NCBI RefSeq assembly: GCF_023634065.1
Contig: NZ_JALKCV010000007.1
Coordinates: 1-64,000 of the forward strand
DNA from: Microbulbifer litoralis
GTDB lineage: Bacteria > Pseudomonadota > Gammaproteobacteria > Pseudomonadales > Cellvibrionaceae
DNA length: 64,000 nucleotides
Direction: 5' to 3'
The notes beneath the pieces are model-generated. The model saw nothing but the letters and a program-made list of their open reading frames with translations. It did not search any database and was not told where the DNA came from. Both the position numbers and the translations under genes were made by a program. Below are positions 1-64,000 of this stretch, piece after piece (the stretch's first letter is position 1; each line of letters begins with the position of its first letter).

Positions 1-217
1 AATATCTGAGCATTTCCCAGTAATATGATTCGGCGCCCCGGAGGCCCCCAAGTGTGTGGATTACGTCGAACGGTTTCAGGCGGGCCCGATGATCAGGGTG
101 CCATGCCCCCCTCTCGCGGAGGAGCTCCGGCAAATACCCTGAGAAGTATGACATCCGGTCCCCAGGCCGCGGCGAACCCTGTATCCTGAGCGGTATTGGA
201 CAAAGTCAGGTTGTCGT
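1..217. other. Leading intergenic stretch, no gene seen
   Basis: No open frame with coding character was recognised before the first gene. The sequence just upstream of 218 has only a weak purine stretch as ribosome site, so the promoter and leader of the first gene cannot be placed. Confidence 0.4.
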
Positions 218-1705
218 ATGCGCAATACAGGCCCCTTGCTCACACTGCTGGTGGCTGTGGTTATTTATTCGCCACTGTCCACCGCCGGTGACTGGTACGA
301 ATACAAGTCCGATAACTTCACCGTCTATTCCGACGTCCCGGAGCGGCGGGTCAACGAAATGATGCGGGACCTGGAGCGCTTCCGCCGGGCGGCGCTCTCC
401 TTTACCGGCCTGGAGGAGAGGCCGGAAAACCGCAAGCTCCGGGTTTACCATTTCGACAGTGCGCGGGAGTTCCGCAAGTTCGCCGACCGGGACAATATTG
501 CCGGTTTCTACCGCGAGACCTGGGGCGGTCCGGTGATCTTTTCCCGCCAGGACGCCGGCGGTATCTCCGATTCCGGGTTGATGTTTCACGAATATGTGCA
601 CCACCTGATGCGCGAGCGCAGCGCAATCACCTATCCCCGCTGGTATTCCGAGGGCTTTGCCGAACTGCTGGCGAGTGCCGAGTTGCGCGATGATGTGGTG
701 GTGATTGGCGGTGTGCCGCACTGGCGGCTCGGCGCCTGGGCCGGAGCCGGGAGCCGCCCGCTGGGCCTGCGCGCGTTGCTGAAACCGGATCTGCAGCGGG
801 ACGGCCGGCGCTACTGGAACAACTATTACGCCACCGCCTGGCTGTTTACCCACTACGTGCAGCTGGGCATGCACGCCGGCAATCCCGATTACAAAACCGC
901 CAACAGCCGTTACCTGAATGCAGTGGCCGACGGTGCGGATCCGGAGACGGTGTTTGAAGACTTCTTCGGTACGCCCATCGATCACATGGAGCGCGAGCTG
1001 CAGGACTACATGCGCGACGATATCTACGGTTTCCGCCTCGATGTTCCCGAATACGACTACGCCATTCCGCGCCGGGCCCTGGGGCACAACGAGCACCTCT
1101 ACCTGCTGGCACAACAGGCGCAGGACCAGGGCAACGAGCCCCTGGCGCTGGAGTACCTGCAGCAGTCGGAGCGATACGCGCCCGGCTGGCAGGAGAATCG
1201 CGCCGCCATCGCCGTTCTCGGGGACCATCGGCAGGATTTCGAGCCCGGCGACAAGCTGCTCGAGGATGTCGATGGACTGGGCCGGCTCAGCCACCACACC
1301 GCCACCAAGGTGTCCCGCCTGTACCTGAACCGGCTGCAGCGGCGCCTGGCCGCCGGCGAATGGGATGAACAGGCCTATCGGGGCGCGGTAGAATACGCCG
1401 GGCTGGCGCTGGAGCAGGATCCGCGACATCTGCCGGCCTATCGCTACCTGTGGACAGCGCACCAGCACCGGGGGGACAAGGACGCAGCGGTCAGGACCAT
1501 GATGGCCGCCTACCAGTACGAGCCCGACCACCTCGCCCTGAACAGCGCCATCGGTTTTTACCTGGCGGCAATCGGTAAGCGGGCACTCGCCAGGGGCTTT
1601 CTCGAACGGGTGCTGGCCTGGTCCCATTCGGCCGAGGTGCGCGCGCGGGCGGAAGCGATTCTCCAACAGGGAGACAGTGCCGGCGAAACGGCTGACGCCG
1701 GCTGA
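218..1705 (+). CDS. Exported zinc metalloprotease-like protein with TPR-like C-terminal region
   Basis: The 495-residue product begins with a signal peptide (about residues 1-23, ending before DWYEY). A zincin-type HEYVH motif lies at residues 124-128, followed by EGFAE at 145-149, which can give the third zinc ligand as in gluzincins and DUF1570-like proteins. From about residue 290 to the end the chain is helical with repeated Leu/Ala/Tyr patterns like TPR units. Role is inferred as a periplasmic or surface protease or protease-like protein; the substrate is unknown. The ATG at 218 is chosen because the signal peptide follows directly. It lies just before rssA on the same strand, with about 43 bp between. 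Confidence 0.7.
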
Positions 1706-1748
1706 ACACTGCCTTATTTTCACAATCTTCGAGCCGGTATTTGCACCC

Positions 1749-2746
1749 GTGTCATTCAAGAACGCCAGTCCCCGCTCCCCTGCCACCCCATGCATCGGGC
1801 TCGCCCTGGGCAGCGGCGCCGCCAAGGGCTTCGCGCATATCGGCGTGCTGAAGGTCCTGGACGAAATGGGCATTCGCCCGGACGTGATCGCCGGTACCTC
1901 CATGGGGGCCTTTGTCGGCGCGGCCTATTCCGCCGGCTGCCTGGACAGGCTGGAGGAGTGGGTGCGGCTGCTGGACAACTGGAAAGTCTTTTCGCTGCTG
2001 GATATCAACTGGACACTGAGCGGCGGGGTGCTGGGCGGCACCAAACCGTTCAAGGCCTTCTTGAATACCGGAATCTCGAGGAGCTGCCGTTGCCGCTGAC
2101 CGCGGTGGCCACGGACCTGCACACCGGCCAGGAGATCTGGTTGCAGCAGGGTAACCTGCAGGACGCGGTCAGCGCCTCCTGCTCGATACCGGGCCTGCTG
2201 TCGGCCAAATCCCTGTCCGGGCGCTGGCTGGTGGACGGCGCGGTGGTCAACCCGGTGCCGGTGGATGTGTGTCGCGCCATGGGTGCCACCCGTGTCATCG
2301 CCGTCGATGTCACCGAGGACGGCGCGCCGCTGATGGACCGGCAGCAGGGCCAGGTCAAGGCCGTGGTCAGCGAGAACGCCGATGAGCCCACCGAAACCGA
2401 CGACGACTACGCGGCGGAAGCGGACAGCGGCGACCACACTGCCATCAGCCTGGGCCGCTGGCTGGAACAGGGCAAAGAGCAGCTGTCCCAGTTCCCCGGC
2501 TTTCGCGGCAAAAGCCGCGCCGTCTCCCCGGGCATGTTCGACACCATGTCCCAGGCCATGGATATTCTCGAGCGGCGCCACAAGCGCACGCGCATGATGG
2601 GGTCGCCGCCGGATGTGCTGGTCATGCCCAAGGTCGGCAGTATCGGCGGGCTGGAGTTCTCCCGCGCGGCGGAGGCCGTGGATGCCGGCGAGGCCGAGGC
2701 CCGGCGCGTGCGCACCTGGATCGAGGATATGATCCGCAACGGCTGA
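1749..2746 (+). pseudogene. rssA: RssA-like patatin phospholipase, frameshifted
   Basis: Two overlapping frames together make an RssA (YchK)-type patatin protein. The first frame (GTG at 1749, stop near 2099) holds the oxyanion motif GSGAAKG and the nucleophile motif GTSMGAF. The second frame (from about 2070 to 2746) holds the catalytic-Asp motif VDGAVVNPVPV and a C-terminus like E. coli RssA (SPPDVLVMP). The break is at about 2065-2078, after [10 protein letters not shown] and before NLEELPLPL. Against E. coli RssA this joint looks about three residues short, so a small deletion plus frameshift is as likely as one lost base. It could be a real pseudogene or an assembly error. The in-frame ATG at 1677 lies inside the upstream gene, so the GTG is preferred. 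Confidence 0.75.
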
Positions 2747-2835
2747 TCCGGGATTTCGCGCAGTATCGGCTCGCACAGAGACAACTAATCTTTCCTGAGT
2801 GGCAGGGGTTTTGTCGCCGCCAGCACGGAGAGATC

Positions 2836-3627
2836 ATGTCCAGCGAATCCGACAGGCCGAAGAACGACCGGGAAATTCTGCAGGAGCAGATGCAGGCCAG
2901 TCAGCACGAGTACGAACGGGACAACCGCTCGCTGCTGCTGTCGTCCATTGCCGCCGGGTTGGAAATCGGTTTCAGCTTTTTCCTGATGGCGGCGCTCTAT
3001 ACCCACTTCCACGATCTGGTGGGCGGCCAGCTGCTGCACTTCATCATCTCCCTCAGCTATCCGATCGGGTTTGTGATGGTCATTATCGGCCGCGCCGACC
3101 TGTTTACCGAGCATACGACCCTGGCCATCCTGCCGGTGCTGGACGGCCAGCAGAAGTGGACAGACCTGGCGCGCATCTGGTCGGTGATCTATTGCGGCAA
3201 TATGATCGGCGCGCTGGTTTTCAGCCTGATTTTTGTGCGCTTCGTTGCCGTCAGCCAGCATATCGACGGTGCCGCCTTCGACTACTACAGCGACAAGATG
3301 ACCGCCGACGGCGCCGATGCCCTGTTTCTGGGAGCGGTATTTGCCGGCTGGCTGATGGGATTGCTGGGCTGGGTGGTGGCCTCCTCCACCGACACCATCG
3401 GCCGCATCGTCGTGATCACCGTCATCACCTTCGTCATCGGCCTCGGAGGGTTGGCGCACTGTATCGCCGGCGCGGTGGCCATTTTCAGCGCCTGGTTCGG
3501 CACCGACAACGGCGTCGGCCCAATGGATGTGTTGCGCTTCCTGTCCATCGCGACCGTGGGCAACGCCATCGGCGGTTCGGTATTTGTCGGGTTGGTGAAG
3601 TACGGCTATATCGCCAACCGGCAATAA
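2836..3627 (+). CDS. Formate/nitrite transporter (FNT) family membrane protein, YfdC-like
   Basis: This 263-residue protein has a charged cytoplasmic N-terminus (about 35 residues) and then roughly six hydrophobic segments with the FNT pattern, including GRADLFTEHTT and a second conserved loop LAHCIAGAVAIF. FNT proteins are pentameric channels for small monovalent anions. The long hydrophilic N-terminus is typical of the YfdC branch, whose substrate is not firmly known. A GGAGAG ribosome site lies 5-6 bases before the ATG. It is convergent with the amidohydrolase gene, with a hairpin between them. Confidence 0.8.
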   Translation: MSSESDRPKNDREILQEQMQASQHEYERDNRSLLLSSIAAGLEIGFSFFLMAALYTHFHDLVGGQLLHFIISLSYPIGFVMVIIGRADLFTEHTTLAILPVLDGQQKWTDLARIWSVIYCGNMIGALVFSLIFVRFVAVSQHIDGAAFDYYSDKMTADGADALFLGAVFAGWLMGLLGWVVASSTDTIGRIVVITVITFVIGLGGLAHCIAGAVAIFSAWFGTDNGVGPMDVLRFLSIATVGNAIGGSVFVGLVKYGYIANRQ

Positions 3628-3631
3628 AAGA

Positions 3632-3671
3632 GCCGGCGACAACTACCCTGACACATAGGGTATCCGCCGGC
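3632..3671. terminator. Double-stem hairpin between convergent genes
   Basis: GCCGGCG (3632-3638) pairs with CGCCGGC (3665-3671), and inside it TACCCT (3644-3649) pairs with AGGGTA (3657-3662). It sits between the stop codons of two convergent genes. No T-tract follows on either strand, so it is a structural or Rho-assisted end rather than a classic intrinsic terminator. Confidence 0.5.
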
Positions 3672-3703
3672 CCCTGGATTCCGGTTCCCGAAATGCTTGT
3701 CGG

Positions 3704-6700
3704 TCAGTGCACCCAGTGGTGGCGCTCCTGTTTGGCCTGGATGGCCTCGGCGGTCGGCGCCGGCATGGCGCTGACCGGCAGCCGCTCGTGGAAGAACGCC
3801 AGCCGCGCCTCCGCGTCCAGCTCGTTCATGGTCTGCGCCTCGAACACGCGGCCGTTGATCACGGTGTAGGTGATATTTTGCGACTGGCGCAGGTCCTCGA
3901 GTGGGTTGCCGTCGACGACGATCAGGTCCGCCAGCTTGCCCGGCTCGATACTGCCGATATCGCCGTCCATGCCCAGGTAACGGGCGCCGTCAATAGTGCC
4001 GGCGCGGAAGGCCTGCCAGGGGGTAAAGCCGCCCTGCTCCATCATCCACAGTTCCCAGTGGGCGCCGAGGCCCTCTCGCTGGCCGTGGGCGCCGATATGC
4101 ACGGTCACGCCGCGGTCGCGCAGCTGCTTGGCGTGCTTCGCCACCTCGAAATGGTTGTAGTGGTTGTCCGGCGCCGTCGGCCGGCGGATGGAGCGCGGCT
4201 CGACGATAAAGTCCGGCGTGAAGGTCGTCAGGCGTTTGTTCTTCCACACCTCGGTGCGGTCGTACCAGTAGTACTCGCCGGTGAGGCCGCCGTAGGCCAC
4301 CACGAAGGTGGGCGTGTAGCCGACCCGGGTCTGGCCCCACAACTGCTGCACGTCCGAGTAGATATTGGCAATCGGCAGCGAGTGCTCCAGGCCGGTGTGA
4401 CCGTCGACGATCATGGTCATATTGTGCTGGTATTTGCCGCCACCTTCGGGCACCACCATCATGCCGCGTTCGCGCGCCGCCTGCAGTACCTGCTGGCGCT
4501 GGTTGCGGCGCGGCTGGTTGTAACTCTTCACCGAGATGGCGCCCATATTCTGCAGTCGCTCCACATGGAACTGGGCATCCTCCAGCGAGTTGATCTTGGC
4601 GCGGTAACCGGGGCCCTTGGCACCGTAGAGGATGGTGCCGGTGGAAAAGATCCGCGGGCCGGTGATCAGGCCGGCCTTCTGCATTTCCGCTGCGGAGAAA
4701 ATCTCGCTGCTGTCGTTGGACGGGTCGTGAATGGTGGTGACGCCGAACGCCAGGCTGGAGAAGAGGTTCCAGTTCTGCTGCGGGATGATTTCCTCGCGGC
4801 CCTGGGCGCCGTGGGCGTGAGCGTCGATCAGGCCCGGCAGCACCGTCTTGCCGCTGACATCGATGCGTTTGGTGCCCACCGGGATTTCCACCTCGCCGGC
4901 CGCGCCCACGGCCAGGATGCGGTTGCCGCGGAACAGCACGGTGCCGTTGTCGATCACCTCGCGGCTGTTTTCCGCATCGCGCATGGTGACCACGGTACCG
5001 CCGGTCAGCGCGATCAACTGGTCGTGATTGGCAAATGCCTGGCTGAAACTCAGGTCCAGGCCCTCGGCCACCGGTTGTGGCAGCTTATCCGGCGCGCCGG
5101 CGACGAAGTCGAAGGCATCTTTCAATTGCCGCTCGTAGAGTTTCGGCCCGTGGGCCCAGCCCAGGGTGCGGCTGTCGGCGGACCAGTGCAGGTTCTCGCC
5201 GGCGTGCGCCGACACCCGGGTTACCGCCACGGCCTTTGATTGCGGACCTATGGCCTCGGCCTTGCCGGTGTGCATAAACGGCGCCACATAGGCCTTGAAG
5301 TCCTGGGTAAAGGCCACCCAGCGGCCGTCGGGGGACAGGCGGAAGGAGGTGATCTCCTCGCCGTGCAGGTGCTGGCGCTCGTCCTTGCCGTGCACATCGA
5401 CACTTTTCAGCAGGCGCTTGTTGTCGCCGTGGTCGGAGAAATAGATACGCTCGTCGGTGGCGCCGAAGTGCGGCTCGTAGCCGGACTTGACCAGCCGGCG
5501 CTGCCAGTCGCCATCGGCGTCCGCCAGGTAGATTCCCGGTTCCAGCGAGTACTCCGGGCTCAGCAGGTAGCCGCCGGTAAAGCGGCGGAAGGCCACGGTA
5601 TCGCCACTGGGGGAGAAGGACGGCTCCACGTACAGGCCCGGCTCGCGGGTGATATTCTCGCCGCGGCCGCTGCGGGCAGAGACCACGCGCACATGGCCCA
5701 GCCCTTTATCATTCCAGGTCACGTAGGTGATCCGGCGGCCATCGCGGGACCAGCTGGGGTAGAACTCGAAGTCGTCATCCTGGCGCGTCAGCCGACGGCG
5801 CTCGCCGCTGTCCACATCCTGGATATAGATCCTGCCCAGGGCCTGGAAGGCGATCTGCTCGCCGTCCGGGGATTTCTGCGCCCAGCGGATCATCTTCACG
5901 TCGAAGGTTTCCGGCGCCACGTCCACCGGGAAGCGCACAGCGTCCGCGACCTGCTTTTCGACGCGGATATGCGCCGTGATTTCCTCGCTACCGCTGCCAT
6001 CGGCGGCGATCCGCTGGAACTTGCCTTTCGACCAGACGATCAGGGATTCGCCGTCCGGCATCCAGTCGTACTGTACATAGTTGCCGTGGGAGCCAAAGGT
6101 CTCCTGCAGGTCCCGCTCCAGTTCGGTGTAGACGGGGGTCTCCAGGCCGGTAGTCAGGTCCTTCAAAAACAGCACCGTCTTGTCGTCCTGGCGGCGCACG
6201 AAGGCCAGCCGCTCGCCGTCCGGCGACGGTACCGGCGCGATGGCGCCGCCGGGACCGGACACGAAGGTCTCCTCCTTGCCATCGTGCAGGTCGTAGCGGT
6301 TGATGGCGAAGATCTGCTGGGTCGCGTTCTTGTTGTACTCCCAGCGGGTGCCCGGCGTGGTGTCGATCGAGTAGTAGATATAGCGGCCGTCCGGCGAGAA
6401 GGCCGGGTCGGCGATATTCTTCTGCGCGATCTCGCCGCCCAGGCGCGCCTTCAACTGGCGCCCCTCGCCGCCGCCGTAGTGGTACATCCAGATCTCGCCG
6501 GCGGGAATGCTGCGGCCGGACATAAAGCCCTTGCGCGCCACCAGCGTCTGGCCATCCGGGCTCCAGGCCGGCGAGTGCACCAGGTGTTCCTTTTCCTCGG
6601 TCAACTGGCGCAGGTTTTCACCATTGCGGTCCATGATCCACAGGTTGTCGGCGCCGTCGCGGTCGCTGACGAAGACGATGGATTCGCCGTCGGGGCTGAA

Positions 6701-7063
6701 GCGCGGCTCCATATTCCAGGCGATCTCGTTGGTCAGCGGCGCGGCCTCGCCGCCGGACACCGGCATCGTGTAGATATCGCCGAGCATGTCGAAGACGATG
6801 GTGTCGCCGTCGGGGCTGATATCCAGGTTGCTCCAGGTGGTTTCGGTGGTGTCGAGGTTAATTGGCTTGAATGCGTAGGGAGGCCGGTTCACATCCCAGG
6901 ATTCCGCCTGCTGTTTGTTGCTGGTTTCCGCTGCGGGTGTCTTTTTCTTTTCTTCTGTCGTTTCCGTCGCGGGTGCTGCCAGCGCGGACAGTGGCATGGC
7001 CAGCGCCAGCGCGGACAGCCCCAGCAGCCGGCGGCAGATGCCTGCCTGCTTGATAGTCGTCAT
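3704..7063 (-). CDS. Exported amidohydrolase with N-terminal TolB/PD40 beta-propeller
   Basis: The product is very large (1119 residues). A signal peptide (about 1-29, ending ALAA) is followed by a Lys/Glu-rich linker. Roughly residues 70-620 carry at least nine PD40/WD40-like blades of the SPDGxxIxF type, as in TolB. The C-terminal 430 residues are an amidohydrolase: metal motif DAHAHG (His 749 and His 751), later His-containing strands (DGHTGLEHS, HIGAHGQ) and the typical closing strand GKLADLIVVDGNPLED. This propeller-plus-amidohydrolase layout is a known family of periplasmic hydrolases, perhaps imidazolonepropionase- or dipeptidase-like; the substrate cannot be told. A GGGGATC stretch precedes the ATG. 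No partner gene is evident. Confidence 0.85.
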   Translation of the reverse strand: MTTIKQAGICRRLLGLSALALAMPLSALAAPATETTEEKKKTPAAETSNKQQAESWDVNRPPYAFKPINLDTTETTWSNLDISPDGDTIVFDMLGDIYTMPVSGGEAAPLTNEIAWNMEPRFSPDGESIVFVSDRDGADNLWIMDRNGENLRQLTEEKEHLVHSPAWSPDGQTLVARKGFMSGRSIPAGEIWMYHYGGGEGRQLKARLGGEIAQKNIADPAFSPDGRYIYYSIDTTPGTRWEYNKNATQQIFAINRYDLHDGKEETFVSGPGGAIAPVPSPDGERLAFVRRQDDKTVLFLKDLTTGLETPVYTELERDLQETFGSHGNYVQYDWMPDGESLIVWSKGKFQRIAADGSGSEEITAHIRVEKQVADAVRFPVDVAPETFDVKMIRWAQKSPDGEQIAFQALGRIYIQDVDSGERRRLTRQDDDFEFYPSWSRDGRRITYVTWNDKGLGHVRVVSARSGRGENITREPGLYVEPSFSPSGDTVAFRRFTGGYLLSPEYSLEPGIYLADADGDWQRRLVKSGYEPHFGATDERIYFSDHGDNKRLLKSVDVHGKDERQHLHGEEITSFRLSPDGRWVAFTQDFKAYVAPFMHTGKAEAIGPQSKAVAVTRVSAHAGENLHWSADSRTLGWAHGPKLYERQLKDAFDFVAGAPDKLPQPVAEGLDLSFSQAFANHDQLIALTGGTVVTMRDAENSREVIDNGTVLFRGNRILAVGAAGEVEIPVGTKRIDVSGKTVLPGLIDAHAHGAQGREEIIPQQNWNLFSSLAFGVTTIHDPSNDSSEIFSAAEMQKAGLITGPRIFSTGTILYGAKGPGYRAKINSLEDAQFHVERLQNMGAISVKSYNQPRRNQRQQVLQAARERGMMVVPEGGGKYQHNMTMIVDGHTGLEHSLPIANIYSDVQQLWGQTRVGYTPTFVVAYGGLTGEYYWYDRTEVWKNKRLTTFTPDFIVEPRSIRRPTAPDNHYNHFEVAKHAKQLRDRGVTVHIGAHGQREGLGAHWELWMMEQGGFTPWQAFRAGTIDGARYLGMDGDIGSIEPGKLADLIVVDGNPLEDLRQSQNITYTVINGRVFEAQTMNELDAEARLAFFHERLPVSAMPAPTAEAIQAKQERHHWVH

Positions 7064-7240
7064 TGGAGATCCCCCTGCCGTGCCTTGTGGGCCGGCGGTT
7101 TTTCGAGTCTTTATAAGTTGTGGATAAGCTGTGCAACTGATCGAATTGCGCGCGTCAAACTAACCGCTTTGACGCCAGGCGGCAATCCAGTTGCGTCGAT
7201 TGTCGGCTTGGTGAGGTAAACGGAAGCGAAATACGGGAGC

Positions 7241-8155
7241 TCACAGGTAGTCGGGATCGGTGGTGAAGACCACGTCGAATTCCTGTTCGTGCACGAACTC
7301 GCCCATGCGTTCGGTGAGCGTCTCGCGCCAGGCATCCGCCTGCTCCACCGGCGCGCCGCGGTAGGCGTCGTCCACCAGGATGCGCGCGTGCAGGTAGAGG
7401 GAGCGGCCGGTCTTGGTCATGCTCAGGGACCAGCGGCGGCCCGGGATATCCTGCATTGCCTCGGCGAAGGCGCTGCGGATCTGCCGCTGAACCCTTGATG
7501 ACGGCGCCGCCAGCAGCACCTCCATCAGGTTGCGGTACAGTATCCGCGCCGGTACCGGCAGCATCACCGCCACCATGCCGATGACCATCCACGCGTCCAC
7601 ATAGGGCAGTTGGTCGCCGAGCAGCTCGCCGAATTGCCACACGAATGCGAAGGCGCACAGCACCACGCCACTGAGAACGGCGTCCATCAGCCAGGCGAAG
7701 GCGTCCACCTCGATCAGCGACGAGCCGGTGACCCGAGCGATATGCCGCAAGACCAGGTGCACTGCCAGGCAACCGGCACTGGCTATGGCTGCATAGAAGG
7801 TCGCCACGCCCGCCTCCAGCGAGCGGCCGCCCTGGTAGAGTGCGGCCACAGCCGAGGACAGCGCCATCAGCATCACGCCCAGGATCACCATACTCTGCAG
7901 CACATTGAAGGCCGGTTCGAAACTGGCGTAGCCGAACGGAAAGCGCCGGTCGGCGCTGCGGCGGATCAGTCGCGAGACACTGAGCATCACCAGCGACATG
8001 ACGAAATTGACCAGCGAGAAGACCCCGTCGAGGAAGATGGCCTCGGAGCCGGTCAGGTGGGCGAAACCGAAGCCCAGTGCGGCCATCAGCAGGCAGCCGA
8101 CAATCGACAGCCAGAGTCCCCTTGTTTCCAAAGCCGTTTCCAGACCTGTTTGCAA
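7241..8155 (-). CDS. Cation diffusion facilitator (CDF) family transporter
   Basis: The 304-residue inner-membrane protein has about five or six hydrophobic segments and a soluble C-terminal domain from about residue 210. FLDGVFSLVNFVMS in the second segment resembles the CDF metal-site helix, here with D and N/S rather than the usual HxxxD. IEVDAFAWLMDAVLSG carries the second pair of acidic positions. CDF proteins export Zn2+, Mn2+, Fe2+ or similar ions in exchange for protons; the ion is not determined. Translation appears to begin at TTG, with GGGGAG about 12 bases upstream. It is divergent from glmU. Confidence 0.8.
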   Translation of the reverse strand: MQTGLETALETRGLWLSIVGCLLMAALGFGFAHLTGSEAIFLDGVFSLVNFVMSLVMLSVSRLIRRSADRRFPFGYASFEPAFNVLQSMVILGVMLMALSSAVAALYQGGRSLEAGVATFYAAIASAGCLAVHLVLRHIARVTGSSLIEVDAFAWLMDAVLSGVVLCAFAFVWQFGELLGDQLPYVDAWMVIGMVAVMLPVPARILYRNLMEVLLAAPSSRVQRQIRSAFAEAMQDIPGRRWSLSMTKTGRSLYLHARILVDDAYRGAPVEQADAWRETLTERMGEFVHEQEFDVVFTTDPDYL

Positions 8156-8304
8156 AACTTTTTACTCCCCGTGAGATCGGATCATTCTAGCCGCAGGCAA
8201 TCGGATTTACTGCACGCCAACTTGAGGTTCCTTCTTGTGGTCACTGCGCGAAGTCGCCACAATTCGCAGCCATTCTTGAACAAACAGCGCAAAAAAGAGT
8301 TTCC

Positions 8305-9675
8305 ATGAGTATCGATGTCGTCATTCTCGCCGCCGGCAAAGGCACCCGCATGCGTTCCGACCTGCCCAAGGTACTGCACCCGATTGGCGGTGTGCCCATG
8401 CTGGGCCGCGTCATCGAGTCCGCCAAACAGCTGGGTCGTGACCGAGAGTTGGAGATCACGGTGGTGATCGGCCACGGTGCGGAGAGCGTGCGCGAGCAGT
8501 TTGCCGGCAGCGGTGTGCAATTCGTCGAGCAGACGGAGCAGTTGGGCACTGGCCACGCGGTGGCCCAGGCGATCCCGAACTTCCGTCGCGGCGCCACGGT
8601 ATTGGTGCTCTATGGCGACGTGCCGCTGGTCAAGACCGGCACATTGCAGTCGCTGTTGTCGGCGTCCGACAAGGGTCCCGCCCTGCTGTCGGTGGAGATG
8701 GCGAACCCGGCCGGTTACGGCCGCATCGTGCGCGACGACGCCGGCCGCGTGCAGGCGATTGTCGAGGAAAAGGACGCCGATGCGGATACCCTGGCGATCC
8801 GCGAAGTGAACACTGGCATACTCGCCGCGCCCGCCGACCTGCTATCCGAGTGGCTGCCGGAGCTGTCCAACGACAATGCCCAGGGAGAATACTACCTGAC
8901 CGATGTGATTGCGCGTTCGGTCAGCGAGGACATCGCCGTCACCGGCGTGCGCGCCAGTGATCCGCTGGAGGTGGCCGGTGTCAACAGCCGCGCCCAACAG
9001 GCGCAACTGGAGCGCGCCCTGCAGCACAACCGCGCGTTGGCGCTGATGAACGCCGGCGTGACCCTGCAGGATCCGGCGCGTATCGATGTGCGCGGCAGCC
9101 TCGAGTGCGGCACCGATGTGTCCATCGATATCAATTGCGTATTCGAGGGTGAAGTGGTGCTGGGCCAGGATGTGCAGATAGGGCCCAATTGCCTGCTGAA
9201 AAACTGCCGCCTGGCGGACGGTACCCGCGTCGAGGCCAACAGCATTATCGAGGACGCCGAGGTGGGCCAGGCCTGCACCATCGGCCCCTTCGCACGCCTG
9301 CGCCCGGGCACCCATCTGGCGGATGGCGCGAAGGTCGGCAACTTCGTCGAGACCAAGAAGGCGCAGATCGGTCGCGGCAGCAAGGTCAATCACCTGTCCT
9401 ATGTCGGCGATGCCATCGTCGGCGACGGCGTCAATATCGGCGCCGGCACCATCACCTGCAACTACGACGGCGTGAACAAATCCACCACTGAGATCGGCGA
9501 CGGCGCCTTTATCGGCTCCAATACCGCGCTGGTGGCGCCGGTCAAAGTGGGCGCCGGTGCAACCGTTGGCGCCGGCTCCACCATTACCCGCGAAGTGAGC
9601 ACTGACGAACTGGCCGTGGCCCGCGGTAAGCAGCGCAACATCAGTGGTTGGCAGCGCCCCACCAAGAAATCCTGA
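8305..9675 (+). CDS. glmU: Bifunctional GlmU (GlcN-1-P acetyltransferase / GlcNAc-1-P uridyltransferase)
   Basis: GlmU makes UDP-GlcNAc for peptidoglycan and LPS in the cytoplasm. The 456-residue length is exactly that of the family. The N-terminal pyrophosphorylase begins with the nucleotide loop [18 protein letters not shown] (residues 8-25). From about residue 250 the chain becomes a left-handed beta-helix of hexapeptide repeats, with the acetyltransferase signature [19 protein letters not shown]. The other genes of the pathway, glmR and glmS, lie 4 kb downstream, separated by repeats and the E1/E2 operon. Confidence 0.97.
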
Positions 9676-9758
9676 TACCAGTTTCTGAATCCGGATGTGG
9701 GGCCAATCCCGTGTTGATCGGGGCACTTCAATTTGAAGTTGTAAGCAGGCTTGGGGGC

Positions 9759-9884
9759 GGCCCTGCTGCCGGTGGCTGTTCGCGGGACACGGGCTGGGCG
9801 CCCCCCTGTGAATACATCCCTGTACGCTCGTAATCGACGTCCCTGTCTCATACGGTCCCGCGAACAGCCACCGGCATCAGGGCC
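9759..9884 (+). repeat. Foldback element A (30-bp arms, 66-nt loop)
   Basis: The arms 9759-9788 and 9855-9884 are inverted copies matching at 29 of 30 positions. The outer part reads GGCCCTGCTGCCGG on the left and CCGGCATCAGGGCC on the right, giving one C/T mismatch eight bases in. The inner stem (TGGCTGTTCGCGGGAC) is specific to this copy. The loop contains ACATCCCTG and GTCCCTG motifs shared with element B. The flank GGGCCTTCGC is also shared with B. Confidence 0.85.
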
Positions 9885-9951
9885 TTCGCGTTGACCTCGC
9901 TGTTCTTATCAAACTATTCATATGGCCAAGAAAAACCAATGCCGATGCGAA

Positions 9952-10063
9952 GGTCCTGATACCGGGAGCACCTTGTGGGACTGTCTGCGAGAGGGACCTC
10001 GCAGACAAGCCTCCAGGGATGGATGCACGGCGTGTCCCACAAGGTGCTCCCGGTAGCAGGGCC
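9952..10063 (-). repeat. Foldback element B (30-bp arms, 52-nt loop), opposite orientation to A
   Basis: The arms 9952-9981 and 10034-10063 match at 28 of 30 positions as inverted copies. Read on the minus strand it begins GGCCCTGCTACCGG like element A and has the same mismatch at the eighth base, so A and B are members of one family facing each other. The inner stem (GAGCACCTTGTGGGAC) is unrelated to that of A. Its loop holds a further 9-bp stem (TGTCTGCGA / TCGCAGACA) and the shared CATCCCTG motif. Confidence 0.85.
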
Positions 10064-10195
10064 GCCACTGAGCCTGCTAATCCGCACACCAAGATTCGCC
10101 CGATGAGAAATCCGGCGGCATAACCCACCCTATCCAAACGGCCACGCGCCGCCCGTCCATTACACTTCTCCATCGGGGCCAAAAGGAAAATCCCG

Positions 10196-11296
10196 ATGCA
10201 CAAACCCAGAATGCACCTGGTCGCGTCCTTCGATATTGCCCATCTGCAATATCTCGACGATCGGGGCCGCGCCACCCAGGAACTGCCCGACTTCGCCACG
10301 CCGGATATGCTGCAGGCGCTCTACCGGCAGATGGCACTGGCGCGCCTGGTGGACGACCGCGCGGTGAAACTGCAGCGCACTGGCCGCCTGGGTACCTACC
10401 CCTCCAGCCTCGGCCAGGAGGCCATCGGCGTCGGCACCGGCTCGGCAATGGATAGCGAGGATGTCTACTGCCCCTACTACCGCGAAACCGGCGCGCTGCT
10501 GGAGCGCGGCGTGCAGATAGAGGAAATCCTCGCCATCTGGGGCGGCGACGAGCGCGGCCAGTGCTTCGAACACGCGCCGCGGGACCTGCCGCTGTGTATC
10601 CCGATCGCCACCCAGCTCTTGCACGCCGCCGGCATCGCCTTTGCGCTGAAATACAAAAACGCACACTTCGACGAACCGCCCCGGGTGGCCGTCACCAGCG
10701 CCGGCGACGGCGCCACATCCCGCGGCGATTTCTACGAGGCGCTGAACCTGGCCGGTGTCTGGAAGCTACCGGTGGTGTTTGTGATCAACAACAATCAATG
10801 GGCCATCTCCGTGGCCCGCGGCGCCCAGACGGCGTCGCGAACCATCGCCCAGAAGGCCGTGGCGGCCGGCATTCCCGGCCTGCAGGTGGACGGCAACGAT
10901 GTGATTGCCGTGCGCGCGGCGGTGGCCGATGCCGCCGAGCGCGCCCGCCGCGGCGAGGGACCGACGCTGATCGAGGCGCTGAGCTACCGCCTCTGCGACC
11001 ACACCACCGCCGACGACGCCAGCCGCTATCGCCCACCGGAAGAATTGGCGCAGGCGGAAAAGAGCGAGCCCCTGGCGCGGCTGGCGCGCTTCCTGGAATC
11101 CGAAGGCCACTGGAACGGGGACGCGGAAACCGAGCTGCAGCGGGAACTGGCGGAAATCCTGGAGCGGGAGGTCAGGGCCTACAGCGATTGCCCAAAAGAC
11201 AGGCCCACGGCCATCTTCGATCACCTCTACGCCGAACTGCCGGAAGCCCTCTACGAACAGTACGACGAACTGGCTGCCCGCGGGGAAGCGCGCTGA
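10196..11296 (+). CDS. 2-oxo acid dehydrogenase E1 component, alpha subunit
   Basis: This 366-residue protein is the thiamine-diphosphate-binding half of a heterotetrameric E1 that decarboxylates a 2-oxo acid and passes the acyl group to lipoyl-E2. The ThDP motif starts at GDG (residues 170-172) and ends with the paired Asn in VVFVINNNQWAIS. SYRLCDHTTADD matches the phosphorylation/substrate loop of PdhA/BkdA1 proteins. Pyruvate, branched-chain oxo acids or acetoin are all possible. Its stop codon overlaps the start of the beta subunit by one base (TGATG), so the two are translationally coupled. Confidence 0.9.
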   Translation: MHKPRMHLVASFDIAHLQYLDDRGRATQELPDFATPDMLQALYRQMALARLVDDRAVKLQRTGRLGTYPSSLGQEAIGVGTGSAMDSEDVYCPYYRETGALLERGVQIEEILAIWGGDERGQCFEHAPRDLPLCIPIATQLLHAAGIAFALKYKNAHFDEPPRVAVTSAGDGATSRGDFYEALNLAGVWKLPVVFVINNNQWAISVARGAQTASRTIAQKAVAAGIPGLQVDGNDVIAVRAAVADAAERARRGEGPTLIEALSYRLCDHTTADDASRYRPPEELAQAEKSEPLARLARFLESEGHWNGDAETELQRELAEILEREVRAYSDCPKDRPTAIFDHLYAELPEALYEQYDELAARGEAR

Positions 11297-12291
11297 TGGC
11301 GGAGATCACGCTGTTAGAGGCGGTCACCCAGGCGCTGGCGTACGAACTGGCTGCAGACGAGCGGGTGCTGGTATTCGGCCAGGATGTGGGCGCCAACGGC
11401 GGTGTCTTCCGCGCCACCGAGGGCCTGCAGAAAAAATTCGGTGCCGAGCGGGTGCTGGATACGCCGCTGGCGGAAACCATGATTGCCGGTATCGCCGTGG
11501 GCATGGCCGCGCAGGGGCTGCGGCCGGTGGCGGAGTTCCAGTTTATGGGCTTTATCTACCCGGGCCTGGACCAGATCCTCAGCCACGCCGCCCGCTTCCG
11601 CAACCGCACCCGCGGTCGCCTGAGCTGCCCGATTGTCTACCGCGCGCCTTACGGCGGCGGCATCCATGCGCCGGAACATCACTCCGAGAGCACCGAGGCA
11701 CTGTTCGCGCATATCCCCGGCCTGCGGGTGGTGGTGCCCTCTTCGCCGGCGCGCGCCTACGGCCTGCTACTGGCGGCGATCCGCGATCCGGACCCGGTGC
11801 TGTTCCTGGAACCCAAGCGCATCTACCGCGCGGCCAAGCAGGAAGTGCCGGACAGCGGCGAGGCGCTGCCGCTGGACCGCTGTTTCCGGCTGCGCGAGGG
11901 CGCCGATATCACGCTGGTCAGCTGGGGCGCCTCACTCAAGGAGACGCTGGCCGCGGCCGAGCAACTGGCCGAAGAGGGCATCGAGGCCGAAGTGATCGAT
12001 CCGGCCACGCTGAAACCACTGGATATCCACAGTATTGTCGACTCTGTGGAAAAAACCGGCCGCTGCGCAGTGGTGCACGAAGCGGCGCGCACCGGCGGTC
12101 TCGGCGCCGAGATTGTCGCGCAGATCAACGACTACGCCTTCGACCTGCTGCGGGCGCCGGTACAGCGCGTCACCGGTTACGACACGGTGATGCCCTACTA
12201 CCAGTTGGAGGACTGCTACCTGCCGGACGTGGAGCGGATTCTCGCCGGCGCCCGCGCGGCGCTGGATTATCCCAATGGAGGTGGCCGGTGA
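11296..12291 (+). CDS. 2-oxo acid dehydrogenase E1 component, beta subunit
   Basis: The gene encodes 331 residues from the ATG that shares its A with the alpha-subunit stop. The N-terminal pyrimidine-binding domain begins ITLLEAVTQALAYEL and includes VFGQDVGANGGVF and DTPLAETMIAGIAVGMA, both standard for PdhB/BkdA2. The C-terminal transketolase domain follows from about residue 200. It forms the alpha2beta2 E1 with the preceding gene. It overlaps the E2 gene by four bases (GTGA), a tight operon joint. A longer upstream reading frame is only the shadow of the alpha gene. Confidence 0.92.
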   Translation: MAEITLLEAVTQALAYELAADERVLVFGQDVGANGGVFRATEGLQKKFGAERVLDTPLAETMIAGIAVGMAAQGLRPVAEFQFMGFIYPGLDQILSHAARFRNRTRGRLSCPIVYRAPYGGGIHAPEHHSESTEALFAHIPGLRVVVPSSPARAYGLLLAAIRDPDPVLFLEPKRIYRAAKQEVPDSGEALPLDRCFRLREGADITLVSWGASLKETLAAAEQLAEEGIEAEVIDPATLKPLDIHSIVDSVEKTGRCAVVHEAARTGGLGAEIVAQINDYAFDLLRAPVQRVTGYDTVMPYYQLEDCYLPDVERILAGARAALDYPNGGGR

Positions 12292-13487
12292 AGCTGTTCG
12301 AACTGCCGGACCTGGGCGAGGGCCTGCCGGACGCGGTGATCCGCGAGTGGCATGTGGCCGAGGGTGATCGCATCGCCGCCGACCAGAGCCTGGTCACCGT
12401 GGAGACTGCCAAGGCGCTGGTGGAGGTGCCCTCCCCGCGCGCCGGCACCGTCGAGAAGCTCTACGCCGCCGAGGGCGATACCGTCGAGGTAGGCAAACCG
12501 CTGGTCGCCTTCGCCGATGAGAAATCCACAGGCGCGAAGAAGGCTGTGGATAAAACCGGCGATCGGGGAAAAACCGCCGGGGGCCCGGAGTCGGGAGATT
12601 CCGGCACCGTGGTCGGCAAAATCCAGCGCAGCACCGAGGTGTTGGGTCGGGAAACCGCCCCAACCCCGGTGCCGTGCCGGCTGGCCACACCGGCCGTGCG
12701 AGCACTGGCCCGGCGCCTGGGGGTCGACCTGGCCGATCGCGAACCGGTCGGCGAGCGCTTTACCGCCGCCGAGGTACGGGGTCTGGCAGAAACTTCGGGA
12801 AAGTCACCGAAGTTACGGGAAAAACAGGACAAAGAGCCCAGAAAAACGAAAGAACCGGCTGCGGGAGCATCGGCGGAAATGGCCCCGGCCCGCCGCGCCA
12901 TGGCGCTGGCCATGAGCCGCGCGCGGGATTCGGTGGCGCCGATGACACTCTGCGACGATGTGGATATCTCCGCCTGGTGGGGCGAGCAGCCCGCCACCCT
13001 GCGGCTGATCCGCGCGCTGCAGGCCGCCTGCGAGGCGGAGCCAAACCTGAACGCGCGCTACGAAAATGAGCGGCTGGCGGCATCGGACGCGGTCAATATC
13101 GGCCTGGCGGTGGATTCCCCGCGCGGCCTGTTCGTGCCGGTCCTGAAAGATGTCGCCGGTCGTTCCGATGAACAGCTGCTCGATCAGGTCGAGGACTACA
13201 AGCGGCGGGCCCGCGAAACCGGCATTGCCCGCGAGGACCTGCAGGGCGCCACTATCCTGTTGTCCAACTTCGGCGCCCTGGCCGGCCGCTATGCGACGCC
13301 GGTGGTAATGCCGCCCACCGTGGCCATTGTCGGTGCCGGGCGCATCAGCGACGGCGCCGTCGTCGTCGACGGCAAACCGGCGGTGCGCCCGCTACTGCCC
13401 CTGTCCATCAGCGCCGATCATCGGGCCGTCACCGGCGGTGAACTGGCGCGCTTTCTCAAGGCCCTGATGGAGGGCCTGTCACGCTGA
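12288..13487 (+). CDS. Dihydrolipoamide acyltransferase (E2) of 2-oxo acid dehydrogenase complex
   Basis: E2 accepts the acyl group from E1 and passes it to CoA, and forms the core of the complex. The 399 residues hold one lipoyl domain (about 1-77; ETAKALVEVPSP with Lys42 as likely lipoylation site), a linker, an E1/E3-binding domain (TPAVRALARRLGVDL, about 130-165), a charged Lys/Glu/Pro linker and the catalytic domain from about 200. The catalytic motif reads DHRAVTGG (His378) where the classic form is DHRVxDG, so the Asp position holds Thr382. The start is GTG, inside the end of the E1-beta gene. No E3 gene is nearby, so a shared lipoamide dehydrogenase elsewhere is implied. Confidence 0.9.
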   Translation: MKLFELPDLGEGLPDAVIREWHVAEGDRIAADQSLVTVETAKALVEVPSPRAGTVEKLYAAEGDTVEVGKPLVAFADEKSTGAKKAVDKTGDRGKTAGGPESGDSGTVVGKIQRSTEVLGRETAPTPVPCRLATPAVRALARRLGVDLADREPVGERFTAAEVRGLAETSGKSPKLREKQDKEPRKTKEPAAGASAEMAPARRAMALAMSRARDSVAPMTLCDDVDISAWWGEQPATLRLIRALQAACEAEPNLNARYENERLAASDAVNIGLAVDSPRGLFVPVLKDVAGRSDEQLLDQVEDYKRRARETGIAREDLQGATILLSNFGALAGRYATPVVMPPTVAIVGAGRISDGAVVVDGKPAVRPLLPLSISADHRAVTGGELARFLKALMEGLSR

Positions 13488-13522
13488 TCTCCCTACCCGA
13501 TCGGATAGCGGAGTGGATTGTC

Positions 13523-13553
13523 GTAGCCCGGATGGAGCGTAGCGGAATCCGGG
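13523..13553 (+). repeat. GTAG-headed palindromic repeat (REP-like)
   Basis: It starts with GTAG, followed by CCCGGAT (13527-13533) and its complement ATCCGGG (13547-13553) around a GGAGCGTAGCGGA centre. Closely similar intergenic sequences occur in many proteobacterial genomes. Here it follows the E2 gene and could also serve as its transcription end, though no T-tract follows. Confidence 0.65.
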
Positions 13554-13592
13554 GGCTCCCCCGTCAGCTCAAATCCCCATTGTGAATTCCGC

Positions 13593-13629
13593 TTTCGATT
13601 TGCTATTGTTAAGTTTCAAATCGAAACTT
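13593..13629. promoter_or_regulatory. Candidate operator of the DeoR-family regulator
   Basis: TTTCGATTTG (13593-13602) and CAAATCGAAA (13617-13626) are perfect inverted copies 14 bases apart. A second, overlapping palindrome AAGTTTC / GAAACTT lies at 13611-13617 and 13623-13629. They end 8-11 bases before the start codon of glmR, the position expected for autoregulation. Binding by GlmR is inference. Confidence 0.5.
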
Positions 13630-13637
13630 GTTAATCC

Positions 13638-14408
13638 ATGTCGAAACGCAACACCCTGCAACGCCGCCACCAGATCCTGGCCCTGCTGAACGAAGCCGGC
13701 GAAGCCAGTGTCGAACAATTGGCGCGCCAGTTCGAAACCTCTGAAGTTACGATACGAAAGGATCTGACGGCGATGGAGAACCACGGCCTGCTGCTGCGCC
13801 GCCACGGCGGCGCCATCCCGGTGCCGCGGGAGCTGGTGGTCGAAGAGGCGCCGTCCGAGGTCAAGCGCGCCATCGGCCGCGCCGCGGCGGCGCTGATCCC
13901 GGACCACCACCGCATGGTGATCGATTACGGCCGTACCACCGCGGCACTGATTCCGGAGCTGGAGCGCAAGCGCGGCCTGGTGGTGATGACCAACTCGCTG
14001 CACGTGGCCAACGCCCTGCGCGAACTGGAGAACGAGCCCACGCTGCTGATGACCGGCGGCACCTGGGACCCGCATTTCGAGGCCTTCCAGGGCCGGGTGG
14101 CCGAGCAGGTGCTGCGCGGCTACGACTTCGACCAGGCGTTTATCGGCGCCGACGGCATCGACCTGGAACGCGGTACCTGCACCTTCAACGAGCAGATCGG
14201 CCTGTCGCGGATCATGGCGGAGGTCGCGCGTGAGGTGGTGGTGCTGGCGGAGTCCAACAAGGTCGGCCGCCGCATCCCGAACCTGGAGTTGCCCTGGGAG
14301 CGGGTCAACGCGCTGGTCACCGACAGCGACCTGGACGACGACATCCGCGCCCGGCTCGAGCGGCTGGGGGTGCGGGTGATCTGTGCCGAAGTGAGCGCTT
14401 ACGCATAA
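13638..14408 (+). CDS. glmR: DeoR-family transcriptional regulator, GlmR-type
   Basis: The 256 residues comprise an N-terminal DeoR winged helix (RRHQILALLNEAGEASVEQL, then the recognition helix SEVTIRKDLTAMENHGLLLRRHGGA, residues about 8-57) and a C-terminal sugar-phosphate sensor domain (DYGRTTAALIPEL, MTNSLHVANAL, FIGADGID). It lies 83 bp before glmS in the same direction. In Pseudomonas aeruginosa a DeoR regulator upstream of glmS (PA5550, GlmR) controls glmS, and this gene has the same position and family. The ligand is presumably an amino-sugar phosphate. Inverted repeats just upstream suggest autoregulation. Confidence 0.85.
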   Translation: MSKRNTLQRRHQILALLNEAGEASVEQLARQFETSEVTIRKDLTAMENHGLLLRRHGGAIPVPRELVVEEAPSEVKRAIGRAAAALIPDHHRMVIDYGRTTAALIPELERKRGLVVMTNSLHVANALRELENEPTLLMTGGTWDPHFEAFQGRVAEQVLRGYDFDQAFIGADGIDLERGTCTFNEQIGLSRIMAEVAREVVVLAESNKVGRRIPNLELPWERVNALVTDSDLDDDIRARLERLGVRVICAEVSAYA

Positions 14409-14491
14409 GTTGCCCCGAGGCGCGTTTGATTCGTTACGAGACACTTGATTTCCGGCCTGCACCGGAATTCAGATAACAGAGGTAGAGAAAT

Positions 14492-16321
14492 ATGTGTGGA
14501 ATCGTCGGCGCGCTGGCCCAGCGCAATGTCAGTGAAATTCTGCTGGAAGGCCTGCGGCGCCTGGAGTACCGCGGCTACGACTCCGCCGGCGTCTGCCTGC
14601 TGGATGGCGACGGCCAGCTGCAGTTGCGCAAGAGCCAGGGCAAGGTCGCCGACCTGGAGGCGCGGCTGGGCGATGCCCCGGCCGCCGGCCGCCTGGGCAT
14701 TGCCCACACCCGCTGGGCCACCCACGGCGCACCGTCGGACCACAACTCCCACCCGCATAGATCCGGCGATATCGCGCTGGTACACAACGGCATTATCGAG
14801 AACTATCAGGCCCTGCGCGCGGATTTGGAAGACAAAGGCTACAAGTTTGCGTCCGATACCGATACCGAGGTGGTGGTACACCTGATCCATTCGCTGGCCG
14901 CGGGCGGCCGCAACCTGCAGGCTGCGGTCACCGCCGCCATCGAGCAACTCGACGGCGCCTACGCGCTGGGTGTGATCAGCGCCGATGAACCGGATGCGCT
15001 GGTCTGCGCCCGCTCCGACAGCCCGCTGGTGATCGGTATCGGCATCGAGGAGAATTTTATCGCCTCGGACACCATGGCCCTGCGCCAGGTCACTGACCGC
15101 TTCATCTACCTCGAAGAGGGCGATATTGCCGAGATCACCACTGCCGGTATCGCCGTGCGCGACAGCAACGGCGAGGAGGTCAGCCGCCCGGTGCACAAAC
15201 TGAACGGCAGCCACGATGCCGCCGACAAGGGCCGCTACCGCCACTATATGCAGAAAGAGATTTTCGAGCAGCCGAAAGTGGTGGAGGCCACGCTGGCCGG
15301 CCGTATCGGCGAGAAATCGGTACTGGCCCAGGCACTGGGCGCGCGCGCAAACGAGATACTGCCGGAAGTGAAACAGGTGCAGATCGTCGCCTGCGGCACC
15401 AGTTATCACGCCGGCCTGGTGGCGCGCTACTGGCTGGAGGACTGGGCCGGTGTGCCCTGCTCGGTCGAGGTGGCCAGCGAGATCCGCTACCGCAAGGCCG
15501 CCGTGCGCCCGGGTACCCTGTTCGTTACCATCTCCCAGTCCGGCGAGACCGCCGACACCCTGGCGGCACTGCGCCAGGCCGGGGAACTCGGCTATCTCGC
15601 CTCACTGACCATCTGCAATGTGCCCAACAGCTCGCTGGTGCGCGAGTCGGAACTGTCGCTGATGACCGAGGCGGGTCCGGAGATCGGCGTCGCCTCCACC
15701 AAGGCCTTCACTACCCAGCTGGTCGCGTTGCAACTGTTCTGTATCGCCCTGGCCAGGATCAACGGCCTGCCGGCGGAGCGCGAGGCGGAACTGGTGGATG
15801 CCCTGCACAGGCTGCCGCAACTGATGGAACAGTTCACCGGCCTCGACAGCCGCGTGCAGGTCACCAGCGAGGCCTTCGCCGAGAAGCACCACACGCTGTT
15901 CCTCGGTCGCGGCGTCGAGTACCCGATCGCGCTCGAGGGTGCATTGAAGCTGAAGGAGATCTCCTATATTCACGCCGAGGCCTACCCGGCCGGCGAACTG
16001 AAGCACGGGCCGCTGGCGCTGGTGGATGCGGATATGCCGGTGGTGGTGGTGGCCCCCAACGACGAACTGCTGGAAAAACTGAAATCCAACCTGCAGGAAG
16101 TCCGCGCCCGCGGCGGCGAGCTGTTCGTGTTCGCGAGCCCCAAAGCCGGCTTCCACAGCGAGCCGGGCCTGACGGTAGTGGAAGTGCCCGAAGCACCGGA
16201 GAGCCTGGCGCCGATCCTGTACACGGTGCCGCTGCAGCTGCTCAGCTACCATGTCGCACTGCTGAAAGGGACCGATGTCGACCAGCCGCGGAACCTGGCC
16301 AAGTCGGTGACGGTGGAGTAA
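14492..16321 (+). CDS. glmS: Glutamine:fructose-6-phosphate aminotransferase (isomerizing)
   Basis: GlmS makes glucosamine-6-phosphate from fructose-6-phosphate and glutamine, the first step to UDP-GlcNAc. The 609-residue length is standard. The mature N-terminus MCGIVGA puts the nucleophilic Cys at position 2. Residues about 1-220 are the Ntn glutaminase domain ([17 protein letters not shown]). Two SIS isomerase domains follow ([29 protein letters not shown], then [20 protein letters not shown]) and the end [13 protein letters not shown] is invariant in the family. A purine-rich stretch AGAGGTAGAGAAAT precedes the ATG. It is probably cotranscribed with or controlled by glmR. Confidence 0.98.
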
Positions 16322-16696
16322 TTCCTTTTTGAAAACTCCTGCGGACTGGCGATTCAACGTTTGATTCCGCCAGCTGCAGGGTTGCGTTTTCCTCGCCCGG
16401 GTTTTTACGGAAACCGCCATTGCGCTCTAAAGCCGCCAATGCCTTCCATTCACTGTCATTCCTCGGCACTAATCTATTGTTTGCGTTAAAGCCAACGGTT
16501 GAAGCGCAATTGTAGAAACTTTTTCTGCCCGCCCGCACTGTGTCGATCATTGTGTTCCGTTGCCCACACTACCTCCGACCAGCCCCTCAACAGATCCTTA
16601 CAAACGTAAAGAACCTTTACATGAACAAACCCGAACAACCGACGTCTGTAAGCGCGTGGCGGTATGTACTCTTACCGCGGTTGAAGAGGTTTTCCC
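16322..16696. other. 375-bp gap between glmS and gspD
   Basis: No strong terminator or gene is seen. A small palindrome (GTAAAG, three bases, CTTTAC; 16606-16620) lies about 75 bp before gspD. A short frame starting at the ATG 16621 (MNKPEQPTSVSAWRY...) runs into gspD in another frame; it could be a leader peptide or the remnant of a gspC-like N-terminus, but nothing supports either strongly. Confidence 0.4.
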
Positions 16697-18751
16697 ATGT
16701 TGGCGGCAAAGCGGGTGAAAGCGCGTCTTGTTGCAGCGATGGAGCGCACCGGTCTCGAGGGCGGGTACCGGTTGCGTATCGGGCTGCGAAAAAATTTCTA
16801 TTGGCTTCTGTTTCCCATCAGCCTGGGGTCGCTGGCGATGGTTTCCGTTGCGGTCTATGCGAAGCAACCTGCAGAGCGCTCGGAGAGCGCCGGGAAAATG
16901 CAGGCACAGAGTCGTGAAGAAGTGACCCTGTCCTTGCAGGACGCCGATATCTATGACCTGATCGACTGGGCTTCGGATTTCACCGGCAAGAGCATTATCG
17001 TGCATCCCAATGTGAAAGGCCGGGTCACGGTGGTCGCCGGCGATCCCATGACCCGCGAAGAGGCTTTCAGGATTTTCATGTCGGTGTTGCAGGTCAACGG
17101 CTTCGCCCTGATCGAACAGGGCGACACCTTGAAGGTGGTGCCGGAAGCCCTCGCCGGGCAACAGGGAATTCCGGTGGTGGATGGCTCTGTCGACGTATCG
17201 CCGGAATCCCTGGTGGTGCGGACGATCGAAGTACAAAACATTTCTGCCGCACAACTGGTTGCCCTGCTGCGCCCGCTGATTCCAAAGACCGGCCACCTGG
17301 CCGCGGATGCGGGTACCAATACCCTGATTCTTGCCGAGCGCGCGGCGAATATCGATGAGATAGTGCACCTGGTTCACCAGCTGGACCGCACCGGGGGCAT
17401 CAATATTGAACTGGTGCCGCTGCAGTTTGCTTCCGCCAGGGAAGTAAAGGAGGTATTGAGCGGCCTGTTGCAATCCGGTGGCAATGCCGATTCCGGTAAT
17501 GCGGCGCAGCCGCTGCGAATCGCCGTGGACGAACGCTCCAACAGCCTGCTGCTGACCGGCAATCCGGTGACCCGCCAACAGCTGAAAAAAATCGTCGGCC
17601 AACTGGATCAGCCCCTCTCGGGAAATGGCAACACCGCGGTGATCTACATGCAGTACGCCAAGGCGGTGGACCTGAAGCCTATCCTCGAAGGCATGAGTGG
17701 CAGTATCCAGAAAGCTGAGAAAGACCAGCAGGTCGCCGATGTGGAAGTGAGCATCCAGGCCGATGAAGCGCTGAACTCGCTGGTGCTGACGGCACCGCCT
17801 TCGCTACTGGAGGAGATGAAGGGGGTGGTGGCCAAGCTGGATGTGCGCCGCGCCCAGGTCCTGATCGAAGCGCTGATCGTGGAGGTAAGCGAAAGCAATG
17901 GCAACAGCCTCGGCATCAGCTGGCTGGCGGGCGGCGACAGTGGGGCCGTTGCCGGCTTCGATAACTCCGCCGCGGAGACCACGACCTATGACGACGATGG
18001 CAATGAAATCACGGTGACCAACCCCTTGTCCCTGGCGACGGAATCCCTGATAGGCAGTGGCCTGAACCTGGGCTTTATCAGTGGCGACAATCTCACGGCG
18101 GCCATCAATGCGGTAGCTACCGAGAGCAACGCCAATATTCTCTCCACGCCCACCATCATGGCCCTGGACAACGAGGAGGCGGAGATACTGGTGGGGCAGA
18201 ATGTCCCCTTCGTCACCGGCGAGACATTGACGTCCGGCAGCGACAGCGATCCCTTTACCACCATACAGCGCGAGGATGTGGGCACGACCCTGACGGTCAC
18301 GCCCAGGGTGAACAACAACAATTCCGTCACCCTCGAACTCGAGCAGACAGTTGAAAATGTATTGTCATCCTCCGGGGAGGCGGCGGATCTGGTCACCAGT
18401 AAACGCGAGATACACACCAAGGTGTTGATAGATGACGGCGCCATACTGGTGCTCGGGGGCCTGATGGAAGACAAGGTCACCGAAACCAAATCTAGGGTGC
18501 CACTGCTGGGGGATATTCCCGGTATAGGCCGGCTGTTCCGCTCCACCGACAAGACGGTGGATAAAACCAACCTGATGGTATTCCTTCGGCCGAGGATCCT
18601 CAGTACCCGGATCGCGGGCTATGAGGAAACCCGCAAACTCTACCTGGAAATGCAGAAAAAACAGATGGACCTCAAGGGGAGAACCAGCGAAATCTGGGAC
18701 TGGCACCGCGGTGACACACTGCCGGATCTGCCACCTCCCGCGGACAACTGA
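16697..18751 (+). CDS. gspD: Type II secretion system secretin GspD
   Basis: GspD forms the outer-membrane ring through which folded proteins leave the periplasm. The 684 residues comprise an unusually long cytoplasmic lead (about 33 residues), a hydrophobic signal segment (FYWLLFPISLGSLAMVSVAV), the N0 domain (VTLSLQDADIYDLIDWASDF), N1-N3 repeats and the secretin beta-barrel, ending with the signature VPLLGDIPGIGRLFR (about residue 610). A Ser/Asp/Glu-rich insertion (about 420-440) interrupts the region before the gate. GAAGAGG precedes the ATG; an internal ATG at residue 15 would give a shorter leader. No other gsp gene is next to it. Confidence 0.93.
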   Translation: MLAAKRVKARLVAAMERTGLEGGYRLRIGLRKNFYWLLFPISLGSLAMVSVAVYAKQPAERSESAGKMQAQSREEVTLSLQDADIYDLIDWASDFTGKSIIVHPNVKGRVTVVAGDPMTREEAFRIFMSVLQVNGFALIEQGDTLKVVPEALAGQQGIPVVDGSVDVSPESLVVRTIEVQNISAAQLVALLRPLIPKTGHLAADAGTNTLILAERAANIDEIVHLVHQLDRTGGINIELVPLQFASAREVKEVLSGLLQSGGNADSGNAAQPLRIAVDERSNSLLLTGNPVTRQQLKKIVGQLDQPLSGNGNTAVIYMQYAKAVDLKPILEGMSGSIQKAEKDQQVADVEVSIQADEALNSLVLTAPPSLLEEMKGVVAKLDVRRAQVLIEALIVEVSESNGNSLGISWLAGGDSGAVAGFDNSAAETTTYDDDGNEITVTNPLSLATESLIGSGLNLGFISGDNLTAAINAVATESNANILSTPTIMALDNEEAEILVGQNVPFVTGETLTSGSDSDPFTTIQREDVGTTLTVTPRVNNNNSVTLELEQTVENVLSSSGEAADLVTSKREIHTKVLIDDGAILVLGGLMEDKVTETKSRVPLLGDIPGIGRLFRSTDKTVDKTNLMVFLRPRILSTRIAGYEETRKLYLEMQKKQMDLKGRTSEIWDWHRGDTLPDLPPPADN

Positions 18752-18873
18752 GCCGTACCGCCTATCGGCTCAACGGCGCCGCAATCTGGCAAAACGGCCG
18801 GGGGTGGAGTAACTTTGTGTGAGTGATATGTGGATAAAGTAGTCCGACATTATCCACATTTTATCCACAAAGG

Positions 18874-19227
18874 ATGCGTCCGATGCTGGTAATCAGCGCA
18901 GTTGTACTGTCCCTGGTCGCCGTCTGTGCACTGGCGGCACTGGTGCTGCAGGGCTTCTTCTACAGCCGCCGGGTCGGCCTGTTGTGGCTGGCGATGGTGT
19001 TGCTCGGTTCGGCGCTGGGCGCGACCGTGGAGTACCGGGAGTCTCCGCTGTGGATAATTTTCGGCATCGCCTATGGTCTGCTTGCCGCGGTTGCGCTGGC
19101 GGTGCTGGCAATGGTAGTGCTGCGCAATATCCGCGAAGCGGCCATTTGCTGGCCCCTGTCGATCTTCGCGGTTTCCGCCCTTCTGGCAGCGGCGGCATTG
19201 CTGGCCATTTTCTCCGGCCGCGCTTAG
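18874..19227 (+). CDS. Small four-helix membrane protein of unknown function
   Basis: This 117-residue protein consists almost wholly of four hydrophobic segments (about 5-26, 31-50, 58-82 and 92-114). I do not recognise the family. AAAGGATGCGTCCG gives a plausible ribosome site before the ATG at 18874. Its TAG stop codon is formed by the first bases of a 58-bp dispersed repeat, so the last few residues or the stop may have been changed by insertion of that repeat. Confidence 0.55.
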   Translation: MRPMLVISAVVLSLVAVCALAALVLQGFFYSRRVGLLWLAMVLLGSALGATVEYRESPLWIIFGIAYGLLAAVALAVLAMVVLRNIREAAICWPLSIFAVSALLAAAALLAIFSGRA

Positions 19228-19282
19228 TGGGCCGCTCGCAAAGTTAGGTAACAGTTCGCTGCGCCAAAGCGCCCAGCTCTGC
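19225..19282 (-). repeat. Partial copy (one end) of the MITE-like element found before pstS
   Basis: These 58 bases match the reverse complement of 60794-60851 at 55 positions. The copy holds one terminal repeat (GTGGGCCGCTCGCAAAG...) plus about 30 inner bases, then diverges into a C-rich stretch. It starts exactly at the stop codon of the preceding gene. Confidence 0.85.
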
Positions 19283-19471
19283 CCCTCCCCGCCCCACACG
19301 CCCGGCGTGCTCTGCGGCCGGAAATGCTCAGCATTTAGCGGATTGCCGAAGCCTTTTACGCCTCTCTTGTTTTTGCCCGGTGATCCCGACAGTGTGAAAT
19401 CCGGAGCGCGGTCGCAATGGCCCGCACGAACGGAATCAGCTTGCGATTGCCATCGCTGGCGGGGGGACACG

Positions 19472-20383
19472 ATGACTGTGGTTGCCGAGACCGAGAGTGA
19501 AATCAACCGTAGCGGAAACCGGCCTTCCGCGCGCCGGGATGCCGCCTATCTGCTCGAACTGATCGGCGAGACGCGCCCCTATGTGTCGGTCGAGCATATC
19601 GTTGCCGACGATGAGCGTGTTTTCGGCATCTGCCGCCGCCAGCAGCAGCGTTACCGCGAAACCAATACGCTCAGTACTTCTGAAACCGCCCGGATCATGG
19701 CGGTGCAGGGATGCCTGGCGGCGGCACACCGGAACCCCGTCCGGCGCAAGCATTATTACCTTGCCGTAAAAGGCGAATACCGGTGGACGCCGGTGGAGGA
19801 CCTGTTGTCTCACAGCGAAGAGTTCCTGCTTGCTGCCTGGACCGAAGGCGAGATTTCCGCGCGGCAGATGGTGACGGCAGTCGTGGAGTGTCGCACCTGC
19901 CACGGGCAGCTGTACTCGACGCTGCGCTGTCGCTATCTGGTGCTGGAGGAAGCCGCTTTTTTCGCTTCCATGGGGGGGCGCTCCGATACTCCGCTGCCGC
20001 AGGGAAATCCCTACCGGGATCCACGACGTCGCCTGGAAGGAGTGCGGTATTCCGCCGGGGAGGCGCGTACAGAGGCGCGGCTTGGAAGATGCACGGCGGC
20101 GGACTTTGCCGGCCATTTTGACGGTTGTCCTCTCTGCCCGGTATCCATCCTGGGCGACAACATGGTCGGGTTGCTGGAAGCCTTTCCCGATATCAGTGAT
20201 TTTTACGTGCAGCGCCTCGGTTTCTGGTGCAAGGGCGCCGTTGGCGTCGGGGAAAGCCCGCGGCTGAGCTGCCTGCGCGAAGGGGCGATGGATTTTGCCC
20301 TGGTATCAGAGGACGCCGCCGGCAATACCCAGTTCGGAATGAATGTCCGTCTGGCGGTATCGACAACAGGTGGGGAGAAATAA
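19472..20383 (+). CDS. Double hot-dog-like protein (FabZ/thioesterase fold), function unknown
   Basis: The 303-residue protein begins at the ATG 19472 behind a G-rich stretch; a longer frame from 19307 has no coding look. The first half (LSTSETARIMAVQGCLAAAH, HYYLAVKGEY, VVECRTCHGQLYSTLRCRYLVLEE) and second half (TAADFAGHFDGCPLCPVSIL, FWCKGAVGVG) each fit a hot-dog domain, the second resembling the GHFPGxPxxPG helix of FabZ. An acyl-CoA or acyl-ACP thioesterase or dehydratase, perhaps FcoT-like, is possible but not shown. Many Cys residues are notable. The next gene starts two bases after its stop. Confidence 0.55.
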   Translation: MTVVAETESEINRSGNRPSARRDAAYLLELIGETRPYVSVEHIVADDERVFGICRRQQQRYRETNTLSTSETARIMAVQGCLAAAHRNPVRRKHYYLAVKGEYRWTPVEDLLSHSEEFLLAAWTEGEISARQMVTAVVECRTCHGQLYSTLRCRYLVLEEAAFFASMGGRSDTPLPQGNPYRDPRRRLEGVRYSAGEARTEARLGRCTAADFAGHFDGCPLCPVSILGDNMVGLLEAFPDISDFYVQRLGFWCKGAVGVGESPRLSCLREGAMDFALVSEDAAGNTQFGMNVRLAVSTTGGEK

Positions 20384-20385
20384 CC

Positions 20386-20799
20386 ATGAGCTCAGATCAG
20401 GATGTCGTCGACCGCGCCGCTGCCAGCGATGCCGCTTTCCGGCGCGGTTTGGAATTTCTCAGCGAAGTGGTGCCGGACCTGGATGAAAAAATGGATCGGG
20501 CGATACCGGCCAACCCGGACCTGCAGCGCCTGGTTGTGGAATTCATCTATGGCAGTCTGCACCCCCGGCCCCAGCTCGACAGCCGCGAACGGGAGATTGT
20601 CGCGCTGTCGGTGATCACTGCCCTGGGAGGAGATCTGGCGATGCGGGCCCATGTCGAACTCGGGTATCGCTGTGGCCTGGATCGGGAGCAGGTCTTGGAG
20701 ATCATCCTGCATGCCGCCGCCTATGCCGGCTTCCCGCGGGCCCTGTCCGCATCGGCGGTGGCGCTGGAGGTGCTGGATGAACTGGAGGCGGGCGACTGA
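20386..20799 (+). CDS. Carboxymuconolactone decarboxylase (CMD/AhpD-like) family protein
   Basis: The product is a 137-residue all-helical CMD-type protein (REREIVALSVITALGGDLAMRAHVELGYRCGLDREQVLEIILHA in pattern). The positions that carry the CxxC redox pair in AhpD read GGDL here, so peroxidase activity is unlikely; it fits the non-redox CMD branch. GGGGAG precedes the ATG. It follows the hot-dog gene after two bases, so the two form an operon and may act on the same compound, but the pathway is unknown. Confidence 0.75.
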   Translation: MSSDQDVVDRAAASDAAFRRGLEFLSEVVPDLDEKMDRAIPANPDLQRLVVEFIYGSLHPRPQLDSREREIVALSVITALGGDLAMRAHVELGYRCGLDREQVLEIILHAAAYAGFPRALSASAVALEVLDELEAGD

Positions 20800-20910
20800 C
20801 TCAATGATCCCTGGTCAACGGCCGCCGTTAGATGCCAAGGCTGCCCGCTAGTGGGTTAGACTGTAGCGGCGCCCGGCCAATCCGCCGTTCGTAAATCCAG
20901 GGAAGAGGCA

Positions 20911-21561
20911 ATGAAGCAGGACTATACCCCCAATGAAATCCGCGCAATCGGCGTCCTGATCGAAAAATCCATTACCACCCCGGACCACTACCCGCTCAGT
21001 GCCAACGCGGTGATGGTGGCCTGCAACCAGAAGAGCAACCGCAACCCGGTGCTGCAGCTGTCAGAGCGGGCGGTGATCGATCTGCTGCGCCAGTTGATCG
21101 ACGCCGGCGTGGTGATGGTGGACGATCGATCCGGTCGCGTGGAGAAGTACCAGCACCGTTTCTGCAATACCGAGTTCAGCGATCTGCAACTGGACCCGGG
21201 GGAGCAGGCAGTACTTTGCGAGCTGATGCTGCGCGGGCCACAGACACCGGGGGAACTGCGCTCGCGCGCGAGCCGGATGCACGCCTTCAAGAAAATCGAC
21301 GAGGTCGAGGCGGCGCTGAAAAGCCTGGAGGAGCACGCGAAAGGCCCGCTGGTGGCCATGTTGCCGCGGGAGGCGGGCAGGCGGGAGTCCCGCTATACCC
21401 ACCTGTTTTCCGGCGGTTCTTCTGCGGCCATTGGCGAGGCCGCCCGCAAGGTGGAGATCCCCGCCTCCGAGCTGGAGACCCTGCAGGCCCGCCTGGTAGA
21501 GCTGGAGGCGGAAAATGCCGCCCTCAGGCAACGATTGGCCGCGTTGGGTGAGGCGGGCTGA
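20911..21561 (+). CDS. yceH: YceH family protein (DUF480)
   Basis: The 216-residue protein matches the E. coli YceH/UPF0502 family: the N-terminus YTPNEIRAIGVLIEKSITTPDHYPLS and ALxxxCNQKSNR-type helix are diagnostic. The fold is two tandem winged helices, and the C-terminal 40 residues form a Leu/Glu-rich coiled coil. The function is not firmly established. AAGAGG stands before the ATG. It is convergent with the PepSY gene. Confidence 0.9.
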   Translation: MKQDYTPNEIRAIGVLIEKSITTPDHYPLSANAVMVACNQKSNRNPVLQLSERAVIDLLRQLIDAGVVMVDDRSGRVEKYQHRFCNTEFSDLQLDPGEQAVLCELMLRGPQTPGELRSRASRMHAFKKIDEVEAALKSLEEHAKGPLVAMLPREAGRRESRYTHLFSGGSSAAIGEAARKVEIPASELETLQARLVELEAENAALRQRLAALGEAG

Positions 21562-21591
21562 TGGAACCGGCTCCCGCCGGCTGTCGATGTT

Positions 21592-23181
21592 TCAACTGCC
21601 GGCCAACGGCAGCGGCTCGTCCGCCTGGACATCCGTTGCCAGCGGCGGGGTGCGCCCGAGCAAGCGCGCTATCCACAGGCCGACCCCTGCCGCGATCAAC
21701 AGTGCCAGTTGAACGCCGAGTACCACCGACCCGTATCCCCCCCAGTCGCCGGCAAACAGCGCCCAGTCCGCGATAACGGTCACAGCCAGCAGCGCCGACG
21801 TTATCCACAGCAGGATACGCAGGAACAGGCGTTTGTTTGCCACCACAAAGGCGCCGATAGCCGACAGCAGTAGCCCGGCGGCAAAGATCCGCGCCAGCCA
21901 GTCGCCGCGTCCCTCCAATCCCAATGGCATCAGCCGCTCGGCCAGGAAGGCCGCCGCCGTGGCCAACACCACGCCGCCGCAGCCACCCAGGGTCAGGTTG
22001 GCCACCAGGCCGATACCGCGCGGGCCGACGTTTTTTTGCAGCGCGCGCTTGTCCAGCCACAGCAGGTTGCCCACCAGGATCATTGCCGCCACCGCCAGGC
22101 CCAGCAGCAGGTAGAGTATCCGCAGGTCGATGCCGGCAAAATTGCCGAAATGCAGTCCGGCAATCACGTCCAGGCCACTGCGTACGGCATTGGGGTGTTC
22201 GCTGTCGCGCCGGCTGAGCAGGTTGCCATCGCGCACCTGGTAGTACTGTTCATTGGTCTGGGCGAAGCGGGTTTCATCGGCGGCGTAAGTCTGCATCACG
22301 GCGTTCCTGTCGCCGTAGTTGTAGAAGCGCAGCATGGTGACGGCCGCGCCGGTCTGCCGCTCCAGGGAGCGCGCGTAATCAAAGGCGGGCTGCATATCCA
22401 GCGCCTCGCCGGCCGGCTTCTCGGTGATCATCGTATAGCCGGCGTCCTCCAGCATGGCGTTCTGGTCGCCCTGGTACAGAAACAGTGCAAACGCGATCTG
22501 GTAGATGATGGAAATATTGAAGATGACCCCGGTCACCGCGTACATGAGGCCGAATGGCAGGCTCATCACGCCGATGACGTTGTGCATGTCCAGCAGCTTG
22601 TTGCGTCTGCTTTTCTCCCGGTAGAGGAAGAAGTTGCTGATCAGCTTGCGCGCGTGGATGTAGACCCCGGAAAAAATAAGTACCAGGAAGATCAGTGTGA
22701 CCACGCCCACCAGGTACATACCGCCGGGCAGGCGCAGGTCGTAGTGCAATTTGAGCAGGAAATCCGCCAGGTAGAAATCGTCCAGGCTCGCCAGTGTCTC
22801 GCCGGTTTTCGGGTGTACCAGCAGCCTGGCCACCTGCTCCGGGCCCTCGTAACCCTCTTCCGGCAGCAGGTCGATATAGAACTGGTGGTAGGGGTGGTGA
22901 TCGTCGGCCAGTACGATCGTCAGGTGTTCCTCGTTGTCGAGCCGATGCTCCCCGAGCTTTTTCGCCACTATCTCCTCGATGGGCATGTCTTCGGCATCGC
23001 GGTCTACGGCGAAGTGCGGCGCTTGCGCCCAGGCCTGGATTTCGTGGTGAAACAGCACGATGGCGCCGGCCCAGAAAACAATAAAGAGGGCCACGGAAAT
23101 GATGACACCGAGCCAGCTGTGAGCCTCGATCAGGTTTTTGATACCGGCATTTTTTTCACTCATTGATGGGACATCCCGCAT
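21592..23181 (-). CDS. PepSY-associated transmembrane protein, probably ferric-siderophore reductase type
   Basis: The 529-residue inner-membrane protein has the PepSY_TM layout: an N-terminal helix (WLGVIISVALFIVFWAGAIVLFHHEIQAW), a periplasmic PepSY domain, a second helix pair (VGVVTLIFLVLIFSGVYIHARKL), then a further periplasmic domain and four C-terminal helices. Several His residues in helices (HSWLG, FHHE, HNVIG) could bind heme. Such proteins accompany TonB receptors and are thought to reduce ferric siderophores in the periplasm. An alternative start is MSEKNAG at 23163. It is the last gene of a three-gene set divergent from the TonB receptor. Confidence 0.8.
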   Translation of the reverse strand: MRDVPSMSEKNAGIKNLIEAHSWLGVIISVALFIVFWAGAIVLFHHEIQAWAQAPHFAVDRDAEDMPIEEIVAKKLGEHRLDNEEHLTIVLADDHHPYHQFYIDLLPEEGYEGPEQVARLLVHPKTGETLASLDDFYLADFLLKLHYDLRLPGGMYLVGVVTLIFLVLIFSGVYIHARKLISNFFLYREKSRRNKLLDMHNVIGVMSLPFGLMYAVTGVIFNISIIYQIAFALFLYQGDQNAMLEDAGYTMITEKPAGEALDMQPAFDYARSLERQTGAAVTMLRFYNYGDRNAVMQTYAADETRFAQTNEQYYQVRDGNLLSRRDSEHPNAVRSGLDVIAGLHFGNFAGIDLRILYLLLGLAVAAMILVGNLLWLDKRALQKNVGPRGIGLVANLTLGGCGGVVLATAAAFLAERLMPLGLEGRGDWLARIFAAGLLLSAIGAFVVANKRLFLRILLWITSALLAVTVIADWALFAGDWGGYGSVVLGVQLALLIAAGVGLWIARLLGRTPPLATDVQADEPLPLAGS

Positions 23182-23202
23182 TGGTTTCCCGATTCCGGGT
23201 CT

Positions 23203-23457
23203 TCAGGTGTTGGTAAACAGCACGATGGCGTTCAGGGCCGCGGAAACCGCCAGCAACTTTGTGCAGTTGAGGCTGGCCCGCCCGATGGAGTTGGCGTAGT
23301 AGCAGTAGGTCATCACCGCTCCCCACAATACGAAAGCCAGCAGCAGGCCCGCGAGCAGGCGCGTGTCCACATCGACCGGCAGCAGCTTCAGGTTCAGTAC
23401 CAGGCTGGTGGACACGAGCAGTCCGAGGAAAAACCCCGCGATTGTTTTAGGCCACAT
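23203..23457 (-). CDS. Small membrane protein of iron-uptake module (DUF3649-like)
   Basis: The 84 residues form about three hydrophobic segments (FFLGLLVSTSLVLNLKLLP, LLAGLLLAFVLWGAVMTYCYY, LLAVSAALNAIVLF). Its place between a PepSY protein and another small membrane protein, opposite a TonB receptor, is that of the small DUF3649-type proteins in siderophore operons; the family call is from context and look only. Its ATG touches the stop of the preceding gene (TAAATG). Confidence 0.6.
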   Translation of the reverse strand: MWPKTIAGFFLGLLVSTSLVLNLKLLPVDVDTRLLAGLLLAFVLWGAVMTYCYYANSIGRASLNCTKLLAVSAALNAIVLFTNT

Positions 23458-23784
23458 TTATCCGCTCACCATGATCAGGGAAAAGAGAACCAGGCCCATC
23501 GAGCCCACCAGCAGTGGTCGCCCGGCCAGGTGTGCCGAGGCCAGTACCAGGGCGAGCCACAAGCACATCACCAGCGTCAGCAGCAGCAATATCGCAGACA
23601 CGGGCGGGTAGATTGTGGCCAGCATTGCGCCCGCCAGCACCTGGCTGGCCGCAAACAGCGTCCAGGCGGGTTTGTGTGCAACGGGCCTGGACAGCAGGCG
23701 CTGGCGGGGCGAAGCCAGGTAGGCGAGCAGGCAGCCGCCGAATACCAGTGTCGCGGCCAGCAGTTTCAGCAGTTGGTCATTCAT
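23458..23784 (-). CDS. Small membrane protein of iron-uptake module (DUF3325-like)
   Basis: The 108-residue protein has four hydrophobic segments separated by short basic loops (ASPRQRLLSRPVAHKPAW). It is the first gene of the minus-strand operon that ends with the PepSY protein. DUF3325 proteins have this size and context, but the family call is tentative. It shares the 214-bp promoter region with the TonB receptor. Confidence 0.6.
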   Translation of the reverse strand: MNDQLLKLLAATLVFGGCLLAYLASPRQRLLSRPVAHKPAWTLFAASQVLAGAMLATIYPPVSAILLLLTLVMCLWLALVLASAHLAGRPLLVGSMGLVLFSLIMVSG

Positions 23785-23817
23785 TGCGGGTACGATTCTG
23801 CAAGAAAATACAAGTTA

Positions 23818-23836
23818 AGAATTGTTATCATTAAGA
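23818..23836. promoter_or_regulatory. Candidate Fur box between iron-module operons
   Basis: The AT-rich stretch centred on TTGTTATCATTAAG resembles the right half of the Fur consensus (GATAATGATAATCATTATC); the core TATCATTA matches well and the other half is poor. It lies between the divergent PepSY operon and the TonB receptor, where iron control is expected. Confidence 0.4.
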
Positions 23837-23998
23837 TTTCCAAATAATATCACTGCCGCCTTCAATAACCCAGTGGGCGCCTGAAAATTCACGAACAGCG
23901 GACAAAAAGCGCTCAAAACAAACAAAAGTTCGGAAAGTCATTCGAATGACAAGGGTGCCAGTCAATCTATCCTGAACCAACGCCGCACGGAGCCGACC

Positions 23999-26341
23999 AT
24001 GTCAACCAGGTATATCGCAGCCCGCGTATCCCGCCGTTTCACAGCCAACCCCCTGCGCCGGGCCATCGCGTTCGGTATGTCCTCTTCCTTCGCCCTGGCG
24101 GCCATTGCCGAGGAAACAACGGGCCAACGGAGCCTGGAAGAAGTGATGGTTGTGGGTCAGAAGACCGAGCGCTCGCTGCAGGACACTGCGGCCAGCGTGA
24201 AGGTGGTAACGGCCGAAAATATCGTGGAAGAGAATATCAACGGCCTGTACGACGTACTGGAGCGTACGCCGAATGTGGCCGGCGCCCTGGGTTCCGATTT
24301 CAGTATCCGCGGCATCAATGCGTTCACGGTGTCCGGTGGTGGCAACAGCTACCTGACCAGCGTCTACTCGGACGGCGCGGTACTGCCCTACCGCGCCATC
24401 CAGGAAGGCGGCTTTTCCACCTGGGATGTGCAACAGGTGGAAGTACTGCGCGGGCCCCAGTCCACGCTGCAGGGTCGCAATGCGCTGGCCGGCGCCATCG
24501 TTATGAACACCGTCGACCCCACTTACGACTGGACTTTCAGGGGGCGCCTCGGCGCCGGTGAAGAGGGCCGCGAAGAGAAGGCGATGGCTTTTGGTGGTGC
24601 CATCATCGAAGACCAGCTGGCATTCCGCATCGCCGCGGAAGACAGGGACTTCGACGGCTTCAACCGCAATATCACTCGCGGCGAAAACAGCGATTTCGAG
24701 CGCGACCAGACCCTGCGGTTGAAAGTGCTGGCGGAGCCGGCGGCCCTGCCCGGGCTGCGCGCGCTGCTGACCCTGACCAGCAGCGAAACCGACAACGGGG
24801 TGAAATGGATCAATCCCGGTGCCGGCGATCCGTTCGAAAACCGCGAGACCACCTTCAACGACCCCACCCACGAGTTCACCGAAAGCGATATGGCGGTCCT
24901 GAAGCTCGGCTATGAGCTGGGGGAGCATTGGGATTTCACCTCCACCAGCGCCTATAGCGACGTCTACTACGGCTACGAATGGGATGGCGATGTCGGCCCG
25001 GAGCCGGCCCAGACCCTGGTGGACGATCGCGAGGATAAAACGTTCAGCCAGGAATTCCTGTTCAACTTCGATTACGAAAACCTGAGCGGTGTGATCGGCG
25101 CCTACTACTCGGATCTTGACGTGGAAGACGTCTATTCCGGCAACCGCAGTATGACCCAGGCAGAACTGGGCCTGCGCGAAACCCTGATCTACGGTTTTGG
25201 GCTGCCCGAAACGGTGGTTGACTCGGTGCTGCCGCTGTACGCGGGGCTCGAACCGGTCATCCTGGATACCTACGGCCTGACCCTGCAGCAGGTGGAATCC
25301 CAGGCCATATTTGCGGACCTCACCTATTCCGTAAACAGCCGCCTCGACCTGTTGGCGGGGCTGCGCTACGACCGCGAATCCCAGGCCAACGAGGCGGATA
25401 CGCAGATTGCCATTGCCAATGACGATGCCATGCCGAACCCGGCGGACTATGCACTCGACCCGGCGCTACAGCAGCTCATTACCGGCATCAACGGCGCCTT
25501 TTTCGCCATGGCCGCGGATGCCTCCGGCACCGAACCGCTGGTGGAAGACGATTTCAGTGCGGTGCTGCCGAAACTGGGCGCGACCTGGCACTGGAGCGAC
25601 GATATGTCCACCAGCCTGATCGCGCAGAAGGGCTACCGCTCCGGCGGCGTGGGCAGCAATATCGCGCAGAACTACACCTACGTGTACGACCCGGAATACA
25701 CCTGGAACTACGAGCTGTCTTTCCGCTCCCTGTGGATGGGCGGGCGCCTGGCGGCCAACGCCAACCTGTTCTACCTCGACTGGGAAGACCAGCAGGTGAA
25801 CGTCCAGCTGTCCGGCAACACCTTCGACAACGAAACCGTCAACTCCGGCCGGTCCACCGTGCGGGGGCTGGAGGTCGAGCTGTTCTACCAGGCGAACGAG
25901 CACTGGAGCGGCAATGCCGGCTTCGGTTACTCCGATACCGAGTTCGACGAATTCGTGGTGGTGCTGCCGTCCGGCACCTTCGACCTGTCCGGACGGGATT
26001 TCGGCGGTGCCCCGGAGCACACCGCCAACCTGGGGGTTACCTATCGCGGCGACAGTGGCTTTTTGTTCAATGCCAACGCCAACTACCAGGCCGAGTCACT
26101 GGCGCTTGCCAATCCATACGGCCGCGGTTTTGCGCCGGACAGCCCCTATTTCGACCCGGAAAACGATGCCCGCTGGCTGGTGAACCTGCGCACCGGTTAT
26201 GAGTGGAAAAATCTCGGGGCCTACCTGACGGTCACCAACCTGTTGGACGAGGAATATGTATCGGCCGCCAATACCGGCTCTTCCTCGATGGTCCTCGGTG
26301 CACCGCGCCTCGCCACTCTGCGCCTGGAGGCGAACTTCTAG
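23999..26341 (+). CDS. TonB-dependent outer membrane receptor
   Basis: The 780-residue protein has an exported N-terminus (signal peptide about 1-38), a TonB-box-like segment (LEEVMVVGQ, about 43-51), a plug domain (TAASVKVVTAENI ... LRGPQSTLQGRNALAGAI) and a 22-strand-type barrel ending in an aromatic Phe (TLRLEANF). It imports a bulky substrate using TonB energy. The divergent PepSY/small-membrane-protein operon and candidate Fur box point to a ferric siderophore, though the barrel also resembles the broad receptor class of marine gammaproteobacteria, so the ligand is open. Confidence 0.9.
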   Translation: MSTRYIAARVSRRFTANPLRRAIAFGMSSSFALAAIAEETTGQRSLEEVMVVGQKTERSLQDTAASVKVVTAENIVEENINGLYDVLERTPNVAGALGSDFSIRGINAFTVSGGGNSYLTSVYSDGAVLPYRAIQEGGFSTWDVQQVEVLRGPQSTLQGRNALAGAIVMNTVDPTYDWTFRGRLGAGEEGREEKAMAFGGAIIEDQLAFRIAAEDRDFDGFNRNITRGENSDFERDQTLRLKVLAEPAALPGLRALLTLTSSETDNGVKWINPGAGDPFENRETTFNDPTHEFTESDMAVLKLGYELGEHWDFTSTSAYSDVYYGYEWDGDVGPEPAQTLVDDREDKTFSQEFLFNFDYENLSGVIGAYYSDLDVEDVYSGNRSMTQAELGLRETLIYGFGLPETVVDSVLPLYAGLEPVILDTYGLTLQQVESQAIFADLTYSVNSRLDLLAGLRYDRESQANEADTQIAIANDDAMPNPADYALDPALQQLITGINGAFFAMAADASGTEPLVEDDFSAVLPKLGATWHWSDDMSTSLIAQKGYRSGGVGSNIAQNYTYVYDPEYTWNYELSFRSLWMGGRLAANANLFYLDWEDQQVNVQLSGNTFDNETVNSGRSTVRGLEVELFYQANEHWSGNAGFGYSDTEFDEFVVVLPSGTFDLSGRDFGGAPEHTANLGVTYRGDSGFLFNANANYQAESLALANPYGRGFAPDSPYFDPENDARWLVNLRTGYEWKNLGAYLTVTNLLDEEYVSAANTGSSSMVLGAPRLATLRLEANF

Positions 26342-26365
26342 ATTTTATCCCGCAACGCGGAAAAA

Positions 26366-26387
26366 CCCGGCCATACGAATGGCCGGG
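26366..26387 (-). terminator. Intrinsic terminator of the outer-membrane barrel gene
   Basis: CCCGGCCAT (26366-26374) and ATGGCCGGG (26379-26387) form a 9-bp perfect stem with a 4-base loop. On the minus strand the stem is followed by TTTTT (26365-26361). It also separates the gene from the convergent TonB receptor. Confidence 0.8.
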
Positions 26388-26396
26388 CCCTGTTAC

Positions 26397-26969
26397 TCAG
26401 AAATTGTACTGCAGGGTAACGTTTGCGTAGTCGAGGTCAGTATCCAGTTCGTCAATTTCCGCGGCGGCGCCCAGCTCGTCGGTATCGAAGTTGACGTTAT
26501 AGCGGGTGTATTCGAGGCGCATGTCGACATTCTTTGACAGCGCCATTTTGGCGCCGGCGCCGTAAAACAGTTCGCTGCCGTCCGCATCGCCACCGAAACC
26601 GGCCACGTCGTAATCGCTGTTCCACCACAGCTGGCCGCCGCGCGCATACAGGCCGAAGGTTTCGCTCAGCGGCAGGGTAAAGTTTGCCCCCAGGCTGTAG
26701 CCGTCCGTATCGGCACTGGCGAATCGCCCACCGTATTCACCGAAATCGATATAGGCGCCCTCGATGGCGAAATAGCGGTTGAACTGGTTGCCGATGACAA
26801 GCCGGCCGATATCATTGTCGTCTTCAAATTCTTCCGCATCCCTGGCTTTCATATAGCCGTAGGATGCGCCGAGATAGAGGCCGTTTTCGTTCTCGGCGTA
26901 CGCCTGGGCGGAACCTGCGGCGATCAGTGAAATACCCGAGGCGAAAGTCAGTGAAATAACGTTTCTCAT
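26397..26969 (-). CDS. Small outer-membrane beta-barrel protein (OmpA/OmpW-like porin family)
   Basis: The 190-residue protein has a signal peptide (about 1-25, ending AQAYA) and then eight amphipathic strand-like segments with alternating aromatic residues (GLYLGASYGYMKA, FAIEGAYIDFGEY, FGLYARGGQLWW, DMRLEYTRYNV), ending with the barrel-targeting terminal Phe (VTLQYNF). Acidic loops (DAEEFEDDND) are prominent. It fits the eight-strand OmpA-like/opacity family; no function can be assigned. A clear terminator follows. Confidence 0.8.
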   Translation of the reverse strand: MRNVISLTFASGISLIAAGSAQAYAENENGLYLGASYGYMKARDAEEFEDDNDIGRLVIGNQFNRYFAIEGAYIDFGEYGGRFASADTDGYSLGANFTLPLSETFGLYARGGQLWWNSDYDVAGFGGDADGSELFYGAGAKMALSKNVDMRLEYTRYNVNFDTDELGAAAEIDELDTDLDYANVTLQYNF

Positions 26970-27453
26970 TTCTGCTCTCCTCTGATTACAAACAAAAAAA
27001 CGGGTGCGTTAACCTCCTTCTGTATATTTTTCGCTGTGCTGGTCTTTCTGACTGCCGCCATATTTCTGAGTTCTGGAAAATTGATCAAACCTTGATGACC
27101 ATCAAGAAAATAAAATTTTTGTCCGTTGCCTGGAACTATTTTTCGCGGGTAAAAGCAACGGCGGTTGCAGTGATTGTCCGCTGCGTGGCTGGCAATTTTT
27201 ACAACGGGCCTGCGGTTGTTGCCGTGCCGGTTTTTTTCGGGCGGGTGACCATTTCGGTACGATCGCGCCGATCACACGCAAGGGTTCGGGCGCCGGCCAG
27301 GGGGACCGGTAAGTCAGTGGTTGCCGCCAGCCGCGCCGGCGCCGCTGTCTGCGGCCGTTGCCAAAGTTGGCGCCCGCCCTCGCCCGCGCGACTGGCAGCG
27401 TGCTATAACGGTCGTTCGGCTTAACAACGATGACACGATGAGAGGGCCGGAGG
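26970..27453. other. 484-bp divergent intergenic region
   Basis: It must carry the promoters of the barrel gene (minus) and of the aldolase gene (plus). A small palindrome (CTTGAT, four bases, ATCAAG; 27091-27106) is followed by an AT-rich run, and could be an operator. Two overlapping frames in the region have arginine-rich, low-complexity translations and no recognisable motif, so they are not called. Confidence 0.45.
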
Positions 27454-28272
27454 ATGACCACTGCAGAAAAAACGCGAATAGAAGCAGCGGATACCAGCGC
27501 CGCGGTAATGAACGGCGACGTCAGCGTGCTGATGGGTGACAGCGCCCAGCCCCCGGAGCAGGTGCGCGAGGAGCGCAAGAAAAAACTGACAGCCGCCTTC
27601 CGCCTGTTCGGCAAATTCGGTTTCGACGAAGGCGTCGCCGGCCATATCACCGTGCGCGACCCGGAGCTGGAGGATCACTTCTGGGTCAACCCGATGGGGG
27701 TGTCCTTCAAACGGATCAGAATGTCGGATCTGCTGCTCGTGGACCACAAGGGCGAGGTTGTGGATGGCGACGGCTACCTGAACGGTGCCGCCTTTACTAT
27801 CCACAGCCATATCCACAAGCTGCGCCCGGAAGTGGTGGCCGCCGCCCACGCCCATTCGCTGCACGGCAAGGCCTGGTCCTCACTGGGCCGCCTGCTGGAC
27901 CCGATCACCCAGGATGCCTGTGCCTTCTTCGGCGACCACGGCCTGCTCGATACCTTCTCCGGCGTGGTGCTGGAAATGGGCGAAGGCGAGGCTCTGGCGC
28001 GGGCATTGGGGCAGAAGAAGGCACTGATCCTGCAGAACCACGGCCTGCTGACTGTGGGTAAGTCTGTGGATGAAGCCGCCTGGTGGTATATCACCATGGA
28101 GCGCAGCTGCCAGGCGCAACTGCTGGCGGAGGCGGCCGGCGAGCCCAGGCTGATCGAGCCGGAAGTGGCCATCCGCACTCGCGCCGTGGTGGGTACCGAA
28201 TTGGCGGGCCTGTTCAGTTTCCAGCCCCTCTACGATGTGATCACGGCCGAGCAGCCGGACATGTTCGAATAG
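27454..28272 (+). CDS. Class II aldolase/adducin family protein
   Basis: The 272-residue protein has the class II aldolase fold: a leading helix (KLTAAFRLFGKFGFDEGVAGHITVRDPE), phosphate/substrate loop, Zn2+ ligands in AHAHSLHG and a third His in LILQNHGLLTVG. Relatives include fuculose-phosphate aldolase, and many fungal- and marine-type members have unknown substrates. GAGAGGG is the likely ribosome site eight or so bases before the ATG, since GGAGG touches the ATG itself. No sugar-pathway genes are next to it. Confidence 0.85.
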   Translation: MTTAEKTRIEAADTSAAVMNGDVSVLMGDSAQPPEQVREERKKKLTAAFRLFGKFGFDEGVAGHITVRDPELEDHFWVNPMGVSFKRIRMSDLLLVDHKGEVVDGDGYLNGAAFTIHSHIHKLRPEVVAAAHAHSLHGKAWSSLGRLLDPITQDACAFFGDHGLLDTFSGVVLEMGEGEALARALGQKKALILQNHGLLTVGKSVDEAAWWYITMERSCQAQLLAEAAGEPRLIEPEVAIRTRAVVGTELAGLFSFQPLYDVITAEQPDMFE

Positions 28273-28378
28273 CGTCCCCGGCGCAGCTTTAGCGCTCCTG
28301 CCCCGGCTGTGGCCCGGCCGGGCACAGGCGGCTCTGCCTATACTCGCTGTAAACCCACGATTTACAGCGAGTCTCCAG

Positions 28379-28816
28379 TTGCACCCGATTTCCCGTCGGC
28401 GTTTCCTGCGCACCCAGCTCTTCCTCGGCATCGGTGCCCTGTTGTCCCCGGCCCTGGTGCCGCCCGCGGCCGCCGCCACCCGCCTGAACAAATTCATGCA
28501 GTTGTCGGACAGCCTGCTGGCGCCGTTGCAGCTGCCGCTGGACAAGCGCGTGGGTGCGCGCCTGCTGGTGGCGTTGAACAACGGCGACCAGGGTTTCAGC
28601 CGCCGGGTCGCGGCGGCGCAAAACGGCGCGGAACTGGCGGCATCCGCACTGGCGGGCCCGGCGATCGCCGCCTGGTTCCGCGGCGTGGTGGGCGACCAGT
28701 TGGTGACCTATGAAAAGGCCCTCAAGTACCGGGTCGTGGCCGACGTGATGCCGGTGCGCACCTACTGCCGCGCGCGGCCGGGTTTCTGGGGCGAGCCACC
28801 GGAAGGAGGTCACTGA
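28379..28816 (+). CDS. Small Tat-exported subunit of FAD-dependent sugar/alcohol dehydrogenase
   Basis: The 145-residue protein starts at TTG and carries a twin-arginine signal (SRRRFLRTQLFLGIGALLS). The rest is a small helical protein like the small subunits of membrane-bound gluconate, fructose, sorbitol and glucose dehydrogenases, which serve as export and assembly partners for the signal-less catalytic subunit. The catalytic subunit follows after one base and the cytochrome follows that, which supports the call. The sequence itself is divergent. Confidence 0.75.
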   Translation: MHPISRRRFLRTQLFLGIGALLSPALVPPAAAATRLNKFMQLSDSLLAPLQLPLDKRVGARLLVALNNGDQGFSRRVAAAQNGAELAASALAGPAIAAWFRGVVGDQLVTYEKALKYRVVADVMPVRTYCRARPGFWGEPPEGGH

Positions 28817-28817
28817 G

Positions 28818-30431
28818 ATGGCGCGCAGGGAAGCGGACCTGGTGGTGGTGGGGTCGGGCGTGGCCGGCGCGCTGGTGGCCAACCAACTGGCAGCGGCGGG
28901 CAAGCGGGTCGTCCTGCTGGAAGCGGGCCCGCGGGTGCCGCGCTGGAAGACCGTCGAGCGTTTCCGCAACCAGGTGGACAAGACCGATTTCATGCGGGCC
29001 TACCGCTCGACGGCCTGGGCGCCACACCCGGAGTATGGCGCGGCCGCCAACAACTACCTGATCTTCAAGGGCGAGCACAAGTTCGACTCCCAGTACATCC
29101 GCGCCGTGGGCGGCACCACCTGGCACTGGGCGGCCAACTGCTGGCGCTTTCTGCCCAACGATTTCAGGGTCGCCAGCCTCTACGGCGTGGGCCGCGACTG
29201 GCCGATCGATTACGACCAACTGGAGCCCTGGTACCAGCGCGCGGAGCTGGCACTGGGGGTCTGGGGGCCGGACGACGAGGACCTGGGGTCGCCGCGCGCG
29301 CAGCCTTATCCCATGCGCCCGCTGCCGCTGTCCTGGAACGATGCGCAGGTGAAGCGGCGCCTGAACGGCCACAATCCCCTCTGGAAGGTGGTGACCGAAC
29401 CTGCGGCGCGCAACAGCCGGCCCTACGACGGCCGCCCCACCTGCTGTGGCAACAACAACTGCATGCCCATCTGCCCGATCGGCGCCATGTACAACGGCAT
29501 CTTCCATGTGGACAAGGCGGAGCAGAACGGCGCCGAGCTGGTCGAGAACGCAGTGGTGCACCGGCTGCAGACCGAGGGCGACCGGATCGCCGCTGCCCAC
29601 TACCTGGATCCCGATGGCAACGAGCACGAAGTGCGGGCGAAGTGTTTTGTACTGGCCGCGAACGGCATCGAAACACCCAAGTTGATGCTGATGTCCACCG
29701 GTGGCGATCACCCCGATGGCGTCGGCAACCGCTCCGGCATGGTGGGCCGCAACCTGATGGACCACCCGGGTACCGGCGTGCATTTCTACGGTGACGAGCG
29801 CCTATGGCCCGGCCGTGGCCCCCAGGAGATGACATCGCTGGTGGGCTACCGCGACGGCGATTTTCGCCGTCACTACGCCGGCAAGAAGCTGAACCTGTGG
29901 AATATCTCCACCGTCGACGGCGAGGCCGACAAGCTGTTCGCCGATCCCGACAGGGTCGGCACCGATGTGCTCGCCCTGCGCGAGCAGCTGCGCGATCGCG
30001 CCGCGCGCTCGGTCACCTTCACCAGCTTCCACGAGATACTGCCGCTGCCGGAAAACCGCATAAGGCCGAGCCGCGACCAGCGGGATGCGCTCGGCATCCC
30101 ACAGCCGGAAATCACCTACCGCATCGACGACTACGTCAAGCGCAGCGCCGCCCACACCCGCCAGCTCTACGCCGAAATTGCGCGGGTCCTGGGCGGTGAA
30201 CAGGTGGTGTTCGACGATCACTTCGCCCCCAACAACCACATCACCGGTTCCACCATCATGGGCAGTCGCGCCGAGGACTCGGTGGTGGATGCCGACTGCC
30301 GCAGTTTCGACCACCCCAACCTGTTTATCGCCGGCAGTTCGGTGATGCCCACGGTGGGCACCGTCAATGTGACCCTGACCATCGCCGCGCTGGCACTGCG
30401 GCTGGCGGATCTGCTCGAGGGGGAGGTGTGA
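28818..30431 (+). CDS. GMC-family FAD-dependent dehydrogenase, catalytic subunit
   Basis: The 537-residue flavoprotein oxidises a sugar or alcohol and passes electrons to the cytochrome subunit. The FAD-binding motif VVVGSGVAGALVANQLA is at the N-terminus. VGGTTWHWAANCWRF is the second flavin motif. The C-terminal catalytic His lies in the block with NNHITGSTIMG, and the end shows NLFIAGSSVMPTVGTVNVTLTIAALALRLAD. Cys209, Cys210 and Cys215 (TCCGNNNCMPIC) match the [3Fe-4S] ligands described for bacterial FAD-glucose and fructose dehydrogenases. It has no signal peptide and is presumably exported with the Tat small subunit. The substrate is unknown. Confidence 0.88.
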   Translation: MARREADLVVVGSGVAGALVANQLAAAGKRVVLLEAGPRVPRWKTVERFRNQVDKTDFMRAYRSTAWAPHPEYGAAANNYLIFKGEHKFDSQYIRAVGGTTWHWAANCWRFLPNDFRVASLYGVGRDWPIDYDQLEPWYQRAELALGVWGPDDEDLGSPRAQPYPMRPLPLSWNDAQVKRRLNGHNPLWKVVTEPAARNSRPYDGRPTCCGNNNCMPICPIGAMYNGIFHVDKAEQNGAELVENAVVHRLQTEGDRIAAAHYLDPDGNEHEVRAKCFVLAANGIETPKLMLMSTGGDHPDGVGNRSGMVGRNLMDHPGTGVHFYGDERLWPGRGPQEMTSLVGYRDGDFRRHYAGKKLNLWNISTVDGEADKLFADPDRVGTDVLALREQLRDRAARSVTFTSFHEILPLPENRIRPSRDQRDALGIPQPEITYRIDDYVKRSAAHTRQLYAEIARVLGGEQVVFDDHFAPNNHITGSTIMGSRAEDSVVDADCRSFDHPNLFIAGSSVMPTVGTVNVTLTIAALALRLADLLEGEV

Positions 30432-31796
30432 ATGTCGATCTTCCGGGAGCCGAGCTGTAGGAGCCTGCCCGCAGGCGAATCGTCACCAACTGCCGTTCGC
30501 CTGAAGGCGGTCTCCTACGGAGGTATCGGTGCCCCCGCGCTTGTTCTCTTGCTGTTTCTCACATCGGCCGTGGCGCAAACCGACGAATTCGACGATGCCG
30601 AGCTGATCGACCGCGGCCGCTACCTGGCCATCGCCGGCGATTGCGCCGCCTGCCACACATCGGACAGCGACAGGCCCTTCGCCGGCGGCTACCCGATGGA
30701 AATGCCGATGCTCGGCACTATCTATTCCAGCAATATCACACCGGATGCCGAGCACGGCATCGGCGACTGGAGCCTGCGGGAGTTCGAGGGCGCCCTGCGC
30801 CGCGGTGTCAGCAAAGGTGGCCGCAACCTCTATCCGGCCATGCCCTACATCTCCTATGCCAGGATCACCGATCGGGATATCCGCGCCCTCTACGCCTACT
30901 TCATGCACGGTGTCGAGCCGCAGGCCGAGCCCAACCGCAACAACGATATCCCCTGGTTGCTCAGCGCCCGCTGGCCGCTGAAGGCCTGGAATACGCTCTA
31001 CCTGGAATCCGGCCCCTACGAAGTGGATCCGGATCGCGGGGAAGCGTGGAATCGCGGCGCCTACCTGGTGCAGGGACTGGCCCACTGCGGCACCTGCCAC
31101 ACACCGCGGGGCATCGGTTTCCAGGAGAAGTCCCTGAGTGAGCAGGGAAACCACTACCTGGCCGGCGGGCCGGTGCTGGCGGGCTGGCAGGCCTACAACA
31201 TTACCCCGGACGACGACAGTGGCATCGGCCTGTGGACCGAAGCGCAACTAATACAGTTCCTCAAAAGCGGCCATGTAAACCGCCTGGCCCAGGCCGGTGG
31301 TCCCATGGCCGAGGCGGTGGAAAACAGCCTGGCCAGGCTGCGCGACGAGGATATTCATGCGATCGCCACCTACCTGCGCGCGATTCCGGCGGTGCGCAGC
31401 GACGGGGGCGGGCCGCGCCAGCGACAGGGGCAGCCATCGCAGAGTGTGATTGCACTGCGCGGCAAACCCCTGGCCAGTGACATCGGTGAGGATGTGGACG
31501 GCGCGCGGCTCTACCTGGGCCTCTGTGCCAGCTGCCACGGTGCCGACGGCACCGGCAGCGAGGATGGCTATTACCCTTCGCTGGTGCACAACTCCACCGT
31601 CGGTGCCCACAGCGATCACAACCTGCGCCAGGCAATACTGCACGGTGTCAGGCGGGATATCGGACAGGGTGCCATCCTGATGCCGGGATTCGCGCGCCAG
31701 TTGAGCGGGGAGCAGCTGGCGGCACTGGTGGACTACCTGCGCCAGCAGTTCGGCGGCCGGCGCGGTCCGGACGCGCCCGACAGGGCTGCGCCCTGA
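30432..31796 (+). CDS. Triheme cytochrome c subunit of the dehydrogenase
   Basis: The 454-residue protein holds three c-type heme sites, CAACH (71-75), CGTCH (from 219) and CASCH (from 365), as in the membrane-bound alcohol/fructose/gluconate dehydrogenase cytochromes that send electrons to ubiquinone. The hydrophobic export segment (APALVLLLFLTSAVAQ) comes only after about 33 residues, because the region after the start codon is a REP-type repeat pair read in frame. No better in-frame start lies after the repeat. It starts one base after the stop of the GMC gene. Confidence 0.88.
   Translation: MSIFREPSCRSLPAGESSPTAVRLKAVSYGGIGAPALVLLLFLTSAVAQTDEFDDAELIDRGRYLAIAGDCAACHTSDSDRPFAGGYPMEMPMLGTIYSSNITPDAEHGIGDWSLREFEGALRRGVSKGGRNLYPAMPYISYARITDRDIRALYAYFMHGVEPQAEPNRNNDIPWLLSARWPLKAWNTLYLESGPYEVDPDRGEAWNRGAYLVQGLAHCGTCHTPRGIGFQEKSLSEQGNHYLAGGPVLAGWQAYNITPDDDSGIGLWTEAQLIQFLKSGHVNRLAQAGGPMAEAVENSLARLRDEDIHAIATYLRAIPAVRSDGGGPRQRQGQPSQSVIALRGKPLASDIGEDVDGARLYLGLCASCHGADGTGSEDGYYPSLVHNSTVGAHSDHNLRQAILHGVRRDIGQGAILMPGFARQLSGEQLAALVDYLRQQFGGRRGPDAPDRAAP
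30455..30520. repeat. GTAG-type REP pair inside the cytochrome gene
   Basis: Two inverted units, 30455-30479 and 30496-30520, match at 20 of 25 positions. Each has the head TGTAGGAG or CGTAGGAG followed by a short stem (GCCTG/CAGGC; CGCCT/AGGCG), the form of Pseudomonas-type REP sequences arranged as a BIME doublet. They occupy codons 9 to 30 of the cytochrome reading frame. Confidence 0.75.
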
Positions 31797-31809
31797 AGGG
31801 GATGCTGCG

Positions 31810-33438
31810 ATGCACTACGTTGTCCTCGCCCTGGTGCTGTTGCTGGCGGTGGCGGTCAGCGCGGTTCTCGCCCGGGTGGCGCCGCTGCGCCTGCCGCTGC
31901 CGATCGTGCAGATCGCCGTGGGCGCTTTCCTCGCCGCGGCGCTCGATGTGCGGATTCCACTGGATCCGGAGATCTTTTTCCTGCTGTTCATCCCGCCACT
32001 GCTGTTCCTCGATGGCTGGCGCATTCCCAAGGGCGCATTCTTCCGCGACCTGAAACCGATCCTGACCCTGGCCGTGGGGCTGGTGGTCTTCACCGTCGTC
32101 GGCATGGGTTTTTTCATCAGCTGGCTGGTGCCGTCGATGCCGATGGCGGTGTGCTTCGCAGTGGCGGCGATACTGGCGCCAACGGACCCGGTGGCAGTGT
32201 CCGCGGTGCGCGGCGACGCGCCGATGCCGGCGCGGTTGGAGCATGTCCTCGAGGGCGAGGCGCTGCTGAACGATGCCTCGGGGCTGGATTTCTTCCGCTT
32301 TGCGGTGGCGGCGGCCGTTACCGGCAGCTTCTCCCTGGCGCAGACGGCGCTGGGATTTTTCTGGGTCGCGCTGGCCGGGGTCGCCATCGGCGCCGGTGTC
32401 GCCTTCCTGTGCGGCTATGCACTGCGCTGGCTGGCGCGTTTCGGCGGCGAGGATACCGGCGTGCAGATACTGGTGAGCCTGCTGGTACCCTTTGCCGCCT
32501 ACCTGGCGGCGGAGCACCTGGGCGGCTCCGGTATCCTGGCCGCGGCAACGGCGGGCATCGCCACCCACTACGTCAATCTGCACGGCGCCGAGCTGTCCAG
32601 CACCCGGATGGAGCGGCGCGCGGTCTGGAACACGGTGCAGGCGGTGATGAACGGCATCATCTTCGTCTTGCTGGGTGAGCAGCTGGTGAATATCGGCACC
32701 GGTGAACTGGGCGAGGTGCGCCACAGTGAGGTCGCCGGCGGCGGCACACTGTTGATCTACGTGGCGGCGATAACCGCGGCACTGCTGGTGCTGCGCTTTT
32801 TCTGGGTGTGGGTGCCGCTGTTCTTTTCCCGGCGGCTCAACCGCGCGCTGGACAGTCGCGGGCGCCTGCTGCTGGTCAGCGTGGTCTCCGTTGCCGGGGT
32901 GCGCGGTGCCATCACCCTGGCCGGGGTACTGTCGCTGCCGTTGCTGATGCCGGACGGCTCGCCGTTTCCGGCGCGCGAGCTGGCCGTGGTGATCGCCATG
33001 GGGGTGATACTGCTGTCGCTGCTGCTGGCCAGTTTCACCCTGCCGGCACTGGTGCGGCGACTGCCGGCCACGCCGTACCTGGATGAAACCGGCGATGAGC
33101 TGGGTGCGCGCGCGGCCGCGGTGGAAGCGGCGATTGCGCGGCTGGAAGCCCTTGGCGAAGAGATCGATAGCGGGGACGGGGACACGATATTGCATCGGGA
33201 GGCGCTGGACTACCTGCTCGACCGCTACCGGCGCCGCCTGTCCAGTGGCGACGGCGCTGGCGACGACCGCATCCAGGCCATGGCGCGCACCGAGCGCTAC
33301 TACCGGATGGAGGCGCTGGCAGCGGAGCGGGTGCGGCTGTTCGAACTGCGTTTCGAGCACCGTATCGACGACGAGCTGCACCGCAAGCTGGTGCTGGAAG
33401 TGGACCTGGCGGAGGCCAGCCTGCGCTCGCGGGAGTGA
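31810..33438 (+). CDS. Cation/proton antiporter, CPA1 (NhaP-type) family
   Basis: The 542-residue protein has about twelve membrane segments up to residue 420 and a cytoplasmic, charged tail of about 120 residues. Diagnostic motifs are LFLDGWRIPK, the ion-site ILAPTDPVAVSAV and EGEALLNDASGLDFF, and GVRGAITLAGVL in a late helix, all typical of Na+/H+ exchangers in the plasma membrane. It shows no gene partner upstream beyond the dehydrogenase operon (13-bp gap), and ends one base from the convergent KefB-like gene. Confidence 0.88.
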   Translation: MHYVVLALVLLLAVAVSAVLARVAPLRLPLPIVQIAVGAFLAAALDVRIPLDPEIFFLLFIPPLLFLDGWRIPKGAFFRDLKPILTLAVGLVVFTVVGMGFFISWLVPSMPMAVCFAVAAILAPTDPVAVSAVRGDAPMPARLEHVLEGEALLNDASGLDFFRFAVAAAVTGSFSLAQTALGFFWVALAGVAIGAGVAFLCGYALRWLARFGGEDTGVQILVSLLVPFAAYLAAEHLGGSGILAAATAGIATHYVNLHGAELSSTRMERRAVWNTVQAVMNGIIFVLLGEQLVNIGTGELGEVRHSEVAGGGTLLIYVAAITAALLVLRFFWVWVPLFFSRRLNRALDSRGRLLLVSVVSVAGVRGAITLAGVLSLPLLMPDGSPFPARELAVVIAMGVILLSLLLASFTLPALVRRLPATPYLDETGDELGARAAAVEAAIARLEALGEEIDSGDGDTILHREALDYLLDRYRRRLSSGDGAGDDRIQAMARTERYYRMEALAAERVRLFELRFEHRIDDELHRKLVLEVDLAEASLRSRE

Positions 33439-33439
33439 C

Positions 33440-35287
33440 TCACATCCCGGGCTTGGAGTTCTGGTCCCAGTGGTGATCCAGGTGCAGGTCCCGGTCGCGC
33501 CGGTCCTCGCGCAGCGCCTGCAGCAGCTGCTCGCGGTAGATGCGGGTCTTGGCGATATGCTGGGATTCGTCGCGCCAGTAGGGGAACAGCTTTTCCAGCA
33601 TGCGCCGGTCGTGCTGCTTGAACTTGCGCGCTGCGCGGCGCGCCTGCAGCTTGCTCAGGCCCAGCAGCTCCAGGGCCTTTTCACCGATTTCCAGTGCCGA
33701 GTCCACCGTCTCGCGGAAGATATGCTTCACGCCCGCTTCCATCAGCGCGTACTGGTGCATGCGATTGCGCGCCCGCGCCAGGATGGTCAGGTGCGGAAAG
33801 TGTTTCTGGATCTGCGTCACTATCTCCAGCGACGCGGCCTGGTCGCTCAGGGTCAGGATCACCAGGCGCGCGTTGCGGGCGCCGGCGGCGCGCAGCAGGT
33901 CCTCGCGCGAGGCGTCGCCGTAATAGGCCTGGATGCCGTAGCGGCGCACCAGGTCCAGCTGCTCGGCGTTGCGCTCCAGCAGCGTGGTCTCGAAGCCGCA
34001 GGCGTTCAGCAGGCGGCCGGCAATCTGGCCGAAGCGGCCGTAGCCGACGATGATCACCGGCGAGCCGGAATCCACCGGCGGCTCCTCCTCGCGCGCCTCG
34101 CCGGTATCGCCGCGCATATAGCGCGGCAGGATAAACTGCTCGTAGAACAATAGCAGTATCGGTGTCAGTGCCATCGACAGCGCGATCAGCGCCAGCAGCA
34201 GGTTGCCGGTGGTGCTGTCGAAGACCCGGTGATTGGCGGCGAAGGACACCAGCACGAAGCCGAATTCCCCCGCCTGCGCCAGCGACAGTGCAAACAGCCA
34301 GTCCTCGCCGCGGGAGATACCGACCACCTTCGCCAGGGCGAACAGGACCGCGAATTTGACCAGTACCAGCAGCACCACCAGTCCCAGCAGCAACAGCGGA
34401 TACTGGGCGATCAGGTTGAAATTCAGGCTGGCGCCCACGGCGATGAAGAACAGCCCCAGTAGCAGGCCCTTGAAGGGTTCGATATCCGCTTCCAGCTCAT
34501 GGCGGTACTCGCTCTCCGCCAGGATCACCCCGGCGAGGAAGGTGCCCAGTGCCGGCGACAGGTCCAGCCAGCTCATGACCGCAGCCGCCGCCAGCACGAT
34601 CAGCAACGCGGAGACGGTGAACATCTCCCGCAGCTGGCTGCCGGCCACCAGCCGCAGCAGTGGGCCCAGCAGGTAGCGGCCGGCAATACCGAAGGCGAGC
34701 ATGGTGCCGATCACGGCGGCACCGTAGTACCAGCCGCTGAGGCCCTCCTGGTGCGAATCCGGCGCCGTGCCGGCCAGCAGCGGCAGCAGTGCCAGTATCG
34801 GGATCACGGCGATGTCCTGGAACAGCAGCACCGAGAAGGCGCCGCGGCCGCCCTCGGTTTTCAGCAGTCCCTTTTCCGTCAGTGACTGCAGCACGATGGC
34901 GGTGGAGGACAGGGCCAGAATCAGGCCGACGGCCAGCGCCGCGCGCCAGGCGTGGTCGAACAGCAGCATCGCCAGCCCCGCCACCGCCAGCGCGGTGGCC
35001 ACCAGCTGGCCGCTGCCGGTACCGAGAATGGCGCCGCGCATCTGCCACAGCTTTTTCGGCTGCATTTCCAGGCCGATCAGGAACAGCATCAGCGCCACAC
35101 CGAACTCGGCCACGTGCATCTCTTCGCTGGTATCGCCCACGAAGCCGAGCGCGTAGGGGCCGATGGCCACACCGGCGAGCAGGTAGCCGAGTACGGAGCC
35201 GAGCCCCAGGCGCGTGGCGATGGGAACGGCGATGGCGGCCGCGGCCAGGTAGGTGACGGCCTGCAGCAGGAAACCGGATTCTTCCAT
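33440..35287 (-). CDS. KefB/KefC-type potassium/proton antiporter with RCK domain
   Basis: The 615-residue protein starts at MEESGFLLQAV (35287); the longer frame upstream is the shadow of the next antiporter gene. Twelve or so membrane segments carry the CPA2 motifs (GSVLGYLLAGVAIGP, LFLIGLEMQPKKLW, LALSSTAIVLQ). A TrkA-N/RCK domain follows at about 400-510 (VIIVGYGRFGQIAGRLL). The C-terminal 100 residues are highly charged. Kef systems release K+ under electrophile stress and are gated by glutathione adducts, which fits the stress genes nearby. It is probably cotranscribed with the antiporter gene 26 bp upstream. Confidence 0.88.
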   Translation of the reverse strand: MEESGFLLQAVTYLAAAAIAVPIATRLGLGSVLGYLLAGVAIGPYALGFVGDTSEEMHVAEFGVALMLFLIGLEMQPKKLWQMRGAILGTGSGQLVATALAVAGLAMLLFDHAWRAALAVGLILALSSTAIVLQSLTEKGLLKTEGGRGAFSVLLFQDIAVIPILALLPLLAGTAPDSHQEGLSGWYYGAAVIGTMLAFGIAGRYLLGPLLRLVAGSQLREMFTVSALLIVLAAAAVMSWLDLSPALGTFLAGVILAESEYRHELEADIEPFKGLLLGLFFIAVGASLNFNLIAQYPLLLLGLVVLLVLVKFAVLFALAKVVGISRGEDWLFALSLAQAGEFGFVLVSFAANHRVFDSTTGNLLLALIALSMALTPILLLFYEQFILPRYMRGDTGEAREEEPPVDSGSPVIIVGYGRFGQIAGRLLNACGFETTLLERNAEQLDLVRRYGIQAYYGDASREDLLRAAGARNARLVILTLSDQAASLEIVTQIQKHFPHLTILARARNRMHQYALMEAGVKHIFRETVDSALEIGEKALELLGLSKLQARRAARKFKQHDRRMLEKLFPYWRDESQHIAKTRIYREQLLQALREDRRDRDLHLDHHWDQNSKPGM

Positions 35288-35313
35288 GTCGTTTTTTGTC
35301 GTTGGTATTGGGT

Positions 35314-36606
35314 CTAGCGGGCCGTCTCGACAACCCCTTCGGGTTCGGCGATATCGCGCGAGCGGCGGATCAGCGGTGCGATGGTGGAGCCCTGCACCAC
35401 GATCGAGAAGAGTACCACGCCGTAGGTCATTACCACCCACAGGTGGCGCAGGTCCTGCCCCTGGATCATTGCGTGGCCGGCGGGGATCGACATCGCCAGC
35501 GCCAGCGCCAGGCCGCCGCGCAACCCGCCCCAGATCAGGATGCGTTCCGTGTAGGGGTGGTATTTGCGGCGCCGCTTGAGCAGGGTGAAGGGCACGCCCA
35601 CCGCCACCACCCGCGCCAGCAGCACGATTACGATGCCGGCTGCGATCAGCAGGTAGTCGAAGTTGCGGAAGTCGATGGTGATCAGGAACAGCCCCACCAG
35701 CAGGAACAGCAGGCCGTTGAGGAAATCCTCGGTGATACTCCAGAAGTTGTCCAGCTCGTGCTGGCTGACGCGGGAGAAGCCCCGCTCGCGGGTGAAGTTG
35801 CCGATGATGATGCCGCTCACCACCATCGCCAGGGCGCCAGAGACGCCGATGATATTGGCCAGCGCAAAACCGGCGGTGGGGATCACCAGTGTCAGCAGCA
35901 GCTCCAGGCTGTGGTCGTCGGTGGAACAGATCAGCCAGTGGAACAGGCCGCCGATAGCCAACCCCAGTGCCACGCCGCCCAGCGCTTCCACGGCGAACAA
36001 CTCGACCACCGCCGGCAGTGTCGGCTCGCCGCCCTCGAAGGCCAGCGCGTAGATCACCGTGAATACGACGATGCCGAAACCGTCGTTGAACAGGGACTCG
36101 CCCTCCACCTGGATCGACACCTGTTCCGGTGCCTTCAGGCTCTTGATGATCGCCAGCACGGCGATGGGGTCGGTGGGGGAAATCAGCGCGCCGAACAGCA
36201 GGCAGTAGACGAAGCTGACCGGCATGCCGATAAACTGCAGAAACCAGTAGAGCAAGGCGCCGACGACGAAGGTGGAGATCAGCGTGCCGACAACCGCCAG
36301 CAGCCCGATCTCCAGCTTCTGGTTGCGCAGCGCCAGCAAGTCGATATGCAGGCTGCCGGCGAACAGCAGGAAGCCCAATACGCCCTTCAGCAGCAGGTCC
36401 TCCAGGTTCATCAGCGGCAGCAACTGGTCGGCCCAGTCGCGCAGGTCGAGTATCCCGATCTTGCCCAGCCCGGTGACCAGCAGCGACAGTGCCAGGGCGC
36501 CGGCGGTGATGGCGATGGTGGCCTGGGCGCGCAGTACATACTGATTGAGGAAGCCGAGAAACACGGACACCGCCGCGAGAAAACAAAAGGTGTAATAGAC
36601 TTCCAT
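35314..36606 (-). CDS. Cation/proton antiporter, CPA1 family (NhaP-like)
   Basis: The 430-residue integral membrane protein shows the CPA1 ion-site ALISPTDPIAVLAIIKS, VEGESLFNDGFGIVVF and a late helix GLRGGLALALAMSIP. Unlike the antiporter at 31.8 kb it lacks a long cytoplasmic tail. It is the first gene of a two-gene unit with the KefB-like protein, giving three monovalent cation/proton antiporters in 5 kb. Confidence 0.88.
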   Translation of the reverse strand: MEVYYTFCFLAAVSVFLGFLNQYVLRAQATIAITAGALALSLLVTGLGKIGILDLRDWADQLLPLMNLEDLLLKGVLGFLLFAGSLHIDLLALRNQKLEIGLLAVVGTLISTFVVGALLYWFLQFIGMPVSFVYCLLFGALISPTDPIAVLAIIKSLKAPEQVSIQVEGESLFNDGFGIVVFTVIYALAFEGGEPTLPAVVELFAVEALGGVALGLAIGGLFHWLICSTDDHSLELLLTLVIPTAGFALANIIGVSGALAMVVSGIIIGNFTRERGFSRVSQHELDNFWSITEDFLNGLLFLLVGLFLITIDFRNFDYLLIAAGIVIVLLARVVAVGVPFTLLKRRRKYHPYTERILIWGGLRGGLALALAMSIPAGHAMIQGQDLRHLWVVMTYGVVLFSIVVQGSTIAPLIRRSRDIAEPEGVVETAR

Positions 36607-36742
36607 ACTGCGCGTGCGGCCTCACTTCTCGGTTTGACGGGATCTCTCCCCGAGGGGCGGCCGCCGGCCGCGATCGGGGGACGGGAAATTCCGCCGAATC
36701 GATCGCGGCCAATGGCCACTGCCACGGGAAAATTCAGGACTA

Positions 36743-36875
36743 TCAGTCGGTTGGTGTGCCGTTATTGTAGTCGCGCAGAGCCTGCTCGATTGTCGGGAAG
36801 AAGGGGCCCGTATTGGGCAACGGGTTCGCGCAGGGGCCGCCCATGAAGGCACATCAGGCCGGCTCCCTCGGGGTT
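36743..36875 (-). pseudogene. C-terminal remnant of a second pirin gene
   Basis: On the minus strand GAGLMCLHGRPLREPVAQYG is followed, after a one-base frame change, by IEQALRDYNNGTPTD and a stop. This parallels the last 38 residues of the intact pirin next door (GAGLLCLHGAPLGEPVVHYG, then IEQALRDYQAGTLTD). Four residues before IEQ are missing. No trace of the first 240 residues was recognised in the 176 bp up to the intact gene, so this is the tail of a tandem copy that has been largely deleted. Confidence 0.75.
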
Positions 36876-37051
36876 GTGGTGCGCATTGTAACGATTCGGT
36901 GGCGCCTGACAAGACGGGCCGGCCGGGCCCACCTTCCGGTTGGATAATTCGTTGGGTAGTGGATGATACTGTTCCAATTCGCCGCGGAATCGCGGTTGTC
37001 GGCGTAGTCCTGAAGACGGAGAGCGGGAGAGCCCGGACACTCCCGCAACTC

Positions 37052-37936
37052 CTATCTGTCCGTCAGTGTGCCCGCCTGGTAATCCCTCAGTGCCTGTTCG
37101 ATCTCCTCGCGGCTGTTCATGACGAAGGGCCCGTAGTGCACCACCGGCTCGCCCAGCGGCGCGCCGTGCAGGCACAGCAGCCCGGCGCCATCGTCGCCGG
37201 CGCGCAACTGCAGGAACTCGCCGTCGCCGTACCGCAGCAGATTGCCGCGGTTGATGGTGCCGCGCTCGGTTTCGAGGGCGCCGCGGTAGACAAACACCAG
37301 CGCGGTGTGGTCCGCCGGCAGCGGCAGTTCCAGCTCCGCGTTTTCCGCCAGGCGGATATCCGCCACCGCCGCGTCGGCGGCCGCCTCGGTCAGCGGTGCG
37401 CTCCGCTCCGCGCCGTCGAACTGCCAGCGCCCGGCGATCAGCCGGACCAGTGAGCCGCGATCGTCCAGCGCCAGTTCCGGCATCTCCGCCGCCTGGATAT
37501 CGCGCCAGGTGGGGTCGGACATCTTGTCCGCGGCGGCCATATTGATCCACAGCTGGAAGCCGTGCATACCGCCGCCGCGGCCGTCTTCGGCCTGTGCCGG
37601 CATTTCCGAGTGCACGATGCCGCGCCCGGCGCGCATCCACTGGGCACCGCCGGAAGAGACGGCGCCGCGGTTGCCCAGGTGGTCGCGGTGCTCGAATTCA
37701 CCGTTCAGCATATAGGTCAGCGTCTCGATACCCCGGTGTGGGTGCGGCGGAAAGCCGGCGATATAGTCGTCGGCATTCTCCGAGCGGATTTCGTCCAGCA
37801 TCAGGAAGGGGCTGAAGTCCGGGCTCTGGAAACCGGCCACGCGCTGGATCTTGACGCCGGCGCCGTCGGCGGAAGCCGTGCTGGCGACGCCGCGGACCAT
37901 GGGGCGGGCGCCGGGACGCAGTTCAAGCTTGTGCAT
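37052..37936 (-). CDS. Pirin family protein
   Basis: The 294-residue bicupin protein has the pirin iron site: His65 and His67 (FPPHPHRGIET) and His109 and Glu111 (GIVHSEM), the same spacing as in known pirins. Bacterial pirins can have quercetin 2,3-dioxygenase activity or act in redox sensing. The ATG at 37936 is preferred over 37948 because GGAGGT lies six bases before it and overlaps the earlier ATG. It is divergent from a LysR regulator, and the remnant of a second copy lies just downstream. Confidence 0.9.
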   Translation of the reverse strand: MHKLELRPGARPMVRGVASTASADGAGVKIQRVAGFQSPDFSPFLMLDEIRSENADDYIAGFPPHPHRGIETLTYMLNGEFEHRDHLGNRGAVSSGGAQWMRAGRGIVHSEMPAQAEDGRGGGMHGFQLWINMAAADKMSDPTWRDIQAAEMPELALDDRGSLVRLIAGRWQFDGAERSAPLTEAAADAAVADIRLAENAELELPLPADHTALVFVYRGALETERGTINRGNLLRYGDGEFLQLRAGDDGAGLLCLHGAPLGEPVVHYGPFVMNSREEIEQALRDYQAGTLTDR

Positions 37937-37980
37937 GGACACCTCCATTCGTGATCTTGCTCGCAGTATAAGCCGATGAT

Positions 37981-38020
37981 TTCGATAAAAAATGGCAAAA
38001 AATTGCCAGCTTTATTCGAA
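37981..38020. promoter_or_regulatory. Palindromic candidate LysR operator in pirin/LysR promoter region
   Basis: TGGCAA (37993-37998) and TTGCCA (38003-38008) flank AAAA as a perfect palindrome, enclosed by imperfect inverted TTCGATAAA / TTTATTCGAA arms. This is the only clear dyad between the two divergent genes and has the position expected of an autoregulatory LysR site. Confidence 0.5.
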
Positions 38021-38090
38021 TTCATAGACCGGTTGCGCTATATATCTTTCGCGCGGTGCAGACCAATCACAACAATATCGAGGAGTGCGA

Positions 38091-38978
38091 ATGGCCAAGG
38101 TAACCCTGGAGCAGTGGCGGATGTTTCAGTCGGTGGTGGAGCACGGCGGCTTTTCCCAGGCGGCCCAGGCGGTGCACAAGAGCCAGTCCTCCATCAACCA
38201 CGCGGTGCACAAGTTGCAGGAGAGCCTCGGCGTGGCGCTGCTGGAGGTGCGCGGGCGCAAGGCCGAGCTGACCGATGCCGGGCAGATCCTGCTGGCCCGC
38301 GCCGGGGGGCTGCTGGACGAGGCGGAGTCGCTGGAATCGATCGCCGCCAGCCTCGCAAGCGGCGAGGAACCGGTGCTGACCCTGGCGGTGGATGTGCTGT
38401 TCGACTACGAGTGCCTGTTCAACGCCATCGAGCGCTTTGCCGACGAATTTCCCCATACCCGCCTGGAGCTGCGCGAGACGGTGCTGTCCGGCGCCGAGGA
38501 ACTGCTGCAACAGCAGCAGGCGGATTTCATCCTCACGGCGCAGGTGCCCCAGGGCTTTGTCGGCGAACCGCTCGCGCGCGTGCGCTTTGTGCCGGTGGCC
38601 CACCCGCGGCACCCGCTGCACCACCTCGGCCGGCCGGTGGCGCGCGAGGACCTGAAGACCTGCCGGCAGATAGTGGTGCGGGATTCGGCGCTGAAGAATC
38701 GCCAGGACGCCGGCTGGCTCGGCTCCGACCAGCGCATCACCGTCACCAACGTACAGACTTCGGTGGAGCTGATCGAGCGCGGCCTGGGGTTTGCCTGGCT
38801 GCCGGAGACCCGGATCCGCGAACCCCTGTCCGCCGACCGGCTGCTGCCGCTGCCCACCGCGGAACCCTGGGAGCGGGACGTCACCGTCTATCTGGTCTAT
38901 GCCGATGCCGATCGCTGTGGCCCGGCGGCCAACTTCCTGGTCGGCGTCCTGCGGGACTGCCTGGGCCCGTTTGAATAG
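38091..38978 (+). CDS. LysR-family transcriptional regulator
   Basis: The 295-residue regulator begins at MAKVTLEQW, with GAGGAG five to six bases upstream; a GTG six bases earlier lies in that ribosome site. Residues about 4-62 form the LysR winged helix (FQSVVEHGGFSQAAQAVHKSQSSINHAVHKLQ), and the rest is the periplasmic-binding-like effector domain. It is divergent from pirin and upstream of DoxX and glutathionyl-hydroquinone reductase. In E. coli the LysR protein YhaJ lies by the pirin yhaK and controls yqjFG, so this regulator probably controls the same kind of set. Confidence 0.88.
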   Translation: MAKVTLEQWRMFQSVVEHGGFSQAAQAVHKSQSSINHAVHKLQESLGVALLEVRGRKAELTDAGQILLARAGGLLDEAESLESIAASLASGEEPVLTLAVDVLFDYECLFNAIERFADEFPHTRLELRETVLSGAEELLQQQQADFILTAQVPQGFVGEPLARVRFVPVAHPRHPLHHLGRPVAREDLKTCRQIVVRDSALKNRQDAGWLGSDQRITVTNVQTSVELIERGLGFAWLPETRIREPLSADRLLPLPTAEPWERDVTVYLVYADADRCGPAANFLVGVLRDCLGPFE

Positions 38979-39131
38979 CCCGCGACGCGCCCTATGCCGG
39001 CACGATTTCAAATAATCGAATGTTTCCGGCGAATTTTTGCGGTTTTCTCTGTTATTCCCGGCACTACACTGGGGGGAGTTTCGCTATCAATGTCGGACTG
39101 ATTCGGCGATTTCCCAACCGAGGGTTCAGCG

Positions 39132-39530
39132 ATGACAAACGGTATCTTCTGCGATCTCACCAAACTGCTCGGTCGTTTGTTGATAGCGGCCATCTTCATC
39201 CAGGCCGGCTGGAACAAGATCGGTGGCTATGAGAGCACCCAGGGCTATATGGAATCCATGGGCGTGCCCGGCATGCTGCTGCCGCTGGTGATCCTGGTGG
39301 AACTGGGCGGCGGCCTGGCGGTGCTGTTCGGGTTCCTGACCCGCTGGGCGGCGCTGGGCCTGGCCCTGTTCAGCCTGCTGACGGCCCTCCTGTTCCACTA
39401 CCAGCCGGACGACCAGGGCCAGATGATCAACTTCATGAAGAACGTCAGCATCGCCGGCGGCTTCCTGATCCTGACCTGCGCGGGTGCCGGCCGTATCAGC
39501 CTGGACCATCTGTTGCGACGCAAGCACTGA
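39132..39530 (+). CDS. DoxX family membrane protein (YqjF-like)
   Basis: The 132-residue protein has four membrane segments with the DoxX pattern (LLGRLLIAAIFIQAGWNKIGGY, LPLVILVELGGGLAVLFGF, ALFSLLTALLFH). In E. coli yqjF stands directly before yqjG, as here. The family is tied to quinone and sulfur redox processes, but the exact activity is unknown. Confidence 0.85.
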   Translation: MTNGIFCDLTKLLGRLLIAAIFIQAGWNKIGGYESTQGYMESMGVPGMLLPLVILVELGGGLAVLFGFLTRWAALGLALFSLLTALLFHYQPDDQGQMINFMKNVSIAGGFLILTCAGAGRISLDHLLRRKH

Positions 39531-39604
39531 TCGACGCATCGATCGCCGGCGCGGGCCTCCGCCCGCGCTGCTTCCCATTTCAATAAACGTTTCTTGGAGG
39601 CCCC

Positions 39605-40576
39605 ATGGGTTTACTGGTCGACGGCCAGTGGCAGGACCGCTGGTACGACACGGAAAAAAGCGAGGGCGAGTTCGTCCGCGAGCAGGCGCAGCTGCGCAAC
39701 TGGATCACCGCCGACGGCAGTGCCGGCCCCAGCGGTGAGGGCGGCTTCGCGGCGGAGAAGGGTCGCTACCACCTGTATGTGTCCCTCGCCTGCCCCTGGG
39801 CGCACCGCACGCTGATCTTCCGCAAGCTCAAGGGACTCGAGGACTACATCGGTGTCTCTGTCGTGAGCCCCTACATGCGCGAGCACGGCTGGACGTTCAA
39901 CGAAGACGAGGGCAGCAGCGGCGATCCGCTCTACGGCGCCAGCTACCTGCACCAGCTCTATACCCGCAACCGCAGCGACTACAGCGGTCGCGTCACCGTG
40001 CCGCTGCTGTGGGACAAGCAGCGCAACGGCGTGGTCAGCAACGAGTCGGCGGAAATCATCCGCATGTTCAACAGCGCCTTCAACGGCCTGACCGGCAACG
40101 ACGACGATTACTACCCGCAGGCACTGCGCGGCGATATCGAAGCGACCAATGAAATCGTCTACGACAATATCAACAACGGCGTCTATCGCGCCGGCTTTGC
40201 GACGCGCCAGGACGCCTACGAACACGCCTACGAACGGCTGTTCGGCACCCTCGGGCAACTGGAGCAGCGCCTGGCCCACAACCGTTACCTGACCGGGGAC
40301 CGCGTCACCGAGGCGGACTGGCGCCTGTTCACGACGCTGATCCGTTTCGACGCCGTCTACCACGGCCACTTCAAGTGCAACAAACAGCGGCTGGCGGACT
40401 ACCCGAACCTGTGGGGCTATACCCGCGAGCTGTACCAGTGGCCGGGGGTGGCGGAAACCGTGGATTTCCACCATATCAAGACCCATTACTACGCCAGCCA
40501 CGACACCATCAACCCGACGGGCATAGTGCCGAGGGGGCCGGAACTGGATTATTCCGCGCCGCACGGGCGCGGCTGA
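39605..40576 (+). CDS. yqjG: Glutathionyl-hydroquinone reductase (YqjG/ECM4-type)
   Basis: The 323-residue Xi-class glutathione transferase reduces glutathionyl-hydroquinones. The catalytic Cys63 lies in SLACPWAHRTLIFRKLKGL, at the same residue number as in E. coli YqjG. The segment VVSPYMREHGWTF and the C-terminal helical domain with YEHAYERLFGTLGQLEQRL also fit. TTGGAGGCCCC precedes the ATG. It follows the DoxX gene by 74 bp and is probably part of the same stress-response unit. Confidence 0.92.
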   Translation: MGLLVDGQWQDRWYDTEKSEGEFVREQAQLRNWITADGSAGPSGEGGFAAEKGRYHLYVSLACPWAHRTLIFRKLKGLEDYIGVSVVSPYMREHGWTFNEDEGSSGDPLYGASYLHQLYTRNRSDYSGRVTVPLLWDKQRNGVVSNESAEIIRMFNSAFNGLTGNDDDYYPQALRGDIEATNEIVYDNINNGVYRAGFATRQDAYEHAYERLFGTLGQLEQRLAHNRYLTGDRVTEADWRLFTTLIRFDAVYHGHFKCNKQRLADYPNLWGYTRELYQWPGVAETVDFHHIKTHYYASHDTINPTGIVPRGPELDYSAPHGRG

Positions 40577-40582
40577 CGGCAA

Positions 40583-40624
40583 GTGTGCTGTGCGGGAAGC
40601 TCGCGAACTTCCCGCACAGCGCAC
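40583..40624. terminator. Strong hairpin between convergent genes
   Basis: Arms 40583-40599 and 40608-40624 pair at 16 of 17 positions (core GCTGTGCGGGAAG) around the loop CTCGCGAA. It lies between the stop codons of yqjG and of the convergent small exported protein. There is no T-tract. Confidence 0.7.
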
Positions 40625-41169
40625 TAGTTGCCTGCAAGCATCAACTTGCGGATCGCCGCGTAGCGTCGCTGCTCGCCCCCGGCCGCCTGCTGCAGCCGCT
40701 GCAGGCGGAAATCGAAGCCGCTGTCATTGGCGGCCGTCGCCGGGCGCTGCTGCAGCGCGCGCCGGGTGGCGCGGACTTCCTGCTGTAGCTGGCGCAGGCT
40801 GGGCCCGAAACAATAGCGTGTGATCACCTGCGGCCGCTGGTCGCGGTGGCGCTCGATATAGTCCTGCAGCAGGTGTCGGGCGCGGGTGTTGTCCGGGTTG
40901 CGGGCCAGGGATGAGCAGCCCGACTGCAGGCGCCGGCGGTCGCCGGCCGTCAGCAGTTGCCCGAAGGCGCGCGCGGCATCGCTGGAATCCTCGATCGCCG
41001 CGATCACTTTTTCCTCCAACCGCAGCTGCGCCTCGAACAGTTTGCGCTGCGTGTCCGCCCCATCAGCGGCACTGTCCGGGGCGGGCGTTGCCTGTGTCGG
41101 TTGTTCTGCCGCGGCGCTGAAAGACAGGAAAGCGGCAAGCAGCCAGATGTTGCCGGATTTGCACAGCAT
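40624..41169 (-). CDS. Small exported helical protein, unknown
   Basis: The 181-residue product from the ATG 41169 (behind GGGAGGATGAC) has a signal peptide ([21 protein letters not shown]) and then a Glu/Arg/Gln-rich, helical mature part with two Cys (SGCSSLA and RYCFGPS) that may form a disulfide. I do not recognise the family. A longer frame up to 41277 overlaps the promoter of the divergent gene and is not preferred. Confidence 0.6.
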
Positions 41170-41240
41170 GTCATCCTCCCTTGCGACAGTTGCTTGGTTC
41201 AAATGCAACGCCAGCATATTGCAATCGGGAGGAAGATAAA

Positions 41241-41660
41241 TTGAACAGTTTCCGCCGCGAACTGTGGTTCGATACAAAAAAACGCACGGAATTTATCAAT
41301 ATCACGCCACAGGTGGCGGCCGCGCTGGACCAGAGCGGTATCCGCGAGGGGTTGTGCCTGGTAAACGCCATGCATATTTCCGCCTCGGTATTTGTCAACG
41401 ACGACGAGCCGGGCCTGCACCGCGACTTCGAGCGCTTTCTCGACGATCTGGTGCCCTACGGTCCGATCGGGCAGTACCGCCACAACGATACCGGCGAGGA
41501 CAATGCGGACGCCCACCTCAAGCGGCAGTTGTTCGGGCGCGAGGTGGTGGTGGCGGTGACCGATGGCCGGCTGGACTTCGGCCCCTGGGAGCAGATCTTC
41601 TACGGTGAATTCGACGGCCGTCGGCGCAAGCGGGTGCTGGTCAAGATTATCGGTGAGTAG
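41241..41660 (+). CDS. YjbQ family protein (UPF0047)
   Basis: The 139-residue protein matches the YjbQ family: [14 protein letters not shown], then the conserved [24 protein letters not shown] and [16 protein letters not shown], with His residues near a likely metal site. Members can show thiamine-phosphate synthase-like activity. TTG at 41241 is taken as start since GGGAGGAAG lies just before it and it gives the family's usual length; a frame from 41181 would add an atypical extension. Confidence 0.88.
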
Positions 41661-41704
41661 GCCTATACTTCCGGGAGTCGCGAACCCCGTCTGAGAGGCC
41701 GTCA

Positions 41705-42304
41705 ATGAAACTCTACTATTCCCCCGGCGCCTGTTCCCTGTCCCCGCATATTGTCGCCTGTGAGGCCGGCATCGACCTGGAGCTGGTCAAGGTCGATCTC
41801 GGCGAGCACAGGACCGAGAGCGGTGCCGACTTTACCGAGATCAATCCCAAGGGCTATGTACCGGTGTTGCAGCTGGAAGGCGGCGAACTGCTGACCGAGG
41901 GCCCGGCCGTCGTGCAGTTTCTCGCCGAGCAGAAACCGGAGCGGGAGCTGGCCCCGGAGTATGGCACCCTGGCCCACTACCGGCTGCTGGAGTGGTTGAA
42001 CTACATCTCCACCGAGGTGCACAAGGCGTTCGTGCCGCTGTTCTGGAACGGTGCCGATGAGGAGAAGGCGCGGGCGAGGAAAATCGTCGGCAGGCGCTTC
42101 GATTTTATCGAGGCGCAATTCGGGCACGACTACCTGCTCGGTGACGGCTTCAGTGTCGCCGACGCCTACCTCTACACCGTCTTCAGCTGGCTGGAAAAAC
42201 AGAATATTCCCACCGACCGCTGGCCGAAACTGGAGGCTTTTCGCAAGCGTATGGAGGCGCGCCCGGGGGTGCAGCGGGCGCTGCGCGAGGAGGGGCTGCA
42301 GTGA
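41705..42304 (+). CDS. Glutathione S-transferase, beta class (GstA-like)
   Basis: The 199-residue cytosolic enzyme begins MKLYYSPGACSLSPHIVACE, with the Cys10 typical of bacterial beta-class GSTs. The thioredoxin-like domain ends near residue 80 (NPKGYVPVLQL, LTEGPAVVQFLAE) and the helical domain contains the capping motif FSVADAYLYTVF. It detoxifies electrophiles with glutathione, in line with the hydroquinone reductase and Kef-type antiporter nearby. It ends one base from the convergent MFS gene. Confidence 0.92.
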   Translation: MKLYYSPGACSLSPHIVACEAGIDLELVKVDLGEHRTESGADFTEINPKGYVPVLQLEGGELLTEGPAVVQFLAEQKPERELAPEYGTLAHYRLLEWLNYISTEVHKAFVPLFWNGADEEKARARKIVGRRFDFIEAQFGHDYLLGDGFSVADAYLYTVFSWLEKQNIPTDRWPKLEAFRKRMEARPGVQRALREEGLQ

Positions 42305-42305
42305 C

Positions 42306-43568
42306 TCAGGCCGGAGCCTGGCGCCGGCGGGCCGGCGCCGGCTCCACCGCGATCGGCTCCCGCGCGCGGGCAATAAACAGCGCCGACAGCAGCGCGGTGG
42401 TCGCACAGCCGAGCATTGAGGCCGCGATTGGCACCAGGGTACCGGTGTGCAACCCGTTGACGAGACCGCCCAGCAGTCCCCCGGTGATAAACAGCGTGGC
42501 GCCGTAGAGTGCATTGGCACTGCCGCTGACGCGCGGAAAGAATTCCAGGAAGCAGGCCGTGGCATTGGGGCCGGTGATACCGATGCACGCGACCACCAGC
42601 ACCAGCGGCCCCATCCACAGCCAGATCTCCTTCACCCCGGTCAGGGTGCCCATCAGCAACAGGCTGCAGCCAAACAGCTGCAGGCCGATGCCGGCCAGCA
42701 GGATACTGCGCGGCTCAAAGACCTTCAGCAGGCGGATATTGACCTGCACCATGCCGATCAGGCCCAGCACACAGGTGCCGAAAAACAGCGGAAACTGTTC
42801 CGCCGGCACCCGGAAATACTCCATGTACACGAAGGGCGCGGTGGTGATATAGATAAACATGGCGCCGCTGACACAGGCCTGGGCGCCGAGAAAGCCCAGC
42901 GCGCGGCGGCTGCCCAGCACCAGCCGGTAGTTGCGTACCAGGTCGCGCTTGGGGCCCCGCTGGCGCCGGGCGCGGGAGAAGCGCGACACCGTTTCCGGCA
43001 GCAGCATCCGCACCAGCAACAGCATTGCCGCGGCGTAGGCCAGCAGGAAAATAAAGATGCTCTGCCAGCCGCCGGCGGCCAGCAGCAGCGAGCCGATCAC
43101 CGGTGCGATCAGCGGTGCCACCAGCATCATGGTGCTGATCAGGGAAATGATTCCGGCGGCCTGCCGCCCGCTGTACAGGTCGCGCACGATCGCCGCGCAG
43201 ATCACTGTGGCGAAACCGCCGCCAACCGCCTGCAGGAAGCGCAGCGCGATCAGGTGATCCACATGGGTGGCGAACAGCACCAGCGTCGACGAGGCGATAT
43301 AGATCCCGAGGCCGATGGTGCCCACGGTGCGCCGCCCCCAGCGATCGGAAAGTGGTCCGCCGAGCAGCTGGCCGGCGGCGAAGCCGAGCAGGAAGCTGGA
43401 TACCGAGTGCTGTACCCGCGCCACGGCGGTATCCAGCGCGTCGGCCATGGCCGGAATGGCGGGCAGGTAGCTGTCGATGGAAAACGGGGTCAGCGCCACC
43501 AGTGCCGCCAGCCACACGGCCAGCCAGCGCGGCGGTGTCTTGTCGGCGGGAATGGACAAAGGGTTCAT
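42306..43568 (-). CDS. Bcr/CflA-type multidrug efflux MFS transporter
   Basis: The 420-residue protein has twelve membrane segments. LTPFSIDSYLPAIPAMADAL is the Bcr/CflA N-terminal signature (motif D1 region) and GPLSDRWGRRTVGTIGL is MFS motif A. The family exports bicyclomycin, chloramphenicol and sulfonamides; the true substrate here is unknown. The start at MNPLSIPAD (43568) is preferred over a frame nine residues longer. Confidence 0.88.
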   Translation of the reverse strand: MNPLSIPADKTPPRWLAVWLAALVALTPFSIDSYLPAIPAMADALDTAVARVQHSVSSFLLGFAAGQLLGGPLSDRWGRRTVGTIGLGIYIASSTLVLFATHVDHLIALRFLQAVGGGFATVICAAIVRDLYSGRQAAGIISLISTMMLVAPLIAPVIGSLLLAAGGWQSIFIFLLAYAAAMLLLVRMLLPETVSRFSRARRQRGPKRDLVRNYRLVLGSRRALGFLGAQACVSGAMFIYITTAPFVYMEYFRVPAEQFPLFFGTCVLGLIGMVQVNIRLLKVFEPRSILLAGIGLQLFGCSLLLMGTLTGVKEIWLWMGPLVLVVACIGITGPNATACFLEFFPRVSGSANALYGATLFITGGLLGGLVNGLHTGTLVPIAASMLGCATTALLSALFIARAREPIAVEPAPARRRQAPA

Positions 43569-43710
43569 AAATCGGGCTCTGGTACAGCGCGGCAAAACGC
43601 CGGGAGAGAGGGGGCGATCGGGCGACTGTAATGGCTGGGCCCGGTATCGCGGGCGCGCAATGGTAGCGACGCGCCGCAGGATATACCAGTGGCGTTAAAA
43701 GATAATGACG

Positions 43711-44565
43711 TCAGTGTTTGTCTTCGCGCAGCGTGTAGAGCCCCTGCTTGAGTTTCAGCAGGTGTTCCTGCAACTGCGGGCCCTTGCGCTGGGCCACGCC
43801 GATGGCGAGCACGTCGATCACCACCAGGTGGGCGATGCGCGAGGACAGCGGCGTGTAGACCTCGATATCCTCTTCCACGTCCACTTCCAGCGGGATATTG
43901 GCCTGCCGGGCCACCGGCGAGCCACTGGGCGCCAGGCCGATTACGGTGGCGCCCTGTTCGCGCGCCATACCCATGGAGCGCAGCAACGCCTTGGTGCGGC
44001 CGCTCTGGGAGATGGCCACCACGACATCGCCGGGCTCCATCGACATGGCGGACATATTCTGCATATGGTGGTCGGAGTGGGCGGCGGCGGCCAGCTGCAG
44101 GCGGAAGAATTTGTGCTGGGCGTCGATGGCCACGGCCCCGGAGGCGCCGAAACCGAAGAACTCGACCCGCCGGGCGGCGGCCATGGCGGTCACGGCCGCC
44201 TCCAGCGCGCGCGCGTCGATCTTGTCGCGCACATTCAGCAGGGTATCGACCGTGGAGTCGAACACCTTGCGCTTGTACTCGGCGATGGTGTCGGTCTCGG
44301 TCACGGCGATCTGGCCGAAACTGGGGCTCGACGCCAGCTGCTGGGCCAGGTTCAGCTTGAACTCCTGGAAGCCGGAGCAGCCCACCGCGCGGCAGAAGCG
44401 CACCACCGTCGGCTCGCTGACCTGGGCCTCGGTGGCCAGGTCGACGATGCGCATATGGATGATCTCATCCGGGTTGGCGAGGATATACTCGGCCACCTTG
44501 CGCTCCGATTTGCGCATGGAGGACAGCTGTTCGCTGATTTTCTGCGTGACTTCCGCCGGTTTCAC
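43711..44565 (-). CDS. hexR: HexR-type RpiR-family regulator
   Basis: The 284-residue protein has an N-terminal RpiR helix-turn-helix (LATEAQVSEPTVVRFCRAVGCSGFQEFK) and a C-terminal SIS domain (FFGFGASGAVAIDAQHKFFRLQ, VAISQSGRTKALLRSM). Length and sequence fit HexR, the KDPG-responsive repressor/activator of central carbon genes (zwf, edd, gap) in gammaproteobacteria. None of those targets is adjacent here. Confidence 0.85.
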   Translation of the reverse strand: MKPAEVTQKISEQLSSMRKSERKVAEYILANPDEIIHMRIVDLATEAQVSEPTVVRFCRAVGCSGFQEFKLNLAQQLASSPSFGQIAVTETDTIAEYKRKVFDSTVDTLLNVRDKIDARALEAAVTAMAAARRVEFFGFGASGAVAIDAQHKFFRLQLAAAAHSDHHMQNMSAMSMEPGDVVVAISQSGRTKALLRSMGMAREQGATVIGLAPSGSPVARQANIPLEVDVEEDIEVYTPLSSRIAHLVVIDVLAIGVAQRKGPQLQEHLLKLKQGLYTLREDKH

Positions 44566-44674
44566 GGGACTTCCTTACTCTGTTCCGGAAACGCAGTTTA
44601 GCCGCTAGGCCGTGTGCTGGCGAGCGCCGATCCGGGGGATGCGGCCTAGGAACCCCGTAAGCGGATGACGGGTC

Positions 44675-44750
44675 GGCCCTGCTGCCGGGGGTTGTTTGCT
44701 CAACAGCCTCATCGGCAATCGTTTCACAAACAACCCCCGCCAGTAGGGCC
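44675..44750 (+). repeat. Foldback element C (24-bp arms, 28-nt loop)
   Basis: Arms 44675-44698 and 44727-44750 match at 22 of 24 positions as inverted copies. The left end GGCCCTGCTGCCGG is identical to that of element A at 9759, and the right end is followed by TTTGC, close to the TTCGC after element A. The inner stem (GGGTTGTTTG) is again unique, and the loop is shorter and lacks the CATCCCTG motif. Confidence 0.8.
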
Positions 44751-44817
44751 TTTGCATCTGGCTTGGATGTTCTTTTTGAGCTTGATCGGGACGGTGCGCA
44801 CGGCGCACCCTGCCTGA

Positions 44818-44915
44818 GAGTCCCGAGTCCCGAGTCCCGAGTCCCGAGTCCCGAGTCCCGAGTCCCGAGTCCCGAGTCCCGAGTCCCGAGTCCCGAGTCC
44901 CGAGTCCCGAGTCCC
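44818..44915 (+). repeat. Heptanucleotide array (GAGTCCC)14 upstream of uvrD
   Basis: Fourteen perfect tandem copies of GAGTCCC without a single change. It ends five bases before the LexA-like box of uvrD. The reverse-complement unit forms a second array just after uvrD. Confidence 0.98.
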
Positions 44916-44920
44916 AAAAC

Positions 44921-44962
44921 CTGTTTATTTACACAGGTAACGCCCGCCAGCTCTGGTACAAT
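44921..44962 (+). promoter_or_regulatory. LexA-type SOS box and -10 element of uvrD
   Basis: CTGTTTATTTACACAG (44921-44936) fits the CTGT-N8-ACAG LexA consensus of gammaproteobacteria. A -10-like TACAAT lies at 44957-44962, with only a poor -35 at the expected place inside the box. A start about seven bases later would leave almost no untranslated leader before the ATG at 44971. uvrD is SOS-controlled in E. coli, which supports the call. Confidence 0.65.
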
Positions 44963-44970
44963 CGCCACCC

Positions 44971-47190
44971 ATGGACGTTTCTCAGATTCTAGACCCCCTC
45001 AACGACGCCCAGCGCGAGGCCGTGGCCGCGCCGCCGGGCAACCAACTGGTACTGGCCGGCGCCGGTTCCGGCAAGACCCGTGTACTGGTGCACCGTATCG
45101 CCTGGCTGATGCAGGTGGAAGGGGCCTCGCCCTACTCCATCATGGCAGTGACCTTCACCAACAAGGCCGCCCGCGAGATGCGCGCGCGCATCGAGGAACT
45201 GCTGGGGGTGAACACCTTCGGCATGTGGGTGGGCACCTTTCACGGCCTCGCGCACCGGCTGCTGAAGGCGCACTGGCAGGAAGCCAGGCTGCCGCAGAAT
45301 TTCCAGATCCTGGACAGCGACGACCAGCTGCGCCTGATCAAGCGGGTGCAGAACGACCTGGGCTTGGATGAGAAAAAGTGGCCGCCGCGGGAGACCCAGT
45401 GGTGGATCGGTGGCCAGAAAGACGAGGGCCTGCGGCCACAGTATATCCAGGCCGGCGCCGACCTGTGGCTGCAGACCATGGTGCGTATCTATTTCGCCTA
45501 CGAGGAGGCCTGCCAGCGCGGCGGCCTGGTCGATTTCGGCGAGCTGCTGCTGCGCGCCCACGAGCTGCTGCGGGACAACGACGCCATACTGGCCCACTAT
45601 CGCCGCCGCTTCCCCTATATCCTGGTGGACGAGTTCCAAGACACCAACACCATCCAGTACGCCTGGCTGCGGCTGCTGGCCGGCGACCAGAGCCGCATCA
45701 CCGCCGTCGGCGACGACGACCAGTCCATCTATGGCTGGCGCGGTGCGAAGATCGAGAATATCCAGCACTTCGAGCGCGATATGCCCGGAGTGCAGACGGT
45801 GCGCCTGGAGCAGAACTACCGCTCCACCGCCACCATCCTGGATGCCGCCAACGCGGTGATTGCCCACAACAGCGGCCGCCTGGGCAAGGAGCTGTGGACC
45901 CGGGGCGAGGAAGGCGAGCCGATCGCGCTCTATTCCGCCTACAACGAGCAGGACGAGGCGCGTTTTATCGTCGAGCGCATCCAGGAGTGGGTGCGCGACG
46001 GCAACCGCCGCGACAGCGTCGCTATCCTGTACCGTTCCAACGCCCAGTCGCGAGTCCTCGAGGAGGCGCTGCTGCGCGAACAGGTGCCCTACCGCATCTA
46101 CGGCGGCCAGCGTTTCTATGAGCGCATGGAGATCAAGAACGCGCTGTCCTATATGCGCCTGATCGCCAACCGCGACGACGACACCGCCTTCGAGCGGGTC
46201 GTGAACACACCCACCCGCGGTATCGGCGCGCGCACCGTGGAGACCGTGCGCAGCTTCGCCCGCGAGCACGGCTGCTCCCTGTGGCAGGCGGCCAAACAGA
46301 TGCAGCAGCAGCGGGTGCTGGCCGCCCGCGCCGGCAACGCGCTGCAGAGTTTCCTCGACCTGGTCAATCACCTGGCCGCGAATGCCGAAGACAGAGAGCT
46401 GGATGCGATCGCCGAGGATGTGATCGAGACCAGCGGCCTGCTGGATTTCCACGGCAAGGAAAAGGGCGAGAAGGGCCAGACGCGGGTGGAAAACCTGCAG
46501 GAACTGGTGACCGCCTGCCGCGGCTTCGACGGCGCCGTGCTGCCGGAAGACGAGCAGAATGAAGAGGAGCGGCCGCTGCTGGACCAGTTCCTCGACAGCG
46601 CCGCGCTGGATGCCGGCGAGGGTCAGGCGGACGAGTTCGAGGACGCGGTGCAGCTGATGACCCTGCACTCCGCCAAGGGGCTGGAGTTCCCGCTGGTATT
46701 TATGGCCGGCGTGGAGGAAAACCTGTTCCCGCACAAGATGTCGGCGCAGGAACCCGGCCGCATGGAGGAGGAGCGCCGCCTCTGCTACGTGGGCATTACC
46801 CGCGCGATGCAGAAATTGTACATCACCTACGCCGAGAGTCGCCGCCTGTTCGGCACCGAGAATTTCAATACACCGTCGCGCTTTGTCAGCGAGATACCGG
46901 CGCAGCTGGTACACGAGGTGCGGCTGAAAACCGAGATCTCGCGGCCGCTGTTTAAACCCGGTTTTGCAGAAAACAAATGGGGAAAAGTCGGCGACCTTTC
47001 GGATCCGCCGCCGGATTTCGACGACCTGCCGCCGCTGGCTTTGGGCGGCCGCGTCGAACACAAAAAATTTGGCGAGGGCACCGTGGTGCAGTTCGAGGGC
47101 AACGGCCCCCGCACCCGTGTGCAGGTCAACTTCGACGATGCCGGCAGCAAGTGGCTGGTCGTTGCCATGGCCAAACTGCAGCCGCTTTAA
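44971..47190 (+). CDS. uvrD: DNA helicase II (UvrD)
   Basis: The 739-residue superfamily 1A helicase unwinds DNA 3' to 5' in nucleotide excision and mismatch repair. Motif I is AGAGSGKTR (Lys35), then TFTNKAAREM (Ia), VDEFQDTN (II), GDDDQSIYGWRGA (III), VRLEQNYRS (IV), VQLMTLHSAKGLEFPLVF (V) and RRLCYVGITRAM (VI). The C-terminal VEHKKFGEGTV-type domain marks UvrD/PcrA proteins. A LexA-type box precedes it. It is enclosed by oppositely oriented heptamer arrays that begin 56 bp before the start and 7 bp after the stop. Confidence 0.96.
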   Translation: MDVSQILDPLNDAQREAVAAPPGNQLVLAGAGSGKTRVLVHRIAWLMQVEGASPYSIMAVTFTNKAAREMRARIEELLGVNTFGMWVGTFHGLAHRLLKAHWQEARLPQNFQILDSDDQLRLIKRVQNDLGLDEKKWPPRETQWWIGGQKDEGLRPQYIQAGADLWLQTMVRIYFAYEEACQRGGLVDFGELLLRAHELLRDNDAILAHYRRRFPYILVDEFQDTNTIQYAWLRLLAGDQSRITAVGDDDQSIYGWRGAKIENIQHFERDMPGVQTVRLEQNYRSTATILDAANAVIAHNSGRLGKELWTRGEEGEPIALYSAYNEQDEARFIVERIQEWVRDGNRRDSVAILYRSNAQSRVLEEALLREQVPYRIYGGQRFYERMEIKNALSYMRLIANRDDDTAFERVVNTPTRGIGARTVETVRSFAREHGCSLWQAAKQMQQQRVLAARAGNALQSFLDLVNHLAANAEDRELDAIAEDVIETSGLLDFHGKEKGEKGQTRVENLQELVTACRGFDGAVLPEDEQNEEERPLLDQFLDSAALDAGEGQADEFEDAVQLMTLHSAKGLEFPLVFMAGVEENLFPHKMSAQEPGRMEEERRLCYVGITRAMQKLYITYAESRRLFGTENFNTPSRFVSEIPAQLVHEVRLKTEISRPLFKPGFAENKWGKVGDLSDPPPDFDDLPPLALGGRVEHKKFGEGTVVQFEGNGPRTRVQVNFDDAGSKWLVVAMAKLQPL

Positions 47191-47197
47191 TGTCGTC

Positions 47198-47253
47198 GGG
47201 ACTCGGGACTCGGGACTCGGGACTCGGGACTCGGGACTCGGGACTCGGGACTC
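47198..47253 (-). repeat. Heptanucleotide array (GGGACTC)8 downstream of uvrD
   Basis: Eight perfect copies of GGGACTC followed by a partial GGGAC. This is the reverse complement of the unit before uvrD, so the two arrays form an inverted repeat around the gene. Confidence 0.97.
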
Positions 47254-47324
47254 GGGACCTGGGTGCGCGGAGCTCCAGCTCCGCTTGCGGACGCCAAGCC
47301 TGCCATTGATAGTCAAAATAAACG

Positions 47325-47840
47325 ATGCTTTTCAAGTTATTCTCGATACTAATCCCACTATTCTTAATGGCTGCCGGTTTCCTGCAGACAATCATTTATC
47401 TGAAGTTCAGGAAAAACTTTCAAAGTTGGCCGACCGTTGCTGCAAAAATAATCCATTCGCGCCTGCTGAATCAGCTGGATGTGGAGGGGCGAAGAGTGAT
47501 CGAAGCAGTGATCGCATTTGAGTACGAGTTTTGCGGCAAATCGTACAGATCGGAAACTCCTGCACTGCGCGGGCATGACCTGTTTCCGGATCTGAATTAC
47601 GAATGGGACTTGACGAAGAAATATCGGGTTGGTGATCTGGTAAATGCAAGAGTCCATCCTAGGACTGGGCAGGTGGCCTATCTGGAGGTCGCGCCTTTGA
47701 GCCGACTCAGCACAGTGCTAGTGCCCTTGATGATCTTCTGCAGCATTGGATTTTTAGTGGCACTAAAATTCGGATATGTGGCGGAGCTCTATGAATACGT
47801 GAAGTTGCAACTTGAACTGGCAACTTACAAGCCGCAATGA
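47325..47840 (+). CDS. DUF3592-like membrane protein
   Basis: The 171-residue protein has an N-terminal membrane helix (LFSILIPLFLMAAGFLQTIIYL), a soluble beta-rich middle (SWPTVAAKIIHSRLL, AVIAFEYEFCGKSYRS, YRVGDLVNARVHPRTGQVAYLE) and a C-terminal helix (VLVPLMIFCSIGFLVALKFG). This layout and the W-P-x-x-x-G/K-x-I start fit DUF3592 proteins, of unknown function. Its base composition is clearly less GC-rich than uvrD or the TRAP gene, suggesting later arrival. Confidence 0.65.
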   Translation: MLFKLFSILIPLFLMAAGFLQTIIYLKFRKNFQSWPTVAAKIIHSRLLNQLDVEGRRVIEAVIAFEYEFCGKSYRSETPALRGHDLFPDLNYEWDLTKKYRVGDLVNARVHPRTGQVAYLEVAPLSRLSTVLVPLMIFCSIGFLVALKFGYVAELYEYVKLQLELATYKPQ

Positions 47841-47896
47841 GCATACTGAACCAGTGAAGTACTCCACGATATATTGAAAGACAACAGATGGCTTAG

Positions 47897-49042
47897 ATGA
47901 AAAGAACAACCAACTGGTACCCCGCCGTCATCCTCGGCCTGCTCGCCCTGCTGGTCATCACCTTCGGTGCGCTGGTGGTCTCCATGGCCTCCCGCGGGCC
48001 GGCCCAGCACTTTGCCGAGGGCAGCAATCGGGAAACTTTCGAGTGGAAACTCGTCACCACCTGGCCGAAGAATTTCCCCGGTCTGGGCAGCGCACCGGTG
48101 CGCTTTGCGGAGAAAGTCGAGGCCATGTCCGGCGGCCGCCTGAAAATTCGGGTCTACGGTGCCGGCGAGCTGGTACCCGCCATGGGTGTATTCGGTGCCG
48201 TCTCCGAGGGGGCCGCACAGATCGGCCACGGCGCCGCCTATTACTGGAAAGGCAAAGTGCCGGCCGCGCAGTTTTTCACCGCCGTGCCCTTCGGCCTGAA
48301 TGCCCAGGAAATGAATGGCTGGCTGCACTACGGCGGCGGTATGGAATTGTGGCAGGAACTCTATGCGCCCTTCGACCTGATCCCCATGGCCGGCGGTTCC
48401 ACCGGCGTGCAGATGGCCGGTTGGTTCAACAAGGAAATCAATTCCGTCGAGGACCTGAAGGGCCTGAAAATGCGCATGCCGGGCATCGGCGGCGAAGTGC
48501 TGAACCGCGCCGGCGGCACCGCGGTGACCATCCCCGGCGGCGAACTCTATACCGCGCTGCAGACCGGTGTCATCGATGCCACCGAATGGGTGGGCCCGTT
48601 CAACGACCTGGCTTTCGGCTTTTACCAGATTGCGGATTACTACTACTACCCGGGCTGGCACGAGCCGGGCTCGATCCTCGAGTTTATCGTCAACAAGAGC
48701 GCCTTCGAGAAACTGCCCAACGACCTGCAGGCCATCGTCCGCAGCGCAGCGCGCGACGCCAACCAGGATATGCTCGACGAATACACCGCGCGCAACAATC
48801 GCGCCTTGCAGGAACTGGTGGAAGAGCACGGTGTACAGCTACGACGCCTGCCGGACGAGGTGTTGGCCTATCTCAAGGAAATCAATACGCAGATCATGGA
48901 GGAAACGGCGGCCGAGGACCCGCAATTCGAGCGCGTCTACCGGGCGTTCAAGGAATTCGAGCGCGAGGTGATTCCGTACCACCGCATCAGCGAGGAGGCC
49001 TACTACCAGACACGGGAAAGTAACGCTAACCAAATCAATTGA
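47897..49042 (+). CDS. TRAP transporter substrate-binding protein (DctP family)
   Basis: The 381-residue extracytoplasmic receptor binds an organic acid for a TRAP transporter. A membrane anchor or signal (AVILGLLALLVITFGALVV) is followed by the DctP fold (FEWKLVTTWPKNFPGLGSAP, then the ligand-site GLKMRMPGIGGEVLNRAGG and YTALQTGVIDATEWVGPFND). The latter two resemble the TakP/2-oxoacid-binding group, so 2-oxo acids are possible ligands. The membrane subunits are 9.6 kb away on the opposite strand, with the restriction locus between. Confidence 0.9.
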   Translation: MKRTTNWYPAVILGLLALLVITFGALVVSMASRGPAQHFAEGSNRETFEWKLVTTWPKNFPGLGSAPVRFAEKVEAMSGGRLKIRVYGAGELVPAMGVFGAVSEGAAQIGHGAAYYWKGKVPAAQFFTAVPFGLNAQEMNGWLHYGGGMELWQELYAPFDLIPMAGGSTGVQMAGWFNKEINSVEDLKGLKMRMPGIGGEVLNRAGGTAVTIPGGELYTALQTGVIDATEWVGPFNDLAFGFYQIADYYYYPGWHEPGSILEFIVNKSAFEKLPNDLQAIVRSAARDANQDMLDEYTARNNRALQELVEEHGVQLRRLPDEVLAYLKEINTQIMEETAAEDPQFERVYRAFKEFEREVIPYHRISEEAYYQTRESNANQIN

Positions 49043-49059
49043 AAGACAAGGAGGCAAGG

Positions 49060-49584
49060 ATGCTGGCAACACACATGGATGCCGAGCAGCGGTACGATGT
49101 GCTTAGGCGTGAGGCACTGCAGATCGCAGTGGAAACTTTACGTACGCAAGATATTGATAATATTCAACTGAGCGCGATTACTGTTGAGGCCTTGAACTTG
49201 TCCAGGCGCTGGTCACTTTCTAACGCACGCAAGGTGGATTGGGACTGGCAAGAAGGGTACCGTATCTTCAGGTTCCGATATCCAAAGCGATTCGAGCTGG
49301 CGATCTGGGAACACAACCGATTGATTGGCTTGTCCATGGGGCGCCCAACCTACCATAACCAGCATATGCGACTGGATGTTGTAGAGGCGGCCCCTGCTGA
49401 TCTGGGGCAGCGGGAAGGTATCTTTGAAACCGTGTTACTGGCGTACGGCATCTATGCCCGCCTGATCAACGCTCGGCAGATCAGGATCATGCACTCCTTG
49501 AATGAGCAGGTTAGGACCTACTACGAATCATTCGGCTATAAATATGTCCAAAATGGTGATTACCTGTATGCGGAGGTTGACTGA
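49060..49584 (+). CDS. GNAT-fold acetyltransferase-like protein
   Basis: The 174-residue product is read from the ATG 49060, five bases after AAGGAGG; a TTG at 49039 overlaps the TRAP stop and is less likely. Strand patterns and the end RTYYESFGYKYV resemble the GNAT fold's last motif, but the acetyl-CoA loop (Q/RxxGxG/A) is not clear. Base composition is lower in GC than neighbours. It is the first of three overlapping small genes next to the restriction locus. Confidence 0.55.
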   Translation: MLATHMDAEQRYDVLRREALQIAVETLRTQDIDNIQLSAITVEALNLSRRWSLSNARKVDWDWQEGYRIFRFRYPKRFELAIWEHNRLIGLSMGRPTYHNQHMRLDVVEAAPADLGQREGIFETVLLAYGIYARLINARQIRIMHSLNEQVRTYYESFGYKYVQNGDYLYAEVD

Positions 49585-49781
49585 TGTGCGCTAAAAAAGT
49601 CACCGATCTGGAATCGGCCAGGAAGTTCAAGCGTGAAAAGCGTAAATGGACTACTGAAGAAGTTCGCCAACAGGCAACCAAAGACCTGAAAAGGATGAAG
49701 GGCTTGAGCAAAAAAGAGCCTAAAGACCTAGTCTCGGGCGATATGGATAAAGCAGAGAAGGGAACGGGTGATGACGAATAG
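49584..49781 (+). CDS. Small highly charged protein, unknown
   Basis: The 65-residue protein is rich in Lys and Glu (ARKFKREKRKWTTEEVRQQATKDLKRM) and probably helical. Its ATG shares a base with the stop of the GNAT-like gene (TGATG), so they are translationally coupled. No family is recognised. Confidence 0.6.
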   Translation: MCAKKVTDLESARKFKREKRKWTTEEVRQQATKDLKRMKGLSKKEPKDLVSGDMDKAEKGTGDDE

Positions 49782-50091
49782 CAAGCCGCTTTCAGAGCGA
49801 GAAAAACAATTTACGCCGGTGGCCGGAGAAACCGATCCACGGGATGCCGCTGCCAAGGCAAGAGCCTTTGCCAGCAGGGAGAAGCTGCGGTTAAAGACGC
49901 AAAAGACAAATGTAAATAACCGCCATCAGAGACGCGATGACGCGCTGGTATACGCCTCCTTAGCCGATCCGGTTTGTCCGAATGCGCATAGCAACCTGGG
50001 TCGGGTGACGCGACGCAAGAGCTGCCCGAATACACTTATCGTATACATCACCGAGTGGGAAATGTGTCAGGCCGCCCATTTCATTTTATGA
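49771..50091 (+). CDS. Small basic protein, C-terminus possibly altered at the island junction
   Basis: The ATG 49771 overlaps the previous gene by 11 bases. The first 50 residues (SEREKQFTPVAGETDPRDAAAKARAFASREKLRLKTQK) look like a real charged helical protein. The last 50 have no such character and the frame runs 25 bases into the end of convergent hsdR. This suggests the natural 3' end was replaced when the restriction genes arrived. Confidence 0.4.
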   Translation: MTNSKPLSEREKQFTPVAGETDPRDAAAKARAFASREKLRLKTQKTNVNNRHQRRDDALVYASLADPVCPNAHSNLGRVTRRKSCPNTLIVYITEWEMCQAAHFIL

Positions 50092-53000
50092 GCGGCAAAT
50101 TCAACCACCAGATCGAATACCTTGTCGCACTTTTCCTTGAATTCCACACGGCCATAGCTATCCGGCAGGTCCTGATCCAGAACTTTCTCGATCTCCGCCT
50201 TGACCCGCTGCCGGGTCTGGCCGTCCTTCCACCAGTCCTGCACCAGGACCTTGGGGTGCGCCTGTAGCAGGCTGACGATCAGGTCCTTGGCGGCGAGTTT
50301 GACGCGCTGCTCTTCCTTCTTCGTCAGCTTGTCTTTCTTGAGCAGGTCGAACAGCTCCAGTTCGTCCTCGCTCAGCCCCTCGCGCACGTGGCGTTCATCT
50401 TCTTGTTGCATGCTCTCCGCGAACTTCATCAGGTCTTCGAAGTAGTTCTCGGTGGAGCTGCCGCCGGCATTGTAGCGGTCGACGATTTCCTGCAGCTTGA
50501 GGGCGAAGTCCGTGCGGGTGTGGTTCTGCTGCATCATCTGGCGCAGCTTGTCCTCGATAAATGCCTTCAGCTCGGCGATCTCAATATTCTTGTACTGGGC
50601 GTCTTTAAACTCCTCCCGCAGCTTGTCGAAGTTCAATCGGCTGAGGTCCCAGGTGCGCCCCTTTTGCACGATCTGGTATTCCGCCTGGTGCTCCTTGACC
50701 AGAAATTTGTCGGCGTTCTCCACCACCATGCTTTCATCCAGCAGTTCCGAGATTTTCTCGGTCACCTGGTCGATATCCACCTGTTCCAGATGCATATCAA
50801 TCACGCCGCGCAGGTACTGGATGACGGCAATCAGCGGGCGGGGCTTCTGGCTGAGAACCTCCGGCTTGCACGCCTCATACAGCGACGAGACGGTATTGTC
50901 GTAGACATAGAAGGTTTTGCGCAGAGCATCACTGCCCAGCAGAATGTCGGCATATTGTTCAAACAGCGAAATATTCTGGAAGGTGTTGTCGGTTTCGAGA
51001 ATGGCCGCCAAGTGAATATCCTGCTCCCGGCACCAGGCATTGGTCTGGGCAATGGCGTCGTCCAGCAGGCGGAACAGCTCGGATTTCTCCTGCACCGGCG
51101 GCTCGCTGCCATCCTCACCCTGGGCGTAATCCCGCAGGGCCTTTTTCATATTGCGGAAGACGTTGTAGTAGTCGACGATCTCGCCGTTTTTCTTCTCGAT
51201 CAGCCCGCCGCTGTAACCGCGGATGCGATAGCTGGCCACCCGGTTGGCGCGGGCGATGGTCTGCATCAGAGTGTGGTCTTTCATCGGCTTGTCGAGGTAC
51301 AGGGTCGACACCGTGGGCGCGTCGAAGCCGGTGAGCCACATGGCACACACAAATACCAGCTGTAGCGGGTGCTCCGGGTCTTTGAAGTTGGTTTCGATAT
51401 CGTGGCCGTGGGCATCCAGCTGATCGATACGCTTGGCGTGGGGGCAGATATCCAGCCCTGCGCGCTCGAACTTTTCCTCGTCCGCCAGCGGATCACTGAT
51501 CACCACCGCCATCTCCACCGACTTCATATAGGCGATGATTTTCTTGAAGCGGGCGCGCTCGATATCGTTGCTCGTGGTCTTCACCAGCCCGCGCAGGCGT
51601 TTCAGTTCCGTCTTCCAGTGGGCCTGCACCTTGTCGTACATCTTGACCGTGGTGAACTTGTCCAGGGAGATCACCATGGCCTTGCCCAGGTAGCCGCGGC
51701 GGGGGAAGTGATAGACAATATCCCTGGCGATGGTCTCCAGGCGGTCGTCGCGCACGATCACTTGCATCTCTTTGGCGAATCGCTTCTCCAGTTTTTCCTG
51801 TTGGGCATCGTCCAGGTTCTCGTCCTCCAGCAGCTCGTAGAACTCCTCGCTGAGGTCGTCGTTCTGAATCAGCATCTCCGGCACGCGCTTTTCGTAGAAC
51901 AGCGGCACCGTGGCGCCGTCTTCCATGGCCTGCTGGAAGTTGTACTCGGACACATAGCCGCCAAACCAGGCGTTGGTCTTGCGCTCCTTGCCCAGCAGTG
52001 GAGTGCCGGTAAAGGCGATAAAGTGGGCGCCCTTCAGCCCCGCGCGCATATTCTCCGCCAGGCTCTTGTACTGGGTGCGGTGGGCCTCGTCCACGATCAC
52101 CACCACCTCGCGCCGCTCCTTTTGCGGGTCGAACAGCTGCGGATACTGCTTGCCCTTGGCATAGCGGAATTTCTGGATCAGGGTGAACACGACCTTCTTG
52201 TTCTGACCCAGGAACTGGCGCATCTCGTCGGAATCCGCCGGCTGCGCGGCATCGCTCTCGCGTACGGTGCCGGTGTTCAAGAAGTTGCGGTAGATCTGGC
52301 CGTCCAGATCCTGGCGGTCGGTGACCACTACAAAACTGAAATTGCCCGGCACCTTGCGGAAGATCTTGCGCACGTAAAAGATCATCGAGAAGCTCTTACC
52401 CGAGCCCTGGGTGTGCCAGAAAACCCCCAGCTTGCCGTCCAGCTCTTCGCGCTTTAAGAAGCGCGCATAGGCCTGGTTGACGCCGATAAACTGGTGGTTC
52501 TGGGCGATGATTTTGGTGCTCTCCTTGTGGAACAGCACAAAGTTTTCCAGGTAATCCAGCAGCTTGTGCGGCGCCAGCAGGCCGTGCACCGCGCGCTCCA
52601 CGCTGATGCCCTCGGCGCTTATTTTTTCCCGGTTCACCGCTTCCTTTTCGTCAGTCACCCGCAGCCAGCTGAAGAAATGCTCCCAGCCAGCGGTAAAGCT
52701 GCCCACCCGGGTCTCCAGCCCGTTGGATAGCAGGCAGAACACATTGCAGTGGGACAGTTGGGGAATATCGTGCAGGTAGTTCTTCAGGTTGTCTTCATAG
52801 GCCGAGCGCAGTTTTACATTGGAGTTTTTCAGCTCCACAAACACCAGCGGCAGTCCATTCACATACAGGATCACATCCGGACGGCGGTAGCCGGCTCTGG
52901 GGGCCTGCACCGAGGCTTTGATCCACAGCTGGGAAACGGCGAGAAACCGGTTGGCGCCGTCTTTGGGGGAGGGACGGTGGAAGTCGATCAGCCGCACCAG

Positions 53001-53354
53001 CTCCTGTTGCTTTACCCCCTCCGTGTCTTCATAGACCACCGGCACGCCGCCGCGGATCAGACCGTCCAGCTCGCGGTTCGCCGCCAGCGAGTGCATGGCG
53101 GCGCGGCGGTCGCCGATGCGCGGCAGTACCTGGGTGTCGATCACCTCGGCGGGAATATGCGGGTTGATGGTGAGACAGGCTTCGCGCAGGCGATCGGTGA
53201 GAATGACATCGCGCTTGTCGTTGCGCCCGGAGCCGTCGTTCAGGTCTTCCGGCTTTGCGGTATAGCAGTCCAGCACATCGAAACCGTACAGGTGCTGCAA
53301 TTGCTGTAGCAGTGCCTGCTCGATATCGTCTTCAGAGATAAAGTTCTTTACCAC
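50067..53354 (-). CDS. hsdR: Type I restriction enzyme, R subunit
   Basis: The 1095-residue motor and nuclease subunit cuts unmodified DNA after ATP-driven translocation. The nuclease core includes PLVFVELKNSN (ExK element, near residue 170). The SF2 helicase has Walker A in HTQGSGKSFSM (Lys320), the DEAH box at 422-425 and DAPTVSTLYLDKPM plus QTIARANR later. It is the last gene of the minus-strand unit hsdM-hsdS-rhuM/fic-hsdR, 55 bp after the RhuM/Fic gene. Confidence 0.95.
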   Translation of the reverse strand: MVKNFISEDDIEQALLQQLQHLYGFDVLDCYTAKPEDLNDGSGRNDKRDVILTDRLREACLTINPHIPAEVIDTQVLPRIGDRRAAMHSLAANRELDGLIRGGVPVVYEDTEGVKQQELVRLIDFHRPSPKDGANRFLAVSQLWIKASVQAPRAGYRRPDVILYVNGLPLVFVELKNSNVKLRSAYEDNLKNYLHDIPQLSHCNVFCLLSNGLETRVGSFTAGWEHFFSWLRVTDEKEAVNREKISAEGISVERAVHGLLAPHKLLDYLENFVLFHKESTKIIAQNHQFIGVNQAYARFLKREELDGKLGVFWHTQGSGKSFSMIFYVRKIFRKVPGNFSFVVVTDRQDLDGQIYRNFLNTGTVRESDAAQPADSDEMRQFLGQNKKVVFTLIQKFRYAKGKQYPQLFDPQKERREVVVIVDEAHRTQYKSLAENMRAGLKGAHFIAFTGTPLLGKERKTNAWFGGYVSEYNFQQAMEDGATVPLFYEKRVPEMLIQNDDLSEEFYELLEDENLDDAQQEKLEKRFAKEMQVIVRDDRLETIARDIVYHFPRRGYLGKAMVISLDKFTTVKMYDKVQAHWKTELKRLRGLVKTTSNDIERARFKKIIAYMKSVEMAVVISDPLADEEKFERAGLDICPHAKRIDQLDAHGHDIETNFKDPEHPLQLVFVCAMWLTGFDAPTVSTLYLDKPMKDHTLMQTIARANRVASYRIRGYSGGLIEKKNGEIVDYYNVFRNMKKALRDYAQGEDGSEPPVQEKSELFRLLDDAIAQTNAWCREQDIHLAAILETDNTFQNISLFEQYADILLGSDALRKTFYVYDNTVSSLYEACKPEVLSQKPRPLIAVIQYLRGVIDMHLEQVDIDQVTEKISELLDESMVVENADKFLVKEHQAEYQIVQKGRTWDLSRLNFDKLREEFKDAQYKNIEIAELKAFIEDKLRQMMQQNHTRTDFALKLQEIVDRYNAGGSSTENYFEDLMKFAESMQQEDERHVREGLSEDELELFDLLKKDKLTKKEEQRVKLAAKDLIVSLLQAHPKVLVQDWWKDGQTRQRVKAEIEKVLDQDLPDSYGRVEFKEKCDKVFDLVVEFAAHKMKWAA

Positions 53355-53409
53355 TTGGCCCCCAAATTCGCGCTGCCGCTACCTCCGCAGCCTCAAATGC
53401 CCGCTGTGG

Positions 53410-54432
53410 TTATTCTTGCGGGGTCTCTTTTTTCAGCAATACAAAGTGCTCCACCAGGCGGATCATCAGTTCTTTCTGTTCCGGCAGGCTCTCCGCTACC
53501 AGTAGCGCCAGCGCCACCAGGGTGTTGTCGTTGATCATCCGCTCCACCGGTCGCGCCAGCAGGTGCTGGTTGCGGCGCAGATACCACAGGAACAGAAACG
53601 AGCCGGTGCGCTTGTTGCCGTCCGCCAGCGGGTGGTTCTTGATCACAAAGTAGAGCAGATGGGCGGCGCGGCTGGCAACATTGGGGTAAAACAACTCCTC
53701 GCCAAAGCCCTGTTCGATGGTGGCCAGGGCCGAGGCCAGGCCGTCGCCGCGCAGCTGCGCGAAGAGCGGGGTGGCCTCGCCCTTGTGTATCAGTTCTTGT
53801 TTAAGTTCGGCGATGGCTGCCAGTGCCTCACTCAGTGGCAACGGGCGCATCTGCGACTGGCGGTCGCTCTGTTCCGCCAGGCTCTGTTCGTCGTAGCCCT
53901 GCAGCAGGCTCCAGCTGCGGGCGTACTCGTGGATCACGCCGAGCACCGCCTCCCCGGCCGGGTTCACCAGTTGCTGGCTGCTGAGGGTGTGGGACAGCAG
54001 ACTGACTGCCTGTTCAAACTCGATGCCGCGGCGCTCCAGGCGCTGCCGGTTCAGGGTGTAGCCCTGCAACAGGTGCTGGCGCAGGGTATTGGTGGCCCAG
54101 ATACGGAACTGGGTGGCGCGGGCGGAGCTGACCCGGTAGCCCACGGAGATGACCGCATCCAGGTTGTAGTGCCGCAGTTGGCGGCGCACCCGGCGTTTGC
54201 CCTCCTGGCGAACTACCGAGAAATCCTCGGTAGTTGCCCCCTCGTGCAGCTCACCCTCGGCGTAGATATTTTTCAGGTGCAGGCCGACGTTGTCGGTGCT
54301 GGTGGCAAACAGCTCGCCCATCTGCGCCTGGGTCAGCCACAGGGTTTCGGCCTCGGTGATTACTTCCAGGTGCACCTCACCGTCGGCGCTGGTGTAGAGC
54401 TGTATCTGCTGTTCGTCCATGTGATCGCCCAT
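53410..54432 (-). CDS. RhuM-Fic/Doc fusion protein within the restriction operon
   Basis: The 340-residue protein has an N-terminal RhuM-like domain (IQLYTSADGEVHLEV, LWLTQAQMGELFATSTDNVGLHL, RQLRHYNLDAVISVGYRV, about 1-150) and a C-terminal Fic/Doc domain. The active-site motif is HPLADGNKRTG (His267), with the Lys found in Doc, a kinase of EF-Tu, rather than the Gly of AMPylating Fic. No separate inhibitory helix gene is next to it. Such proteins are often embedded in type I restriction loci; a role as a backup toxin is inference. Confidence 0.85.
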   Translation of the reverse strand: MGDHMDEQQIQLYTSADGEVHLEVITEAETLWLTQAQMGELFATSTDNVGLHLKNIYAEGELHEGATTEDFSVVRQEGKRRVRRQLRHYNLDAVISVGYRVSSARATQFRIWATNTLRQHLLQGYTLNRQRLERRGIEFEQAVSLLSHTLSSQQLVNPAGEAVLGVIHEYARSWSLLQGYDEQSLAEQSDRQSQMRPLPLSEALAAIAELKQELIHKGEATPLFAQLRGDGLASALATIEQGFGEELFYPNVASRAAHLLYFVIKNHPLADGNKRTGSFLFLWYLRRNQHLLARPVERMINDNTLVALALLVAESLPEQKELMIRLVEHFVLLKKETPQE

Positions 54433-54468
54433 AAGGGTTTCCTTGGCTGTCCTTGCGCGGCCCGGGTG

Positions 54469-55662
54469 TCAGGCCGCGCCCGTTTCCCGCATGCCGGGTG
54501 GGAACTGGATATCCAGGTCTTCTACCGAGAGTTTGCCGCTGATTAGGCGGGGGAGTAGCATATCTTTGGTTTTTGTCAAATTTTCATTCTGTATCAGAAG
54601 GCTCTCGATTTGATCGAAAATTGGATCGACCAGTTTTTTATACTGAGCCATGATTTCTTCTGCAGGCGTCAGGATTTCTATCCGCTTGAAGGTACCCTTA
54701 TTTAGCTCCGGAAAAGTGGCTCCACCACATAGAGATATAAAATGACTCCTGCTCAGTTTCAGCCAGAAATATAGATATGGCAGTGAATATGTAGAATTTG
54801 GTATGCAGGTGATGAAGCCTTGATTGGTGCAGGCTGGTGTTCTGTTAATGCCAATTTCACCAATCGTCGCCCGGCTGGTCATCATAATTGAGTACGCTGG
54901 AAACATCTTGGCGGAACAATTGCTAATGCCTTCTTCATTTGGCTTGTCTTTTGATTCGGTCAGGTACATTCCCTTCGCGGTGGTGATGTCTGAGGGAGTA
55001 AACCAGTTAACCGACCCTTCTTTCCAATAAGCATTCCGTTCTTTTGATGGGGTACCACCGCCGGTAAATTGGAATGCTTTTTCCAGCTTAATCAGTTGCC
55101 AATCTTTAGGTATTCCCTTTACGAACTTTTCCTTTTTATAGCCGGGAAAACGAAAACGCACAAACCACTCGCGATAGATTTCCTCAGCCATTTTTTCCAG
55201 CAGGGCAATACGACGATTATTGTTTTCAATCAGTTCCTCATATGCAGTTAAAATTGCTGCAACTTTTTCACGCGATTTAGGTAGTGGCGGAACACGTATT
55301 TTATGCAAATAATTTCTGTTAACTCCTGGGACAGCGCCAGCAGAGTTGAAGTTCTCATTCAGCACAGTTTTCAAATAATAGTAAACAAATCGGGGGTTGT
55401 TTCCTTTGAAATTTTCCACATAAAGGCTTGTGTTTAGTGGCCAATAATCGCTGGGAATATAAAAAACCTCTCCTAGAGTTCCGTATCGTCCAGTTACCAC
55501 CCCAGGGCCAATAGCCATTGGATATTTATGCCACCCCGTTTGCCCGCTTGATGAAATGATAGGGTAATTTCCGGGCTCTCTGTCCCTATGAGGGAGGTCA
55601 TAGCCCCGCTTAAAACTAACAATGTCACCTAGAGTTAAGTTTTTCTTTTTTGCTTTATTCAT
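54469..55662 (-). CDS. hsdS: Type I restriction enzyme, specificity (S) subunit
   Basis: The 397-residue S subunit chooses the target sequence. It has two target-recognition domains (about 1-150 and 190-370), separated by the conserved coiled helix VAAILTAYEELIENNNRRIALLEKMAEEIYREWF, and a second such helix near the end (YKKLVDPIFDQIESLLIQNENL). Its base composition is much more AT-rich than the other genes, usual for hsdS and a sign of exchange. It overlaps hsdM by eight bases. Confidence 0.93.
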   Translation of the reverse strand: MNKAKKKNLTLGDIVSFKRGYDLPHRDREPGNYPIISSSGQTGWHKYPMAIGPGVVTGRYGTLGEVFYIPSDYWPLNTSLYVENFKGNNPRFVYYYLKTVLNENFNSAGAVPGVNRNYLHKIRVPPLPKSREKVAAILTAYEELIENNNRRIALLEKMAEEIYREWFVRFRFPGYKKEKFVKGIPKDWQLIKLEKAFQFTGGGTPSKERNAYWKEGSVNWFTPSDITTAKGMYLTESKDKPNEEGISNCSAKMFPAYSIMMTSRATIGEIGINRTPACTNQGFITCIPNSTYSLPYLYFWLKLSRSHFISLCGGATFPELNKGTFKRIEILTPAEEIMAQYKKLVDPIFDQIESLLIQNENLTKTKDMLLPRLISGKLSVEDLDIQFPPGMRETGAA

Positions 55663-57748
55663 TTGTGATGGCTAATAAATTGTCACTAATTATCTTTGAT
55701 AAGTGGTTAGAATCTTTGTTGAGAGTTTTGATTGTCTCATTTAGCTTGAGAAGCTCACTTAAAAATTCTTCCTCGGTCTTGCCATCCTCCTCAATCACCA
55801 CGCCCACATAGCGCCCTGGATTCAGCGAATAATCCTGTTCCTTCACTTCCTCCGGCGTCGCCAGCTTGCACAGCCCGGTAACGTCTTCGTACTCGGCGTT
55901 GGGGAAGCGCTCCTGCAGCCAGTGGATATGTTTGAAATAGCTTTCCGCACTTTTCACTTCGGTGTGCAGCAGTTCCAGAGCCTCTTTTAATTGCCTGGTC
56001 TGGCGGTCGCTGGTGCCGCGTTTGCCGGCTTTTTTTGCGATTTCCGCCTGGGCCTCTTCGTGCTGGCGCACGGTCTTGTCCAGCTGCTTGAGGTTGTCGT
56101 GCAGGGCGGCGAAAAACGGCTCGAACTTTTTCTGCAGCTTGTGCTGGGCCCTGTTGATCGGGTTCACCTGTTTGTGGATGCGGAATTTGCCCTTGACCTC
56201 GTCGCGGTACTTGTCGAAATGCCCGCGCAGCCGCCCCAGGGCCTTCCACTGTTTGACCAGTTCGCGCACCGCCAGTTTGCCGGCGTCGTCGTCCAGCACG
56301 TCCAGCAGCTGCTCGCTCACCGGCTTTACCTGCTGTTCGTTTTCCGCCAGCAGCGCCATGCCCTGCTCAAAATAGCGGTCCACCAAACGCACAAAGCTGC
56401 GGCGCTGGCCCTTGTGCAGCTTGCTGATGATGGCGATGTTCTGGATCTGCTCTTCCGAGAACTCCCGGTGGGCGCGGTCGATCTGGGTGAAGATATTGCG
56501 CGCGTCGATAAACAGGATGCGGTCGTCCTGTTTGGCTTTGTCGAAGAACCACAGAGTGGCCGGCAATGTGACGGTGTAGAACATGTTCGACGGCAGCGTC
56601 AGCATACCGTAGATCAGGTTGTGCTCGATCAGGGTCTGGCGGATATCCGCCTCGCTGTGGCGGGCGTCGCTGGCGGAGTTGGCCATTACCAGCGCGGCGC
56701 GGCCCTTGTCTTTGAGGGAGGTGGCGAACAGGTTGATCCACAGGTAGTTGGCGTTCGGTACCGTCTCCTTGCCCTGCTCGCTTTTCTTGGCCTTGGTCTT
56801 CTTGCGCGGCACGCCGTAGGTGTTGAAACGCGGGTCCTTTTCCACGGTGGCCAGCGGCACATCGTCCACGTTGAACGGCGGATTCGCCATTACATAGTCG
56901 AACTTGCCAAAGCCGTCGTAGGGGTCTTCCGCGTAGCTGTTGGCCTGGCGTACCTCGCCGCGCAGGCCGTTTACCGCCAGGTTCATTTTGGCCAGCTTGA
57001 CCGTATCCAGGGTCTTTTCCTGGCCGTACACAAACAGCTGATCCTGGTCTTGGTCTTCGCCGAGGGCTTCCAGTTCCTGGCGGTGGCTCTCCACAAAATG
57101 CTGCGACTGCACAAACATACCGCCGGAACCGCAGGCCGGGTCGTACACGGTGCCCTGGTAGGGCTCAATGATTTCCACCATCAGGCGCACCACCGAGGTG
57201 GGGGTAAAGAACTCGCCGCCGCCCTGGCCTTCGGCGAGGGCGAAGTTGCCGAGAAAGTACTCGTAAATCTTGCCCAGCATATCGCCGGAGGCGTCGCGGG
57301 GGATGTCGGAGAAGGTTTTCAGCAGCTGCGCCGGCAGGGTCTTGTCGGTACGCGCCAGCGGGATGTACTCGTCTTTGGGGAGTACGCCGTCCAGTTCCGG
57401 TTTGTACTTCTCGATATCCTGCATCGCCTCTTTGATCTTCTTGGCGATGTTCTTCTCTTCCGGCAGGTTCAGCAGGTAGTCGTAGCGGGCGTGATCCGGC
57501 AGATAGAAGCCGCATTTCTCGATGGCGATTTCGCTGATGGCCTTTTCCCGGCGGCCGCCTTTGAGCTTGGCGTGCTGCTTGAGAATTTCGTCTTCCGCCA
57601 GGGCGTATTTATTGTCGGCGAACTTGAGGAAGATCAGCCCCAGAACCGGGGTGGAGTACTCGCTGGATTTCAGGTCGCTGTTGGCACGCAGGTTGTCTGC
57701 GGCGGACCAGAGGTAGGCCTCGAGTTGTTTGAGCTGTTCTGCGTTCAT
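55655..57748 (-). CDS. hsdM: Type I restriction-modification methyltransferase (M) subunit
   Basis: The 697-residue adenine N6-methyltransferase protects host DNA and is needed for restriction. The AdoMet motif is DPACGSGG (from Asp203) and the catalytic motif is NPPF (289-292). The N-terminal helical HsdM_N domain begins LEAYLWSAADNLRANSDLKSSEY. The C-terminal 200 residues are a long charged coiled-coil region, which makes it longer than the classic 500-530-residue HsdM. First gene of the restriction operon. Confidence 0.95.
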   Translation of the reverse strand: MNAEQLKQLEAYLWSAADNLRANSDLKSSEYSTPVLGLIFLKFADNKYALAEDEILKQHAKLKGGRREKAISEIAIEKCGFYLPDHARYDYLLNLPEEKNIAKKIKEAMQDIEKYKPELDGVLPKDEYIPLARTDKTLPAQLLKTFSDIPRDASGDMLGKIYEYFLGNFALAEGQGGGEFFTPTSVVRLMVEIIEPYQGTVYDPACGSGGMFVQSQHFVESHRQELEALGEDQDQDQLFVYGQEKTLDTVKLAKMNLAVNGLRGEVRQANSYAEDPYDGFGKFDYVMANPPFNVDDVPLATVEKDPRFNTYGVPRKKTKAKKSEQGKETVPNANYLWINLFATSLKDKGRAALVMANSASDARHSEADIRQTLIEHNLIYGMLTLPSNMFYTVTLPATLWFFDKAKQDDRILFIDARNIFTQIDRAHREFSEEQIQNIAIISKLHKGQRRSFVRLVDRYFEQGMALLAENEQQVKPVSEQLLDVLDDDAGKLAVRELVKQWKALGRLRGHFDKYRDEVKGKFRIHKQVNPINRAQHKLQKKFEPFFAALHDNLKQLDKTVRQHEEAQAEIAKKAGKRGTSDRQTRQLKEALELLHTEVKSAESYFKHIHWLQERFPNAEYEDVTGLCKLATPEEVKEQDYSLNPGRYVGVVIEEDGKTEEEFLSELLKLNETIKTLNKDSNHLSKIISDNLLAITNE

Positions 57749-58080
57749 GGGGTTACTGCTTGTTGAATCATTGGTGGGGTCCTAGCCGAAACATTCTGCC
57801 ACAAACTGTTCCGCACGGAGAAAGACCTGGGGCGTGCGGGGCGATTTGCTGATTCTCGGGGACGGCATCCGTTAGAGCGGGGAGTGGTGAGCTTTCGCCG
57901 TGTGATTGCTGATTGCGGGGATATGTTCGAGGGAACGGGCTGTATAAACCTGCTGTGTCCGACAAGCGAAGTGGACACTGCCAATCCGGCTAACACCGTC
58001 TTTGACTGGCGAGCCGCAGCCTGGGGATAGGGCAGGACTGTAGGCGCTGCTACTTCCCTGCCATTGCTTGATTGCTCAGC
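57749..58080. other. 332-bp gap upstream of hsdM
   Basis: It must hold the hsdM promoter and the island's right junction. No gene, clear repeat or attachment-site-like duplication of the left boundary was seen by eye. Confidence 0.4.
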
Positions 58081-58470
58081 TCAGGGCAGCGGCCTGGTGC
58101 GCCCACCCTCGTCAATGGCCACAAACACAAACTCGCCTTCGGTGACTTTTTCCTGTTCACCGGAGTCCACCCGTGTCAGCCACACCTCCACCATGGTGCG
58201 GATCGAGGAGCGGCCCACTTCGATGGCCTCGGCGTAGCAGCTGACGGTGGAGCCGACGGGTACCGGACGCAGGAACACCATGCTGCCGACGGCGACGGTG
58301 GTGACGCGCCCGCGGGCGATACTCTGGGCGAGGATGGCGCCGCCCACGTCCATCTGTGACATCAGCCAGCCGGCGAACACATCTCCCTGGGGGTTGGTGT
58401 CGCGGGGCATGGTCTGTGTCTGCAGGGTCAGGGTCCCGATGGGTTTCGGATCTTCATCAAGTGCTGACAT
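58081..58470 (-). CDS. yciA: Acyl-CoA thioesterase, YciA type
   Basis: The 129-residue hot-dog thioesterase hydrolyses acyl-CoAs in the cytoplasm. Diagnostic are TMPRDTNPQGDVFAGWLMSQMDVGGAI, with the catalytic Asp in helix 1, and AVGSMVFLRPVPVGSTVSCYAE. The ATG at 58470 (MSALDEDP) gives the usual family length; earlier in-frame starts up to 58539 would add an atypical leader. Confidence 0.9.
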   Translation of the reverse strand: MSALDEDPKPIGTLTLQTQTMPRDTNPQGDVFAGWLMSQMDVGGAILAQSIARGRVTTVAVGSMVFLRPVPVGSTVSCYAEAIEVGRSSIRTMVEVWLTRVDSGEQEKVTEGEFVFVAIDEGGRTRPLP

Positions 58471-58619
58471 CGAAAGCTCACGCATTGTTAGATTTATTGG
58501 TTCCGCCGGCCCGGTCTGTCGATTGCCCGGCGGCCGCACGGGTGGCGCATTCTAGCACAAACTGGTGATCAATTAACCAGTGGCGGTTGCCGCTTTCGCG
58601 GGGGGGCTGGCGCAAAAGC

Positions 58620-59975
58620 CTATGAAACCTGGCCGGGCAGCCAGGTGGCCAGTGCCGGCCACAGTGCCAGCACACACATGACCAGCAGCTGGATGGCGAT
58701 AAACGGCATCACGCCCCGGTAGATGGCCCCGGTAGCCACTTCCGCCGGCGCCACCCCCCGCAGATAGAAGAGCGCAAAACCGAATGGCGGGGTCAGGAAA
58801 GAGGTCTGCAGGTTCAATGCAATCATGATGCCCAGCCACACCGGGTCGACGCCCATGGCCAGCAATACCGGGCCGACGATGGGCACCACCACAAAGGTGA
58901 TCTCGATAAAGTCGAGGATGAAACCGAGCAGGAAGATCACCGCCATCACCAGCAGTGTCGCGCCGATCACGCCGCCCGGCAGGCTGTGGAACAAGCCGGT
59001 GACCAGCTCCTCGCCGTTGTAGCCGCGGAATACCAGTGAGAACAGCGAGGCGCCGATCAGTATCGCGAACACCATTGCCGTGACCTGCAGTGTGCTGCGC
59101 CCCACCTCGCCGGCGCGGTGCCAGCCCAGTGCGCCGCGGCTGCGTGCCAGCAGCCCCGCGCCCAGAGCCCCCACGGCGGCGGCCTCGGTGGGCGTGGCGG
59201 CGCCGCTGATGATCGAGCCCAGTACCAGCAGCATCAACAGGATCGGCGGCAGCAGGCTTTTGGCCGTCTGCAGGTAGTCCACGTCCTCCGGCACCCCGGA
59301 GGCCGCCGGCTCGCGTTCGGCCACGAACAGCAGGTAGACGATATAGGCAGTTACCAGCAGCATTCCGGGGATGATGGCGCCGACGAACAGGTCGCCGACG
59401 CTGACCGGCTGCGGATTGAAAATACCGGCGGACAGCTGTGCCTGCTGGTAGGCATTGGACAGGGTATCGCCGAGCAGCACCAGGGCGATGGACGGCGGGA
59501 TTATCTGGCCGAGGGTACCGGTGGCGCAGATGGTGCCGGTGGCCAGCCGCGGTGAATAGCCGCGATTGAGCATGGTCGGCAGCGACATCAGCCCCATGGT
59601 CACCACCGTGGCGCCGACGATGCCGGTACTGGCGGCCAGCAGCGCGCCCACCACCACCACGGATACGGCCATGCCGGCGGGCAGCCGCGAGAACACCTTG
59701 GCCAGGTTGACCAGCAACTCCTCGGCGATGCGCGCCCGTTCCAGCATCACGCCCATCAGCACGAACAGCGGCACCGCCATCAGGGTACCGTTCTGCATGA
59801 TGCCCCAGAGGCGATCGGGAAAGGCGCGCAGCAGCGCCGGGTCGAAAACCCCGCAGACGATACCCAGGCCGGCGGCCAACAGCGCCGTGCCGCCGAGGGT
59901 AAAGGCCACCGGGTAGCCGAACATCAGCAGGCCGCAGACGGCGGCGAACATCAGCAGCGGTACCAGCTCTATCAC
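58620..59975 (-). CDS. dctM: TRAP transporter large permease (DctM)
   Basis: The 451-residue membrane protein is the ion-coupled translocation subunit, with about twelve segments. Typical are FALFVLMGVMLE-type (VPLFVLMGVMLERARIAEEL), STGIVGATVVTMGLMSLPTML and TGTICATGTLGQIIPPSIALVLLGD. GTG at 59975 is the start, behind GGAGGTG, and overlaps the small permease gene by four bases. The longer upstream frame is a shadow of that gene. Confidence 0.92.
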   Translation of the reverse strand: MIELVPLLMFAAVCGLLMFGYPVAFTLGGTALLAAGLGIVCGVFDPALLRAFPDRLWGIMQNGTLMAVPLFVLMGVMLERARIAEELLVNLAKVFSRLPAGMAVSVVVVGALLAASTGIVGATVVTMGLMSLPTMLNRGYSPRLATGTICATGTLGQIIPPSIALVLLGDTLSNAYQQAQLSAGIFNPQPVSVGDLFVGAIIPGMLLVTAYIVYLLFVAEREPAASGVPEDVDYLQTAKSLLPPILLMLLVLGSIISGAATPTEAAAVGALGAGLLARSRGALGWHRAGEVGRSTLQVTAMVFAILIGASLFSLVFRGYNGEELVTGLFHSLPGGVIGATLLVMAVIFLLGFILDFIEITFVVVPIVGPVLLAMGVDPVWLGIMIALNLQTSFLTPPFGFALFYLRGVAPAEVATGAIYRGVMPFIAIQLLVMCVLALWPALATWLPGQVS

Positions 59976-60547
59976 GCGCCCACCTCCTCGACCGCCTCGG
60001 CGCCGCTGGCGCGGACCTGCCGGGCGGGCGCCGGCGGCTGTTCCGCCCGCATCAGGCGCGCCAGCGCGCGGCACAGCTGGGCGATGCCCTGCAGTGCCAG
60101 TGTCAGCGCCGCCAGCGGAATCAGGCTCTTCAGCAGGAAGATGCCCGGCAGGCCGCCGGCGCTGCCGCTCGACTCGTACACCGACCAGCTGGAAGCGGCG
60201 AACTGCCAGCTGCCGGCGGCGATAAAAGCGCACAGCGGCAGCAGGAACACCAGCGTGCCCACCGCGTCGACCCAGGCCCGGGCCCGCTCGCCCATACGGC
60301 GGTAGAAGACATCCACCCGCACGTGGGCGTCGCACTGCAGGGCGTAGGCGAGGCCCAGCATCAAGGCGGCACCGTGCAGGTAGACCACCGAGTCCTGCAG
60401 CGCCACCGAGCCGCCGTTGAAGGCGTAGCGCAGCAGCACCACCGCGCTCTGCAGCAGCACCATGGCCAGGGTGAACCAGGCGAGCAGGCGTCCGGCACCG
60501 CCGGCCAGCCGATCCAGGCCGCGGGCGCAGGTCAGGAGTGGGGACAT
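59972..60547 (-). CDS. dctQ: TRAP transporter small permease (DctQ)
   Basis: The 191-residue protein has four membrane segments and the DctQ pattern (VLLRYAFNGGSVALQDSVVYLHGAALMLG, CDAHVRVDVFYRRMGERARAWVD). It assembles with DctM. The binding protein probably serving it is at 47.9-49.0 kb on the opposite strand. Confidence 0.88.
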   Translation of the reverse strand: MSPLLTCARGLDRLAGGAGRLLAWFTLAMVLLQSAVVLLRYAFNGGSVALQDSVVYLHGAALMLGLAYALQCDAHVRVDVFYRRMGERARAWVDAVGTLVFLLPLCAFIAAGSWQFAASSWSVYESSGSAGGLPGIFLLKSLIPLAALTLALQGIAQLCRALARLMRAEQPPAPARQVRASGAEAVEEVGA

Positions 60548-60639
60548 GGGGAGATCTCTCGTGACATCTTATTGTTTTGTTCTGTGTGCGACAGACTAAC
60601 GCCTCCCCGAAGCCGGCGCCAGATTCCGGATGTCGGTAT

Positions 60640-60673
60640 CTGTAACCTGTTTGTCATCTTTGGTTTATAGAAT
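60640..60673 (+). promoter_or_regulatory. Pho box and -10 of the pst operon
   Basis: CTGTAAC (60640-60646), four bases, TTGTCAT (60651-60657) fits the PhoB box of two 7-bp repeats with a 4-bp spacer, and closely resembles the last box of the E. coli pstS promoter. A -10 TAGAAT lies ten bases after it (60668-60673), as in phoA. PhoB control of pstS is well established in relatives. Confidence 0.75.
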
Positions 60674-60691
60674 CGTCACCCGTTATTCCTC

Positions 60692-60849
60692 GTGGGCAGC
60701 TTGTAAAGTTCGGTAACAAAGGAGCACAGCCAAATCGTTCAGATCAAGGCGAGAAAGCGCTGGAATAGCAGCGTTATTTCAAGCTTTCTCAACGCAGAGC
60801 TGGGCGATTTGGCGAAGTGAACTGTTACCTAACTTTGCGAGCGGCCCAC
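60692..60849. mobile_element. 158-bp palindromic MITE-like element in the pstS leader
   Basis: Terminal inverted repeats of 27 bp (60692-60718 and 60823-60849) match at 23 positions. Inner complementary pairs GCCAAATCG (60729-60737) / CGATTTGGC (60805-60813) and GAGAAAGC (60751-60758) / GCTTTCTC (60783-60790) make the whole element one long imperfect palindrome. It encodes nothing. No clear target duplication is visible. One end recurs at 19225-19282. Confidence 0.75.
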
Positions 60850-60893
60850 TAGCATCGCCGCGTGACACAAATACGAACACCCCGGAGTTATCC

Positions 60894-61964
60894 ATGCACA
60901 AGCGCTCCCTGAGCAAGAAACTGGTGGCCGCGTCCCTGGCGACCCTGAGCATCGCCGCCTCCCAGGCCGCCATGGCCGCGCGCGACCATATCAGTATCGT
61001 CGGCTCCTCCACCGTCTACCCCTTCACCACCACCGTGGCGGAGCGCTTCAGCCGCGCAACCCAGTTCAAGACCCCGGTGGTGGAATCCACCGGTACCGGT
61101 GGCGGCATGAAGCTGTTCTGCCAGGGCGTGGGCGAGAACACCGCCGATATCACCGGTGCCTCGCGCCGTATCAAGCAGTCCGAACTGGATATGTGCAACG
61201 GCAACGGCGTGGATGTGGTGGAGGTCCAGGTGGGCTACGACGGCATCGTGCTGGCCAATGCCAGGACCGCCGAGCCCTTCCAGCTGTCCCGGAAGGACAT
61301 CTTCCTGGCCCTGGCCAAGGAGGTGCCGAACCCGGACGGTTCCGAGAGCCTGGTGCCGAACCCGTACAAAACCTGGAAGGACGTGAACCCGGCGCTGCCG
61401 GCGCACCGGATCGAAGTGCTGGGTCCGCCGCCGACCTCCGGTACCCGCGACGCCTTCGCCGAGCTGGCGCTGGAAGGCGGTTGCAAGCAGTACGACTGGA
61501 TCGCCGCCAGGAAGAAAGAAGACAAGAACGCCTACAAGGCCATCTGCCACAACATGCGCGAGGACGGCGCCTACATTGAGGCCGGTGAAAACGACAACCT
61601 GATCGTCAACAAGCTGGTGGCCAACCCCAACGCCCTGGGCATCTTCGGCTTCAGCTTCCTGGACCAGAACTCGGACAAGGTGCAGGGCTCGCTGATCGAG
61701 GGCAAGGCACCGACCTTCGACTCCATCGCCGACCAGAGCTACCCGGTTTCCCGGCCGCTGTTCATCTATGTGAAGCGGGCGCACGCCAAGGTGATTCCGG
61801 GCATGAAGCAGTTCCTGGCCGAGTTCACCAGCGAGCGCGCCTGGGGCGAGGACGGCTATCTGGCGGACAAGGGCATGATCCCGCTGCCCGCCGCCAAGCG
61901 CCGGCAGGTGGTCGCCGATGTGCGCAAGCTGAACGCGCTGACCAACCTGGCTGCCAAGCAGTAA
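60894..61964 (+). CDS. pstS: Phosphate ABC transporter, periplasmic binding protein PstS
   Basis: The 356-residue protein has a signal peptide (about 1-28, ending AMAA) and the PstS phosphate loops ISIVGSSTVYPFTTTVAERF, ESTGTGGGMKLFC and TSGTRDAFAEL. It follows a Pho box. The stop is followed by a strong hairpin before pstC, so pstS is probably made in excess over the membrane subunits. A 158-bp palindromic element lies in its presumed leader. Confidence 0.95.
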   Translation: MHKRSLSKKLVAASLATLSIAASQAAMAARDHISIVGSSTVYPFTTTVAERFSRATQFKTPVVESTGTGGGMKLFCQGVGENTADITGASRRIKQSELDMCNGNGVDVVEVQVGYDGIVLANARTAEPFQLSRKDIFLALAKEVPNPDGSESLVPNPYKTWKDVNPALPAHRIEVLGPPPTSGTRDAFAELALEGGCKQYDWIAARKKEDKNAYKAICHNMREDGAYIEAGENDNLIVNKLVANPNALGIFGFSFLDQNSDKVQGSLIEGKAPTFDSIADQSYPVSRPLFIYVKRAHAKVIPGMKQFLAEFTSERAWGEDGYLADKGMIPLPAAKRRQVVADVRKLNALTNLAAKQ

Positions 61965-62008
61965 GAACGGCAGGGTTCCGGGAAAAATACCAAGCAAACG
62001 GATTTGCC

Positions 62009-62049
62009 GGCCAAGCCCCCATGTAACGGGGCTTGGCCTTTGTTTTATT
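62009..62049 (+). terminator. Intrinsic terminator/attenuator between pstS and pstC
   Basis: GGCCAAGCCCC (62009-62019) and GGGGCTTGGCC (62028-62038) form an 11-bp perfect stem with an 8-base loop, followed by TTTGTTTTATT. It would stop much of the pstS transcript before pstC. Confidence 0.85.
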
Positions 62050-62129
62050 GGAATGCCGCCCACAAGGGCAATGGAAACGTCGTTAAAAGCCCGGATAATG
62101 CCCGGCGAACCTTTTGGCTGAGCGAATCG

Positions 62130-63509
62130 ATGCAAACACCTACCCTATTCGCGCTGTTGTTGCTGCTGGTGCTGGTGGCCTACGGCACCGGCTTTACCCG
62201 CGCGGTGACGGCCGCGCGCGGCAGCGGCGGCCTGCGCAACCTGGCCTCGCTGCCCAGCTACTACGGCCTGTACACCGCGCTCTGGTGCGGCCTGCCGGCG
62301 CTGCTGCTGCTGGCAGCCTGGCTGGTATTCGACGACGGGATCATCCGCGCCATGGTCATGAACAGCCTCGCCGACAAACCGGCGGCGCTGTCGGACCAGA
62401 ACCTGCTGTGGGCCCAGATCCAGAATGTTGCCGCGGGTAACCTGTTCGGCGAGCCGGAGCCACAGGTTGCCGCGGCGGCGGCGCACCTCACCGAGCTGCG
62501 CAGCACCACGGGAATGGTCCAGGCGGGTTTGACACTGGTGATCGCCGCCGGTCTCGGCGCCTTTTCGCTACTGCGCTTCTCGCCGCAACTGCGCGCGCGG
62601 GAAAAGGTGGAAAGCGTGCTGCGCTGGGTGCTGGTGGCCTGCGCCTGCGCCGCCATCTTCACCACCGTCGGCATCCTGCTGTCGGTGCTGTTCGAGTCGC
62701 TGCGCTTTTTCCACGCGGTGCCGATCACGGAATTCCTGTTCGGCCTGCACTGGAGCCCGCAGATGGCGCTGCGCGCCGACCAGGTGGGCTCCAGCGGCGC
62801 CTTCGGCGCCGTGCCGCTGTTTACCGGCACCATGATGGTCTCCGCCATCGCCATGTTCGTGGCCGTGCCGGTGGGCCTGATGTCGGCCATTTACCTGGCC
62901 GAGTACGCCAGCAAGCGGGTGCGCAACTTCGCCAAGCCGGTGCTGGAAATCCTCGCCGGCGTGCCCACGGTGGTGTACGGCTTCTTCGCCGCGCTGACCG
63001 TGGCGCCGTTTGTGCGCGACGCCGCGGCGGCCATCGGCCTGCAGGCCTCCAGCGAGAGTGCACTGGCGGCGGGTCTGGTGATGGGGGTGATGATCATTCC
63101 GTTCGTATCGTCGCTGTCCGACGATGTGATCAATGCGGTGCCGCAATCGCTGCGCGACGGCGCCCTCGGTCTCGGCTCCACCCATTCGGAAACCGTGCGC
63201 AAGGTGGTCATCCCCGCCGCCCTGCCCGGCATTGTCGGCGGTGTACTGCTGGCGGTGTCGCGGGCGATCGGCGAGACCATGATCGTGGTCATGGCCGCCG
63301 GCCTGGCCGCCAACCTGACCGCCAATCCCCTCGACTCGGTCACCACCGTGACGGTGCAGATCGTCACCCTGCTGGTGGGCGACCAGGAATTCGACAGCCC
63401 CAAAACCCTGGCCGCCTTCGCCCTGGGCCTGATGCTGTTCCTCACCACGCTGGTGCTGAACTTCATCGCCCTGCACGTCGTGAAAAAATACCGGGAACAG
63501 TATGACTGA
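62130..63509 (+). CDS. pstC: Phosphate ABC transporter permease PstC
   Basis: The 459-residue permease is longer than E. coli PstC because of an extra N-terminal part with two or three hydrophobic segments. The permease proper (from about residue 200) shows GAVPLFTGTMMVSAIAMFVA, EILAGVPTVVYGFFA and the ATPase-contact loop RDGALGLGSTHSETVRKVV. The ATG at 62130 is preferred; the frame from 62004 would translate through the terminator. It overlaps pstA by eight bases. Confidence 0.93.
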   Translation: MQTPTLFALLLLLVLVAYGTGFTRAVTAARGSGGLRNLASLPSYYGLYTALWCGLPALLLLAAWLVFDDGIIRAMVMNSLADKPAALSDQNLLWAQIQNVAAGNLFGEPEPQVAAAAAHLTELRSTTGMVQAGLTLVIAAGLGAFSLLRFSPQLRAREKVESVLRWVLVACACAAIFTTVGILLSVLFESLRFFHAVPITEFLFGLHWSPQMALRADQVGSSGAFGAVPLFTGTMMVSAIAMFVAVPVGLMSAIYLAEYASKRVRNFAKPVLEILAGVPTVVYGFFAALTVAPFVRDAAAAIGLQASSESALAAGLVMGVMIIPFVSSLSDDVINAVPQSLRDGALGLGSTHSETVRKVVIPAALPGIVGGVLLAVSRAIGETMIVVMAAGLAANLTANPLDSVTTVTVQIVTLLVGDQEFDSPKTLAAFALGLMLFLTTLVLNFIALHVVKKYREQYD

Positions 63510-64000
63510 CCTTACGCAACAGCAGGTACGTGAGCGCATCGAGCGGCGCCTCGCCAGCCGCCACCTCAAGGAAAAAATCTTCCGCGGCCTGGGGATCGCC
63601 AGTATCGCCTTCGGCGTGCTGGCGGTGGCCATCCTGTTTGCCGATATCATCGCCAAGGGCAGCGGCGCCTTTGTGCAGAGTGACATCCAGCTGGAGATCA
63701 CCTACGACCCGGCGGTGTTGGGTATCGAACAGGTGGACCAGGAAAGCCTTACCTGGGCCAACTTCACCGGTGTCATCCGCGAGGCGCTGCGCGAACGTTT
63801 CCCCGACGTCAGTGGCCGCGCCGAGAAGCGGGAGCTCTACTCGCTGGTGTCCACCGGCGCACCTTTCGCGCTGCGCGACCGGCTCGCAGCCGATCCGGAA
63901 CTGCTCGGCCAGACCGAGAAGGTGTGGCTGACGGCGGACGACGACGTGGACACCTTCGTCAAGAGCCTGTCCGATTCCAGGAACGGTTTCCGCGGCCGCA
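63502..64000 (+). CDS. pstA: Phosphate ABC transporter permease PstA, 5' part, cut by window end
   Basis: The first 166 residues are present and the frame is open to the end of the window. A basic N-terminus (QQQVRERIERRLASRHLKEK) leads into one membrane helix (GIASIAFGVLAVAILFADII), then a soluble segment like the DUF3333 extension of long PstA proteins (EITYDPAVLG, RELYSLVSTGAPFALRD). The permease core would follow beyond the window. It overlaps the end of pstC by eight bases. Confidence 0.85.
   Translation, partial: MTDLTQQQVRERIERRLASRHLKEKIFRGLGIASIAFGVLAVAILFADIIAKGSGAFVQSDIQLEITYDPAVLGIEQVDQESLTWANFTGVIREALRERFPDVSGRAEKRELYSLVSTGAPFALRDRLAADPELLGQTEKVWLTADDDVDTFVKSLSDSRNGFRGR

Follow-up and report, generated by a model that had tools for sequence, protein, structure and literature searches.

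Heptamer arrays bracketing uvrD in Microbulbifer litoralis are ordinary members of a genome-wide (GGGACTC)n family that usually runs from gene ends into non-coding DNA

The uvrD gene of Microbulbifer litoralis stands between two tandem arrays of one heptamer placed in opposite orientations, which raises the question of whether this arrangement concerns uvrD in particular or follows from a general property of the arrays. In the window (the whole 64,000-nt stretch of DNA that was analysed), the upstream array comprises 14.0 copies of GAGTCCC on the forward strand (44818–44915), i.e. GGGACTC on the reverse strand, reading away from uvrD. The gene itself (44971–47190, forward strand) encodes a DNA helicase II of 739 aa (NF008743, 1220.7 bits against a cut-off of 965) with the Pfam domains UvrD-helicase, UvrD_C and PcrA_UvrD_tudor. 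The downstream array (47196–47258, forward strand) begins 5 nt past the stop codon and consists of 9.0 perfect periods of 7, its G strand again reading away from uvrD, with 8 whole GGGACTC units at 47198–47253 and a partial unit at either end. These counts confirm the 14 perfect GAGTCCC before uvrD and the 8 whole GGGACTC after it that a sequence-only reading had described. The three-unit heptamer pattern had 18 matches in the window against a mean of 0.00 in 100 dinucleotide shuffles.

The upstream array is followed, in the 3' direction of its G strand, by a REP-type hairpin (GCAG-GGTGCGC-CGT-GCGCACC; 44793–44813, reverse strand), and next in the non-coding block upstream of uvrD by a dispersed palindromic element (44675–44776, reverse strand), with arms judged by eye at about 44675–44698 and 44727–44750 and with AAAAGAACATCC...GATGCAAAGG at its end (44749–44776); related copies were present in the same genome, in M. 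halophilus (G015) and in G035. The downstream array is followed on the same side of its G strand by the hairpin GCGGAGCTCCAGCTCCGC (47267–47284, forward strand), and the 50-nt flank containing it had 8 further BLAST hits in a 1.804-Mb sample of the genome. Between the upstream array and uvrD lie the forward-strand elements CTGTttatttacACAG (44921–44936), which resembles the LexA-box consensus, and TACAAT, a -10-like hexamer (44957–44962). The former is identical in M. halophilus, M. donghaiensis and G041 and changed in G023 and G035, while the latter is found in all five. The position of the hexamer suggests that the putative uvrD promoter is located inside the arrays.

The 1.804-Mb sample contained 52 arrays with at least 2 copies, which would correspond to ~144 per genome if their distribution were even. 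The whole genome contained 246 forward and 201 reverse overlapping three-unit hits (447 altogether), compared with 0 for the reversed-pattern control, and 45 of the 46 period-7 runs of at least 3 copies in the sample shared the single unit GGGACTC. Array lengths covered a broad range across sites, from 2.1 to 16.3 copies, amid which 10 of the 52 arrays had 4.0–4.9 copies, around the four units favoured in the Xanthomonas and Nostoc kind. With many perfect arrays of a tandem heptamer bearing a GGG tract spread over the genome, the family is of the kind described in Xanthomonas and Nostoc, and the uvrD arrays are ordinary members of it.

Arrays are mostly oriented such that their G-rich strand leaves a gene end and enters a non-coding block. 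The gene on the 5' side of this strand was the nearer one for 40 out of the 52 arrays and not for the remaining 12, and it was nearer for 29 out of 34 when ORF-overlapping arrays were left out. In particular, 32 of the 52 arrays lay 0–50 nt from the 5' gene, compared with 4 for the 3' gene; among the 104 array-to-gene distances, which rest on ORFs called by a simple script, 18 were negative because of a predicted ORF overlapping the array. The inverted placement around uvrD follows from this polarity: with the G-rich strand usually pointing away from the neighbouring gene, a gene bordered by arrays at both ends, as uvrD is, comes to lie between two inverted ones. Among the array pairs less than 5 kb apart in the sample, 4 were convergent, 6 divergent (the uvrD pair is one of these) and 6 on the same strand; the convergent and divergent pairs enclosed 135–530 bp and 605–3285 bp, respectively, and one convergent pair brackets a block with a four-helix-bundle ORF. 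More generally, arrays tend to sit at the junction between unconstrained DNA and unique, constrained sequence, the latter being the start or end of a gene or a protein domain. A heptamer count after stop codons, made without masking the arrays, gave a hint only.

Neither a particular link to uvrD nor inversion of the gene, both proposed by the sequence-only reading, was borne out, and neither was a stem formed by the two arrays in its mRNA; its expectation that the arrays change in length is likely to be right. The list of arrays and neighbours in the 1.804-Mb sample, a check which that reading had called for, showed that they are found genome-wide, not confined to uvrD, and adjoin genes of many functions (e.g. 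lpd, ychF, metG, carA/carB, lysA, phoU and spoT). Across 61 uvrD loci from other genomes (26 being Microbulbifer), no GGGACTC run reached 2.3 copies, and 25 out of 26 named Microbulbifer loci had uvrD in the same orientation relative to the upstream rpiR-like gene, the 26th lacking the rpiR-like stretch and hence not being comparable. No array was found in the 260 nt before or the 160 nt after uvrD in G023, G035 and G041, three of the four other Microbulbifer genomes with arrays. In the fourth, M. halophilus, whose uvrD is 90% identical, 2 units stand at the upstream position occupied by 14 here, and no array was found just downstream of the gene. As the TACAAT box kept in relatives lies 3' of the upstream array, that array should be absent from the uvrD transcript, which makes a stem between the arrays unlikely; if the arrays affect uvrD expression at all, they would most likely do so at the 3' end of its mRNA. 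The difference between 2 and 14 units, and the arrays inside or adjoining mutL, dnaX, recN, sbcB and rep, would suit a contingency locus peculiar to uvrD, with changes of length or inversion of the gene, but given the loci without arrays, the single orientation and the variety of other genes concerned, we consider such a locus extremely improbable. We found no special role for uvrD among the array-bearing genes. The replication and repair genes uvrD, rep, mutL, dnaX, recN and sbcB made up 6 of 40 distinct proteins scanned, which were chosen as neighbours of the arrays and cover most of these, together with a few ORFs that are not the closest (hisS and hscB among them); as core genes are frequent in this set, we make no claim of enrichment.

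The two sides of the arrays also differ in copy number. A multicopy flank was present on the 3' side of the G strand in 35 of the 52 arrays and on the 5' side in 3, compared with 24 out of 300 random 50-mers; 17 arrays had no multicopy 3' flank, and 2 of the 35 multicopy flanks (C1:306327 and C7:66459) contained further heptamer copies, which may themselves be the source of their hits. The same test in G035 gave at least 2 hits within its own genome sample for the 3' flank of 7 out of 10 arrays and for the 5' flank of none, while in G381, where only ten pieces were compared (a sample too small for use), the counts were 5 and 1 out of 12 rows, respectively. A hairpin-energy test, superseded by this larger copy-number test, had put 7 out of 24 arrays below the 5% background point by their 3' flank and 1 by its 5' flank. 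The arrays thus mark a boundary between unique DNA and dispersed palindromes, and their G-rich strand, read 5' to 3', mostly leads into an unconstrained block, often directly into a dispersed palindrome.

Part of these palindromes are REPs. The element at 44793–44813 has the GTAG-like foot, the hairpin and the high copy number of GTAG-class REPs: the pattern GYAGGGTGCGCYGYGCGCACC had 89 matches in the genome (0 for the control), one of which is the window copy, with GCAG instead of GTAG. The family also has a RAYT gene flanked by the same REP, an open 183-aa Y1_Tnp ORF (G000:C10:114126-114677, reverse strand) that has REP copies next to and within it. Of 44 GTAG-type REP hairpins, 16 had GGGACTC and none had GAGTCCC in the 25 nt 5' of the foot; on the 3' side the numbers were 0 and 2, respectively. 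The arrays next to REPs end in one phase in 13 out of 16 cases (GGGACTC, usually 2–4 nt, then GTAG or GCAG), and two start phases, with T or C before the first GGG, account for 42 of all 52 arrays. Arrays starting at these phases were also found in G035 (7 out of 10), G381 (9 out of 15, 5 of the 15 being at contig ends; this is another family of the same class) and M. halophilus (5 out of 10). Among the literature matches listed, which leave subscription papers mostly uncovered, no paper linked heptamer arrays to REPs.

The three-unit pattern was detected in 5 of the 48 Microbulbifer genomes, and these fall in three separate places of the uvrD tree (30 of the 48 genomes). Arrays were present in 5 out of 6 genomes of the genus bearing the REP pattern and in 0 out of 42 without it, and other genomes had the heptamers GGGATTC and GGGAATC. 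One of nine array sites with a counterpart in M. halophilus has at least 2 units there; an orthologous stretch of that genome lacks arrays, with single heptamer-like units at some sites (by eye), and the comparison with M. halophilus and G019 yielded no clean empty sites, the intergenic DNA being too divergent. Because one genome per species was compared, we infer rather than observe present-day instability of the arrays. Searched at E≤1e-20, the RAYT of M. litoralis was not found in M. halophilus, G023 and G041; G035 had only a 49% relative and G008 a 50% one.

The explanation that we consider probable is that the uvrD arrays, as ordinary (GGGACTC)n members at edges between unique and unconstrained DNA, grew by slippage beside hairpins. 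The seed would be a heptamer bordering a hairpin element between genes; the nascent G-rich strand would stall as it nears the hairpin and fold back as a putative quadruplex, and the seed may therefore grow by replication slippage that favours the gain of units. Seeds may also have spread in part along with the palindromic elements themselves. Slippage of a putatively quadruplex-capable seed leaves two things unexplained on its own, namely one heptamer everywhere and the same two start phases in 42 of the 52 arrays. Furthermore, four arrays lie inside mutL and dnaX, and stalling at hairpins cannot be the whole story since 3 of these 4 have no multicopy 3' flank.

Placement after stop codons, or antisense before start codons, could instead be functional, the arrays being selected gene-boundary signals (transcription ends, RNA quadruplexes or insulators) that happen to expand. 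This is compatible with growth by slippage, and it would suit the 32 arrays within 50 nt of a 5' gene, at core genes such as dksA, metG, dnaJ, pepA and lysA, as well as the transcription of most Xanthomonas arrays (Rehm et al., PMC4692102); nevertheless, 43 of the 48 Microbulbifer genomes lack the pattern, lengths vary widely between sites, and Rehm et al. were unable to establish a role in gene regulation (PMC4692102), so that we regard selection as an unlikely origin. The start phase bears on another possibility, that mobile non-coding blocks, each with the fixed end (T)CGGGA..., have termini that grew into the arrays, in which case convergent arrays would be terminal inverted repeats. The shared phase where 49 of the 52 5' flanks are not multicopy, its counterparts in G035 and G381 and the short blocks bracketed by convergent pairs point in this direction; the weaker phase rule in M. 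halophilus and the stretch between the convergent arrays of mutL, which is an old linker with no insert, point away from it, and neither excision nor a cleanly joined empty site was seen among relatives, whose intergenic DNA has diverged too far to reveal one. We hold this origin to be improbable.

It is more doubtful still that the RAYT makes the arrays, by binding the GTAG hairpin, nicking the CT of each GGGACTC and multiplying the unit 5' of the REP by repeated transfer. Cleavage at CT by a RAYT has been published (PMC8266576), the genome has an open RAYT ORF flanked by REP, and the heptamers 5' of the foot, the common end phase and the confinement of arrays within the genus to REP-bearing genomes all agree with it. 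However, 33 of the 52 arrays fall outside the two defined classes of arrays beside this REP, CT is missing from GGGATTC and GGGAATC, and G008 has a RAYT relative and no arrays. Since three of the four other array genomes gave no match to it, the REP-flanked RAYT is probably not the general driver of the arrays, and growth by slippage beside hairpins remains the explanation that we prefer.

Rehm et al. (2015) described quadruplex-forming heptamer repeats, GGGAATC in Xanthomonas and GGGGA(C/T)T in Nostoc, with 186, 183 and 89 mostly intergenic arrays in the three genomes studied (PMC4692102). The arrays of M. litoralis resemble them in the G-rich heptamer, the mostly intergenic position nearer the 5' ORF (on average 28 nt against 160 nt in Xanthomonas), the sense orientation after stops or antisense before starts, the convergent pairs, the long perfect examples and the lengths that differ between related species (PMC4692102). 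They differ in the unit, GGGACTC, and in site conservation, as 83% of the Xcc arrays stand at the same place in Xac (PMC4692102) compared with the one of nine sites above; the available part of that study mentions neither adjacency to REPs or palindromes nor a fixed 5' phase, and treats REPs as a separate repeat class (PMC4692102). As in GTAG-class REP systems with a RAYT, we found a GTAG foot with a short hairpin, intergenic and in inverted pairs, in tens to about a hundred copies with one RAYT ORF flanked by the same REP (PMC2817692, PMC3733652, PMC8266576), whereas here the REP neighbours the array rather than being the array, an adjacency unmentioned in the parts of two of those papers available to us (PMC3733652, PMC8266576). 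The TAACTGA repeats of marine Beggiatoaceae likewise consist of one heptamer unit, with 169 sets in one genome and a patchy taxonomic distribution, but that unit is a different one and not G-rich, and its author suggests translational regulation (PMC4679880). Finally, the four-fold GGGACCG repeats of Geobacter metallireducens are heptanucleotide tandems at 49 places between or within genes, though described with four units and two letters off GGGACTC (PMC2700814).

The uvrD case itself is ordinary, and the wider question that it addresses is why some bacteria carry at least 100 arrays of a single heptamer, the role of which, as Rehm et al. conclude, has yet to be clarified (PMC4692102). The polarity into palindromic blocks, the co-occurrence with one REP family and the preferred start phase provide concrete handles on how such arrays arise. 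The arrays of mutL and dnaX are possible frame-switching sites that are worth a look, as the gain or loss of one unit in the mutL linker array would throw a mismatch-repair gene out of frame. It is conceivable, though in our judgement rather unlikely, that across distant bacteria heptamer arrays form the ends, directional and expanding, of mobile non-coding REP/BIME-like mosaics, with the G strand inward, a preferred starting phase and a presence confined to genomes that have the palindromic elements; if so, heptamer microsatellites and REPs, both unexplained so far, would share one mechanism, and the entry of arrays into the coding linkers of mutL and dnaX would be a by-product of it.

Two arrays enclose uvrD in the window: 14 perfect GAGTCCC units stand upstream (44818-44915), and nine perfect periods of seven, including eight whole GGGACTC units, stand downstream (47196-47258). 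The chance expectation for the three-unit pattern in the window is none, and the repeat counts bear out the inverted arrangement described by the sequence-only reading. Outward from uvrD, the upstream array is followed by a REP (a hairpin element with a GTAG or GCAG foot) and then by a AAAAGAAC palindrome, and the downstream array leads into a GCGGAGCTCCAGCTCCGC hairpin. We also noted a LexA-box-like sequence, CTGTttatttacACAG, before uvrD (44921-44936), which is identical in M. halophilus, M. donghaiensis and the Microbulbifer genome G041.

The M. litoralis assembly comprises 4,990,775 bases in 40 contigs, and the window is the start of contig 7. The three-unit pattern gave 447 overlapping matches genome-wide (control 0). 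Four contiguous pieces (C1, 800 kb; C2, 480 kb; C3, 320 kb; C7, 204 kb, window included) yielded 52 arrays with at least two copies, 45 of them with at least three; an even extrapolation gives about 144 arrays in the whole genome. Among period-7 runs of at least three copies, 45 out of 46 had the GGGACTC unit. The neighbouring or host genes have many functions and include lipoamide dehydrogenase, ychF, mltB, dksA, gluQRS, carA, carB, dnaJ, recN, metG, ydiJ, dnaX, exonuclease I, ispG, pepA, mutL, orn, lysA, rep, phoU and spoT. The supposed special link to uvrD was therefore not borne out, since arrays occur genome-wide and beside many other genes.

Gene positions were taken from a simple ORF caller, and the overlap of an array with a predicted ORF was counted as a negative distance (11 on the 5' side of the G strand, which reads GGGACTC, and 7 on the 3' side). 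The gene 5' of the G strand was the nearer one for 40 of the 52 arrays, or for 29 of 34 once overlaps with predicted ORFs were removed; over all 52, the median distance was 3 nt on the 5' side versus 135.5 nt on the 3' side, and 32 of the 52 arrays lay 0-50 nt from the 5' gene versus 4 from the 3' gene. In most cases, then, the G strand of an array leads away from the gene. Where neighbouring arrays were separated by less than 5 kb, they formed four convergent pairs (gaps of 135, 156, 374 and 530 bp), six divergent pairs (605, 665, 2280, 2465, 3144 and 3285 bp) and six same-strand pairs. The uvrD pair is the divergent one with the 2280 bp gap; given this polarity, its inverted layout, although real, is one instance of a general tendency, and uvrD is incidental. 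For the GGGAATC repeats of Xanthomonas, PMC4692102 reports both this positional rule and convergent pairs.

The arrays were also polar with respect to palindromic elements. When the 50 bases on each side were scored as multicopy (at least two other BLAST matches within the sample), 35 of 52 flanks qualified on the 3' side of the G strand and 3 of 52 on the 5' side, versus 24 of 300 random 50-mers; extra heptamers lay inside the flank itself in 2 of the 35 and 2 of the 3, respectively. The commonest 3' partner was the REP-type hairpin GTAG-GGTGCGC-CGT-GCGCACC, and further partners were GTAGGAGC hairpins, GGAGCTCC hairpins and a longer palindrome starting AAAAGAA; 21 of the 52 arrays belonged to none of the classes used. 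Allowing up to three substitutions and either foot, we counted 44 REP copies in the sample. In the 25 nt preceding the foot on its 5' side, 16 of them carried GGGACTC (one a single unit about 14 nt off) and none GAGTCCC; the 3' side had GGGACTC in none and GAGTCCC in two, where the REP is reversed yet still 3' of the array's G strand. Arrays meeting a REP within a few nucleotides ended at one phase in 13 of 16 cases. In a second species (G035), 3' flanks had at least two matches in the M. litoralis sample for 7 of 10 arrays and 5' flanks for none, one 5' flank having a single match.

The arrays also showed a preferred starting phase: in 42 of the 52, the first base of the repeat was a T or C standing ahead of the first GGG (phases 5 and 6; random expectation 2/7), a bias with a probability of 8e-15 under a simple random-phase null; an alternative null, with starts at the first G and chance neighbour matches, would give roughly a third, as an estimate only. 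Such starts were found in 7 of 10 arrays in G035, 9 of 15 in G381 (from another family of the class), 5 of 10 in M. halophilus and 3 of 3 in G414, and in the small sets of G256 (2 of 2), G023 (1 of 2) and G171 (0 of 1); these counts cover arrays at contig ends and next to a gap as well. The array end may thus be the defined end of something.

Across 48 Microbulbifer genomes, the three-unit pattern was present in five (M. litoralis, M. halophilus, G023, G035 and G041) and the exact REP pattern in six, namely these five and G036 (9 copies), a co-occurrence with a hypergeometric probability of about 4e-6. The uvrD tree (30 of the 48 genomes) places the array genomes in three places, so their effective number is nearer three. 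The joined pattern GGGACTC-N0-12-GYAGGGTGCGC occurred only in the five array genomes (controls 0). Class-wide, (GGGANTC)4 was found in 5 of 369 genomes, M. litoralis included, one of the five being rich in GGGATTC. In G381, convergent GGGATTC arrays surround a repeated element ending AAGGAGTGTGGC...GGTATTGACACC (e.g. L337 and L343).

A REP-associated tyrosine transposase (RAYT) is a possible but unlikely maker of the arrays. M. litoralis encodes a Y1 transposase of this kind (183 aa; C10:114126-114677, minus strand; L308:14126-14677). One REP precedes the ORF, a second lies inside it without closing the reading frame, and a degenerate copy sits at its end; GTAG-type REP copies beside and inside the ORF favour such a role. 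RAYTs of other bacteria cleave at a CT adjoining a GTAG hairpin, according to PMC8266576, and GGGACTC contains a CT. However, the transposase was not found in the array-bearing M. halophilus, G023 and G041 at E<=1e-20, the relative in G035 is only 49% identical, and array-free G008 has one at 50%.

We identified 61 uvrD relatives, 26 at 81-94% identity, all Microbulbifer, and 35 at 25-65%; none of the 61 loci had a GGGACTC run of at least 2.3 copies. The proposed inversion of uvrD was not seen, the gene having one orientation to the upstream rpiR-like gene in 25 of the 26 named Microbulbifer loci, the 26th being cut off. The suggestion of changing array length fared better, as unit number probably changes: in M. 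halophilus the upstream site holds two units, directly followed by a AAAAGAAT palindrome, and no array stands downstream. The uvrD flanks examined in G041, G023 and G035 held no array. Seven M. litoralis array sites map to a 75 kb part of M. halophilus that matches part of C1 and has no array of at least two copies; visual inspection showed isolated heptamer-like sequences at several of these sites, which is consistent with growth from seeds. The M. halophilus assembly breaks at arrays, with contigs C16, C20, C35, C39, C43 and C57 starting or ending inside or beside them; its array counts are lower bounds, because several contigs begin or end within an array.

G-rich heptamer arrays are a known kind, and intragenic ones in general are reported by Rehm et al. 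(PMC4692102), the available part of which does not name mutL or dnaX as hosts. The array-palindrome link, the start phase and the intragenic mutL and dnaX cases were not found in published literature among the matches listed. Between carB and carA, a four-helix-bundle ORF (TIGR02436; L175:9744-10151, minus strand) lies between convergent arrays (C1:589754 and C1:590160), where genome G019 has merely a short spacer. The coding linkers of two genes each hold a convergent pair of arrays: dnaX (DNA polymerase III gamma/tau; L271:14734-17256, plus strand), at C2:236241 and C2:236796 (3.6 and 2.6 copies), and mutL (C3:56877-58733, minus strand; L286:16877-18733), at C3:57472-57504 and C3:57661-57692 (4.7 and 4.6 copies). 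The mutL linker is variable and has no arrays in M. halophilus, G041, G023, G035 and G008. The GGGACTC unit is open in every frame, translating as GTRDSGL or ESRVPSP, and the M. litoralis MutL frame is intact (618 aa; 927 bits versus a cut-off of 750). Only gains or losses in steps of three units would preserve the frame of an array-bearing gene; in mutL, a one-unit change would put a mismatch-repair gene out of frame.
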